From the NCBI RefSeq assembly GCF_002994745.2, contig NC_037091.1, positions 6,224,001-6,288,000 of the forward strand: 64,000 nt of DNA. The letters run 5' to 3'. The translations under genes were made by a program, and so were the position numbers. How positions within the stretch are numbered: the first letter of the stretch is position 1; each line of letters opens with the position of its first letter. This document shows positions 1 to 64,000 of this stretch, piece after piece. This stretch comes from Rosa chinensis. Its lineage: Eukaryota > Streptophyta > Magnoliopsida > Rosales > Rosaceae. The notes beneath the pieces are model-generated. The model did not search any database and had not been told where the DNA came from. It worked only from the letters and a program-made list of their open reading frames with translations.

Positions 1-1690
1 GGCTTTACTAATCTACTTAACTCCAGAATGTTCATCAAATAAAGTCTTGTTAGAGCAAATCATTAGATATAGTGAGATATAACAAAAGATGTATTCAACT
101 CAAACAACCCACAGGTAAATCCGAGGAGACAATCACCAAAACAGAAACAATGTAGCCTAATCCACCCACATGTAAAAATAACTAACCAGGATACTATATG
201 ATAGGCTTTAGCCTTACAAGTCACGACCTTTATTCTTATGCAACCTTCAGAAATGAGCTAAGAATCACAAATTCTTAGTATTTATAAAGTCATCTATGAA
301 ATGGGGAAGCTTTATGGGCTAAGAGAAAAGAAAACCCAAGATTATTGGCAACTCAAGTTCTTCAAACCCCTCTTTTTAAGTACTCAACTTTCACCAAATT
401 TAACCGAGGGAACTCTACAGAGACCAAAACCCAGATGCAATATGAGAAAACGAAGAAAACCCTCATTTTACTTTTGAACATACCTCTGAGGAACCCAGAA
501 GAGAAGTGAAAGTTGACTCACCGAGTCGATATGTCGGAGGAAGAAGACTGAAACTGAACCGGGTCTAATTCGAAGCCTTTCATTTACAACCGCGGGTTTT
601 CGATAGGGGTTTGGATACTCTTAACCCGGCCCAACCCGAATTTCCTCAATCCACAAACTTTTTAGAAGCAATTTTGATGGAACAATTTCAATCACATTCA
701 AAGCAATGTGAGATCAGAGTCAACCTCCTTCTGCTTCTCCGTGGACTCACCATCAACGGTGTCGATCAAATCGAGACCGTTGCGAGCGTGGTTACGTAAT
801 CCACTATTAATCAGGCAAACACTGATATTGTCTTTAACTTAATCAATTATTAGCCGAAAGATTTTACTAAACGATCTCACTATAATTAATCATAGGCCAC
901 AATCACTTTATATGTTGCATTTTTATTTTTTTTTATACAGAGTTTTTTCAATCTTCAACATTAATAATACCCATCACACCACCTTCCATCACAATGAGAC
1001 AAACCATACCACGAACGAAACTTGTTTATTAATGTTGAAAACCCTAATATACCATCCTATACATGTTTAAAACCCAAGAGCGAAATGTCTTTTGACAAAG
1101 AAATATCGCCCCCCGCCGTGATCACTCGAATTTCCCATGAGAACAAATGTGAACCCGACAAGGGGTTTCTTTTCGTTTTTAAAATATCTTGAATTTGAAA
1201 GCATAAGTAAACCCTCTTCCATTAAGATTTTCCGTTCCATATGTACTTAGTCCCCAAGTCGGCGCATAAGAAAACAGAAGGAAGATACTTGTAGCTTTCT
1301 TGTTCAAATGGTAATCGTTGGCGGCAAGAATAATATGCAATGGAGTAGAAATATTGTCAACAAAAGAATGGTAGCAGCTTGGTCGATCTGGTCAAAATTA
1401 TCAATATATTTCATGAATTTAGTCCTATAACGATTCAACACCATCCATCTATTAATTCGATCGTGAAAATATTTTCCCAGAAATATATTAATATATTGTA
1501 GTAGGAACGTGTTACTTGGGAGGTCAAGCCTCATGACTCAATTAATTAGATATATGTTGCTTAAATTTCTAAAGAGAAGACTTATCATATAACGTGTTAG
1601 CTAAGCACAAAGACTCGAGCGTCTTCAGTCTTTAGAAGTAACAGCTTAAAGTCATTCATGGCCAAGTGGCCAACCATACCCGAACAAAAT
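1..1690. other. Flanking DNA without a recognised gene
   Basis: I see no supported gene here. A 62-codon open frame at 611-799 (+) has somewhat higher GC than its surroundings and could be a decayed exon, but I recognise no family and no splice sites define it. The rest is AT-rich, with homopolymer runs near 928. Confidence 0.4.
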
Positions 1691-1692
1691 GC

Positions 1693-1712
1693 TACTCTAT
1701 AAATACCCCTAT
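1693..1712 (+). promoter_or_regulatory. TATA box of the first potato inhibitor I gene
   Basis: A TATAAATA motif lies in this short stretch, about 100 bp upstream of the ATG at 1800. That spacing suits a plant class II promoter with a short 5' UTR. No other upstream element is assigned. Confidence 0.55.
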
Positions 1713-1799
1713 AAACACACATGTATCTATCGGAAAACTATAAACACACATATATAGAATCTAGAGGAAGAAAGCAAGGGAAGGATATAACAAGCAAGC

Positions 1800-1848
1800 A
1801 TGGGTTCAGAATGTGAAGGTAGAGTATTATATCATACGTGTAGATATG

Positions 1849-1886
<38 letters not shown>

Positions 1887-2158
1887 GTTTTTCTTTTATT
1901 AATTCTTTTAGAACCTACACAATTCAAGCTCTTAAAATGATTTTTTCTTTTTTTGCAGGTAAAGGTTCATGGCCGGAGCTTGTTGGAGAGCATGGGGAGG
2001 TTGCCAAAGGGAAAATTGAGAGAGAGAACCCTAATGTGACTGCTAGGATTGTAGTTGACGGAGAAATGTACGTCATTACCGACTACGATTGCTTTAGGGT
2101 TTGGGTTTGGGTTGACAAAGACGATGGAACTGTCGTAAAAACTCCGATTATCGGTTAA
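1800..2158 (+). CDS. Potato inhibitor I family serine protease inhibitor (2 exons)
   Basis: Small inhibitor of subtilisin/chymotrypsin-type serine proteases (Pfam potato inhibitor family, MEROPS I13), usually a plant defence protein. Exon 1 is 1800-1818 and exon 2 is 1959-2158; the codon GAA-G|GT spans the junction, with a GT donor and a TTTTTGCAG acceptor. The predicted protein is about 72 residues, normal for the family, and lacks a signal peptide. Family hallmarks are the N-terminal K-G-S-W-P-E-L-V-G and the C-terminal VVKTPIIG. The reactive loop is unusual. Aligned with eglin-type inhibitors, P1 is Thr before the conserved Asp, and two basic residues that normally brace the loop are replaced (D at P3', W at P8'). 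The loop may therefore be weak or have a new target. A (TA)n tract fills part of the intron. Two better-conserved paralogues lie at 25.5 and 27.1 kb. Confidence 0.85.
1851..1882. repeat. (TA)n microsatellite in the inhibitor intron
   Basis: An uninterrupted run of TA dinucleotides inside the single intron of the inhibitor gene at 1800-2158. It is likely to vary in length. Confidence 0.9.
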
Positions 2159-2159
2159 C

Positions 2160-3020
2160 TGATATGCTTGTTAAGGGCAAGCATTTCCATGCACTATTGG
2201 TCATAACCACCATTGTTATTATCATTAATTGTTCCTTGTTTAGTTCTTTTCATATTTTTTTCTTTCAGAAAAGAGAATTCAATATTATTGTTATTTTCAT
2301 GTTAAAATAAGGAGTTTTTATTCCCTTTTTTGTGCAATAAAACCATTGTATACGTTATCTGTACGATTTACATGAAATCAACTGTCATGATTGAAAGTAG
2401 TGTGCAAGTTCTGAAATCGATCGTTGCATAGTTTTGTTATTTTGTTGGGTTCTCTATATTGTTCCTTCACACAAGAACAATAAATTAAGCAAGTCTCCAA
2501 CAACTTCAGAATGAACGAGCTAGCTAGCTTTGCATATTTGTCGACTCTTCAAGTGAACAAGTAGGAAGAAGAGGGGGTTCTGTAGGGTACCTTGATGTAT
2601 GTCATACCCTTTTTTTAATTTTTTTTTTATAGTAAATTAATGCAGTAGAAACCTATTGAACCGGTTAACAAGTTACACACTTAAATGTTGACATGTGTCA
2701 TTTTAAAAATAAAATTTACTATATTAACAACACATTCTTTCTTGATATGTAATATTATTCAGAAACAAGTAATAAATAATGTCAAAATAATAAATTACAC
2801 CTAGTAGAACTAAAATTACGACTCATGACCACACTTATTATGGTTATTGTAACTGAGTGGTCAAAGATGTAAATATCATAGTAGGACAACTTTTATCAAA
2901 TGGATAACATTGATTATCAAATGGAGTACCTCCTTACAATAATGAGTACTTACATATATTTTGCTCTAATATTAAGTTTACTATGTTCACAACACAAATG
3001 TACGTTGTCAGAATTGTAAA
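2160..3020. other. 3' flank of inhibitor gene, AT-rich, no gene seen
   Basis: This stretch contains the probable 3' UTR of the inhibitor gene, with AATAAA-like signals near 2335, followed by AT-rich sequence with poly-T runs near 2610. I see no coding frame or element ends. Confidence 0.4.
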
Positions 3021-3039
3021 ATGGTTGATAATCTTGTTG

Positions 3040-3766
3040 TAAATGATATAGTTTTTGAAGTAGTCACTACAAATAGAACAAAAGTTACCACTTTTACATC
3101 AATTGTTGTGGGTCTTGGTAACATGTGTAGTCATTGTAGTAATCATTTCATTAATGATAAAAACATAAAGATTTACCACTCTGACAACAAATTTGTTGTC
3201 GCACTTGCTTAATTGTCCACAAACTAGTATGTTAGTTTAAGTGGAATAATTACTACAAATAGAACAAAAATGACCATTTTTATATCAATTGATGTGGATT
3301 GTGGTAAAATGCATACTCATTAAAGTAATCATCTCATTAATGATAAAAACATAAAGATTTACCACTCTGACAACAAATTTGTTGTCAAACTTGTTAAATT
3401 GTCCATGAACTAGTAAATAGGTTGTAGATGGAGTAATTACTTCAATTAGAACAAAAATTATCGTTTTTATGTCAATTGTTGTAATTTGTGGTAAATTGTG
3501 TCGACTGAAAGTAATTACAACTTCAACAATGGAAATTACATAATATATTACTTAAATTACGCAAAGGAGAACTTTATTACAACAATGAGAACATACATGC
3601 TTTTAGTTCAAATATAATGGTTTACTTATATGATAACACATTGTACTAACATTTGTAAATTAGTTAAAAAAACAGTAATAACAAGTTGTACGTGAAGTAG
3701 TTACTACATCTAAAACAAAGATTATCTATTTTTAAATTAATTGTTGTGGTTGTAGTAAAATGCATG
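3040..3766. repeat. Degenerate tandem repeat, about 180-190 bp period
   Basis: Three to four diverged copies of a unit recur from about 3055, 3245, 3430 and 3695. Each starts with a TACTACAAATAGAACAAAA-like block, followed by a TCAATTGTTGTGG-like block. The first two copies also share an 18-bp perfect palindrome, GACAACAAATTTGTTGTC, at 3183-3200 and 3369-3386. The 62-codon frame across the first copy is a by-product of the repeat, not a gene. Similar word use appears in the MITE at 28749-29130, so this may be a related non-coding element. Confidence 0.6.
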
Positions 3767-5686
3767 TGACTTGATACACATTTGCGCAAGCGTACGTATC
3801 ATTGTCAAGATAGGGAAGTATAATGCCCAAAGTTATCATACCATGAGGATCAGTGGCTAACCCACAATCCTTGGGTAGTTGGAACTAAAGTCACAAGCAA
3901 ATAAAGGAAAGTAAACAAATAAAAAGGCTAATCTAAGGCACCAAGCCTTAGCAATGCTCGGCTTTGGTTTTCACCAATGCCTAATCAAAACTAAGACCTA
4001 GTGATGACTATTTACAATGAGGTAGAAATTGTCATTAAACATTGTGATTGTAATTTCTAAAAAGACTAAGTCAAAAACTAAATTAACAACAACAACTAAA
4101 AACAAAGAAAAAACTAAAAGAGAGATAGAATTGGGTACTAGGGATCACTCTCTAGCAATTTCAATGCAACGAACACATTTTAAGCAAACAAACATATCTT
4201 CATGAGAACCAAATCCCGTACTTAATGCCGGTCAAGGCCACTAAGCCGAATTTCCTTGAGGGTATTCACATTTTCGATTAAGACAAATATGAACTCTCTA
4301 ACTCATGAATTAATACCCTACCAGAGCTATCAAAACATGAGCTAAAGGCGTAGAGCTCTAGAAATTAGGGATTTAAGCATGAAATAGTTACAACCTAAAA
4401 TGTAATGATTATGTAGTTCTCTACCTAATGCCGGTTAAGGCCACTAAATCAATTTCTCTTATTTGGTATCCATTCTTCCAGTTAAGGTAAGAATGAACTC
4501 TCTAACCCTAATCATTATGTCTTGTTAGGGCCACAAAGGCGAAGGGCACAAGAAAATATAAAGTTAGGCAATCATTAATTCTCGATTAAGCAACTACTTG
4601 ACACACCACACTAATTATTACATGAAGCTAGTGAACAAAAGAACCACTAATTGTACCACACAACACAAATCTCAAAACATAATAAAGAGAGTGGTCAATT
4701 CCCTAAAATTTATGCATCAAGAATCAATTGACATAGTAATTAGAGTGCACCCATATGAAAATATATTATTTATCACTTGAAAATATGTTCATTACATCAA
4801 AATTGAGCTAGAGTTAGAAACCCTAGCCCCCAAAAGTAACTACCCACAACCCCATATTCATGAACATCAAAATTACAAAATTCAAATAGCAAAGAGTAAA
4901 GAAGTGTAGGAGAAAACAAGGATAGTCATATATAGCTATGAAGCTAGCATGACTAGCCTTGAATTACAACTCCCACAAAATACCCAAATCTTGAATCTTG
5001 TAGAAATTGAGTCCCTTGATGGATCCTTGAAGCTTTGTATGAGTAATCCTTCAAATCTCAAAACAAAATAGAAAGAAAAGAGGTAAGAAGGAGAGGAGAG
5101 GTGAGTGAGAGCAGCCCAAAGGCTGCCCCCAATGGTAGTGTGCGGCGCTGCTGTTGGTTCTCCCGTTAAGAAGAGAATAGGATGAATATACAGTGAGACA
5201 TGGGTGGCAGCCTTGTGGTCTAGAGGAAGATAATGGGTAAGGAACACGTGGCTGGTAGTGATGAGATGAAAAGGACAATCGGCGTGCTGCACATTTGATC
5301 TAATGGCCAACATTCAATTAACCAAATGGTTAATTGATAAGAGAAAGGTGTTGCATGACATGTGCTGCATAACAATCAAACTATTGGTAACAAATTAATT
5401 GACTAATCAATCAATGATTGATTAATTAATTAGCCACTATTTATTAATCTTTCTTCTTTTCTTTTTTTTCCATAGCGTTGACCATAGTTGATGGCGACGA
5501 CAATTTCGTTCTTTTGTCGAAATACTCCAATTTGCACAATTTCGCACCATTTTATCTTATTTCCGCAACTCCGCTTATTTCCTACTAAATAAATAAAAGT
5601 GGATTAGTTACATAATAATTGACTTAAAGATTAGCTTAATTATCGTGTTTTAGATACAATTACATGCATAGAAATGCGTGTAATCA
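3767..5686 (-). repeat. 3' LTR of the Athila-like element (1.92 kb)
   Basis: Nearly identical to 12445-14382, with scattered substitutions and small indels throughout. On the plus strand it starts TGACTTGATACAC and ends GTGTAATCA. Open frames at 4936-5313 (minus) are shadows inside the LTR and recur in the other copy, so they are not genes. Confidence 0.88.
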
Positions 5687-8550
5687 CACCCCCACACTTG
5701 AACTTTGCTTGTCCTCAAACAAACTAAATGAAATCTAATCCGAAAATCTACTAACTCACAAACTTAAAAAGAAGTATAGTATTAGCCTTTCCAACCATAA
5801 CCCTCAGAGAACTAATTATGTATATGACCATGAGGTTGACAAAGCACAACATAAGATTTTTGAATTTGTAAGGCAATTAAGATGCACATATGAGAAATGC
5901 TCAAGTATATGCATGTGTTGACCATGTGTCAAATCCATCCACCACAATCAAATGGGCATATAGAAGACCCAACATAACCCACTAAACTCACATAGGTTCA
6001 CTAAATATTACTGCTCAAGTGTTTAGGGACTATATGTGTTTCACTCAAAAACAATTTCACAACACGCGCCGTCATATGCTTGCTCCTTGATCTCATGTCC
6101 TCTAGGTAGCTCACAACTTTCAAGATCAAGAGGTCTTTTATTTGATTGTAATTGGGCTAAGGGCAAGTGGCTATAAGAAATGAAGGATAGGGAAAACAAA
6201 GTCCATGTAAGCCCATGAAGCGATTCTCTCTTGTAGAGATTTAAGACTTTTGTTTTCGAATACTAACTCACTCATTCTAATCCCAACATATAACCCACGC
6301 TAAACTATGTACGATACTTTACTTTCTTTCTATTTTTAGATTTTCTTCTATTTGACTTTCTCGTTCTTTCTTTTTTCGTTTCTTTTCAAACAACTTTTTT
6401 TTCTTTTTTTTTTCCTCGAAACTTTCTTTTCTAAACAAAATCACTCACCCCCACACTTATTCTTTTGTGACCTCACACTTTTGACTTTTTCTTTTCTTTG
6501 AAAGTACTCAAATATAAAGTCATTCTCTTCAAACGCTTCACCAACTATCATAGAATGGTAGGATAAAACTGTATAGGCTAGGTAGGAATTTGTGGTGCGA
6601 ATGAACAAAAAGGCTAAATATATAAATAGGCTCAAAGTGGCAATCTAGTGGTAAATATCTTTGAGCACGTGCTTCTTTGGCTATGGTGGTATTAAGCTTA
6701 ATGCCTCAATCCTTTCTATCCCATCGTAAGCTAACATGTAGCCTCGAGAGGTCTCAAGCAAGTTTTAGATAAGCAACGTCATGGAATTGTACACACATGA
6801 AAGAATAAGTGAATGAACGATGCATACACTATAGATATAGGCACAAAAGCTGACAAATAAGGGCATGCAAGTCAATCAAATCATCTATATGCTTATCTTA
6901 TTATGATGAACCAACCTAACCGTAGGCTATGTGCACACATATAGTCAAGCATAGATCACATATGCACTCAATTACAAAAAAAAATTCAAAGTCCTAGATC
7001 ATGCTCAATCTATCCACAATCACAACAAGTTAAGTCCATAGCTCGTCATTGGAGTTGGAAAAAGGCATTAACCACTAAAACATAATTACAAAAAGTTAAT
7101 CTTTTTTTTTATAATTTTTTTCTTAGGCACTCAAGCCCTTACCTCCACACTTAAAACCAACATTGTCCTCAATGTTGTAAAGTGAGCTTGAAAGCTAAAA
7201 TCCGTGTCGGATTTAGGCATGAGAGTGAAGTCTGGGTGAAGGCACACAAATTAACTATGAAAATGAAAATCTAAATGTGGAGAAAAGTTACGAAAACCCC
7301 CTTTGTAGAACCTCTATTGCTCACGACCTTCGAGAAGACTAATATGAGACACTAACCTCAAGGCTCAAGGCCTTGACTTCCTTAACGTATACTTCAAGCT
7401 AGCTTTAGGTGCTCATGAAAGATCGACTCCATTGAGAAATATATAGTGTCTAAAGAGCAATGCGTCACAAATAGGTCACCAAAGAATAAGGACAAGGTCC
7501 TCCATTAAGATCATAGGCCTTCCACCTCCAACATAACTCCCAGCTTCCTATAATAACCTCCATTGAAGAATTGAAGTGTAAGAAGTCCAACCAACCCGAG
7601 TGAACAAAAACTAGTGAGTGCAGAAAACTTCTAGAAATGACATTTCTGTCTATTAATGTCCATATGTCAAAATCAGAAAGTGATAAGTAAGTGAGACCCC
7701 TTGAATTGGAAAGTAGACTCAGAGAGCTTTCTATCCATATAAAGTGAGCTGCCTATCTCCAACTGAGATGAAAACCAAAGCTGGTCAAAATTGCCAATCT
7801 ATCATGAAGACTTCTGCTGACCCTTAGTCACCAAAACTACAATAAGTCGGGATCCAAAGGCGTAAACAGAGTGAGATCAATTGGAAATGAAAGTAGACTC
7901 ATGAAGATAACTTCTATTAAAATTTCACTGGAAAATTAATTCTGAGTCAAAAGTCGTTGGCCTCCAAACTCACTGTTGTGTTCTGCAGTTTTTGCTATGC
8001 CTTGTTTCTAACCTCTGTCACTAAATATGAAGCTAGGAAGGTTCAAATTAAAATTTTTTTTACCAGCATATAGAGGACTTGTGAATATATATCTTGAAAA
8101 ATTGAAGCTCCAAATTGCTTTATATGTAGAGGGTGTAGCTTCTCAAAGTCACTCTACAGTAGCTGTCTCTGTTCTGACCTCCATGCATTGACCACTAAAT
8201 AACTGGAGTTCTAATAACTAAAAGTGGCTCAAATTTTGGCACAAGATAGTAGACATATAGAAAAATGGTCCCACAAAATTTCAGCCCAAAATAGCATATA
8301 TAATGGAAGCTATAGTCACCCAAAGTCAACTAAATATTCTGGACAGAAACTGCTCACTACCAAATTAATTCTCCTTCATATTTTCAACTCCATACACCTC
8401 ACATCCTCCTACAAATGACTCAAAATCTTTATTCACCACAAAAATAAACTAAGAAATAAATAAATACTACCGCTGATGTGCTAGGGTTGCCTCCCTAGCA
8501 AGCGCTTTGTTTAAGGACTTCATTGCCGGTCCATATAGAACATGATTTTG
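5687..8550 (-). other. Internal non-coding part of the Athila-like element
   Basis: This lies between the gag-like ORF and the 3' LTR in the minus reading. It begins with the polypurine tract (CACCCCCACACTT on the plus strand). The first 310 bp or so are an inverted match to 10170-10476. The remainder is AT-rich without a sustained frame. The block GGGTTGCCTCCCTAGCAAGC near 8484 resembles a sequence seen in many plant non-autonomous retroelements, a match I make from memory. Confidence 0.55.
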
Positions 8551-9974
8551 TCAAGGTGGATACTTCTCAAGTACGAGCACCCTATTGTTTGGGGCTAAGG
8601 GACTCTTTGACGTGTCATAGAGGCAAGACCAAGAGTTACATAAGTATACTCCAATTGGTGGCCAAAAGTGTTGCTTCCTAGCCTTCCTCTTCTTCTCAAT
8701 TATTCTTGTAGGAGCTAAACTTGTCTTCTCCTTCAAAGGTGGTGTAGAAATGATAATCCTTGGAACAATAGGTGGTAGACTCTCTTGAGAGTGATGGAAA
8801 ATAATAAGTGCAAGTGCTCCAATTCCTTTCCAATCCACCACCTCAGTGTAGAAACATTGACCACTTAGTGGTGGATTGAGAGGTAAAAATACCTTAATCT
8901 CAATCTTCCCATTAAGAACATAAGTGCTCAATGTCCTACTCTCCATCTTGGGAAGCTCATGATGGATCTCCATGGATTTGGGAGGAGAGAAAATCCTTGG
9001 CTCTTCAATTTCTTCATCATCACAAGCTATTGAATGACTCTCTTCCTCCTTGGGAACATCGGCCTCAATGAATAAAGGTTTATGGTATATGACTTGAAGC
9101 TCCGCATCCTCCTCGATGAACAAGGGATTATGGTGTATAACTTCAAACTCCGCATCCTCCTCACTAGACAAGACATCATCTTCTTCAGAATCATCTTCAA
9201 ATATCTCACATTCATTTGGAAGCTTAGATTTTCAATATTGTACCCATTCCGCCGAACTGTAGTCTCTCACCCCACTTGCATTGAAACTTTCATAACCAAG
9301 CTCACTTTCTTGTACATCAACATCACTATCATCATTTTCAACTTGCATAAAGGACTCTTGCTCAATATGCTCGATATACACTTCTTCTCTTGAAATAGGC
9401 TCCACTTGATTAAAGAAAGATTCATGCTCATAAATGGTGAAGGGTGGCTCTTGTGCAAAACTTGCTTCTAGTTGCTCATTGGAATGTATAAGCATTTCTT
9501 GAGAAGCTTGCAATCGAGGTTGGGACGCTTGCAATTGAGCTAGCAATTCTTCAAAAGAAGGCCTCCTAGACTCATACACTTGCTCATGAGGATATGCTTC
9601 GGGAACCACAGTCTCTTGTGAATTCTAGCTTGAGAGGCTTGTAATAGATCTCGGGAGGCTTGCAATTGAACTAGTAGTCCTTCAACGAATTCCTTCCTAA
9701 GCTCATAAGCTTCATCTTGTGGATATGCATCGGGTACAAATGTCTCTTGATACACGCCCATCTTGCACTCACACTCTTGCATAAAATTCTGGCACTCAAA
9801 TTTTAAAGAGCACTCAAAAGGTGAATGCCACAGAGAATTACACAAAGCACAAGTTTCATTGCAAGAAAACATAGAACCCACCGCATGAGAATTCCACTCT
9901 TGATGACCTCCACCATAGAAGTTTTCTTGCTCATATCCCCTTGGGTCGTCCCATCCATACCTCCATTGATCCAT
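8551..9974 (-). pseudogene. gag-like ORF with CCHC zinc knuckle, frameshifted
   Basis: Three overlapping minus-strand frames (9974-9540, 9609-9232 and 9171-8551) follow one another and look like one original ORF broken by frameshifts. Near its N-terminus the first frame has a CX2CX4HX4C knuckle (C-A-L-C-N-S-L-W-H-S-P-F-E-C), the nucleic-acid-binding motif of Gag-type proteins. Two copies of a repeat (A-Y-P..E..Y-E..R..., then L-L-x-Q-L-Q-A-S) fall either side of the first frameshift. Acidic stretches follow, and the end is basic and proline-rich. There is no protease or RT domain. It probably encoded an RNA-packaging protein for a non-autonomous element, but the exact family is uncertain. Confidence 0.6.
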
Positions 9975-10169
9975 AGCTCAATATGATAAGAAAATAAGCA
10001 CCTATGAGTTCCCAAAAGTAAGATTAGTAACCAAAAAAATTAGAAAATATAAAATTAAAAACTAAGCAAACAAAATAAACAACTTTTTTTTTTTTTTCAA
10101 AATAAAGAAACAAAAATATGCTAATGTGACCTAAAGAACCGATTCACCAAGGGATTAAGGCTATTAAAC

Positions 10170-12367
10170 CTATGTGAGTTTAGTGGGTTATGTCGGTCCT
10201 CTATATACCTATTTGATTGTGGTGGATTGATTTGACATGTGGTCGAAACATGCATATACTTGAGCACTTCTCACATGTGCATCTTAATTGCCTTACAAAT
10301 TCATAATTCCTATGTTATGCTTTGTCGACCTCATGGTCATCTACATAATTAGTTCTCCGAGCGTTATGGTTGGAAAGGCTAATACAATACTATTTTTATG
10401 TTTGTGAGTTTGTAGATTTTTAGATTTTGTCTTATTTAGTTTGCTTGGGGACAAACAAAGTTCAAGTGTGGGGGTGTGATTACACGCATTTTTATGCGCG
10501 TAATTACAGTCTAAACACTAGAACTAAGCTAATCTCTAAAGTAATTATTATGTAATTAATTTATTTTTATTTATATTGTAGAAAATAAGCGGAGTTACGG
10601 AAATCATGAGAAAATGACGCGAAATGGAGCAATTCGGAGTTTTGAGAAAAATGACGAAATTGTGGAAATCTTAATTGAGCAATTAAGTTAATTGATTAAT
10701 GCAATTTAGCCTAATTGGTTAATTAAGCACAAAACAGTACGTGCAGCATGTGCAAGGAATGATGGGCACCCATTACTTAATTATTCATTTGGCACGTGGT
10801 AGAGATACAATTAAACATTGGAGTCTAATTATACTAGGAGAAACAACCGCGTTTCTTACTTTCTTTACCCACCATCACCTTATTTTCCCTCCTTGGCCAC
10901 TCAAGTGCTGCCACCTCAACCATTTTCTTATCTTCTTTCCATTCTCTCCCAGCCACACCGAGGATAGGAGATGAGGATCAATTAGAAAATCCATCATCAT
11001 TCTCTCAACCCTACAGAAGCTACAGCGCCGCATCCCATTCATCCTTCCTCTCGATCTTCAACAGTGCCGCAACCACCCTACCCCATATCCTTACCAAGAT
11101 TCCTCATTCTCATTTTTCCTCTCCTCACCAATTTCTTCTCCTCACCAAGATCTACCTCACCAAAATTCCTCATTCTCATCTTTTCTTCTCCTCACCAAGA
11201 TCCACCTTACTAAAATTTCATATTCTCATCAATTTCACAAGATTCAAAGGGGAAGCCCAAGCATCAAGAGCTTCATCATTATCAAGTTTGGGTAAAAGTG
11301 GGGAGCCATAAATCAAGGCTAGCCATAATTGCTTTATTGCAATTTTTGGCTTGTTCTTGTTACTCCTACTTCTCTTCACTTTGTTCCTCTTTAAATTATG
11401 TATTTGTTGTTAGTTTTGTGATGGGTAGTGAGTAGTTTTGTTGTTGGGGGCTATGGTTGTGTGCCCTAGCCCAAATCTTGTGTAAAAGATGCTTATTTTA
11501 ATGTAATGATGCAATTTTCATATGATGGATGTTTATGTATATTTTTGTTGGGTTAAAATGCATGTCTAGGAGCCTAGTCAACTCTAGGGTGTATATTTTG
11601 AGCATGTCTAGGATGGAGTTAGAGGCTTGACCCCCTTTAATTCCTAAGCTAGAAACCTTCAGTTTCCTATTCGAGGGGTTATAAGCATGTTGATTTACAC
11701 CAATTGCGTGAATGCGCGGGCGGGTCGTTTAGTAGTCTAATTCCTTGATCTTTAGGCCTCTTGATGTGAATTAGAGACCCTTGAACCTGCTCTAATTCAT
11801 GCTAAGTGAGTTCCTACGACCCTTGAACTGGAGTAGGAATACCATGAAAGGGAATTTCGGTCCTTGAGCCTTGAACCGCCTTGGATACGACTACCGCTAA
11901 AGTAGGAAATTTGAATCTACATTAGATTAGCTTCCAACACATAAGATTTGGGTGAAGGAACCTCCCTAGCACTAAGCATTCTCATTATATTGTTCACACT
12001 TTTCTAGTTTAATTTCCTTGCATTTTTATTAATCGCTTTGCATTTTATTATTTTTTGTTAAGTTCAAATCAACTCTCAAACATTAAATCAATCGACTCAT
12101 TTGTGTATACCCACCTTGAGGCTACAAGTTAGTGGCTTTGAATAGCCTTTGTGTGAGCTAAGCGGAGCATTGCCAAGGTTTGGTGCCTTGCTTGTTTATA
12201 GTTTTTATTTTACTTTTTATTTTTCTTGTGTGATTTTAGTATCCTACCCCCAATTATCTTGGTAATTAGGTCCAACACCTAATCTCCGAGATACGATAAA
12301 CTGAGGTCCAACTACTTCCCTTACTTGACATGATTCGTACGCTTGCGAGAGTATATGATTCAAGTTA
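10170..12367 (+). mobile_element. Inverted, diverged 3' end plus LTR of a related element
   Basis: 10170-10476 is the reverse complement of about 5687-6000 with visible divergence, and includes the polypurine tract GTGTGGGGGTG. From 10477 (TGATTACACGC) to 12367 (TTCAAGTTA) lies an LTR about 1.89 kb long. It aligns end to end with the reverse complement of the outer LTRs but is clearly more diverged than they are from each other. It is therefore from a different copy or subfamily and lies in opposite orientation inside the element. The last dinucleotide is TA where CA is expected. The 77-codon frame at 10741-10974 is a shadow. Confidence 0.8.
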
Positions 12368-12444
12368 ATGGATAGTGATATAGTGGTAAGTATTCCTGCC
12401 TGTCACGCGGGTGACCCGGGTTCGATCCCCGGCAATGGCGTCAT
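12368..12444 (+). tRNA. tRNA-Asp(GTC)-like sequence at the primer-binding site (pseudo-tRNA)
   Basis: The sequence has a recognisable D-arm (TAGTGGTAAGTA), an anticodon arm with loop CTGTCAC (anticodon GTC) and a T-arm (GGGTTCGATCCCC), ending GGCAATGGCG-TCA. The 5' acceptor strand does not pair with the 3' strand, so a working tRNA is unlikely. Position explains it. Read on the minus strand, it starts one base after the 5' LTR, exactly where a PBS should be, but extends through nearly the whole tRNA instead of the usual 18 nt or so. At its other end it abuts the inverted LTR at 12367. It is best read as a reverse-transcribed primer tRNA fixed in the element. Confidence 0.75.
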
Positions 12445-14382
12445 TGACTTGATACACATTTACTCAAGCGTACGTATCATTGTCAAGATAAGGAAGTATA
12501 ATGCCCAAAATTATCGTACCACGGGGATCAGTGGCTAACTCATAATCCTTGGGTAGTCGGAACTAAAGTCACAAGCAAATAAAGGAAACTACACAAATAA
12601 AAAGGCTAATCTAAGGCACCAAGCCTTAGCAATGCTCGGCTTTGGTTTTCACCAAATCCTAATCAAAACTAAGAGCCTGGTGATGACTATTTACAATGAG
12701 GTAGAAATTGTCATTAAACAATGTGATTGTAATTTCTAAAAAGATTAAGTCTAAAACTAAATTAACAACAACAACTAAAAACAAAGAAAAAACTAAAAGA
12801 GAGATAGAATTGGGTACTAGGGATCACTTTCTAGCAATTTCAATGCAACGAACACATTTCAAGCAAACAAACATATCTTCATGAGAACCAAATCCTGTAC
12901 TTAATGCCGGTCAAGGCCACTAAGCAGAATTTCCTTGAGGGTATTCACATTTTTGGTTAAGACAAATATGAACTCTCTAACTCATGAATTAGTACCCTAC
13001 CAGAGCTACCAAAATATGAGCTAAAGGCGTAGAGCTCTAGAAATTAGGGATTTAAGCATGCAATAGTCACAACCTAAAATGTAATGACTACGTAGTTCTC
13101 TACCTAATGCCGGTTAAGACCACTAAGTCAATTTCTCTTATTTGGTATCCATTCTTCCGGTTAAGGCAAGAATGAACTCTCTAACCCTAATCATTATACC
13201 TTGTTAGGGCCACAACGTCAAGGATTAAAGGCGAATGGCACAAGAAAATAGAAACTCAGGCAATCATTAATTCTCGATTAAGCAACAACTTGACACACCA
13301 CACTAATTACATGAAGGTAGTAAACGAAAGAACCACCAATTGTACCACACAACACAAATCTCAAAACATAACAAAGAGAGTAGTCAATTCCCTAAAATTT
13401 ATGCATCAAGAATCAATTGACATAGTAATTAAAGTGCACCCATATGAAAATATATTATTTATCACTTGAAAATATGTTCATTACATCAAAATTGAGCTAG
13501 AGTTAGAAACCCTAGCCCCCAAAAGTAACTACTCACAACCCATATTCATGAACATCAAAATTACAAAATTCAAATAGCAAAGAGTAAAGAAGTGTAGGAG
13601 AAAACAAGGATAGTCACAAATAGCTATGAAGCTAGCATGACTAGCCTTGAATTATAACTCCCACAAAATACCCAAATCTTGAATCTTGTAGAAATTGAGT
13701 CCCTTGATGGATCCTTGAAGTTTTGTATGAGTAGTCCTTCAAATCTCAAAATAAAATAGAAAGAAAGGAGGAAAAATGAAGGAGATGAGAGGTGAGTGAG
13801 AGCAGCCCAAAGGCTGCCCCCAATGGTAGTGTGTGGCGCTGCTGTTGGTTCTCCCATTTAGAAGAGAATAGGATGAATATATAGTGAGACATGGGTGGCA
13901 GCCTTGTGGTCTAGAGGAAGATAATGGGTAAGGGACACGTGGCTGGTGGTGATGAGACGAAAAGGAAAATTGGCGCGCTGCACATTTGATCTGATGGCCA
14001 ACATTCAATTAACCAAATGGTTAATTGATAAGAGAAAGGTGCCTACATGACACGTGCTGCATAACAATCAACCATTGGTAACAAATTAATTGACTAATCA
14101 ATCGATGATTGATTAATTAATTAGCCACTATTTATTAGTCTTTCTTCTTCTTCTTCTTTTTTTTTTCATAGCGTTGACTACAGTTGACGGCGATGATAAT
14201 TTTGTCCTTTTGTCGAAATACTCCAGTTTGCACAATTTCGCACCATTTTATCTTATTTCCGCAACTCCGCTTATTTCCTACAAAATAAATAAAAGTGGAT
14301 TAGTTACATAATAATTGACTTAAAGATTAGCTTAATTATCGTGTTTTAGATACAATTGCATGCATAGAAATGCGTGTAATTA
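12445..14382 (-). repeat. 5' LTR of the Athila-like element (1.94 kb)
   Basis: Partner of 3767-5686. The outer end is TAATTA rather than TAATCA, so the terminal TG (minus strand) is mutated. The GCATG target duplication follows directly. Frames at 13624-14008 (minus) match those in the other LTR and are not genes. Confidence 0.88.
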
Positions 14383-14616
14383 GCATGTAAAAAGAATTAT
14401 ATTTGGTTAAGAAAAATACTAATGCTATAATAATTAATTAGCAATAATGACCATTTAATTAATACTAATTCTATGAGCCTAGATTGGAAGTTTTTTGTTT
14501 TTAATAAGGAAAAAACATAATTGTCAATAGTGTAATTGTTAATTGATAATCAAATATTAATTGACTAATGATAAAATTAATTAGTAATAAATACTATTTA
14601 ACTAATAGTAATTGGT

Positions 14617-17600
14617 TAAGGACTACGGGTCAAGATCAATACTACGGGAACATAGCTAATGCAGTGCAACAAGAAGGAGGTGTCTCAAAACAAGATGGAG
14701 ATGAGAGTAATCCAAGAGAAGCTGAAGGATATAATGACTCATCCATACAATCGTCAGTAGTATGAGGAACAACGACAATTACATGTGAAGTACAGTGCCT
14801 TTCTGCTACAAGAAGAAACTTATTGGCGGCAGAGGTCTAAAGGTTTTTGGCTGAAAGATGGTGACAAAAATACTGCTTTTTTTCATAGAAAAGCTTCAAA
14901 TGGAAGAACTAAAAACAGAATTAAAAGTTTGGTGGAAGAGGAGGGAGTTTGGCGCACTAAACCTGTTGAATTGCAATGTATTCTTTTGCAATATTTTAAG
15001 GGTATTTATACTTCTTCTGGCTCAACTACTCATGCATTATATGAAGTTTTGGCTGCTATTGATAGTAAGGTAACTGAAGATATGAATATTGAGCTGACGA
15101 AACCGTATGCTGAGGCTGAAATATAGGATGCATTATTTGAAATGCACCCTTCAAAAAGCCCAGGACCTAATGGTATGTCACCATTTTTCTTTCAAAAATA
15201 CTGGCATATCCTCTCAACTGATGTTTGTCTAAGGGTGAGAACATTCTTAGAAACAGGTGAACTAGAGAACTCGGCAAACTTTACTCATCTGTGCCTCATT
15301 CCCAAAATTCCAAAGACAACAGAAGCCAATCAATTCAAACCGATTGCACTATGCAATGTACTGTACAGAATAAGCTCCAAGGTAATAGCTAACAGACTAA
15401 AGAAGGTGTTGCCTTAAATCATTTCACCTCTACAAAGTGCCTATGTACCTGGTAGATTGATCTTTGATAACACTCTGGTAGCTACTGAGGTAGCTCATTT
15501 CATGCATAAGCTTCACAGGCAAGAAGAAGGTTTTCTCTCTCTTAAACTGGACATAAGCAAAGCTTATGACAGACTTGAATGTGATTTTGTAAGAGCCATG
15601 CTTACAAAATTGGGATTTCAAGCACAATGGATTAATACTATTATGAAATGTGTGGCATCAGTGCAATATTCTATTTTGATAAGTGGGCAGAAGCAATTGT
15701 ACCGACCAGGGGAATTAGGCAGGGTGATCCTTTATCACCTTACCTTTTCATTTTATGTACAGAAGGTTTGTCTGCTTTGATCTCAAATGCTGTGAACATG
15801 GCATAATTAAAAGGTCTAACTATGTGTCCTGGAGCTCCTACCTTGCATCACTTATTTTTTGCAGATGACAGTTTCAGTTTTGGAGCTACAACTGAAACAA
15901 AATGCTTTACATTGAGACATATCCTCAACACATATGAGCTTGCATCTGGCCAGAAGATAAATTTCCAAAAAGCAGTGTTGCTTGTAGTCGAAATATAGCT
16001 CCTGATATTCAAGAACATTTAGCTTCTATTTTTCAAGTTCAAAAAGTTGAGGAGCATGATCGATATCTTGGGTTGCCACTGAGAGTGGGAAAATCAAAGG
16101 CTGCAAAGTTTGCTTATATAAAAGAGAGGCTTTCAAAGAAGCTCATTGGCTAGAAATAAAAAATGCTCAGTTCAGCTGGTAAGAAAATTCTAATCAAAGC
16201 TGTTGCTCAAACATTGCCTTCATATGCTATGAATTGTTATTTGCTTCCCAAATCCTGGTGTGATGATATTCATCAGATGTGTGCCCAATTTTTTTTGGGG
16301 GGATACAGATCAAAAAAAGAAAATTCATTGGCGAAGCTGGGGTAGACTTTGTTTGACAAAACAGGAAGGAGGCTTGGGTTTCAAAAATCTTTTTGCATAT
16401 AATCTTGCTATGTTGGCTAAACAGGCTTGGAGATTGGTTTCAAATCCTCATTCTTTGATAGCCAAACTGTACAAGGCTAGATATTTTCCAAATCACTCTT
16501 TTTGGGAAGCAGAGTTGGGGGAAGCTCCATCTTTCTCTTGAAGAAGCATTTTAGAGAGTAGACATGTGCTTGCTGCTGGTGTACAATGGAAAATTGGTAA
16601 TGGAGCCAAGGTGAATGTGTAGAATGATAGATGGATATCGGATTGTCCATATTATTTATTACAAAGACCCTTGCATACAACTGTTCACAGGGTGTCAAAA
16701 AAATACTTAGTATCCCACTAAGTCGAGCAGCAATTGAAGACCAATATAGGTGGATGCCTAAGAAAAATGGTAAGTATACTGTCAAATCTGCATATTGGAT
16801 TGTGAGGGAGCATGTGATGGGTAGCTTTCTGATATCCACTTAATCTGGAGATCCTTATCGAAATTTGTGGAAGAGAATTTGGAATGCTAAGGTTCCTAGA
16901 AAGGTGCAAATCTGTGTCTGGAAGGCTGTCAACAATATCCTACCTACAAGAGAAAAGTTGGTTCAAAAAGGTTACACTGGTCCTGTTAATTGTTTGTTGT
17001 GCAATGAGATGCTTGAAACAAACACAAATGTCTTTTGTCATTGCCATATTGCAAAAGAAACTCTTGCTGTAACAACCATTCCAATTCAGAGCACTATGCT
17101 GTGTACTTTTAAGGATTGGATGTTGACTCAAGGGGAGCATCTAAGTAAAGAAGATTGGGAAAAGCTGATAATGATTGTTTGGGCTCTTTGGAAAAACAGA
17201 AACAGTAAATTATGGTCTGGTACTCATCAAAATGCATAGGCCATCATGACTAGTTCTTTGACTTGGTATAAAGAATATTTACAAGTGCAGCAGTCGCAGG
17301 TGGTACACACGACAGCCAAGTCTAATAGATATTGGATCCCACCTAAACCACAAAAGCTCAAAATCAATGTTGATGGAGCTTTCTTGCCCTCAAAGAATAT
17401 TGGGGGTATAGGTGGGGTTATCAGAAGAGATAATGGTGCTTTTGTTGCGGGTTTCTCTCACTCCCTTCAGTTTGTGTCTTTTCCAAAACAGTGGAATTAC
17501 TTGCCATTAGAATTGGTATTGATTTACTGCTGTAGCTAAGGTTACAGGATGTTTTCCTAAAGAGTGATTGCCAGATTGCCATTCAGGAGGTTGGTGCTGA

Positions 17601-17875
17601 TGATTTTGAGTTGAGTGAAAATGCCAACATCCTTGCTGATATCCGAAATAGCAGTAAACATGTCAAGGAAGTGTCTTTTATGTTTGCTCCTAAAACTGCC
17701 AACATGGTGGCTCATAGACTAGTTGCTTTTGCTTATGAATCCAGTGCCAATCAGTTTTGGATTGACCAAGCTCCAACATGTATTATGGATGCTTTACAAT
17801 TCGATTGTAACCATCTACTTTAATTCAATGAAGGCTTCTGCTTTTTACTCAAAAAAAAAAATTGTCTAAGGACTA
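14617..17875 (+). mobile_element. 5'-truncated L1-like LINE with RT and RNase H remnants
   Basis: The plus-strand reading shows a decayed plant L1-type ORF2. In order it has the pre-RT W-L-K-D-G-D-K-N-T-x-F-F-H motif (about 14845), K-S-P-G-P-N-G (about 15155), L-D-I-S-K-A-Y-D (about 15545), a F-A-D-D catalytic motif (about 15857), a K-I-H-W region (about 16320), the zf-RVT region (16865-17239) and an RNase H-like domain starting I-N-V-D-G-A-F (about 17365). Stops and frameshifts separate these pieces, so the element is dead. The endonuclease and the first ORF are missing. A poly(A) tail ends near 17862, and the 9-bp duplication TAAGGACTA flanks the insert (14617-14625 and 17867-17875), which is the mark of target-primed reverse transcription with 5' truncation. 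Confidence 0.88.
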
Positions 17876-18059
17876 AACAGGTTATCAAATTTTAAATATT
17901 TTAGACCATTGGATATATTACTAATCCAATGGTCCAAAATATTTAACAAAATGGGTGTATGGCAAACACCCGGGTACCTAAGAAAATTCCGGAAGAAGAG
18001 ATACTCTTTTTAAAAAAAAAAAATTAAATTGAGGAAGAAGAGATACTCTTCAAAACCAG

Positions 18060-18603
18060 TCTTCGACTATAAAGTGGAATTCTCCTCATGCTTAATCTGT
18101 TAAAATGAATTTTGATGGTTCTGTAAATAGATGTTCTGTTTCATGTGGTTTTGTTATTTAAGATTTTCATGTTAAATCTCTTGTAGCAGCCACCTAAAAT
18201 GCTGGAATTCCATAGTTGCTTTATCAGAAGCTTTGGCCTTAAGGAATGGACTTATATGTGCCCGAGAACAAGACTACAAAAGAATTTAAGTTGAGAGACA
18301 TTCCAAATTGGTCATTGATGCCGCTAATAGAGTCATTCAGCCTCCTTGGAGATTTATCAAGATTATTCAAGATATCTAAGTCAGTGCCACCTCTTTTGAT
18401 TCCAGTACTTTTAAACATATTTTTAGAGAAGCAAACTTTGTAGTAGAAGGCATTGCCAATTTAGGACATAACCTTGTAAATGGTTCAACTTGAACCAATT
18501 GGGTCCGTAGCAAGGCCTCGAGAGCCTTAATATTTGACGTTGTAAACTGTGGTTGCCCAAGAGACTTTCAAATCTAATTTATAGTCTTTTCGTATTAAAA
18601 AAA
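18060..18603 (+). pseudogene. LINE RNase H-domain remnant
   Basis: The translation in mixed frames gives K-M-N-F-D-G-S-V-N then C-G-F-V-I, and later F-K-H-I-F-R-E-A-N-F-V followed by I-A-N-L-G-H. These are the start and end of the RNase H-like domain found at the C-terminus of plant LINE ORF2. Stop codons interrupt it. It ends in a short A-run at about 18595-18603. It is separate from the neighbouring LINE, whose own RNase H is intact upstream. Confidence 0.65.
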
Positions 18604-19480
18604 ATGCTTAGCATATTTGTCTCCACTCATCTCTTACCAAAACGTAGAATCTAACATGTCAAACTGCCGGTCGCAAAGAGATCTAAATGCTAAAAACCTT
18701 ATCCCCTTAAAAACACAGCATTTGGCATTTGCTCCTAGCTTGTCAGCTACCTCTTATCAGGTTAATCAATTCTTTTTAGCTATGTGCTTTTGGGTTCATC
18801 GTGTTAATGCACCAAGGAGTTCACAGTCAGACTCAACCATATATAGAAAAACGATAATGGCCAGAGCTATTGATCGAGCACTAATAGAGAGGAAGCAGCG
18901 ACCACTAAATGGGAGAAAACCCATTGTTCCAAATGGATTCCTGGTCACTCATGATTTAGATTAATGGGTTTATGTTTGGATTAATAAACGAGAGTGGTTT
19001 TTTACTAAGGCGCCTAAGATTTTTTGATACAAAGGCACAGGCCTATACTAGAGTCCACCCCCGAACAAAACTAAACTGTGGGGAAATAGGACTGGCATCG
19101 TACAATAGAATATGAAGCAAGGAAAGAGGAGGATTGAAAACCCAATGGGGGACACACTTTCCTATAAGTGAGAGCAGCAACACAATGATCAGCCGAATTC
19201 GCTTTCCTGCTGGACCAAGTTCTAGCTAACGGAAACAAAAGTAAGAGACAAGGATCTTATAGTACGAACAATAGGAGCAACTGTCCAATCAGGAACTAAA
19301 CGAGAGTTGGAAAGCATAGAGATAGGCTGTAAGGAGTTCGACTCTCATGAAATAGAAGATAAAGATAAAGAAGAAGCAAGAGTCAAAGCCTCCAAAATAG
19401 CATAATCCTCAGGCGCCTATGATTGGTTAACCTGGATCAAAGCTAGGACTAGGAAACATGTCATTTCATTAGAGATATTG
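18604..19480. other. Unassigned stretch with one open frame (18617-18964, +)
   Basis: A 115-codon frame runs 18617-18964 and ends M-A-R-A-I-D-R-A-L-I-E-R-K. I do not recognise it and see no promoter or splice signals, so I do not call it a gene. Nothing else is apparent up to the copia remnant. Confidence 0.3.
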
Positions 19481-20137
19481 ATTATAGTAAAATTGATAAG
19501 CAAAGCTAGAGATCAAAGAACTGAAACAATGAGGCAGAACATGTGAACTTTAATATAAATTATATTGAAGGATATCAGGATTATGTGTGTCTTACCAAAC
19601 TAGGATTACTTTGTATTGTTGTAATAGGAGAAGATTGTTCTAGATTCCTAGTTCTAACTAGAATTTGATTCCTTGTACTCAAAAATTATGTACTTGTATC
19701 CTCTATATATAGAGGCTCCTATTATCAATGAAAGACACAACTATTCTCCCAATTTTCTTTTCCTAAAACACATTATCAGCATGAGTCATAACCTTGAAAT
19801 CAGAAGCCAATTACTTTTCTACAAAGCATCCTGCTGCGCAAAATTCAAACCCTAGAACCCCAAAACTAGGAACATTGTGCGCACCTTCCTTGGCCGGAGT
19901 ACCACCTCCAACGCCACTATTTTCCTTAGCACCCATGTGCCATCACCTTTTAAGTTCAAGATTGAGAAGAAGAACAGGAAAAATCCAAGTAAATTTTACA
20001 ATTAAAGTTCCTGCTTTCTGTACTTTAAATTTCTCTTCTTTTTCTCGAGGACTTACAATCTCCCCTCTTCTACATCCCACCTTTCTTGTAACGTGGGTTC
20101 GATTCTCAAAGCGGAACTGTGTGGATTTCACGCTATA

Positions 20138-20220
20138 TACGAACTAAGAGTGTTCGTAAACCACGACTAAGAGCGTTCGTGAGCATCAAAATATATATTA
20201 CGAACTAAGAGCGTTCATAA
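20138..20220 (+). repeat. Three hairpins with loop TAAGAGY in the copia leader
   Basis: Hairpin 1 is TACGAAC / TAAGAGT / GTTCGTA (20138-20158), a perfect 7-bp stem. Hairpin 2 is CACGAC / TAAGAGC / GTTCGTG (20162-20181), with one base missing. Hairpin 3 is TTACGAAC / TAAGAGC / GTTCATAA (20198-20220), with one mismatch. The loop is constant while the distal stem pairs change together between copies 1 and 2. Confidence 0.7.
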
Positions 20221-20470
20221 GCATCAAAATTTGACCATTTAAATGTCATTGTTTCTATATAAATCCAAACTTTAGAAACAATCAACAAAGACATTGGTTA
20301 TAACTTTTTCGCAACAAAGCCCATCCAATTAAGTGTGATGTCTAGGAAAATAGTTGAGATAAGTGGTACTTAAGCGAGTTTTGCTCCACTGACATCTCCT
20401 CTTACTTTCTTGGACATGCTTAATTGGAGTTACTAAAAGGATTGAGTAACAACCATTAGTTGAGCATTGA

Positions 20471-22060
20471 TTATAATTAGGATTAAATTCAGTTTACCCC
20501 CCCTGAGGTTTGGGGGTAACTTCATGTTAGTCCCTGTCTTCTCAATTTAATCAGTTTACCCCCCGAGCTTGTCAATTTTCCTCAATCGTGTCCAATTTCC
20601 TAGATTCCGTCTAAATCAAACGTTAAATCTAACGATGGAGCCCACTTTTGGGGCTAAAATTGTCATTTCAAGAAGGAGGGAAAAAAAAAAAAACACCAGA
20701 ACCCAAAAAAAGAAAAAAAATTCATTTCTTCACCACCACCCCCATCTTCTCCCCGTTTCTTCCTGCACCCCCAGAAACCTATATAGTTCACCTATCCCAT
20801 CACCACCCCTCTAGTTTTTCTGGGTTCTTCCTTTCTCGAATCAATCATTGTCCTCAACTTCCTCTAAATCTTGACCTCGCCGGACCTTGCAATCTTCGAC
20901 CTCCCTCATAAGCCCTAAGCTCCTGGGTTTCAAATTGCAGAGACTTGAGAGGAGATAGAATAGATCGGAGTTTCTCTCTCCTCTACCAACTAGTCCCTAG
21001 CTACACATCGCAACTCACCTCCACCACCACCATGCTCGCCAGTCTCCAAAAAATCCTGTCCGTCCTCGGCGTCGTCCAGTGACACCGGAAACCACCTTAT
21101 GCACCGATCTCATCACTGCCTAGAAATGCTCTGGGCACCTATTGTTCCACCATGGCCGATCCTCCTCTTCTTTTTCTCGTTGTTTCCTCCTCTTTTCCTC
21201 GCTCCTGTAGAAGTCTCCGATTCTCAAAACGAATATGCTTCTCTGTTTGCTTCTGGGTCGGGCCTGCATGAGTGTAGATTGGATTTTCAAGGTGGCGGCG
21301 GCAGGCTCTGGGCGCGGTTAACCTGGTTTGGGATCAGATCTTGGATCTTGCATCTCTGTGCTGGCTAATGGCGGTGGCTGTGACGTGGGTTGGGTTCGAG
21401 CGCGATCTTTGCAGTCATGGGATTTTACCGGAGATGGAGGTCATGTCAAAGATGACTGGAATCCTTTTCATGTCATCACTCCGGGCTGGACAGATCGGGG
21501 TGCGGCCTGGTCACTGGTGGATGAGAGGTTGGTAGCGGTAGTTTCTTGAATAGCAACAGTTTGAAGTATTTTTAGCATGGTTGTTGTTTGTATTCTATTG
21601 GATATTTTGGAGCGAAGATGAGTTGGAGATTATGGTAATGGACTAATGGATTTCCTGGGATTTGATTTTCGGAGGTTGAGGAAGCTCTCAAGAGCTCTTG
21701 TTTGGATGAACGCCATGACTGAGTCGAGAGAGGATGAGTTGAGTTTAATGGTTCTCTACTTATTAGCTGATAGGTGTATGTGAGGTTGAGAAAGCTTTGG
21801 GGATCAGAGGAAGAAGAAAGAATTTTAATTTTTTAATTTTTTTATTGCCTTTTTTTTGTCATGAAATGACCTTTTAGCCCTGAAAGTGGGCCCCATCATC
21901 AGATTTAACGTTTGATTTAGACGTAATCTGGGAAATTGGACACGGTTGAGGGAAATTGACAAGCTCGGGGGGTCAATTAATTAAATTGAGAGGACATGGA
22001 CTAACATGAAGCTACCCCCAAATCTCAGGGGGGGTAAACTGAATTTAATCCTTATAATTA
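20471..22060. mobile_element. Mutator-like element with about 200-bp terminal inverted repeats
   Basis: The termini are GGATTAAATTCAGTTTACCC (20480 onward) and its inverted copy ending at 22051. The inverted match continues for about 200 bp with a few mismatches (20480-20685 and 21850-22051). A perfect 9-bp duplication, TTATAATTA, flanks it (20471-20479 and 22052-22060). Long TIRs with a 9-bp TSD indicate the Mutator superfamily. The interior has no transposase. It is clearly richer in GC than its surroundings, as in Pack-MULEs that carry host gene pieces, but I cannot name a donor gene. Open frames at 20648-20911 and 21099-21549 are in this cargo and have no recognised homologue. Confidence 0.88.
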
Positions 22061-22144
22061 TTTTGGAACAGATTTTGGTTTAGAAATTTCGAACGTAATA
22101 GTTGGCTTTCATTGAAATAAAGTGTCAATTTTGATTCGAACTTT

Positions 22145-24340
22145 ATTCATTTAAGTATGTTTCCTGGAGAACTAGAATGTCTCATGGATAGTGCTGCTAC
22201 GCACACCATACTTCGACACGGGCAATTATTCCTTGATATGATGCCTACCCGATCTTTAGTGACTACGATGGCGGGGTCATCTAAATTGATTCATGGTTGA
22301 GCACCAGCTCAATTCTTGTTGCCAAATGGCACAAACATTAATGTCACTGAAGCTCTCTACGCTCCTATGGCTGGAAGAACTTTTTCGAGCTTTAAAGATA
22401 TTGGAGCCAAAAATTTTCATGTGGAAACACATTATGAGAATGGACATGAGTTCGTTTGCATTATCTCTAATGACTGCAGATGAAAACCAGTATTAGAGAA
22501 GTTTATGTGTCACTTTAGTGGGTTATATGTAACCACTATTCGAGTAATTGAATCCAACAACTTCATAAGAGATGAGTTTAGGGACACCGACACATATAGG
22601 CTTTGCCATGACCAATTGGGACATCCATATCGTGATATATATGATGATCTGTTTATTAAAGACTTCACTCGGACATCCATTCTTTCGAGCAAAATGAAGC
22701 ACGAATCAAGGTTTAATTCTTGGAATAAGTGTGACCGCCGTCGCTGCCTCTGCCTCTGCCGCCACCGTCTACCGCCAGCCTTAGTCCATATACATGACCC
22801 CATGGATGACGTCCATCATGGTGATGGTGCCACAGGTGATGCTGCAATCACCAACTTTGCTTCTAATAGCGTTTCAGACGCTCAGGTACAACCAAAATCC
22901 TCATTGGTTAATTCTAAAGTCTCTCGCTCGTTCTATAAAGCCTGTTCCTTAGGACAATTCGGACTGAGACCATCCTACACAAAGGATATCAAAATACTCA
23001 TTCTGTTCTTACATATAATCCAATGAATTTTATGGACCGATTAAGCTAACTTGCGGACATTAAAATATTTCATGATGTTAGTTGACACGCTAATCATGTG
23101 TTGTGCCATTGTCCACTTGTAATGCTGCTTATGCTACACTCCTAGCATAGATCATATGGCGACGAGCTCACTCCCCGGATCATCCTAGTGAGTCAATTGG
23201 ATTTGACACTGCTAGAGAGCTTACATCGAAGACTTTCAATGATGATTGCATATCACTAGGACTGATGTTGGACATCATATTCCCATGTACACACTTAAAT
23301 GGTCTCGCAAAAACGACTACGGTGGTAGCCCAGACATTGGTAATGCGTACCAATCTCTTTATATCCTCTTTGGATAATGCAATATCGCATGCAGCTATGC
23401 TAATTTGTCTACGATCCACTACCACTCAATCTATCTCTACATTATAGGTAATGACTGGGTACAAGTGTCTTATACTTACGCATATTTGAGTGTGATATTT
23501 ATGTGCCTATTGCACTGCCACAGTGCACTCAAATTGGTCCTCACAGATGAATGGGCAAATATGTTGGATATGAGACTGCAACAATAGTCTGCCACTTAAT
23601 ACTTTTTCTAGGCGATCTCTTTACCACTAGATTTGCGGATTGACAGTCTTCCCGTCATTAGGAGGAGATAAGAACCCGGATGTTCAACAAGAACAATAGG
23701 AATTGTCGTGGTCTGTCCCCACTATGTCTCATCTCGATCCTCGATAAAGTAATGAGATCACACATATCTACTGCAAACTTGCCTGCAAGAATGGATGTCC
23801 CTAAGAGAGGACGTAGCGCTGCCCTACACGGAGGTAGGCATGGCACCAACACCATAGACAGTGGCATTCTGGCGTCACAGGTCGTGGCCCAGCTAAAATG
23901 AGTGGGAGGCCCGTAGATTCGAAGGATACTTTGACACAACTTAATCCTTTGATCATCAACACTCAAAATCCATTTCATGAGAATGTTCCGGATTGAGGTT
24001 ATCGTTGGGGGACATCTCAATGTCAGAACCTATTCTTGAGAATACATGAGCTCTCTGAAAATGACACTAGTGTACATGAGACGTGGGATAAAAAACTTCA
24101 TCATGATTGATGATGTATTCGCGCATTTTATTGCGCATGAATTCGTTAAATCCGATGATATCGAATACATCATCGATGTGGCAATGATCACACAAATAGA
24201 TTCTATTTGCCCAACGATGGATGTGGCAATGATCACACAAATAAATTATATGTGCCCAACTAATCACGCAAAAGATGTTTCATATTCTCACATAAGTGGT
24301 ATGAGGATATATATGATCCATCGTGTATAAAAGTGATTTT
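22145..24340 (+). pseudogene. copia gag-pol remnant (protease, integrase)
   Basis: Degenerate coding region of the copia element described above, 3' of the MULE. Recognisable pieces are the aspartic-protease region, the GAG-pre-integrase block with C-K-A-C-S-L-G-like spacing (about 22945), the integrase core and the post-integrase region. No frame is open for more than about 170 codons, and frames switch repeatedly. At 24174-24262 a 42-bp segment is tandemly duplicated, and 24110-24173 contains a 13-bp inverted repeat (GATGATGTATTCG and its complement). Confidence 0.72.
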
Positions 24341-25400
24341 CTGGTCTATATACATACGTTGAAATAGTGGATGAGTGATATGGGATTTACGGTACTTACG
24401 TAGGTCATGAAAAACCTTTCTGAATATTCAAATGAACATGCAGGTCAGAATTAATGAGTATAAGTACTTCTTCACATACTAATTAATCAAGTTGATATTT
24501 AGACTAATGTGATCATAACTGCAAAGTCTTTAATCCTCGCATCGGATAAGGCTTGAATTAACATAATTAAGTATAAACTCACTAGCTATCTCTGCTAACA
24601 AATTCTTAAAATTATCATTATTAATTATAAATTATGGTTCCGATTTTGCTAATCGTTTACAGAAATGATGTTTGAGTGAAGACCTAAAAAGCCCCAGTTT
24701 GAGATTTCTTTTAGTTGAAGGCTAGTATAGAAAGATCTGTAAGTGTATATATAGACATAACTTATTGAAGAGGGCGAGTCTAGTTATTGGTTAGACAATC
24801 CTAAATGAGCTTTGCATTTCCTATTTTCCGTTAGTCCTCTTCATTATTTGTGAGTAGAAATGTTCTTAATTGGTTCTATTCTCTTTCCTATTTCCATCTC
24901 GCAATAAGATATAAAAATTGAACTGGGTTTATGGTTGCTGTGTTGAACGAGTAAATTCACCCATTATATATATGAACTTAACAATCGTCTTTTTATTTTT
25001 ACATATTTTTGATAAAAATAAAAAAATAAAAAAAAGAGTATTTTGCAGACACCACCAATACATTTTGGCTTTTAGGTAGTCCAACTTCAATTAATATGAA
25101 ACGATGGATCCCATCAAAATTTTGGAACTTAATAATAGAGGATATTCTTGTTAGATAGCTATGCTCCATTTGTATAGTTGTTAAGTTGTTGGGTTATCAA
25201 TCTTTTAAATATTCATTTGTTCCTTCATACACAAACAAGAAACCAAATCTACAACACTTCAGAATGACCTAGCGTGTACATTTGTCTCTAGTCTTTATTA
25301 AAAAGAGTATCATCAACCAGCTGCTGCCAAAATATAGCATTCCGTCAGACAATCAAATGCCTTGCCGGCCACACACAAATCCAAATCAAGTCCAAAACAT
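24341..25400. other. AT-rich intergenic DNA, no gene seen
   Basis: There is no sustained coding frame and no clear element ends. The sequence leads into the promoter of the inhibitor gene at 25491. Confidence 0.4.
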
Positions 25401-25413
25401 TAAGCCCCCGACT

Positions 25414-25426
25414 TGCTTTAAATACC
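25414..25426 (+). promoter_or_regulatory. TATA-like box of second inhibitor gene
   Basis: TTTAAATAC lies about 70 bp upstream of the ATG at 25491, followed by CCATATTGCTCCCACA, which is also present upstream of the paralogue at 27058 (about 26998). The shared proximal promoter shows that the duplication included upstream DNA. Confidence 0.45.
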
Positions 25427-25490
25427 CATATTGCTCCCACAGTTCCACATACTCTATACCAAAACTTAATAGTGATCATCATTCATCAAG

Positions 25491-25800
25491 ATGGCAAGTT
25501 CTACTTCTACTGGTAAGTTGGGGAAGGTTCAAAATTAGCTTTCAGTTTATTCATCAAGCTAGTGTGTTTAGTTTATGTGTTTGTGGGTTCGTAATTATTG
25601 CAGAAACAAAGAGTTCGTGGCCGGAGCTAGTTGGTACCAAAGGCGAGGAAGCAGCAGCCACCATAATCAAAGAAAACCCTTCTGTCAAAGCCCATACAGT
25701 AAACGAAGGATCTTTTGTCACCTTCGATATGCGTCGCGACAGAGTTCGGGTCTGGATTGATGAGCGTGGGATTGTCACTAAGGCGCCTAAGATTGGTTGA
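25491..25800 (+). CDS. Potato inhibitor I family serine protease inhibitor (2 exons)
   Basis: Exon 1 is 25491-25512 (M-A-S-S-T-S-T plus one base) and exon 2 is 25604-25800, joined G|AA with GT...GCAG borders. The mature product is about 72 residues without a secretion signal. The sequence carries T-K-S-S-W-P-E-L-V-G, the helix region, the loop F-V-T-F-D-M-R-R-D-R-V-R-V-W and the end K-A-P-K-I-G. P1 is Phe by alignment with eglin-type inhibitors, which predicts chymotrypsin-like or subtilisin-like targets, and both loop-bracing Arg residues are kept. The downstream paralogue differs mainly at P1 and nearby. A longer uninterrupted frame from 25282 runs through the intron and is not the likely start. 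Wound or pathogen induction is typical of the family but is not shown here. Confidence 0.88.
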
Positions 25801-25859
25801 ATAAAAGGATCGATTTGCTGTACGTGGCTAGCTCCGATTGTTTACAGTATTTTCTTAAA

Positions 25860-26970
25860 TGAAGTGTCTTTGATATGTAAATTTCAAATAGCAAAGAATA
25901 TACAAGTTATCAGGTTGTGCATGCTCTATATGTTTTAACTCCAACAGTTGTACATGTTGTTTCGGTCATCGATCATTTGCTCCATTCATCCTTAATTTGC
26001 TTCTTTCTTTCTCATTTTCTATAAATCGATCGCTACAGCTTGTTGTTTGTTTGTTTGCCCGTCCAATGATGGCATATTCAAAACGCAAAACTATTAAAAC
26101 CAGTCATTAACAAATTAAGGTTTGATTTGAAAAGGTTTACAATATTAACGATGTCCATGAAAGTATCAAAGGGGCATTTACTAACATGTAATGAGAATGA
26201 AACTAAGAGAAGTTATTCCCATTTCATTTACTTTTACTAACGATGTGGGAATTCAAATTTGCGTGGGACCCACGCCAAAATTTGATTCCTTTTTTTTTTT
26301 TTCTTGGGGGGGGGGGGGGGGGGTGGTTGGTGTTCAATGATTCTCATTCACCTCCATTTCTTCTAAATTTCATTCAAGTTCAGTAAGCACCCCCAAAGTA
26401 ACTAGAGACTATAGCACAGTACAATAGCGGTTAGGTTAAAAGTAAATGTTGGAGAGATAAAGGTCAGAGTAAAGGTCTAACAAATCTCCTTAAAACTGTA
26501 TCTAAATTAATGTCTAGATAGCTAGTAAAAACAAACAAAATGTTTATATACAAATATATCCAAAATTTTTCATCAACATCCAAAGTTTATATAAAATACT
26601 AAAATTTCTGTCAAAACTGAAATTTCGCACCTTATTTAATATGCACACTACAAATTAAATATAGAACACCTTCGAAATGACTTAACACATTTGTCTTTAG
26701 TCTTCATTAAAATGATTATCATCATCTAGCTCCCAATATGGATAAGGGACGCATGTCAGTAATCTAGTGAAGTAGTCAAGAGTTTCAAGTTTTACTGTTT
26801 TAGTATTAATCTTCCTACACGGTTCACGGTTGTAACAGATGAATAACACATTTTACAATCACCAGAGAGTAATACCAAAAGTCGCTGATCGTCTTCTTGT
26901 TCTAGCTTTCTTCAGCTATTTTTCTCTGTTATTCTTCATCTTCTACCTTGGTTCTTTGATACCTAACATT
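25860..26970. other. Intergenic DNA between the two inhibitor genes
   Basis: Contains the 3' flank of the 25.5-kb gene, the MITE at 26171-26394 and AT-rich sequence. A second block near 26690 resembles the region upstream of 25491 (ACATTTGTCTTTAGTCTTCATTAAAA compared with a similar run near 25277), again marking the segmental duplication. Confidence 0.5.
26171..26394. mobile_element. MITE, possibly hAT-like
   Basis: The left end, GGGGCATTTACTAACATG, and the right end, read inverted as GGGGGTGCTTACTGAAC, are related imperfect inverted termini about 220 bp apart. A poly-T then poly-G tract (about 26290-26322) lies inside. I see no clean target duplication. Confidence 0.5.
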
Positions 26971-27057
26971 CCAGCACATCTCTACCCTCTTTAAGTTCCC
27001 ATATTGCTCCCACACACTCTTTACCAAAGCTTGAAAGTATATATAGTGATCATCAAG

Positions 27058-27346
27058 ATGGCAAGTTCTACTTCTAAAACTGGTGAGTTATTGTATTTAT
27101 TTCAATTAATTATTTTCAGCAGTTTTGTTCATCAATCATGTTATTGCAGAAACAAAGAGTTCGTGGCCAGAGTTAGTTGGAACCAAAGGAGAGGAAGCAG
27201 CAGCCACCATAATCAAAGAAAACCCCTCTGTCAAAGCCCATACAGTAAACGAAGGATCCCTCGTCACCTGTGATATACGTCATGACAGAGTTCGTGTCTG
27301 GATTGATGAGCGTGGGGTCGTCACTGAGGCCCCTAAGATTGGTTAA
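27058..27346 (+). CDS. Potato inhibitor I family serine protease inhibitor (2 exons)
   Basis: Tandem paralogue of the gene at 25491. Exon 1 is 27058-27082 (M-A-S-S-T-S-K-T plus one base) and exon 2 is 27150-27346, with the same G|AA junction and GT...GCAG borders. The product is about 73 residues. The core T-K-S-S-W-P-E-L-V-G-T-K-G-E-E is identical to its sister. The loop reads L-V-T-C-D-I-R-H-D-R-V-R-V-W, so the predicted P1 is Cys instead of Phe, an unusual choice that would alter target specificity or allow redox control. Both supporting Arg residues are present. The close identity of introns, UTRs and codons indicates a recent duplication. A longer frame from 27004 reads through the intron and is rejected as a start. 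Confidence 0.88.
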
Positions 27347-27812
27347 TTAAAATGATCGATTTCATGTCTCTGATTTTAGAGATTCTTAAAATGATCGCAA
27401 ACCCATATTCAGATCGAAAAAGGTACCTTCTCCGAAAAAGCTTCCGAAAAGGTGATCGATCCCTCTTTGAAATAGTGACTAATGGCAAATATGTGAAACT
27501 ATGATGCAGTATTATTGCAAAATGCATCTGTAATGTTTGGATTTTGCATATGAATTGGTTTTGAAACATTAATTAGTGTCATATGATAAGCACTGATCTT
27601 TCATCTAACCTTATCATTTTCTTATGTATATATTTTGTTCAATGTGTTTTTGTTAATCATTCGGACACTTTGGTTGAAACAATGGTTGACGAGGGCCATA
27701 TCTCTTTCAGTATGAGAAAATGTGGGTTTAGAAAATATGAGTTTTATTTATTTTATTTATTATTAGTATTTTTTTTAATACGAGTTTGTTTGCACAAAGA
27801 ACACTGCTTTAC

Positions 27813-28224
27813 GGTGCGTTTAGATGAAAAAATTATGAAATCCGTAGGAATTTATAAATGATGGAATCTTTAATTCTATCAATCTAAAATTTCATTAATT
27901 GTAATTTCTATTGTTTGGTTGTATCTATTTAGGATTTGAAATGTGTAATAAATTAAAAAAGTTTAAAATAAATAAAAAATAAAATAGAAAAAAAGCCTTG
28001 TTTTGGAAATGAAAATTGAATACTGCAAAGAAATTTGTAAATGACATCTATTTTGATGGAAATTGAAGTGGGGAATTTAAATAATGAATTCCTTCATTTT
28101 TTTTCCACATAGAAATTTAAGATTTCCAATCTCATAATGTCAAACGAGGGAATTAGCTTGTAGGAATTATGAAATCTTCACTTTCAATTAAATTCCATCA
28201 TTTTTTTCCCTCATCCAAATGCAC
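27813..28224. mobile_element. MITE with GTGCGTTTAGATG-type ends (hAT-like)
   Basis: The left end is GTGCGTTTAGATGA (27814) and the right end is inverted GTGCATTTGGATGA (ending 28223). More inverted similarity follows inside (ATTATGAAATC and AATGATGGAAT blocks). The size is about 410 bp and there is no coding capacity. The terminal motif is common among plant hAT MITEs. The target duplication is not clear. Confidence 0.6.
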
Positions 28225-28746
28225 TCTTAAGGAAAATGATAATTTGACGGGTAAATTTGCATACTTGCAGCTTTTGGAGGGAATATAGAAGAAAATGTGG
28301 GGAAATGCTTCAAACCAATGATTAAGAGGGCATGAAAGTCTTTTTCACCCAAATTACAAGTCATGTGCCGCTCACGTGGGTGAAATTGACCGTCAAGTAA
28401 TGGAAACAAGACAAAGGTATCTAATTGATTGCATTTGAAAACTTTAGGTATCATTTTAATCACTTTAAAAACTCGGGTATCATTTTATCCATTTCACAAG
28501 AGCTTTGACCTCTCTGGTGAAAAAAACTCTGCTTTTAAAAAAGTAGTTATTTTGTCTCAAAAGAAGTTATGACAAACCAAAATGCCTACTTACTATGATA
28601 ATTGGGCGTGACATATATTTGGATGATGACACAAATTTGATTAGCTTCCAATTAAGTACACAGATACATGTACTTAGAAAGCCTTCTTGGGCCTTTCAAA
28701 TGAAGCTTAAGCAAAATTGATCGACATACAAAAACAGGAGACAAGT

Positions 28747-29132
28747 TAGTGTACTGGTGGGTATGAGATACCCTCATTTACAACTATTTGAACAAAAATT
28801 TACAAGTATTTGAACCAAAATTACAACATTGAGAACAAAAGTTACCATATTCATTTACACTATTTACATATAGTTAAACAAAAATTACAATATTGACAAC
28901 GAATTTGTTCAAAAGCTTGTAAAAATGTCGTAAGAGGTGTAATTACCATTATTAGAACTAAGATTACAAAATTGACAACGAATTTGTTCAAAAACTTGTA
29001 AAATGTCGTAAAATGTGTAATTACCATTATTAAAACTAAGATTACACAAAGTAAGACTCAAATTACAACTTTGACAACAAAATTTGTTCTTACTTTTGTA
29101 AATGTGGGTATGAGATACCCACCACCACACTA
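28747..29132. mobile_element. MITE with GTGTRSTGGTGGGTAT ends and TA target
   Basis: The left end, GTGTACTGGTGGGTATGAG (28749 onward), matches the inverted right end, GTGTGGTGGTGGGTATCTC (ending 29130). TA dinucleotides flank both sides. Each end holds an inner palindrome (GGGTAT-NNN-ATACCC). The interior has three copies of a TTACAA...GACAACGAATTTGTTC unit. A TA target suggests a mariner/Stowaway-type MITE, but two bases are weak proof. Confidence 0.6.
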
Positions 29133-29755
29133 GAATTTCCCCAAAAACAGAACATTTGATGAAAACTTTCTTGGTCTTTTAATAAATGAAGCAAAATGTA
29201 GGGTGAACAAAGTTTTTAGTAGGGTGGCAATAATCGTATCCTTTTTCCAATTGTGCCTTGAAGTAATGAATCATTATTAACTGTAATTTTAACTCTATTA
29301 ATAAAATGTTGTATTCGATAAACATAATTTTTGATCTCTTTTTAGCTTAAATATTGAGCATAGCTTATAATTTTGATAATATTGAGAGATTAAAAAAACA
29401 TTGAATTTTGGCCAAAATCGGAGCAACCCTTTGAATGAAATCATTTAGGTGCACATACCTTTAAACTTTAGTAATGGTTAAGCTGTTTTATTACCTAGAA
29501 TTTCATTCTAGTTAGAGTTTCAAATTTTATATTTGGACCTCTCCTACTTATTGGTCATAGAATTTTCCTCTCAGACAACAAAAAATAAAAATTATCCGAA
29601 CTTCTTGAAAGAGTCCTGTCAGAACAAGGAAGGCTGCCTCATTTCAAAAACAAAACAACATCTATTCCTTCCGACTTTAGATCTTCAAGTACCTGTATAA
29701 GAACTGAACCAAAATCATCAGGCTTTTCTGATCATGTACAAGAATTTCGAAGAGT
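29133..29755. other. AT-rich intergenic DNA
   Basis: No gene, repeat array or element terminus is apparent in this stretch. Confidence 0.4.
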
Positions 29756-29759
29756 CATG

Positions 29760-30202
29760 TTGGGGGTTGTATCTTGACTGCAATGTGCTTCCGCGCATGA
29801 ATTTATAGGTCATGTTCTGACTAAGTCTGTGGTTGCAAAGCAGATGTTGGCCTCTAATGTGTTGGGGTTGATAGTTCCTCATTCTCCTTTTTTTGTTTTC
29901 AAAGAATGGATGCTTAGTTGTGTTGGTTCTCTTTCGAAGGAGCGTTTTGCTACTTTGCTGATGTTTAATTGGGCGTTGTGGAAGAATAGGAATTCTAAAA
30001 CTATGGGAAGACTAGAGTTCATTTTTTTTTCTTTTATCAACCACCTAAACTTTTCTCATTTCACTTCTAAAAGTCTAATTTCTTTTTCTTCTCAATTCTC
30101 TCGAAAGCTAGTTTTGCTCAGCCCAGATTGGTTGTCTTTTCCCATTTCCATGCTGAGTTATTAGCTCAGATTCTGTTGTCATCCAGTCAGGTATAAACTC
30201 AT
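29760..30202 (+). pseudogene. LINE ORF2 fragment (zf-RVT end), 5' half of a split LINE
   Basis: The reading from 29829 includes F-K-E-W-M-L-S-C followed by W-A-L-W-K-N-R-N-S-K, the conserved end of the zf-RVT region of plant L1-type ORF2. The RNase H domain that should follow continues at 36032, on the far side of the CACTA element. The 5' part of the LINE is absent. Confidence 0.72.
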
Positions 30203-32262
30203 CACTATGCCAATAAAGCCATCTCTTAAGGCATCAGACGATAGATATCCTCCGTCGTCTCTTCTCACTCAAACAACAAAAATTTCACAAGCCTCTGTCT
30301 TCTGAACAACCCAACACTGAAGGATTTGGGACTTTCTATCGTTAATAATCACATACAACGACAGATTAATGTTGTTCAAATGAACTACAAACTACAGTTT
30401 TAATAAAACTGCTGTTATCTGACATGTAATAAGAACACATTTATATGTTGTCTGAAGTTACCAAAATAAAGGCTTGTTTAACAATCTGTTGTCTGAATGC
30501 ATTTTCAAAGACATTTGATTGTTGTTTGAAATTCACTTAAAATTGGGTAAATTATAACTCATCTGTCGTCTAAATAGTTTTAAGAATTTATTTTTGTGTC
30601 GTTTGTCTTGTATTCCAACCACAGTTTTAAGTATTTATGTTGTCTGATAGACAATATAACTATATGTAATCATGTGTAGTTTGATTGAGGTCAGAAACTC
30701 ACTCTTCTGTTGTTTGAAGCACATTTGAAATATAAATAAATTTTTACTTCTGTTGTTTGATATAACAAGAAACAACAGATTTTGGTACGATTTAGTTGTT
30801 CATTTTCATGTTGAGACAACATATGTTGTAATCTTGTGTTGATTGTTAACCATATGGACATCATTCATTTTGGAACAATACAAAAGGCTTGTTATATCAT
30901 CAAAGTCAAAAGGCTTGAAGCCAATTCAGAACATAATATAAGAGAACACCAAGCAAAACTAGACTAATTCTAACCCAAAAACAAATAATTAGAGTAATAT
31001 TACTCCAAAGCAATCTACCATATATATATATATATATGGAATTGACATGGCGATCTGCAAGCTCTCCTCTCCCAGTAAAATCGACACGAAAGAGTCAAAA
31101 CAATCTGCATCACACATCAAAAGGGAGACATAAGTGAACGGGAATGTTAAGGCATGAACAACTTAGCTTTGGGAATTTATTAAAGTCCATTTGTACAGCC
31201 ATGGACTTGAACTATTGCAGACTCATAGTAAACATGTTAAGGTAGAACATACTGAATTTTCATGGAATTCGGATTTAGGACAGCAAGGAAAAAGATGAAC
31301 ACAATCTGACTGAACTGCAGGAGTCATATAAAAAAAATCTCAACAGCATGGTCAACTTAGAAAATTCACCAAAAATTCATTGTAAGTCCAATTGACATGA
31401 AATCAGTTTTGAAACAACTATTTGAAATGCATAACTCAATATACATAAAAACAATAAGTTAAATGATTCAAATAGGAGTTCAAATCTCAACAGAAAATCA
31501 GAGGATACATTAAAAATGCTGGAACTTTCCCAAATGCAAACCAAATTTGGAAGAATCACTGAAAATTCACTTTGCTTCGGAATAAGATGAAACTTTTCAA
31601 ATCCTTTGTTAACTAACAAAACAGAAACATGTCAAAATTTCAGTATATTTGAAGATTAGTAAGTAGGGTAAAACAAATACCAAAGAGAGCTGTGCTGCAG
31701 AGCAGTTTCAGCAGAAGTCCAAAAAAAGTTAGCACCTATCCATGACTGCTTAGACTACAATTTTATAAGAGATTAAAAGAAACATAATCACTTACAAGTC
31801 CCAACTCCCAACCAAAAGATTATCAATTCCAAAAGCTTATCAATTTATTAAAATGGATATAATACAACAGAGAAGGTCATGAAGCAATCTAGAAACTAAT
31901 AACTACTTGACTGCACTATGTGATCAATTTTGTTTATATATTAAGTTTACAAGAAAGGGTATTACCCATGGAAGCTTCCCAGCGGTTTCAAAAGCAGAAT
32001 ACTTGTTGATGGTAAGTTTGTGGGACTGGGAGTTAGAGGTAGCAACTTCATGGGTGATGGATTATCTAATCAGAACTGGTTTGCTACATAGTAATTGAGT
32101 TTATGGTCTAGATAGTTATTCTGGAAACTAAATTCTATGAGCATAAAATTGGTTGGTTCCTAAATTGTCGTTTAAGAGGAGAGTGACAGCAATTGAAATT
32201 ACTGTCAGAATGACCTATAGTACTAAATATACAAGTGAAGAGTAGCACCAATCTATCCTTAC

Positions 32263-33001
32263 CATTCCTCCACCAACACCAAGTCCTTGTCTACTTGTCA
32301 TGAAAGTGATACCCTTCCACTTTGCAACATAATGATCCTGCAAACAGAGATGCATAGTTAAATTGCATTCATTGTACTTGAATTACTCATATAAATATTT
32401 GGTAATTTGAAAGACTCTTGAATTACTCATAGATTTTTGGTAATTTGAAAGACTCTAATTATGTGTTTTAGCAACCTTATCTGAGGTCAAGTTTACTTTA
32501 AAATCTATGACAGAATGTATCCATTACATGCTTAGTTGATTTTTGAGGATGCAGCTAATGAACAACTCTAATCCCAGAAGATATGTGAGGGCTTCTTACC
32601 TCTCAGAATGTCTATATCATGGTAGATGGAATCGGATAATAGTACAAAGTATCAATTAGTGCCATTCGTAAAACAGTGTAAAAAGAAGATAGGAAGAATA
32701 TAAAAGATAGACCTAAAACACAGCCAAGTAACACATTGGAAGAGAGAATACTTGAGCAGACAACTAGCTACAAGCATAGTGAGGTCCTACTGGGAATGTC
32801 TCAAAGGTTCATTTGGTATCTAGTCAAGTAGGGAAGCTTAGTAATATGTGATATCTAATAACACTTGGTACTGGCATATTCTTGGAGACAGTATTGATCA
32901 TATATACTCAAAATATTGAAATTCAACTTGATCACAACCGTATTGCAACCCGGGATCCTGTCACTACCTCAATTCCATTCCCAACCTTCAAGTCATAGTA
33001 C
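32263..33001 (-). pseudogene. Captured FKBP-type peptidyl-prolyl isomerase exons (FKBP18-like)
   Basis: Exon A (33001-32939) reads Y-Y-D-L-K-V-G-N-G-I-E-V-V-T-G-S-R-V-A-I. Exon B (32337-32263) reads D-H-Y-V-A-K-W-K-G-I-T-F-M-T-S-R-Q-G-L-G. These match the start of the FKBP domain of a plant thylakoid-lumen FKBP, with FKBP18 the closest I can name. AG and GT flank each exon. At the simplest splice sites the two exons join out of frame. The transit peptide exons and the rest of the FKBP domain are missing. It lies inside the CACTA element and is most likely a non-functional captured fragment. Confidence 0.72.
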
Positions 33002-35205
33002 CTGAGGAATAATACCAATACTATCAGAAGGAGAGAAATATATGAATAACACTATCTTATGTCCAGTAGAAAGATATGAACCTTCTTCTAATGAAACAAA
33101 TTACCAAAGTATGGCATGGAACATCCAAATAAAGCTTAAGAGTTAAATTCTAATATGTCAGCACCCAAATTCTGGGAAAAGTTGTTCTGAAATTTTGATC
33201 AGAAATTTCCATTTAAAGAGAATTTGTTTTGAGGTATATTTGGCTACATGTAGCATGCCATCGTCATGTAAGCTTCAAGCCAGTAATGAAATGCAAAGTA
33301 CTAGCTTTTAATCACTCAAATTCAGAATGAAATGCAAAGTACCACCAGGTTTCCATCACTCAAACTCAAATACCCTAGAACTTTGACTAACATGGATCTG
33401 GGATTTCGTTTGGAAACTAAAATCCACAACATTAATGGCAAAGTTGTAAACTTAAACAACAAAGGCATGGAATCTAAATAAGAGATTACTGATAAAGAAT
33501 TTATATGGGCTTCCTTCATACACTTTAAGTGTTTCATTTTAGAACCGCACTCAATATGAGCTCCTCCCTACATACCAAACATAATAGCTTATTATACACA
33601 ACTAAAAGGCATTATGGAAGCATATATAGTTCTGTAAGAACAATATAAACAAAATATTACATGAGCACAAATGATGATATCAAATCCCACCTAGTTGGCT
33701 ATTATCCTCCTCAGTCCTAAAAAATTGCAACTGAACAATCACATTAATCGTATACTCCTACAAGCTACTGATTTTTCATTTTATTATTCCTTGAGATATA
33801 CTTTGAAAGTGTAATATGGAAACCTTACTTTGAAATTGTTCAAAGAAACTCAATTTTAATATTGATAATTAAGATTGTGAGGCTCAGTTACTAGGTTATG
33901 TGCCAATGCAGGCGAGCATTAGTTTCCCAATAGTGGTAACATATATAATCTCTTATCCATGTAGTATTTTACAATTAAGAATATATGGGTCATTAAATCT
34001 GATTGTTATTTCTTGGCTCAGAAAATGACTGAGGCACAACTACAACAGTAAGAGATAATTAAGCGGAGTGGGTCAGGTCATAGGTTTAGGACATACAATT
34101 GTCATCCCATCATGGATCTGCTATTGTAATACCATTTCCTACCATACAAAGATAAGGTTGCACAAAGATTACAAAACAATCTTTGCATTCCTGATTCTGA
34201 ATATATAGCAGCAAGTAGCATATAAGAAATTGAGAAGTGGACATAGTAACAGATGAACAAGTAAAAAGGACTCTGCACAGAGAAGCATCTTTGCAAATAT
34301 TTCAACGATAAGAACATTGCATCCATATTATTGGATACTTGACCCAAAAATTACAGAAATTTTGTTTTCTCAATTAACCATTCACAACAAGAGAAGCATG
34401 ACCCAATTTAATATCCTCCACAACCCTGGATACCAATGAGACCCCAATTTTAATTTTCTTTGGTATTTTTATATCTTAGACCTATGGACATAAAGGGAAA
34501 AGAAAAAAAAAAAGACAAAAAGACAAAAATTGAGCTGTTCATGACCCTAACTAGACAAATGATGGTTCAATTCATGAAGATTCCTCTATAGTTTTGAATT
34601 CAACTGCATCAAACCATGGTTGAAGTCTCAACTTCTTGAGAGACAAAGTCATTATTAAACATCTTAGCTAAAATCCAACTAGATTGTCTCCACTCTAGTT
34701 GTTAGTGACTTGGATTCATAGCTATTCAATTGAACCTCATAAGTTCACCAAATGCCAGGATATAACCTGAAAACGGAAATCCAACCTTGGTCATGCCACA
34801 CGACTAGTTTAAGCCTGGTAGCTTACAAATATTCACAAACTTATGTGTGAATTGGCTCATGTACCAACATATACCCAATCTGTTAGATGTTAGTGCTAAT
34901 TACCTAAAATAAGCACAGGACTATGACTCCACTATGGAGGCCATAAGTTATTCGAAAAGTTTAAGTAGTCTGAGCTTCATCTTAAGAATCTACTGAGATT
35001 CTAAAACTTGAGCAATGTACTCTTGACACCCATGCCCGAAATTAATCCCAATTGTAACACAACTGATATATGTATAGCGCTTTCATTAACTTATCACAAG
35101 GAATCAGCATCAGGGTAACAGATTCTACCACTCTTTTTTCTTCTTTCTATGGTAGAAACAAAAGAATTTCATGGAATGTGAAAAGAAAGAGTGAATTAGA
35201 CATAC

Positions 35206-35404
35206 CCAAGAGCTCAATACGCTTGAAAATCTCCCTCATGTCCATTCTTAGGTCGTTGGAGTCCAATTCTTGGTCCTTGGTTTCCGGCTTCTGGTTCTTC
35301 CTACCCATTTGTCGCCCTCTGTCACCTCCCTTGTTCTTATGCATTTTTTTGAACTGGTTGGAGATGTGGGGATGTTCGAGAGTATTTGAAAACTTAGACC
35401 TGAG
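35206..35404 (-). pseudogene. Captured exon of a DUF4602-like (C1orf131-like) gene
   Basis: This minus-strand exon sits between an AG acceptor (35406-35405) and a GTATGT donor (35205 down). It reads L-R-S-K-F-S-N-T-L-E-H then a basic K-M-H-K-N-K-G-G-D-R stretch, ending L-R-M-D-M-R-E-I-F-K-R-I-E-L-L-G. The last block resembles the N-terminal part of plant DUF4602 proteins (nucleolar, C1orf131-like), an identification from memory. A possible 5' exon or UTR lies at about 35690-35506 (minus), followed by GTAAAT. The conserved W-K-E-R-K exon that should follow was not found. It is inside the CACTA element. Confidence 0.55.
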
Positions 35405-36031
35405 CTGCTCAAAAACCATCAGAAAGTTATGAAAATCAAAAGCCCAAAAAAAGAATTGGAATAGCAATTTGGTATGCAGATGAGGGAGACATGATAGAGA
35501 AATTTACCCACTGCAAATGCTGGAGGATAGGCTATTGGTTCGACATCAACTGGTGTTTTTGGCCATGTGAGTAAGGATGAAGAGGGAAATTTCGCGAGAG
35601 AGCCGGCAAGCTGTGAGTGTTGGGCGTCTGAGAGGAGAGAGAGGTTCCGTTTTCGATGAGCACCTTTATTTCCTTTCAGAAAACAAAAGGAAAAAAAAGG
35701 TGGGAAGTTTAAGTTTGGCAACAAAAATTGAGCGGGCAACACAGTTTGGGTATATACTTTTTCTCCATTTACTCAGACAACATATAAATGTCGTCCCAAT
35801 TTTCAACATTTTAATGAGAAATCCTCAGTCTTTTAAGACGACAGTTATCTGTTGTCTTAATTTTCTAACTTACAAAAAAGATGAAAAAACCAAAATAGTA
35901 TGGATTCTCATGCTATTCGGACAACAGAATTAATTTATATGTTGTCTGAAGAAGTTTAAAAAATTCAGACAACAGAAAACAACAATTCTGTTGTCTGAAA
36001 TGTGTCGTCTGAAGGCATTATTGGCATAGTG

Positions 36032-36345
36032 CATGTTACTTTCGAGAGTGATTGTTTAGTTTTGGTGAATGCTTTGAAGGAGGAAGAGGAGGACGTATTT
36101 CTCAAATTGGCTATGTGGTGGAGGAGACTAAAGCTCTGTTGCGGATGGTCCCTACTTTTTCCCTAGTTTATGTTAATCTTCGGGCTAACAATTAAGATGG
36201 CTCACCTCTTTGCTTAGGCTGCTCTTAGTTTCGATATTGGTCACTTTTGGTTGATGTATGGTCCCAATTTTATACAGGATGCTCTCTTGAGTGATTCTAA
36301 TCGCTAGTTTATTACAATAATTTTATGTTTTGTTTCAAAAAAATA
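36032..36345 (+). pseudogene. LINE RNase H fragment, 3' half of the split LINE
   Basis: The reading begins F-E-S-D-C-L-V-L-V-N-A-L, the acidic motif of the RNase H-like domain, then A-A-L-S-F-D-I-G-H-F-W. Stops interrupt it. It ends in a short A-rich tail near 36340. It resumes directly from the fragment ending at 30202 once the CACTA element is removed. Confidence 0.72.
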
Positions 36346-37250
36346 AATCACGAAATCCTTTTACTAACTTCCTATTATTAAGCTGCATATCACGCGAAGT
36401 GATTTAGTACGTTAATAACACACACTTACATTAATGTTAAGAAAACGGATCAAGATTTAATCTCATACATCTACTACTCTACTGAAGTTTCTAGTAATGG
36501 AATTGAGATATCCCGGAAGGACTTCGACTCGAGCTATCCTCGAACTTCATCACTAAGCTAATAGCTGGTCAATTTTCAAAGGTCAAGAGTTGACAAGTCT
36601 ACTATGCAAAACTAGTTTTTTTCCATAGAAATATTTGTGCATTTGCATTAGTGGAGGAGGACACGACATTCCGAAGTCTACCAACATAAGAACTCTATTT
36701 GTAATTCGCTTGTGGAACTCAAATGCCAGGAACATGTATATGGATTGGACATGGAGAAACTAGAGACATGTAGTATCGATCCTATCTGATCGATTCAAAC
36801 GATAATAAATTGAAGATAATCCATAACACCTCCCAGATTGTAGGACGTGTATTACCATTTGATCACACACAGAATTCACCGAAAACTTATCAACTAAAAC
36901 TAACGCCCATATATTTCTTGGTCAATTCCAATGCTCATCGGTCTCTTTGGGTCGTTAATCAAACACTTTTAAAGTTATTCATACTTATCTCAATTGGTTC
37001 CAATTAAGCTTCTAGGGGACCGAGCTCTGATCTTGGTCGAACATACTCATCTCTATGCATACTTTTCTAGCCATGACTATCAATAGTAAAATTAAATATA
37101 TGGTTGATGTAAGGTAGGTCTAAGTGTATTTTACTGTTGTTAAACAGGAAGCTAACCAAAAAAACTATTAATTGGCACAAATAATATTGTCCCCGATTTA
37201 TAAATTAAAAGGCATGTTTTGTTATGGTAGTGCGTTGAAATTAGCAGGAC
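36346..37250. other. Intergenic DNA without recognised genes
   Basis: Short open frames only (for example 36810-37007), with no family match or splice context. No element ends are seen. Confidence 0.35.
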
Positions 37251-37253
37251 TAA

Positions 37254-37560
37254 GGGCATCTCCAACAGACTATCTATTTCAACAAAAAGTTAAAAATTTG
37301 GCTAATTTGAGATAGTTTAGCACTCCATGGCAGCAGAATACTATATGAAAGTCAAATTTGATTTTTGCTAAAATCTCTAGCTCAATTTAGCTAGGGAGGA
37401 GAGAGAAAATAACAAAAAGCTAAATACTTCACGTTCATTTTTTTTTTTTGGTGTTTAGCTAACACTGTTGGAGCAAAAGCTAGAAATTTACTAAAACTAA
37501 ATGTAACTTTTAGATGAGTTAGCTAAATTAAAAGAATAACTTTTATTATTGAAGATGCTC
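37254..37560. mobile_element. MITE with GGGCATCTCCAACAG-type ends (hAT-like)
   Basis: The left end is GGGCATCTCCAACAGAC and the right end, inverted, is GAGCATCTTCAATAA. This terminal motif is widespread in plant hAT MITEs. The size is about 307 bp, with imperfect TIRs and a non-coding interior. Confidence 0.55.
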
Positions 37561-37899
37561 ATTAGATCCTTAAACCCTAAATTTCATTAGGACTAAAAAA
37601 AGATCACAAAAAACATGTATTACATGCTTTAGTAGTCCTACATTCATCACTTTCTCTATCACTACCCAATTTTTCTTTTCTAAACTTTTATTTTTAGCCA
37701 TGATATATAATTATATATGTATGGCATGTATGTGATATTCCTAGATTACTTAAGAAAATGTGTTTTTTGTCAAATTTTACTATGCTCCTTTTGTCCCTAA
37801 TTTTATTATGCTTCTCATTGAGGATTCTAAATTTGTAACTGATTCCATTCTTTTTTTTGTTTTATTATGCTGCCCTCAAGTCCTGATCTTTAATGAAAC

Positions 37900-39020
37900 T
37901 CCGAAATACATGGGGGGAGACATTGTGCATAAACCCCAAAAATACAATAAGCATCGAGAAAACGTCCCAAGATAATAACAGGAGTCTCCACTTAACATAT
38001 GTATTCTAACAAGCACCAATTAGCGAAAAGTACACTACTGGCAACTCTATTCTCTTTACAATTGTGGTGACATGTACACCAGAAAAATATTGTTTATGCG
38101 GAGCCATAATTTACTAATACTATCAGCTTTCCCATTATGTTGCCACCAGAAAAATAATCCGGTAGTACTTAGTTTCATCATGCTACTGAGAGGTTGCGAT
38201 CATTTGATGAAGCAAGGAACTCGCCACCTAACCAGAGCAGACCATGTGCATAAGGTGCGCAGTCCGAGACAAAGCCCACGTTGCTCTACCAGAATAAGGT
38301 AGAGACTTATTGCCAGCATAAAGCCACTTCCTACAAACAAATAACAATAAAATTAAACATAAAAATTAAAAACATGACCAAAATGGCCCATTAACCAAAT
38401 CGGGTCACAAGGCAAAGCCCAAACCTAGAAAGCCAAGGAAGCCAAGGTCCAGCCCTCAAGCCCAGCCCAAGTTTGCAACTGCACCATCACACCACCACAC
38501 CCACCACCGAAATGGGCCTCCACCATTGGCACGCCATCGCCTCCATCGGTCAGTCAAGGCCACCCTCCAACACGACAATTCTAAACTTGGTCTCCATCAC
38601 CAACCAAGGCGTTAATCCAGACCGGAATTCCACTCCAAACAGATGGCCAGCCAGCTGCCACACATCACCAGCCTTTCTCCTACCTATGGTGGCTCCTCAA
38701 CCAAACCCACCACACCGACGTAGATCCGTCTCACTCTGATCCAACCCCACAACCATTAAGCCAGCCCAGGTACAGTGACCCCCTTCAACTGAGAAAGACG
38801 AGACAAAAAAACTTCCCTACCCCGGCCTCCAAGCATCAGGCCAACCGAAAACTACCCGTCCGACCTCACACACCATGCGCTAGCGAGGCCAGCAGCCAGT
38901 GGCAGCATCGAGGGGCAGCTGGACCGGTCAAAATACAAACCACGGCGTTCTCTCTAGGTTTTCTCTCTTTAAGGTTCTCTTTCTATATAGTTAGGAATAC
39001 ATGAGGGGACATTGTGCCTG
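37900..39020. mobile_element. GC-rich retroposon-like insertion flanked by near-identical direct repeats
   Basis: AATACATGGGGGGAGACATT (about 37907) recurs in altered form at about 38994 (AATACATGAGGGGACATT), bracketing about 1.05 kb. The interior from 38340 to 38960 is GC-rich and proline/histidine-rich in translation. The flanking repeats could be a long target duplication, but no poly(A) tract is clear. The block at 54420-55130 has a similar composition. Confidence 0.35.
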
Positions 39021-39112
39021 ATTCCATTCTTAAATACGAAGAAAATTTCATGTCGCATATATATTTAAACCCATACAACCTGACTCCATAAATGTATAGG
39101 AAATATATATAC

Positions 39113-39785
39113 AGGGCCCTTCTAGTGAGTAGTGAGGGATCTCTTTTTTTGGCCATTTTAAGGGATGTCTCATTAGACCCACTTTTTAATCACATATATG
39201 CATCTTATTCGTTCAGTTTTTAGATATATATGAGTAGATCACCTTTACAAATTTTCAGCGAAATTGATAATCATTAGGGCATTCATAATTGCATTTTACA
39301 ATTATAAATATGAACGGTTCAGGTTTGACAGATTCGGTTCATCCATTGATTTAATCGAGTTCGATGCCTTAATGTTCATCAATTTGGCTAAAAAATTTGC
39401 ATAAGTGATCTATACATTTGAACAAAAAACTGAACGATCGAGATGCCGTAATGATATCAAAAAGTGGGACTATCCTCAAAATGGACAAAAAAGGGGATCC
39501 CCTAATGGAAGGGTGTGTGTGTTTATATAGGCCCTAATGTATAGATCACTTCTACAAATTTTCAGCCAAATCGATGATCATTAAGGTATCGAACTAGATT
39601 AAGTCAATAAACGAACCGAATCTGTCCAACCTGAACCGTTCGTGTTCATAATCGTAAATCGCAGTTTTGAATGCCTTAAAGATTATCAATTTGGATGAAA
39701 ATTTGCAAAGATGATTTACTCATACATACTTAAAAACTAAATGGTCGAGATGTTGATAAACGATCGAAAAGTGGGTCTATCAAGG
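39113..39785. repeat. Nested inverted repeats (MITE-like)
   Basis: The segment beginning GGGCCCTTCTAGTGAG (39115) is matched in inverted orientation by sequence ending near 39530 (GGAAGGGTGTGTG...TAGGCCC). Blocks containing AAATTTTCAGC, CGGTTCAGG/CCTGAACCG and AAAAGTGGG recur in both orientations up to 39785. This looks like one or two related foldback elements side by side. There is no coding capacity. Confidence 0.5.
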
Positions 39786-39834
39786 AAATTCTTAGATATT
39801 AATATATAAGAACCTCCTTAGCAGAGACTGACTG

Positions 39835-39885
<51 letters not shown>

Positions 39886-39886
39886 G

Positions 39887-40620
39887 GGGTAAAATCCTCA
39901 TATAGTATCCGAATTATTAAGAAATGCACTTTTTAGTACCTATAAATTTTCAGGGAGTCCAGTGGTACCTGTAATATCCGTCTGTTAGCCCTTATAGTAC
40001 CTCCGTCCATTAATCCGTTAAAAAAGGCTACGTGGCGGTCATGTGACACTCATGTGAGTAAAATAGTAAGGGTAAAATAGTTTTTTAATTCATAATTAGA
40101 ATTATAGAATTTAATATATTGAATATCTATAATTAAAAAACATTTTGACACATAAAAAAAAAGATAAATAATACCCAATTTATTCTTCACTGAATCACTG
40201 TTATCGGGATACTTGAGTCAATTAATTTAAGTACTTTTATTTTTGTTTTATTTTTGTTTTTTTTTTATGAAAATTTAATATATACTAATTTGGAGATAAT
40301 TTTTTTCTCGAACAATTAATAGGATTAATCAATAGAGATAATAGAGATGGTAAGCAAATGTAGATATTCACTAAATTCAAGTCTAGGTCTTTCTTTTAAC
40401 CTAGTCTAATTTATTTTAATTTAGTTTAATCAAAAATTTATAAAAGAAATATGAAAAATAGGTGTTTTACGATTTTACCCATACTTTAACGGAATAATTG
40501 ACGGAAGTACTAAAATGGCTAACGGAGGGATAATATAGGTACCACTAGACTCCCTAAAAATTTGTAGGTACCAAAAAGTGCATTTCGTAATAATTCAGGT
40601 ATCATATAAAGATTTTACCC
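39887..40620. mobile_element. Mutator-like MITE with about 180-bp TIRs inserted in a (TG)n tract
   Basis: The left end, GGGTAAAATCCTCATATAG, and the inverted right end, GGGTAAAATCTTTATATGA, stay similar for about 180 bp (blocks AAATGCACTTTTT, GTGGTACCT, CCGTTAGCC). The total is 734 bp. (GT)n runs lie on both sides (39853-39883 and 40623-40640), so the target duplication is hidden inside the microsatellite. There is no ORF. An unoccupied copy of the site is at 40679-40800. Confidence 0.75.
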
Positions 40621-40678
40621 TCTGTGTGTGTGTGTGTGTGAATGGCAATTTAATCTTCTAGTAGGGCAATCCTGCGAT

Positions 40679-40800
40679 CGATCGAAAAGTGGGTATTTCA
40701 AGGAAATCTTTAGATATTAATATCTAAGAACCTCCTTAGCAGAGAATAACTAATATGTGTGTGTGTGTGAACGGCAATTTGATCGTCTAGTAGGGCAGCC
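40679..40800. repeat. Tandem copy of the MITE insertion site without the MITE
   Basis: CGATCGAAAAGTGGGT...CTCCTTAGCAGAGA...(TG)n...GGCAATTTGATC repeats the sequence at 39761-39852 plus 40621-40672. The second copy has a short (TG)n tract where the first has the 734-bp element, so it acts as an internal empty-site control. Confidence 0.75.
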
Positions 40801-41070
40801 CCGGCTAGGTCCTTTCCGTTCCGTTTTCTGTGGATATATAGCTCTGTCCGATCGTTACTCAGAAAAAATCAATCCATGCTAACCCGGCCAGTTGGGTCCT
40901 TTTTGTTCCGATCATTACTCAAAAAGTCAATTTATACCACGTCCTCCTCTAGCTAGGATATGCATGACATGAATATTGATAGGACCTGTATTATTTATAC
41001 ATGCAGGAGCATCTATAAATACTATGTTGTCTTTCCTAACTTCTAATCCACTCCAAATTAATCATTCACA

Positions 41071-41096
41071 AAACTCTCTCTCTCTCTCTCTCTCTC
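41071..41096 (+). repeat. (CT)n microsatellite in 5' UTR
   Basis: A CT run just upstream of the ATG at 41113. CT-rich tracts are common in plant 5' UTRs near transcription starts. A TATAAATAC box is at about 41013. Confidence 0.75.
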
Positions 41097-41112
41097 GACA
41101 CACAAATACAAA

Positions 41113-41382
41113 ATGAAATCTAGCAGAATGAACCATCTTCTGAAGATTGCTGAAATGGTCCTCATTATCAACTTTATATTTAGCTCATCAAACAATGCTA
41201 CTACTCCGGCAATGGCTAGGCCTTTAACCCATCATGAAAAGCCGGCATTAGCGAAAGGCTTCAAGCTGATCGAGATCGATAGAGCACCATTGCCACCTAC
41301 CGGGCCTTCAAGATGCACCAACATTCCTGGCCACAACAAGCACAAGGATGTAAATTGTCCTAGTTCGACCTTGCGTCCTTGA
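41113..41382 (+). CDS. Small secreted peptide precursor with PPTGPS-CTNIPG core
   Basis: An 89-residue single-exon precursor. Residues about 8-35 form a hydrophobic segment (I-A-E-M-V-L-I-I-N-F-I-F) consistent with a signal peptide ending near A-M-A. The C-terminal part holds L-P-P-T-G-P-S-R-C-T-N-I-P-G and a second Cys (D-V-N-C-P) about 14 residues later, suggesting one disulphide. A TATAAATAC box lies about 100 bp upstream, followed by a CT-rich leader. The gene at 44424-44741 on the other strand encodes the same core (P-P-T-G-S-S-Q-C-T-Y-I-P-G), so the two are likely paralogues. The motif looks like that of an apoplastic or signalling peptide family, but I cannot assign a known name. The CDS is complete and probably expressed. 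Confidence 0.7.
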   Translation: MKSSRMNHLLKIAEMVLIINFIFSSSNNATTPAMARPLTHHEKPALAKGFKLIEIDRAPLPPTGPSRCTNIPGHNKHKDVNCPSSTLRP

Positions 41383-41389
41383 AACATCC

Positions 41390-44300
41390 GTAATGCTCTC
41401 TTATCAGATATGTGAAATTGTTATGTTTCAGAGCCACATATGGGGCTCAAGTGACTACAGAGCCACAAGTAAGGGTTGAATAAATTCTATTAGATTCATG
41501 TATAGTTCTAAAACAATAAGTTGATATATAAATTGATCATGTACAATTCTAAAACAAGTTGATAAGTCTTGTACCATTTTATTATCTTTACCTTCTCCAA
41601 AATATCATGTTTAGATTATTTGCCATTCCCGCACTCTTGTAATTACGCTCTCAGAAATACTAGTATTATGTACTGTTCGGTGCAAGGTTTTCACGCGTCT
41701 TTTTTTTCTTCTTCATCTTTTAGTCCACATTTCAGACTTTTGACGATGGCAATATAGGTCAACAGTTGACAAGTATATGTGAGCAAAATCCATGTTTGTT
41801 CAAGTAAGTAAATAATGTTCCTAGTGCTGGCAATTCATTCACCATTTTCATTCCCTTCTTAGCTATCCAAGTAACCTAAATAACCTTCTTGACATGCACA
41901 AGAACTCTAAAGTAATGCAAATAGCCATTTAATTAAGGATCATTTAACGGAGAACTAATAACTAATTAATACTACATGTGAGTTACTTACTCAAAATTAA
42001 TCATGAAGTTTCAGTCAAATTCCGAAGGCTTAGTCTGAGGTAGAGAACCTGCCAATATCACAACACGGGACTTCAAGGAGTGGACCGCCGATGGTCTTCA
42101 CTCCTGTGATGTCTAAGTTTGAGAAAAATTAATATTGGCCGATTAGGTCTCTTTGGGTATTAAGGAGAGTGCGCCTTGTATAGGAAGAGATTGAGTGCTT
42201 CGCTCTCTGTGGGATTAATGTATCCTAGTTGTCTTAAGCTTAACTTTAAGAATTTTGAAAACTCTAGACCAGAAAAGGAGCTACACGTGTCGAAACCTGG
42301 ATGAAAGAGTAGAATAACTAGTTTCAACACCATATGATTATAAATTGAGTTAATCAAGCTTTGTGTAGTAAACTGCAACCATTTTGTAAAATTACGAATT
42401 ATCAATACCAGTCAATTCTCTCTTTTGCTTCGTCTTCTTCATCACTTCAGGGTTTTCTCTTCTGCAATTGTTGCTTAGTTTTCAAGCTTTTAGTACCATG
42501 ACTGTGAATTTTAACACTTACAACGAGCATCTTCTTAGCTAGATCTCACCATGTAAGGCGTTGTCTACCTTAACAGGGGTACGGTGTAGCTATTTCTACT
42601 TGGTGATAATACCATATGGCCATCTCATGAGCTATAGAAACAACTATAGTTCGTTGGATAAAATTATATGTTTATAATGACAAAAGAAACGAAAAGAAAA
42701 CAAGGTTGAAAGATAATTTGCAAAAATTAGGAATACCTAAAATATAACTTATTTTGATTATAAGAAGATACGTTTCAAATGAAGTAACTACAATTTTCTC
42801 AACGTGAATAATTTAACTAGAAAAAGCCTCTACTCTTAGTTGAGGTGACAAATGGTTGACTTTATTTTATTAATTTCTAGCGTGAATGTTAGGCAGCAGT
42901 GAAATTGTTCCACTTTCAAACTCTAAACTAATCGTTGAAATTTCATAAGTTTTGACTAATTTCAAGACAGAAAGTATGTCTTTGATAATCTTCGGTGTAG
43001 GGAATTGGGGAAACAAGCATTTGGATGCTTGCATTAGGTTACATACCTTGGTCAATTTGCAAACATGGTAACACGTTTTAAATCCCACAATTTTCCTCAT
43101 AAAATATCCACATGCATGAATAACATGAAACAATTAAACAGACAATCACTAATGCATGCGCCTTTGCACATCAATATTTTAGATTCCAATGAATAGCAGC
43201 ATGGCGCACATTAAAATTGGTAAATAAAAACCAAGCTAGAATCAATTTAAAACAATTATAATGCTCCATGTTCTCGACTCTTGGGGATTATATTTTAGCT
43301 GCGAATATCATGCCTGTTTTTCAAAGACAACTTTTAGTTGTTTAATGAGTAAAAATCTTCAAACCTATACACATGCTGTATATATTATCTTCAAACCTAT
43401 ACACATCCTGTATATATTATTCAGTGCAGATCTTTTAGATCCTGGTTAGCTTAATTAAATTAGAGCATGTGTGTCTTTCTGTCATCAAAGTAGTAATTAG
43501 CATAACCCGTAGATGTTTTTGTTTGTGCGTGTTTAATTATCTATAATGATCATTGTACATATTGCTAAACTTTTTGCTTCACTAACCCTTGGGTTTATTC
43601 TTTTCTATGGTTAACCAACTTTCTTAGGCACCCTCCTCCATTAATCGTGTTAATTAGTAACTCTCACCTCTAAAAGTTAGATTATACGATTAACTATAGC
43701 TTCGGTCAAAGAAAAGCTGCCGATTGCCGAACATGGTCAGCTTGATACCGTGCACGGGTTTCTTTCTCTTGGCCAAACCTCCAACTTTTCTTATTACTAT
43801 ACTAACTTGTTCCATTTAGGTGACCTTTTCTTCTTACTGTATCCCCTAGTCCACAGACTTTGCTAATAGCAAAGCATGATACTCAAAATGGCAGCTTTGT
43901 AGTGAGCATTTACCCTCAAGTTTACAATTCTAGCTAAAGTTCGGATTTCTCGTCTCAATAGTCTTTTAGTAAGAACAAGAACTTTTTTTTTTTTTTTTGG
44001 AATGTAAGAACAAGAAGGAACATTAGAAAGAGAGGAAAAAAAAAAACCACGCATGAATGAACCACAATGCCTTAAATCGTCTAAGTACACTAGCTAATTC
44101 GTCAGGCCATAACAGAGAGGGTATTCAAATATAAGCTAGTATTGTCGAAATTAACAGAAGGGCCACTCTCTTACATGAATGAACAAATTTATATATATAT
44201 AGATATGAAATGAAAGGAGTACATAATTAGATGTACAAATTGCTTGTATAATTTTTACAAGAAGGGAAAAAGAGAAAACCCCATTGAGCTATAGGCTCAT

Positions 44301-44410
44301 GTGTAATGACCTCTAATTAGCTCGCATGTCGTTATTCATCTGAATTCAATCAGCAAAATCAACAGGAAACTTATGCTTCAAGTGCCCAAAAGTTTCATGC
44401 ACTCCCTGGT
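41390..44410. other. 3-kb intergenic region between the two peptide genes
   Basis: Short open frames only (for example 42160-42405 minus and 42870-43133 minus), with no recognisable domain. A tandem duplication occurs at 43360-43420 (TATACACATCCTGTATATATTATCTTCAAACC-type unit, two copies). I see no element termini. Confidence 0.4.
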
Positions 44411-44423
44411 GTATGATCTGATG

Positions 44424-44741
44424 TCAATATTTCTGATTGGTAGCCACACCAAATGGAGCCATTAAACGAGGATAAGCAGAAGCATGATGATGAGGCCGGC
44501 CATGTCCTCCTGCATAGTTCTTCACTTTGAGAGGGCAACCAGATCCGCCTGTACCGGGTATGTAGGTGCATTGAGAGGATCCAGTTGGTGGGGTCTCACC
44601 TCTAGGAAGAGACTGTAAGCTTATCAGTTCTCGCTTCATTAGCATTCCATCATTATAGAGTACTCTACTAGCTCTGTTGGGTTGTACATGTAGAATGCAC
44701 AGAAGCAGCAGCACAGCCAAAGCAGTATTGACAAGCCCCAT
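44424..44741 (-). CDS. Small secreted peptide precursor with PPTGSS-CTYIPG core
   Basis: A 105-residue single-exon precursor. The N-terminus M-G-L-V-N-T-A-L-A-V-L-L-L-L-C-I-L is a clear signal peptide, likely cleaved near residue 25. The core T-P-P-T-G-S-S-Q-C-T-Y-I-P-G is followed by G-S-G-C-P-L, giving two cysteines ten residues apart. A His-rich tail (G-R-P-H-H-H-A-S-A-Y-P) follows, absent from the 41.1-kb paralogue. A TATAAATACC box (plus-strand complement at about 44790-44800) sits about 55 bp upstream of the ATG. It likely acts outside the cell. I do not recognise the family name; the shared core and the two-Cys spacing are the supported facts. Confidence 0.72.
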   Translation of the reverse strand: MGLVNTALAVLLLLCILHVQPNRASRVLYNDGMLMKRELISLQSLPRGETPPTGSSQCTYIPGTGGSGCPLKVKNYAGGHGRPHHHASAYPRLMAPFGVATNQKY

Positions 44742-44801
44742 TAGCTTTGTATAGGAAGAATGATAACTTCATGAGGGAAATAATGATGGTATTTATAGCT
44801 G

Positions 44802-45600
44802 AACCCTTTGAGGAACTTTGTTACTGTTGTATTAGTTTGGAGGATTTTGACTGTTGACTACCGGGTTTTAAAAATCTTCTTAAACAGATAATGGCCTATA
44901 GATTAAAGCTTGACATAATTGAATAGGTCATAAGCAACTTAGCAACAAGACGAATTTGAACTTGAATCCCAAGATCCACCTTCTTCATACTTTCATAGGT
45001 ATTGTGTTTGTATATTGATAATTGTGAGACAACTTTACGTGTCTTATGGGGATGAGATTTTTGTTTCTTTCCCTTCTCACATTCAACGAAAAGATGCGTA
45101 TAAACTAGTAGGGAAAGTTCCTTGTAATCGGATTATTAGGCATAAAGTTTATATTCCATTAGTCACACATATGGTACGTACATGAAACATAAGAGTCATC
45201 CTCGATCGAGTCACCTATTACGATTGCCAATTCAATTCCAAACAAGATCGACTTGTCTATTGTTGTTGGTTACTAACAGGATCCGATCGGGTACGATCGA
45301 CGTGAGAATATAAAGACCGTTTCTCTGCCTCTTTACTCACATAAGCAAACAGGAACTAGGAAACAAAATGAGCCCAAAAATAAAACAAACAAATATATAT
45401 TTAAAAAAAATATTGTGTCAAACTCCCTTTTTTAGTGGTAGCAGATGGTATCCTCCTGTATATGCTAAAATAATATGAACAAACTAAAGATTGTAACTTC
45501 ATAATAATATTCCGAATTTCAAATTTCAAGTTGAAGACTATAATCCATAATAATAGAGTAACTTCATCATGTGGAGAACCCCAAGTTCTGTGTCACATAT
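44802..45600. other. Intergenic DNA, no gene seen
   Basis: AT-rich sequence upstream of the secreted-peptide gene; nothing recognisable up to the hairpin array. Confidence 0.4.
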
Positions 45601-45622
45601 AAATGACGTAGTCATAAAGAGA

Positions 45623-47715
45623 AGGGACTTCAGGCCCTCATATAATTGGAGATCCAAGAAACTTGAGGTTTCAATTTTTTTTTCAATTTATAACAACCTC
45701 TTAAGGAACATCAGGTTCCTAGATAATTGGATTAAGAAACATTTAGTTTCAATGAGAACTCAAGAGGTTACAATAAATCTATGGAGTAGAACAATAGTGC
45801 TTTCAAGTTGCTTATTGTAAGCAAAAGACATCAGGAATGTGTGATGATCTCAATGTTCTTATTAGTCAATGAAATTTAATTTGACTAGTGCCATTTTGAA
45901 AATGGCTTGATAAACATCCACCATATAGTGTACCATAGGTGACACACGCCCAATTTTTAATTTCCTCACATGTGTGGCTGTGAGGGTAGTATTTACCTTG
46001 ACTCCTGATTTCTCTCTTGCCATGATCCACTTCTGGTGGCATTTCATGGTGTAGCCATGTCAATTGGCTTTCTTGCTATACAATGAGATCCATGAGATGG
46101 GGAGATTATACATCCCTGGTAATATTGGAGGCACAAAATGCAAAGAGACAATAATGTGCGCTCTTCTGGAGCCATAAATCAGATATGTAAGATCTGAGAT
46201 GATTTTTATATTAGCCTCATAAGCATAAGCCTTAATAATATTTTCTGGACACCATGGATAAAATTGCATTACCTGAAAATCACTCAAAACATAAGTTTGA
46301 AGATGACATAAATCAAATTTGCAAGAATTGAACAGTGGATCTCATAGGATATACACGAAGTTTCTAGTTCGTATTATACAGGTAAAACATGATGTTCAAT
46401 TATTGTATTGTTGTTCGATGTAGATTGCTAACATCAAATGCATTTTGAACTTCTGGTCAAAATGATTATTCGAAATATCGAGTTTAAACTTTATGACCAT
46501 AACTTATGAGTAAAGGACTTTAGATGGTCATCTAGTTAGTTTGATCATTGAGAAACTTCAAGTCCTCATGTAATTAAGAATCAAGGAACTACAGGTTCTG
46601 ATCTCTTTTAATTACAAAATCCACGATCACAAATTTGGGGTATACTCATACTCATTCGTCATAAACCAACGGTTAAATATCTGCTTACTTTTAAATTGGT
46701 GTCAATATAATTCCCTCAAAACTTCAGGTTTCAGGTTGACCGAGATTAAAACTCTTTGATAAATTGTCCATATATCCACTCGAAACTTAAGGCTCAAGTT
46801 TGCATAATTAGAACTTCAGGTTCTAAGGTGGAATGCTTTAAGCAGGCATAAAGAAGAATGTATCAATCGACATATGAAAATTTACTCGAAACTTCTAGTT
46901 CGAGTTGACATAAAGTCAAATAAACTATTAATGAATTATATGTGTAACCGAAGGCTTCAGGTTCAAATATTTTTTCTATGAACTGCAAGTTCTAAGATTT
47001 CATAATTTGAACTTCGGGTTCAAATAAATTTGGTGCTCGAAACTTCAGGCTCGAGGTGACTAAAGTGAATCTTCAAGTTCACTTTTAACTAATTTATATT
47101 TTACACTCAAAAACTTCGGGTTTGAGTTTTACTGTTAGAACTTCAAGTTCTGCTATGAAATTTTGAACTTCTGGTTCAAAAATATTACACTCAAAATTCA
47201 TATGTTCGAGGTATAGGACTATTGGTCCGTATGAGTAACAAAAACAATTCTTAATGAAAGAAAAGAAATTAATAGATAGCGAGCAAATAAATAAATTAAT
47301 AATGGAAACTTCTGGTTCCAGTAATGAAGAGAATACACAGAACTTCTGGTCTGGTTCATGAAAATCTTCTATCTGTCTTCAAATTGCACAAGAAATATAG
47401 CAATATTGTCTTCTGGACAAATTCTCTTTATAAAAAAAATATATAGTCAAGAGGCTTCTGGCATTGACTTAGTCTCCATCCTCAAACTACAGCTTCTGGA
47501 GGTGGTTTGAACCCCATTATAGAAAAAACAAATTAGAGGAACTTTAGGCCCTCTTATAATTAGGAATTAAGATGAGTTTATATAACGTTGAGGATCTTCT
47601 TACCCTCGTTAATTGCATAAGTTGTGAGGAACTCCATGTCGTAATTTCTCATTGTATAATTCTGGAGGAACTTCAAGTCCTCATGTAATCGAATCTAGAA
47701 ACATGAAGTTTCGAT
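45623..47715 (-). repeat. Array of more than 20 hairpins with constant loop and covarying stems
   Basis: Imperfect inverted repeats recur, each with a loop near CTTCWGG or CTTCAAG (plus strand) and a different but complementary stem. Examples are CATTTTGA/TCAAAATG at 46441-46464, TTAGAAC/GTTCTAA at 46808-46826, ACTCGAA/TTCGAGT at 46884-46905, ATTTGAAC/GTTCAAAT at 47005-47025, AAAGTGAA/TTCACTTT at 47062-47085, ACTCAAA/TTTGAGT at 47105-47127, TTTTGAAC/GTTCAAAA at 47161-47181 and TGGAA/TTCCA at 47303-47320. Others are at 45623, 45658, 45704, 45736, 46355, 46586, 46980, 47036, 47137, 47406, 47445, 47535 and 47664. The interval 45760-46340 lacks them. In the minus reading the array lies downstream of a copia-type LTR/primer-site junction (48546-48565), that is, in a probable retrotransposon leader. 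Short frames at 45862-46287 (minus) are not recognised. Confidence 0.8.
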
Positions 47716-47719
47716 CAAT

Positions 47720-48545
47720 TGTGATTACAGAATAAGGTGGTCAGATCAAGCAATAAATCAATAAAACAAAGGTTAAAATAAAGGTATTGATCAGTTAAGC
47801 TCACCCATACCGAGCTTGTAGACCAGAGGAAAACTAGTCCACTATTTCTGGAATAATCAATTGTTTTGATACAGAACCAAACAAATTTATTTCCTCACCG
47901 CAAGTCTACAACAGTTATCAACTATGTGTTCTATCAGCCAATTTGGTTAATAACTTCATTGTGTATGACTTAACCTTGCATATATATGTAAAAGGATAAT
48001 CAGTAACAAAGCATATATGAATTAAATAATTGATATGCTGTAGTATTGAAATATATATATATATATGTGATAGAGAGAACAAGTCTGTTAGCATGATTAT
48101 CAAGTTAATATTATATAAAAATAAACATGTTAATACTCATAGAAGACGTATCAGACTTGAAAACAAAAACAAAATAAACGAAATGTCATGGTGCTAGAGA
48201 TAAATAACATATATGAAACAGGAATTAATGGCACCCATTTATGATTATAAGATTTGATTAAGGGAAAAGTGGGCTGCGATTCCTATTATCTCATAATGGA
48301 ATCCAGTGAAAGCAAACACATATATAGCATATATAAGGAACAGTGTCCGTGCAATTGAGTAATTAGCAAACATCGGCTAGATATATATGATGCTGTATAT
48401 CTTCATAAACCCTAATATACCTAATTGACATAGATTATAAATAAACTCATAGATCATGAGTTATAGTTAAGCACAACAATGTTGCACAATAAAACTCGTA
48501 GATCATCATAGAGTTTTCAGAAGAAGAAAAAATGAGAGCAAAACG
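47720..48545 (-). other. Probable copia leader between LTR junction and hairpin array
   Basis: AT-rich, with a (TA)n run at about 48051-48066 and no coding frame. It is assigned to the copia remnant by position only. Confidence 0.4.
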
Positions 48546-48840
48546 TGCTGATAACGTGTTATAAAGTAGAGGAAAGATAAAGAGAGAAAAGTTGGGAGGA
48601 AGTAGAAGTATATCATTCAGTCTCATTAGCCTCCTTTATATAGAGGTAGAGTTTACATCAAAGTACATAACTAATGAGTAATTACATGGACATCCACATA
48701 GATAATAATATTTACAACAATTTGGATAATTTTATATATTTGTATCACAGCTTGTAATTTGGATAATTTTATCCAGACCTTTAAAATTAGTATTTGGACA
48801 TTTTCTTAAATAGAAAATCAAATTGTATCACAGCAATTTT
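48546..48840 (-). mobile_element. copia-type LTR end and primer-site junction (fragment)
   Basis: Read on the minus strand, TATAACACGTTATCAGCACG marks the LTR-to-leader junction, nearly the same as at 19765-19784. The LTR side (48566-48840) contains a complement of TATATAGAGG-type promoter sequence (about 48635). The leader continues down to the hairpin array. No pol gene or second LTR is recognised, so the element is partial. Confidence 0.55.
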
Positions 48841-50133
48841 TTTTTTTTTTTTTTTTTGAGAGAGAGAGAGAGAGAGAATGAGGTTACTCTTTATTGAAAT
48901 TTAGGAAAAAATACATATTACAAACATCAACTGCCAATGCAGTAAGTAGAAAGGAAGGAGCTGAAAAGTAAAATGTTTCTTCAGTAAAAGAACTAGAGTA
49001 TGCTGCCATGAGATGAGCTACTATGTTTGCCGGCCTCCTTGTGTGAGTAACCTTCAAGTTAGAATGAGCATCCAGAATGGTACCCATATCATCATAAATA
49101 CGCCCCAAGGTTGAGGTGTTATGCCCATCCTGGTAATCAAATGACTCTGCAAAATCTAAGAATCAGTCTCCAAGATAGCTAGAAAAAACATCATATTCAA
49201 CCACAAATTGAGCTGCCAAATTACACGCCCTAGCCTCCGCATGTTCTGGTGACAACAAACCAGCCAACGCCTTACCCCCTCCAGCAACCATAGTACCCTG
49301 AAAGTCTCTTATCACAAACCCAACACTACCTCTTCTTGAAGCATAATTGTAAGCACCATCAACATTCACTTTAAACCACCCCACAGGAGGTGACTTCTAG
49401 CGTACAATTACATGTGTTCTTACGCCACTTAGTTCATTTTTCAAGTTATGAAAACGAAACTCATTCAATCGTAAAATTACTTTGGTCACGACTTCACAAA
49501 CTTGACTACTTTTGTTCTCCCGCACTCTACAATTGCATTCTTTCTAGACTCCCCAAAGTAGGTACATCAAATCACCTAGACTTTTCAACGACAATTCTTC
49601 TACACAAAAGTTTAACCATCCCAAAATATTGTAATGCATAACATGAGGGTTGTAACATACCTGGTACAATACATCATTGGACTGGAGCAGTTGTTTAGTT
49701 AAGGGACAAATTTAGATTAGTCTCTATAGCAGTGGAAAAGAGAGGCCAGATCAAGGTATCCAGTGCTACTCTCCCAGAAGCCAAACGTTCCATGGAAGGC
49801 AGTATATCATGACATACGCTCCAAACATGGATTTTAGCTGAACTTGGAATTGTTAGCTTCAAAATCTTTTTCCAAAAACTTGCACCAACCGGTAGTTCAA
49901 AGGGACTTGGAGAAGAAGAAGTAGAGAATGAAAATCTATACGCAGTTTTCACCGTAAACTTTCCATTCTTCTCGAGATGCCAAGAAAACCTATCATCAAC
50001 CTTTCTTGAATATAAGGGAATGGCCAATATTGCCTTTGCCTCTTCCATCGGAAAATTATCACAGATCAAAGTAGTATTCCATAAACATGTCTGACTAATT
50101 AAGTCACTCACCAAAGTAAGGTCAATTGACGCA

Positions 50134-52769
50134 ACATTTGACAGGACCCGACCCAGGAATCACCCCAATTACCTGGATACGAGCCTGCGGAGCCCACATT
50201 AAGCGAAATCCTACCGAAAATTCGGCAGAACCTCCCCTAAATATGGGCTACCCAAAAATTTCACAAACCTGGATATGATTACAACATTAACTTCTACTCA
50301 ACCTACAATATCATATTTACAATCCAAGCACATATATTACATCCGGAAAGTTCAAATCCCAACATAACCTCCGTAAGCAACCACAATCCGAACAACAACA
50401 TCCATCAAAAACAAAAGAAAAGGCTTATCAGAGCAACACTAAAACTAAGCCGATATCATACAAGGTAGGTTAAGTAATAACCTACGGACAAAAACGGAAG
50501 CGCTGATTCCCAAAGTCCTTGAGCCTGGACGCAATCTCGGCTAATCTGAAATCTGGGCATTTGAAAACGAAGGGCCCAGGGGAAAACATATAAAAATCCA
50601 TTAGAGTGAGTGGACAAAACCAAAATGAGAATCAAAACAATTTATGGTATGCTTCCCCATTTCTCTTTTTAAGAAAACCATCATGCAGCTAAACCCTATG
50701 AAGTTCCAACTCAATCCTTTTCCAAGAAACTCATTTGATGACTAGGAAGGACTGCTTCCTAGGCATCTCATGCCATCGGGGAGGGACTGCCACCCGATGA
50801 CGCATCGGAAGGGACTGCCAACCGGAGTAGGAGGCGGTGATTAGTTGGGACTGCCAACTAGCCACAGGTAGTAGACGGGACTGCCGACTAACTACCTCAA
50901 GTCATCTGGAAGGGACTACCAACCAGATGACGCATCAGATGGGACTGCCAACCGAGCTGTAGTCTGGACGGGACTGCCGACCAGATATTACCTAGAAGGG
51001 ACTGCCAACTAGGTAAGATACGCATGCGCCAAAACTGGCCTCCTTGTCAACTGCTTTCTTTTTAAATCTTTTACTTTCCATAGAGTCACATTTTCTCAAA
51101 TAATAAATCAACTGAAAACTTATTTCCATGCTGCATGCATTATTTTAACAAAATAAAAGTCCACTCACAAGTGAGTCCCGCAGCTAACCCTACTGCCTGC
51201 CTGTGTCCTCCTCGCTCGAGGGCTCAGTACGTCCTGTCACAATTGAATAGGATATAATTAACCATATAATGAAATACTCTCAAAAACAACTCATTCCCCT
51301 TGGAATAAGCATCCGTTATTCACAAATTGTTAGAAAACTCCCATCCTTTAATTTGGGATTAAATTCTATCATTCCTTTACAACCTCGATGCCCTCCAACT
51401 CATAACCACTCAATCAATTTTTAATTCGATTCCTTAACCATTCCAAGACCTCGCTTAATCTAAGCCTTCACAAAGACCGTTCGATAACTTAACAAATTTT
51501 TAATTCACTTCCTTCAACCCAATTTACCACCAATTTATAATACAAATCCTTTTCCAACAATTCCACATTCTTTCTTAATTTTTTTTTTCTCCTTTGCAAA
51601 AATCACAATTTTCAACTCTAACAATCTCAAATTCTCTCTAAACTTTCTTTTCCCAAACCACAATTTCAACACCAAATTCCTCAACAATATAGACCAATCC
51701 CACAATAACATTGACAATAAATTACCAAGAGATTAAGTCAAAAGATTCATCAACTAAAACATTTAAAACATCCATAATTTCCAAATTTCTCTTTGACATT
51801 CCAAACCCAAAATACTACTTCAACCTCTCAACACTCTCAACTCAACACCAAAAACATGACAACAAATTCTCAACCCAAGATAATAATCTTAACCACCTTA
51901 GAACCACAACCAACATCAAACTCCAAGGAAACTCATTAACCAACAACCTTAAATCTAACACAACAATTCATAGACTACAACTAACAGTTCCTATACCTGC
52001 AACAACAACCAAATTCAAGTAGAAATAACCAGAAAAATCAAACAACAACCCAAGAATTCGAGAGTTACTGTTCACGGTACTGTTCACAGTCTCAAACACC
52101 CTCAAATCTTCTTCCACCGATCAAAACGAGCTGCAACAAGGTTAGGAATACGTTCAGTACTTCCCCAACAACCAAAACCCCCAAAGAATCCGGCCGGAAA
52201 TCGCCGGAAACCGGACATCAAAGCAAAAATCCATTTTTTTTCCATTTCTGCAATTCTCCTCATATCTCCAAAATCAAAGCTACCCAAGGTGAAATACTTA
52301 CATGGCTAGAAGGAGAAGGAAGAGAGGATCACGCCGTGCCCAAGCTTTCGTCCTGGGGTGGCTGGACGGCGACGGAATCGCCGGAGAGAGGGAAAGCAGC
52401 GGCGGAAGAAGAAAAAAGAAAAGGGGGGGGTGACTCGGGTTCTACCCGTGCTCTATCTCTTTCCTCTTTTTTTTTTTTTTTTTTCTGATTCTTTCCCTTT
52501 CTCTCTCTTTCATTTGATTTTATCCCCTCCTTACCACATATAGTAGCTCACAAAAAAAGAAAATCATGCCAAAAAATAGAAATGTCTATTTTTGGTCATA
52601 ACGTTTCCGATATAAATCCAATTTAAACAAACTACGTGTCCACGAACTCGATTTTTCGTATTCTACGACAATCTCAAAGAAACTTCCTAATTTACCGGAC
52701 TAAAGAAAAAGTTACTCTTCGGTCAACCACGGTAAAAAGTAACTAGTAGGTACGGGGCATTACAACATT
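50134..52769. mobile_element. Solo LTR, about 2.63 kb, TSD ACATT
   Basis: The element runs TGACAGGACCCGACCC...GGGGCATTACA (50139-52764), bounded by TG and CA, with the 5-bp duplication ACATT on both sides (50134-50138 and 52765-52769). It carries no internal coding region, only short shadow frames. Large LTRs with these ends occur in plant Ty3/gypsy elements, an assignment from memory. It formed by LTR-LTR recombination after insertion into the LINE. It holds the hairpin array at 50742-51016. Transcription direction is not certain. Confidence 0.85.
50742..51016. repeat. Nine hairpins with loop GGGACTGCC and different complementary stems
   Basis: The clearest members are CTAGGAA/TTCCTAG (50742-50762), CATCGGG/CCCGATG (50774-50799), TAGTT/AACTA (50842-50860), GTCATCTGG/CCAGATGAC (50901-50931) and TTACCTAG/CTAGGTAA (50988-51016). 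Weaker ones lie at about 50804, 50866, 50936 and 50963. The loop GGGACTGCC (or GGGACTACC, GGACTGC) is nearly fixed while stem sequences differ and remain paired. Confidence 0.82.
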
Positions 52770-53492
52770 ACCCTGCTTAGGTCTAAAGTCTGGTACCCCA
52801 GGAAGCCAATGATCACTCTACAAGTTTACCTCCCTTCCATTACGAATCTGCCAATAAGTCCCTCTTGGTAACAAATCTCTTGTAGAAAAAATACTCCTCC
52901 ATGAAGTGAGGAGCCACAGTCCAAAAAGAATCTTCTAAATAGTAATTGGCCTTGAAAATTCGAGCAACCAAAGAGTAAGGATTGTTGATCAACCACCAAG
53001 CTTGCTTTGCTAGCATATGGCCGCATTAAAATCGATAAACTACGAAAACCTAAACCACCCTCCTCCTTCAGATTATTTAAGGCTTTCCAAGTTTTCCAAT
53101 GAATCTTTCTTTTATCAATAGTACTACCCCACCAAAATCTAGCACACATTCGCTCCAAATCTTCACAAAAGTTTTTTGTCAATTGAAAAACACTCATGGC
53201 ATAAGTAGGTAAAGTCTGAGCCACTACTCTGAATGTCCTTTCCAATTTTCCCTACTAGCTAGAAACTTTCTCCCCCAAATTTTCCTTGATATACTGAAAA
53301 GTAGCAGTTTTCTTCCTCCCCACATAAGTAGGCAAACCCAAGTATTTTTCAATAAGATTCCACAACCTCAACTCCTAAAAAACTAGACACTTCTTCCTGC
53401 AATAACCCCGGAACATTCTTACTGAAAACCATAAAACTTTTATCAAAATTCACTAACTGACCTGATCCTCTCCCAGAAGTGTCAATAACATC

Positions 53493-53880
53493 TTATGGGA
53501 TTGCCACTTGCATTTCCATCGTTGTCTTTGCATTTCCACTTGCCCTCTCCCTCGAGAACCGCAACTTGAGAACTTTTTTACATAACAAAACATGTGGTTC
53601 AAGATCATACTTATAGGTATCTGGATTATAGTTTGCATATGTTTTGTACCAGCGGAATCTAATTGGAAGTACATCCAAGCAGGATCGGAAGGTGTTTTCA
53701 CGTATTTGAAAAACTTCGCTCTCAAATTCACAGCTCTCAAACATGGTGGTCATGTTTGCTTCAATAATGAACCAACTGGGGACTACTGCTTTTCTATGCT
53801 CCTCAGTGGCGGCGATGGGGTGCATATATAACTGGGACTGCTTTTCTATGTTCCTCAGCGGCGGCGATGGGGTGCTTATA
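53493..53880 (-). other. Unrecognised minus-strand frame with 5' tandem duplication
   Basis: A 110-codon frame (53825-53493) starts M-H-P-I-A-A-T-E-E-H and runs into the LINE region near 53480. I do not recognise the protein. Its start region is tandemly duplicated: the block TTCCTCAGCGGCGGCGATGG at about 53852 repeats one at about 53801, so two possible start contexts exist. It may be an exon fragment truncated by the LINE insertion. Confidence 0.3.
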
Positions 53881-54420
53881 TAGGAGTCTAGTTTAACCCT
53901 AAATCGACCACCGATAGGAAACTACCTTTACCAAATTATATATTCGTATTAGGAAAAGGTTTTCATTTTTAAAAAATTTATTACTAGTTACACGGTGTCA
54001 CAGTTAATAGTTTTTTTTTTCCTTTTTTTCTTAAATATTTACTTTTTATTTTTTTTTTGGTCAAATCTTAAATATTTACTTTAAAATAGACATAATGGTT
54101 GTAAAGGATTAAAATCAATTTTGATACCTCAAATTTACAGAAATATTTAAACAAAGGGAAATAATGAAAAATGTCATATTAGAGTGTGAAATGATAAAAA
54201 TGTCACATAGTTTCCCACCTTTTTGAATCACACCCAAAATAGGTGTCAATATATATTGCATCACAAGCCAAAATATGTCATTACATACCCTTCCGCATTT
54301 AGACAAGAAGATAGTGATAGTACCCACAATAGTACATATCAATAGACCCACTCACTAGACAGTTAGATACACAGACATAGCGAGATTTCTCCTTTGGTAC
54401 TACTCTAGAGGCGCTAGATA
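53881..54420. other. AT-rich intergenic DNA
   Basis: Poly-T tracts near 54008 and 54050; no gene or element ends seen. Confidence 0.4.
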
Positions 54421-55135
54421 CACAACAAAGTGCTTAGATCCCTAAAAAACTTAGGGAATTATTGAAAGTAAAAAGCTACTAACATAGGATCCCTAAAAAA
54501 CGAGAAATAATATAGGCCTAAAGCACAAAACCCTAGCCCAAAATACAGCCCCCAGGAAACAGTAGGCTCAAGGCCCATAAACCGGCTCAACAGGCCCAGC
54601 CCATTCCTTCTTACAACAGCCATACATGCAGAACCAGAGCCGCCGCCGCCGAACTAGCTCCACCAGAATCGCGTCGCTGCCGATCTTAGATGCCGGGAAT
54701 GGAGCCTCTCCAACCATCAAGAACTCCCAAACTAGAAACCAAGCAAAACTTGACAAGAGTTCACCCAAAAACCAGATCGAAGCATCCAAAGAAAAGTCAG
54801 CGACACTGCTTGGAAGGAAAGCAGATCGAGATCTAGCCACCCCCCCAACCCAATCCATCATCCATCTCACAGAAATCGGACAACCAGCCACTGTGTTTGA
54901 AAGAGATATGGCACCGAAAAACCGCCAAACCCATCTATCAAAACTTGAAGAATCCACCGTCCCTCGAGAGCTGCTTTGAGCCATAGCCTTCATCACTCGT
55001 CCGGCAGCAGACCACAGACGACAAGAAGACCAGAGGCCAGTCCAGCCTCCTCACACCGCCGGACTAGCGCAATCGTACAGAAAACGAAACCTCTGTGTTT
55101 AGGGGCGTGTGTAGCGCGTTGGGTTCTTAAGCCTT
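54421..55135 (-). mobile_element. GC-rich retroposon-like block
   Basis: A 142-codon minus frame (54996-54568) starts M-M-K-A-M-A-Q-S-S-S-R-G and is Trp/Phe-rich, ending with V-E-P-V-Y-G-P. It is followed (minus reading) by GGGCTGTATTTTGGGC and T-rich sequence. The composition is like the block at 38340-38960. It may be a non-autonomous retroposon, but I cannot name a family and found no clear duplication or poly(A). A host gene cannot be excluded. Confidence 0.3.
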
Positions 55136-55964
55136 TGTTCAACAACACTACATAGTTTCTCACTTGATAAAAAGGTTCATAATGAATTGTTAGTAATATT
55201 AATTTAGTACTTATGAATAATGAGGTGATGTTAAAAAATGTTAGTCTTTAATTTTTTTATTCCCATTCTGCCCTTATGAATAATGAGGTGATGTTAAAAA
55301 AGTCTGTTTGTTGTCACTAGTAACTTGGTCAGTGATATGTGTATAACGGTGACATTGTCAGTAACATGCAATGTGACCTAACAAGTGACTTGGTCAGTGA
55401 TATGTGTATAATAGTGATGTGGCTCGTGACATGTCACTATGTATAACAGTAACATGGTCAATGACATGCAATGTGACTTGGCCAGTGACATGGATATAAC
55501 AGTGACTTTGCAATGACTTGTCAAGTGACATCTGATTGAGAGTGGCAAAATCAGTGACTTTGACAGTGAAATGGTCATGATCGTAACATGCCTAGTAACT
55601 TGCAGTTAACAGTGACTTGGTCAGTGACCTCACGAATTAGGGACTTGGGCTGGCCAATGACTTCACTGGCTAGTGACTTGGTCAGTGACATGACCAATAA
55701 CTTGGGCCAGTTACTTGGCTAGTGACTTGGCTAATGTCTTCATGAAGTTCAATTGAGGTCCCATTGCGCTCTGTACCTAAACTAATAGAGTCCAAACATA
55801 AGGCAACTAAAGCAATATCAGATGAGGTACTTTGATCATCAGTTACACCACTAGTCTTCCTCCCATAAATAATCTTTTCTTGAGCATCATGACCTTAGTC
55901 CTTAGGTGACATGATAAAAATTACTTTCACAGGTAAATTGGTTCAGTCTTTGCTTCTCACGCAT

Positions 55965-56345
55965 ATCCTCTCGAGGGAATTTATACTCACTTAGATTCGT
56001 GTCGAGGGGATTACTCCTCACTATATTAACCTTGAGGAGATATCTCCTCACATAGATTCGTCTTTAGGGAATTACTTTACTCCTCACCCAAATTTGTGTT
56101 AAAGGGATATCTCCTCACCCATATTTCCCTTGAGGAGATTACTCCTCACCCATATTAGCCTTGAGGGGATTTCTTCTCACACAGACTCACTTTTAGGGAA
56201 TTACTTTACTCCTCACCCAAATTTTCCTTAAGGGAATATCTCCTCACCAGATTTCCCTTAAAGAGATTACTCCTCAGCCATATTGATCTTGATGGGATTT
56301 CTCCTCAAACATATTCGCCTCTAAAGAATTACTTCTCACTCAATT
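55965..56345. repeat. Tandem repeat, about 40-45 bp, with GAGGAGATATCTCCTC palindrome core
   Basis: About nine or ten diverged units of the form T-T-GAGGGGATTNCTCCTCACCCATATT. One unit has the perfect 16-bp palindrome GAGGAGATATCTCCTC (56034-56049); others keep partial pairing (GAGGAGATTACTCCTC near 56132). The spacers are A/T/C-rich and also repeat. Confidence 0.75.
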
Positions 56346-57018
56346 TTTTTTTTCTTGTCATATTTTAGTAATTTTACAGAGATTTCTTTATGTTGTCGGG
56401 ATATATTCCAAATATCTTATATATTGGAAATATTTGACGATATCAGAGAAATTTCACATAAACGGTGAAAGACAAGATATGTTCCCTCCATGATATATCG
56501 GTCCCTCAAAAAAAATATATCAGGGGATAAATCAGAAATTTCACAAATATTTCAATCTTTGGGCCCAATTAACAGTTACTTGGCCAGTGACATGTGTATA
56601 ACAGTGACATGATCAGTGACATGCAATGTGACCTGAGGTATTTCTTGTTCTAGTAGTTACAATTTCTTTTATCTTTTACTGAAAAAGCATTGTTAATTGG
56701 ATTCTGGTGCTTGTATGCCAATATATAAAGCTTTTGATTATGGTTCTTAGTTTGGCGATTAGACAGTGACATGGTTAGTGACTTGGCCAATAACTTTGCT
56801 AATGACTTGAGGTTAACAGTGACTTGGTCAGTGACATGCAATGTGATTTGACCAATGATAGTGATTTGGTCAATTTAGAGAATACCTAAAATTTAAATTG
56901 CTACAAAAGATCTATAAAAATGATGTTTCATTAAAGAAAACTAAACATAACAGTGATACCATAAAAAGATACAAAAAACTAATTAATTAGAGTTTAAAAT
57001 TAGCCAGTGACTTGCATC

Positions 57019-57180
57019 TTAAGCCATAAACAAATTTCTAAAATTTCTTTTATCCTTGCTGCTCTTCTTCACAACTTTTTTCTTCTTGGTTGGAACTTCT
57101 ACTTCTTCTCTATAATCTTCTTCTTCACTTTCTTCTCTTTGTCTTCTTTTACCCGGCCCATGTGTCTTGTTTGTATATCC
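57019..57180 (-). other. Possible basic/acidic terminal exon, unrecognised
   Basis: After an AG acceptor (about 57180), the minus strand reads G-Y-T-N-K-T-H-G-P-G-K-R-R-Q, then an E-rich run, then V-P-T-K-K-K-K-V-V-K-K, and stops at 57019. The charged composition resembles a nuclear protein tail. It lies inside the GTGAC repeat region and could be the last exon of the minus-strand gene whose exon is at 63057-63125, but nothing proves that link. Confidence 0.3.
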
Positions 57181-57550
57181 TATACACAATTGTAAAAATG
57201 AGAAGATCATCAGTGACTTTAACAATTATATGATCAGTGACGTGTTTATGACTATGATATGGCCAAACCAGTAACTTGAGATTAACAATGATTTGGCCAG
57301 TGACCTCACTAACTAGGGACTTGACCTGGCCAATGACGTGTATAGCAATGACTTGGTCAGTGACATACAATGTGATCTGTCCAGTGACATGGATATAACA
57401 GTGACTTGGCAAGTGATATGTGATTAACAGTGACTTTGACAGTTACATAATCGATCACATGGTCATGAGTCATGACATGGCCAGTAACTTGGCTAGTGAC
57501 TTGAGGTTAACAGTGACTTGGTCAGTGACATCACTAACCAGAAGTGACCT

Positions 57551-57932
57551 GCAAAAACAAATACAACATTAAATATCATTGAAGGCAACAAAACCCAATC
57601 CAAGACAAGGGGGGCTGGGGGAGCCTCCTCCACCATGGGGGGCCTCTTTCACAACAACCAGCCAGCATTTCACAATTACATTCACAATCAGACCTATTAT
57701 CACATTAAAATCAGACCTAAACCTTAATATCACATTAATCAGGCCTATTATCACATACACAATCACAATTACATTCACAAACCATAAAATCAAAATCACC
57801 ACACACCAACACTTTTAGCATTGAATACCAATCTCTAACTATAACATGTTCAAAATGTTACAAGGAAATCAAAATTTAAACGCACAGACAAGTCTAAATG
57901 CAAGATGTTTAAAAGCTTGAGCAACAGAACAG
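57551..57932. other. Intron-like or intergenic DNA beside the CACTA element
   Basis: A G-rich block (about 57608-57645) is followed by repeated ATCACATTAAAATCAGACC-type words (57690-57760). No gene is recognised. Confidence 0.35.
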
Positions 57933-59127
57933 ATTACACTACACCAAAAATGTTAACACACAACACTTTTTGCACAACGAAAAAAAAAATGCGTTGTGTG
58001 ATGAAGAAAAGTTAATCACACAACATGTTTACTAAACTAAAGTTGTATAAGGAGGTTAAAATTCTGAATTTTTTTTTAGAAGGTCATTGCACAACGGTTA
58101 CAAGAATAATCCATTGTGTGAATCATAAAAAAATAGCGGCAGATTTCCCTCCTAGATCGACTCAAATTTGGCTCCAAATTGATATTCTAAAGTACAACAG
58201 AATAGTTATATCTGTTGTATGAGTGTAGCTTGCAAAATATCATACAACTGTTTTTTTACTTTCTGTTGTCTGATAAAGGAAGATATATTGGGAAAGTTTG
58301 GATGTGTGTAGATTTGCCTCAAAATGGCACTATTCCCTCCAACATTTCCCTGCATTCTCTCCCCCAAAATTCGATTCCCTCTCAGCAGGCAACAAGAGGC
58401 GGCAAAACTGAAAATTTTTAAGTGGCATTCAGACAACAGATATGTGGAAAACCATGGTCTGATGCCTGCATGATGAAATTAATGGCTTATGTGGCCATGT
58501 GTCCTAGCGCTAGACAACTACACAATAGCATCGATCTATTCAGACCAAACTATTAGAACACTTCAGAAAAAATCCATTCAGACCAAACTAATGCCCACAG
58601 CTAAACCCGACACGACATTCACTCCACAAAACCCCACAGCTGACCCCAACTCACCCCGACTCTCTCTCTGACTCCCTCGCTGTTCGACTCTCACTCTGAC
58701 TCACTCCACAGCTGCCCCGACTCACTCCACAATCCTAAACCCTAAATCCACCGCCTCCGAAGCGAAGCCTTCGAAGCCCTAAATGGGAGATTTCCCTTCG
58801 AAGCCCTAAAGGAGATTTCTTTGTGAATCCGTGGATTCACATCGGAGCAGCCTTAGACTTGGATTCACACAGGAGCCCTAAACAATTTCGTCATCTCGAA
58901 CTTCAATTCACGCCTTTGATTCGATTTGTCTCGAACTTGGTAAGTTCTCGTCATCTCCTTTACTGTTTTGATTCAATTTTGATTTGGATTTGTCAACTTT
59001 CGCTCTTCGTTACTGTTTCAATTCACTGAGATGCAAAATTTAGGGTTCTGATATTCATAAGCAGATCTTAAAATTGTGCAATCTAGTCACTGGAGTTTAA
59101 CAGAGACTCGGATCTCCATCTCCGACC

Positions 59128-59823
59128 ATGGATTCCGAGCCTTTCGAGAGAGAAAAGAACGTGACTTTTCTGGGGATGATGTACCAGCTCCTCCCACACC
59201 AATCCGAAAAAGCTTCATCATCTTCTTCTTCTTCTTCCTTTGAAGGTCCTCGTTCTACTGAGGGCCTCTCTGCCGCTTTGTCTAATCAGTCTCGTATTAT
59301 AGTCGCCAGACCTGTTAGGTACAGACCCATCTAGCTCTACCCTTTTAAAGTTTATAAATTTCTGATTGTATGTGTGAATTGGGTTACTTTGGTGTGAAAC
59401 TCGTGAAATATTTGATCAATTTATGCAGTAGGTCCATAATGCCTTGTCTTTAACTAACAATTATGCTACCAAAGTTTGGTTCTTTAATCGCTTTTTCGCA
59501 AATTGATTCTGGGTTTTGCTATTGAGCTTCCCAAACTTGTTTTGGCTTGTGTTTAAGTAGAGTTGTTCACGTATTGGTGAGGCTTGAATTAGTATATGAA
59601 CTTGTGTTATGGTTAAGTGAACTTCAATAGTTGGATTGAATTTCTGCAATTGGACTGAATTGGTAAATTTTTTATGTTTGCTTGCAGAGGAGTGGTGTCC
59701 CTGTGGACATGCTCAAAGTTCTGTGCAATTGCCTTTGTTGCTGGGATCATTGTTGGCTATACCCTGAAGCGACGCGTTAAACGCTGGGCTAACAAGCTTC
59801 TCAAGAGGATCAAAGACGATTGA
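59128..59823 (+). CDS. Small single-pass membrane protein (2 exons), unnamed
   Basis: Exon 1 is 59128-59318 and exon 2 is 59688-59823, joined AG|A with GT...TTGCAG borders; the product is about 108 residues. The N-terminal half is acidic then Ser-rich (an eight-Ser run at about residues 31-38). One hydrophobic segment (F-C-A-I-A-F-V-A-G-I-I-V-G-Y) is followed by a strongly basic tail (L-K-R-R-V-K-R-W-A-N-K-L-L-K-R-I-K-D-D). The layout suggests a tail-anchored or single-pass protein with a basic face, but I cannot name the family. A CT-rich, GC-richer stretch upstream (58640-58960), with a possible 5'-UTR donor near 58938, looks like a genuine promoter/leader. The ORF is intact despite lying inside the CACTA element, so expression is possible. 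Confidence 0.65.
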
Positions 59824-60141
59824 TTGCACCTAGGTTGAGTTAAGTTATCGCATTCAATAGATTGTCGTCAATAGATGAGTGATTCTCTAACATTAGTTGT
59901 GTAAAGGGTGCATTTTTGAGGAGTTTTCAGCTTCTGTGGTGACAAATGCATCTCACCTTATCAACAGATATTGTTATCCTTTTTAAACTACTATGGTAAA
60001 GTTTTAGAGAACAGTATAGGCTATCCTTTTTATCCTTTTTAAACTACTATGAGAGATCTTTAGTCTCTCAGTCAATGAAGTTGCGGATTCTTCAATGTTG
60101 GATTTTTCAAATCTGATTGAAATCTTGTGTTTGTTTTGCAG

Positions 60142-60932
60142 TTTTTTGTTGGTGGAAACTGGAAGTGTGTAAGTATTTTTTTATTATTTTTTTTATGCAA
60201 CAATGTCTCTCTTTCTGCATTACCTATAGTATATAGTTGTTTTATCTGCTCAGAATTTTTGTGCTTTAGGTTTTGATTGGGTTTATTATTTGATTATGAT
60301 ATATGTGATTGGCTTTACATTCTCTGTTTTAGATACTCAGAATAGTATCTTTCAAAAATATTCCACTTTTCGATTAATTTTTTTGTTTAGTATAAAAGCT
60401 GTCTGATTTAGTTTCACAAAAGCAAGTTTACGTTCTGTGATTTTTGCCTTGGTAATTAATTTAGTGGAATTTTAATGGTACGTACTGAACAAGTAGATAT
60501 TTCAAAACATAGTCGATAACAGTCTCGTTTAAAGAAACACACTGTGAGAACCTGACCTTATGAAATGAAATGATTTCCATGCCTAGTGTAGGTAGTTATT
60601 TGTTTCCTAATTGTTGAGAGAGTCAGTAATAGTCAATTTGTTGCACTTACAGAAAAAATTATTATGTATATGTTTATATTTAGGACGTATTCCCACCTTG
60701 TGACACACCTTTACCATGGTGCTCGCCTGATTTTGTTTCAAGTTATCATGCATTTTTTATGTGCATTTTTCTTATTCATTTTGCAGAATTTGTAACTTGT
60801 ATTCAACCCTTTTAATATGGTTTCATTTGTTCAGATCCTTTTGTCCCTGCTGATTCATCTAGAATGGCACAAAAGACTCAATCAACAAGCTAGTGTTAGA
60901 CTTAAACAATGCAAAATTGGAACCTGATGTTG
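60142..60932 (+). pseudogene. Two exons of a plastid-type triosephosphate isomerase gene
   Basis: Exon 1 (60142-60168) reads F-F-V-G-G-N-W-K-C between a TTTTGCAG acceptor and a GTAAGT donor. Exon 2 (60863-60932) reads N-G-T-K-D-S-I-N-K-L-V-L-D-L-N-N-A-K-L-E, then P-D-V, between TAG and GTGAG. These are the catalytic N/K-containing start of triosephosphate isomerase; N-G-T-K-D-S-I suits the plastid isoform. Exon order, frame and splice sites are kept, but the transit-peptide exon and all later exons are absent, so the fragment cannot make an enzyme. The intron is kept, so it was captured as genomic DNA, not as a retrocopy. Confidence 0.82.
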
Positions 60933-61315
60933 GTGAGCTTATTTGTTTGAACTTTAATATAAGCCTGATTCAATTTTCAGTAGATTTACTAGACTGCACT
61001 AGTAATTTTGTCACTGGCCATCTGGATCGGAATATAACTAAAATTGAATCCGAAAAATAAGTTTGGTAAAATGTACAAGTTTGATAAAATTGTAACCAAG
61101 TAAGACGCTTTTAATTTATAATATGTGTTCCAAAAATATTAATATGGTTTTGAATTTAACATAACTTTCCTGGAGATTTACATTTGTTGATTTCTTTTAC
61201 ATTCATACATGATATTCCAGCCATCTGCATTCATCTACCTTTTCATTTGGGCTTTTACTAAAATCTATTCTTGTTTGTGCTAGTATCTTATGTGCATGTT
61301 GAAGATCGACTGAAG

Positions 61316-62205
61316 ATGGCGATGAGCGTGAGAGGAGAGATGGAGAAGCTGAGCATGGAGCAGTTGAAGGCAGTGAAAGAGCAAACTGATCTGGAGGTCA
61401 ATCTTCTCCAGGACTCTCTCAACAACATCCTCACCGCCACCACCCGCCTGGAGCTCACCTCCTCCGCCCTCCACGACCTCTCCCTCCGACCCACCGGCAA
61501 AAAGATGCTCGTCCCTCTTACCGCCTCCCTTTACGTCCCCGGAACTCTCCAGGACCCCGACCAGGTCCTCGTCGACGTCGGCACCGGCTACTTCATCGAG
61601 AAGAACATGCCTCAAGCCAAAGACTACTGCGACCGCAAGATCAATCTCCTCAAGTCCAATTTCGAACAACTCGTTGAGGTCAAAGTTCTCCTCTTTGTGA
61701 ATCTATTTCAATATTTCTTACGTTTAGGTTTGGTGATTAGTCTTCCTTCTTTCTTGCTCATATACGAGACCTGAAATTGAAAACCTCCTTATGCATAATA
61801 TGTTTCTTGTTTGCTACTCGTAATGCCAATTTCATATCTCAGCTACTTTGCTATTACCTTCAAAAATTCATTGTTTTGCTGCTCTGTGGCAGCCGCAATT
61901 GAGTAGTGTTTCTGTGACCATTGATCCAGAGTTTAGGAGATTGCTGATTGCTGTAATGTTTTCTTTGTATGTTTTAATCAAAGGGGGGACAAAAATGCTC
62001 CTCTTGACTCTAATGCATACCTTAAATTGCTTTAAAGTAGGGCTACTCTTTCTTTGCTTATTAGTTCTTCCTTTTTTGTTGTTGTTTTCTTCTAATTACG
62101 AAATTGTAAATTGATATGCAGGTTGCTTCTAAGAAGAAAAGCATATCTGATGAAGCTGGGTTACTTTTGCAAGCAAAACTGAAGCAGATGGCTCCTACAG
62201 CATAG
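61316..62205 (+). CDS. PFD5: Prefoldin subunit 5 (2 exons)
   Basis: Prefoldin is the cytosolic hexameric chaperone that passes unfolded actin and tubulin to the TRiC/CCT chaperonin; subunit 5 is an alpha-type subunit. Exon 1 is 61316-61678 and exon 2 is 62122-62205, joined GAG|GTT with GT...TGCAG borders, giving 148 residues (family about 150). An N-terminal coiled coil (M-E-Q-L-K-A-V-K-E-Q-T-D-L-E-V-N) leads to L-L-Q-D-S-L. The beta-hairpin region has M-L-V-P-L-T-A-S-L-Y-V-P-G and V-D-V-G-T-G-Y-F-I-E-K, and a C-terminal coiled coil ends K-L-K-Q-M-A-P-T-A. All hallmarks are present and the ORF is intact. The start at 61316 is preferred over 61271 because family members begin here. It sits inside the CACTA element, without a clear promoter of its own apart from 61020-61310. 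Confidence 0.88.
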
Positions 62206-63056
62206 TAGGAGACAAGGACTTTTAATATGTGTGTTGTGGTATTCAAGTTAAGATCATGGTGAATTACTGGTGACTTAGGAGTAGATTATGCTTGTTTTGA
62301 TATAGAATTCAAACATCATGTTAGAGTTGTGGTTTGCACGCTTGAACTGGTGCGGTTTTGTTCCCTTACAAATGGGATTAATTCTCTTCTGCTCTTTAAA
62401 GACTCGTGTTGTGGTGTATCATTGCAGAACTACTTACAATTTACAATTTGCTTTTTCCAGCTTCAAATGTTGTGTGGTGTATCATTTGATGAACTACTGT
62501 TCATTTGGTAAATGGACCAAATGAATGCACAATTTAATTTAGGAATGGGATGTTCAAATGATCAGACAACAGAATAGATATAATGGCGACTGCACGAATG
62601 GCCAAAATTGGGGCAAATACACTGCAATCATTCATATCACACATCGGTTTTTAACAAATTAGTGTCTTCTAATTTATACTCACACAACAGAAGCAATTGA
62701 ACTCTGTTGTCCCAAAAGTTAATCAGACAACAGATATAGTCCAAGAACTGAAGTTTGAAGAGCAATTAGACAACACACAAAATAAAAATATGTTGTCTGA
62801 CAAGCTTAACATACAACAGCTTGAAAACAAGCACTGTTGTCTGAAGACGCCCCTCAATTACTGCCGAGCCATCTGCCGAGCTATCACACAACAGTTATAA
62901 CACATACCTGTTGTCTGTGTGTTTATCACACAACTGTGTTCCACCGTTGTCTAATTTTTCATCAGACAACGGCTCACTCTACAACGGTGGGTCTTCAAAT
63001 CACACAACGGTTTTCTGCCGTTGTCTGATAACAAAATTGGTGTAGTGATTACTTAC

Positions 63057-63125
63057 TGATCTTTGTCTTTCTTCATGGACATGAGCTTGGGTTGTGCACT
63101 TGGATCTGGAAGTTCGTTCCGGAAT
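63057..63125 (-). CDS. Internal exon of a PAF1/ELF7-like gene (partial)
   Basis: A 69-bp minus-strand exon lies between a TGTAG acceptor and a GTAAGT donor and reads F-R-N-E-L-P-D-P-S-A-Q-P-K-L-M-S-M-K-K-D, then K-D. This matches the conserved N-terminal block of PAF1 (plant ELF7), a subunit of the RNA polymerase II PAF1 complex that promotes elongation and histone marking. The next exon should lie at lower coordinates, beyond the CACTA element that begins 9 bp into the intron, but I could not recognise it before 54 kb. The upstream exons would be beyond 64000 or in 63126-64000 and were not found. It may be a real gene with a long intron or an isolated exon fragment. Confidence 0.6.
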
Positions 63126-64000
63126 CTACAAAGAGCATAAATTTATATTAGAATCGTACTGTAAAATGTAAACAATTGACAGACAGAGAGATGCACAAAA
63201 ATTATTTCCAACTAAGCATGTTCAGCCATCTAGAATATATTCCTGTGAAATGGCATTGCATAACAATAAACAGAAGAGGGTGGAAGCAAAGAGGTCGGTG
63301 TGTTGTCCGCCTATTAACAGATGCAGCATGCCATCACTAATTTTAGATTAATTAGTACAACAATTTATATTATTCGAAAGATTTGCACATTTAAATCATT
63401 ACTAAGCACGAGGAACTCCTTATAAGGACTAGTTCAGATTCTAGTATTGAGATCCAAAAGCAACTAAACTAGCACTTTATTCGGGGAAAAAAAAAAATTC
63501 GGGAGTAGGTCAAATAATCTATAGCCAAGCTAACACCCCCCACACACCTGCAGCCACATCCAGCATGTGGGTATACAAACAGAAGACGCGTCTGTTACCA
63601 AGTAAATAGGGAATGAGAGGTTGCTAAGACCTCTACGAGTCACAACTCACATATGGCAAAGCTAAGATTACCATATATTTTCTAAGACTTTCTGCAAATA
63701 CCTGCCACCTGCACTTCTTCACATATAAATTGCAAAATTATATGGGTTGTTGGTCCGGATATTTTCCCAAACACAAAAACTACAAACTATATAAGTGTTT
63801 GATCCAAGTTTTGAATGAATAGAAGTATATCAGATATATTCCTAACCTATGTGCTAATACACCCCTTCCCTTGAATTCTCTACTCCCAGACAACCAAAAC
63901 TTAGAAATTATCATATAAAATTATTGCAGTATCAAGAAGGTTTCAAACTCAGTTTTAATTGGAAACATGAAAACATTATGTTCAAACAAAACTGAGCAAT
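63126..64000. other. Probable intron or intergenic DNA, no further exon seen
   Basis: AT-rich sequence without a recognised exon, repeat array or element end. Confidence 0.4.

Follow-up and report, generated by a model that had tools for sequence, protein, structure and literature searches.

A hairpin array with a near-constant loop and unit-specific stems in the putative leader of a Bianca-like retroelement relic of Rosa chinensis

A structured, loop-defined array of hairpins (array 1) is confirmed in contig NC_037091.1 of Rosa chinensis, within the 64,000-nucleotide stretch of DNA that we analysed as a whole and refer to as the window. Its units share a near-constant loop that is always read in the same direction, and the arms flanking this loop differ from unit to unit and pair with each other within each unit. 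An initial annotation of this DNA had described more than 20 such hairpins with a near-constant loop and unit-specific complementary stems; the array and its design stand, whereas the number was generous, 15–19 units being clear.

45616..47715, minus strand: hairpin array 1, about 15–19 clear units; plus-strand core (A)C-TTCWR-G; loop YNGAA on the minus (presumed sense) strand in most units

Existence, core and unit number of array 1

Perfect stems with loops of 3–9 nt are in excess between 45616 and 47715 when compared with the mean of 200 dinucleotide shuffles, a scan that the initial annotation had suggested. We counted 30 stems of at least 5 pairs vs. 16.8 expected (1/200 shuffles as high), 14 of at least 6 pairs vs. 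5.2 (1/200), 10 of at least 7 pairs vs. 1.5 (0/200), and 4 of at least 8 pairs vs. 0.4 (0/200). Stem density alone does not single out the array, since 2-kb bins hold 12 stems of at least 6 pairs at 14–16 kb vs. 11 at 46–48 kb, and 6 vs. 7 of at least 7 pairs. However, when the 375 hairpins of at least 5 pairs in the window were clustered by similar centre, a hairpin being flagged if it had two or more neighbors with a similar centre, only array 1 emerged, with all 10 of the flagged hairpins. Therefore, it is the shared centre rather than the density of stems that sets array 1 apart in the window.

The exact core CTTC[AT][AG]G is found 19 times in array 1 and 20 times in that part of the window which lies beyond the array and its 1-kb flanks, and all exact cores in the array point one way (19:0). 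Reverse cores in the array number 0 if exact and 10 with at most one mismatch, the latter being the background rate. Because the exact cores are 27–402 nt apart, mostly at no multiple of three, and the three minus frames of 40.0–48.6 kb contain no Pfam domain, we rejected a coding repeat. A known RNA family was likewise rejected, there being no Rfam match above the gathering score at array 1; the sole Rfam match in the window (12375–12433) falls in a tRNA-Asp(gtc) gene or copy at 12371–12440.

With at most one mismatch allowed there are 38 cores, 15 to 19 of which have a clear stem. The 15 that pass the pairing threshold comprise 7 symmetric hairpins, 7 with a one-base bulge on the plus-strand left arm and 1 with such a bulge on the right arm, vs. 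1.2 symmetric and about 0.5 of either bulged kind if arms were exchanged. Five of the seven left-arm bulges adjoin the closing pair, the bulged base being A in four and T in one. At the weak end, 8 of the 19 exact cores are flanked by 4 pairs or fewer. When stems were picked by pairing only, 8 of 14 with at least 6 pairs had the TTC core at their axis (a fifteenth, overlapping stem was left out); loop and arms are thus each detectable independently of the other, through core-only and pairing-only selection.

The following units are individual examples, and the first five carry the arm pairs quoted in the initial annotation, all of which are present.

46441..46464, minus strand: unit CATTTTGA/TCAAAATG, 9 pairs when an A adjoining the closing C-G is taken as bulged
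46808..46826, minus strand: unit TTAGAAC/GTTCTAA, 7 pairs, plus-strand loop TTCAG
46884..46905, minus strand: unit ACTCGAA/TTCGAGT, 8 pairs, bulged A
47005..47025, minus strand: unit ATTTGAAC/GTTCAAAT, 8 pairs
47062..47085, minus strand: unit AAAGTGAA/TTCACTTT, 9 pairs, bulged T
47161..47181, minus strand: unit TTTTGAAC/GTTCAAAA, 8 pairs

Segments in or near the array are duplicated, 46885–47030 resembling 47036–47186 (69%) and 46550–46620 resembling 47665–47733 (76%). The units at 47005–47025 and 47161–47181 are homologous, with a change of the outermost pair from A-T to T-A between them.

Pairing within units of array 1

Unit-specific pairing was tested by exchanging arms between units. For the 19 units chosen by core only, own arms pair better than swapped arms, and none of 20,000 permutations was as good as the real arrangement; for the 20 background cores outside array 1 and its 1-kb flanks, 13,147 of 20,000 permutations were as good. 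The mean contiguous Watson-Crick stem measures 4.9 pairs with own arms vs. 2.5 with swapped ones (0/50,000, a one-base bulge being allowed to both), and shuffling the other letters of the array singly with the cores fixed gave no arrangement as good in 2000. At least 6 contiguous Watson-Crick pairs are formed by 7 of the 19 exact-core units, and the own arm ranked first in 7 of 19. The first 4–5 pairs contribute the strongest signal: after removal of 3, 4, and 5 inner positions, 1, 158, and 2286 of 20,000 permutations, respectively, were as good, and the bulge-tolerant version gave 2 and 130 of 20,000 without 3 and 4 inner positions.

Structure counts point the same way, with the reservation that the 15 units used for them were preselected for pairing, whereas the units of the swapped-arm tests in both arrays were chosen without it. 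Ten of these units have no bulge at the closing pair; in them, 78.8% of cells are paired vs. 58.1% after shuffling, and covariation is 0.558 vs. 0.172 (0/500), each slid register being lower. In the 5 units with a bulge at the closing pair the corresponding values are 91.1% vs. 66.5% and 0.733 vs. 0.218 (0/500). A covariance model built from the 10 units returned 16 matches at E ≤ 1 in a search of the window, of which 14 lie in array 1 (9 of the 10 own units, and 5 further units at E 0.07–0.6) and 2 elsewhere (E 0.46 and 0.72). Since some of the 5 new units score no better than the 2 outside matches, the model separates the array as a group, not each unit.

Folding is less clear with regard to strand. 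Two 150-nt pieces of array 1 fold little better than shuffles on the sense (minus) strand (z −1.05 and −1.21), whereas the plus strand folds better (z −3.51 and −2.15). The ratio of G.U to A.C, both read on the plus strand, was 5:6, 1:6, or 12:6 (the last with the loosest threshold), so that its sign depends on the definition.

Setting of array 1

Array 1 lies 0.8–2.9 kb past an LTR end and primer site on the minus strand, i.e., in the position of a leader, where the initial annotation had also placed it.

48557..48719, minus strand: putative short 5' LTR, about 163 bp, from reading the sequence, outer end set by eye
48634..48642, minus strand: TATA-like TATATAAAG, upstream of the primer site and inside the putative short LTR
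48544..48556, minus strand: primer-binding site CGTTATCAGCACG, immediately following ...AACA, the end of the LTR
47716..48543, minus strand: leader between primer site and array 1, with 20 of the leader's 69 ATGs

We read ACA followed by CGTTATCAGCACG (48544–48559) as the junction of LTR end and primer site. The CGTTATCAGCACG site fits the anticodon region of what we take to be the sequence of tRNA-Ile(IAU), with C opposite the inosine. For Bianca, a Ty1/copia lineage, an edited half-tRNA-Ile with inosine as the first anticodon base has been reported as the primer (PMC6317226, Mob DNA 2019), and the site at 48544–48556 fits this primer. The best reading of the host element is a truncated Bianca-like Ty1/copia copy, its lineage being taken from the primer site alone, and the position of array 1 suggests that the array and the LTR are parts of one element. 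A blastn search of the 64-kb window revealed no second LTR, and hence no pair of LTRs framed by a target-site duplication; the host element is therefore at most a relic, which we call Bianca-like. No gag was found in the minus frames of 40.0–48.6 kb, and no homologue was found for one ORF of array 1.

Two other leads, on the identity of the element and on further copies of it, were rejected. Yin et al. (2017) distinguish TGTT and AACA elements in Rosaceae, assigned to Ale, and we considered their AACA class for the LTR end AACA; however, as used there the class denotes ends AA...CA, whereas the LTR here is TG...CA. Six loci in viral contigs carry the exact 16-base LTR/primer-site pattern, which we attribute to chance, as none has a blastn match to the window (E 1e-4).

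Other features of this side of the window include a small minus-strand gene at 44424–44768, which by eye has the look of a secreted peptide; its product is 97% identical to a Rosa sericea protein, has relatives in Rosa, Prunus, Pyrus, Malus, and Carya, and belongs to no Pfam family. An inverted repeat with arms of 224 nt that are 81% complementary occupies 39174–39779. Further along the window, 61262–61774 holds an ORF with a prefoldin domain (Pfam E 3.8e-27).

A second array in an unrelated insert

A second, independent example of the design of array 1 is located 3 kb away, in an unrelated insert.

50736..51016, strand not assigned: hairpin array 2 with 9 units, the loop reading GACTG in all but one, which has GACTA (GGGACTGCC)
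50139..52764, strand not assigned: LTR-like insert of 2626 bp with the ends TG...CA, flanked left and right by ACATT; holds array 2

Both arrays head a scan of 61 six-letter words, each occurring at least 6 times within 1 kb, that were tested by exchanged arms: the top words, at 0–10 of 3000, belong to array 1 (TTCTGG, CTTCTG) and array 2 (GGGACT, GGACTG, GACTGC, ACTGCC), and CCTCAC follows at 29/3000. The latter word comes from the CTCCTCAC repeats at 56.0–56.35 kb, which we rejected as a further array, since TCCTCA scored 697/3000 and CCTCAC is weakly above swapped arms. These repeats (55990–56365) are 31 bp long and arranged in tandem; their GAGG...CCTC stem varies little from unit to unit and its pairing is broken in several, an ordinary contrast to both arrays. 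Degenerate GTGACTTGGTCAGTGACATG (GTGAC) repeats at 55319–57543 form two blocks around another repeat; as a further array (55.3–57.5 kb) they were also rejected, their words scoring near swapped arms with no clear unit-specific pairing.

The units of array 2 are built around GGACT[AG]C, 28–36 bases apart, with the exact cores in one orientation (8:0). The inner stem is GG/CC in 8 of 9 units. A.A mismatches recur at position four (6 of 9 units) and position three (4 of 9), a G-C pair follows in 9 of 9, and the outer stems are variable, paired, and specific to each unit. None of 20,000 arrangements with swapped arms was as good as the real one, and only 1 of 20,000 when the four inner positions were left out. 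Across the 9 units, 81.9% of cells are paired vs. 73.0%, and covariation is 0.403 vs. 0.247 (1/500 each), whereas pair types are no more numerous than in shuffled units (407/500). A covariance model from the 9 units had five matches at E ≤ 1, all of them among these units, and for a 141-nt piece of the array the fold of either strand is better than that of shuffles (z −3.66 and −3.99).

The insert is probably a solo LTR, and the place of array 2 is within this LTR-like sequence rather than in an internal leader. The surroundings of the insert look like a LINE relic, with a zf-RVT match below the cut-off on one flank and none on the other. Elsewhere in the window, a LINE-like reverse-transcriptase fragment is found at 15418–15780 (RVT_1 E 8e-6, below the curated cut-off).

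Proposed explanation and alternatives

We tentatively favor the hypothesis that array 1 consists of repeated loop-recognition hairpins with free stems in a Bianca-like leader, which would work like the packaging signals of satellite tobacco necrosis virus (STNV). The recognised part would be the loop, its closing pair and the inner pairs, while the rest of the stem would need only to pair. Each unit would act as RNA of the minus (sense) strand, with the loop bound by a protein, most likely the Gag/nucleocapsid of the element itself, and many weak sites might jointly single out the genomic RNA to be packaged or dimerised, in the manner of the multiple stem-loops with a preferred loop in STNV. 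The paired changes may be supplied by template switching during DNA replication or reverse transcription and then kept by selection. A near-constant loop and closing pair in one orientation, with arms that change in pairs, is what would be expected if the loop is read and the stem merely presents it, and the recurrence of the same design in a second, unrelated repeat suggests the loop as the recognised part. Against loop recognition stand the weak folds of the two sense-strand pieces and the near-absence of one-sided changes, which is unlike stepwise evolution via G.U. The failure to find a coding domain in the minus frames, or a homologue of the array ORF, also counts against it, as does the location of array 2 in an LTR-like insert. 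Packaging or dimerisation had been among the leader roles offered by the initial annotation, and such a role is plausible.

More broadly, it is conceivable, though on balance unlikely, that at least two unrelated plant LTR families possess multivalent, loop-defined hairpin arrays whose stems are free as long as they pair, whose pairing is renewed by template switching and whose loop serves in each family as an "address" read by its own Gag, so that the packaging-signal logic of small RNA viruses would be compressed into a leader or LTR.

Alternative to recognition of the loop, the stems might have a purely mutational origin, in which the constant core folds back, template switching copies one flank onto the other, and the core is spread by tandem duplication, with no function needed. 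This account was absent from the options of the initial annotation, and we consider it possible, if somewhat doubtful. Changes in the stems are mostly two-sided, with 29 two-sided vs. 2 one-sided cells in array 1 and 12 vs. 3 in array 2, and this dominance favors a one-step origin of the stems through template switching; two-sided changes fit free stems with preserved pairing as well. Further, Watson-Crick pairs make up nearly all of the stems (122 of 129 positions counted in 19 stems), and the stems differ wholesale. In array 2, CATCGGG/CCCGATG in one unit corresponds to CATCTGG/CCAGATG in a homologous unit that shares its neighbors, both partners having changed, and such a transversional paired change cannot pass through G.U. 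The mechanism itself is documented (PMC8794818), and the segments of array 1 are visibly duplicated. However, template switching leaves unexplained why the loop is near-constant amid diverging arms and spacers, and, beyond shared ancestry, why the orientation is 19:0. Inversion of the loop, one of the marks of the process though no strict requirement, is absent among the exact cores. The A.A mismatches of array 2 also persist, although copying that began outside them would leave them in place.

A different possibility is that the units act as DNA-level palindromes, either as cruciforms or as double-stranded protein-binding sites, e.g., in regulation or recombination. The lack of a clear strand preference for G.U over A.C and the nearly pure Watson-Crick pairing would suit palindromes in DNA, whereas a binding site would keep the sequence of its arms, which here differ per unit, and the loops lie in one orientation. 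Stems of 5–9 pairs are, moreover, short for stable cruciforms. Therefore, we regard this explanation as improbable.

The initial annotation had also listed translation control and protection from silencing, to which shunting may be added, as roles for a leader structure, and these found no support here, so that we give them little credence. The leader is long and puts 69 ATGs in the path of a scanning ribosome, which counts for such roles; however, 52 are expected, so that ATGs are not depleted, and the gag that such control would serve was not found in the frames searched. Simple scanning to a downstream gag is therefore unlikely. As to silencing, stems of 5–9 pairs are too short for Dicer processing, and we rejected Dicer or miRNA hairpins on the same general grounds.

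Finally, a simple degenerate tandem repeat, whose pairing would be left from one palindromic ancestor, can draw on the duplicated segments of array 1 and is what the 56.0–56.35 kb repeat looks like, but for array 1 it is hardly credible, since a repeat with the same stem in every unit is contradicted by the swapped-arm tests (0/20,000 and 0/50,000), as the initial annotation had argued in setting the array apart from a drifted tandem repeat.

Comparison with known systems

To our knowledge, the choice of plant retrotransposon RNAs for packaging has been little studied. If the loop of array 1 is a Gag address, packaging specificity, including the carriage of non-autonomous copies, would become directly testable, whereas if template switching makes the stems, the arrays would document how this kind of mutation proceeds naturally in a retroelement. 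In the MS2 operator hairpin, the coat protein reads the loop together with a bulged A in the stem. Array 1 resembles this in the bulged nucleotide next to the closing pair in 5 of the 15 units (A in 4, T in 1), and differs in its loop, in that the bulge is present in part of the units only, and in having no known protein.

Material for comparison may be abundant, since in Rosa canina more than 45% of the full-length LTR elements annotated are reported to be Bianca (PMC12222009), and many natural variants of the leader may therefore exist. In the open-licence PMC literature, we found no description, among the matches listed, of hairpin arrays with constant loop and variable stems in retroelements. 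Family-specific tandem repeats are known from non-coding parts of plant LTR elements, such as the 3' regions of Retand elements (PMC11963269); those arrays lie between pol and the 3' LTR, and the word hairpin is absent from the main text of that report. RNA hairpins made by template switching, with perfect stems and multi-base paired changes, were described by Monttinen and Loytynoja (2022; PMC8794818), whose account concerns RNA genes rather than retroelement arrays and, as presented there, gives no reason to expect the loop to be constant among units.

The closest setting is the 5' leader of Ty1, also an LTR retrotransposon, in which kissing-loop hairpins (in the TIPIRT domain) have been modelled for dimerisation and packaging, with compensatory mutations in support (PMC5454406). 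As modelled, however, the Ty1 leader has two hairpins with complementary loops plus a pseudoknot in 326 nt, whereas array 1 repeats a single loop at least 15 times within 2.1 kb.

The closest design is that of viral packaging signals. In STNV, assembly prefers the loop and is indifferent to the sequence of the stem, and as many as 30 such stem-loops may be present in the genome (PMC3593212); the RGAG loops of HBV are likewise packaging signals with a shared loop motif. The signals of STNV and HBV are dispersed through a viral genome and have a proven protein partner, whereas array 1 is dense, is located in a non-coding retroelement relic, and is known from sequence alone. Like the AXXA loops of STNV, array 1 combines many small stem-loops, a shared loop motif, and stems that are free but paired.
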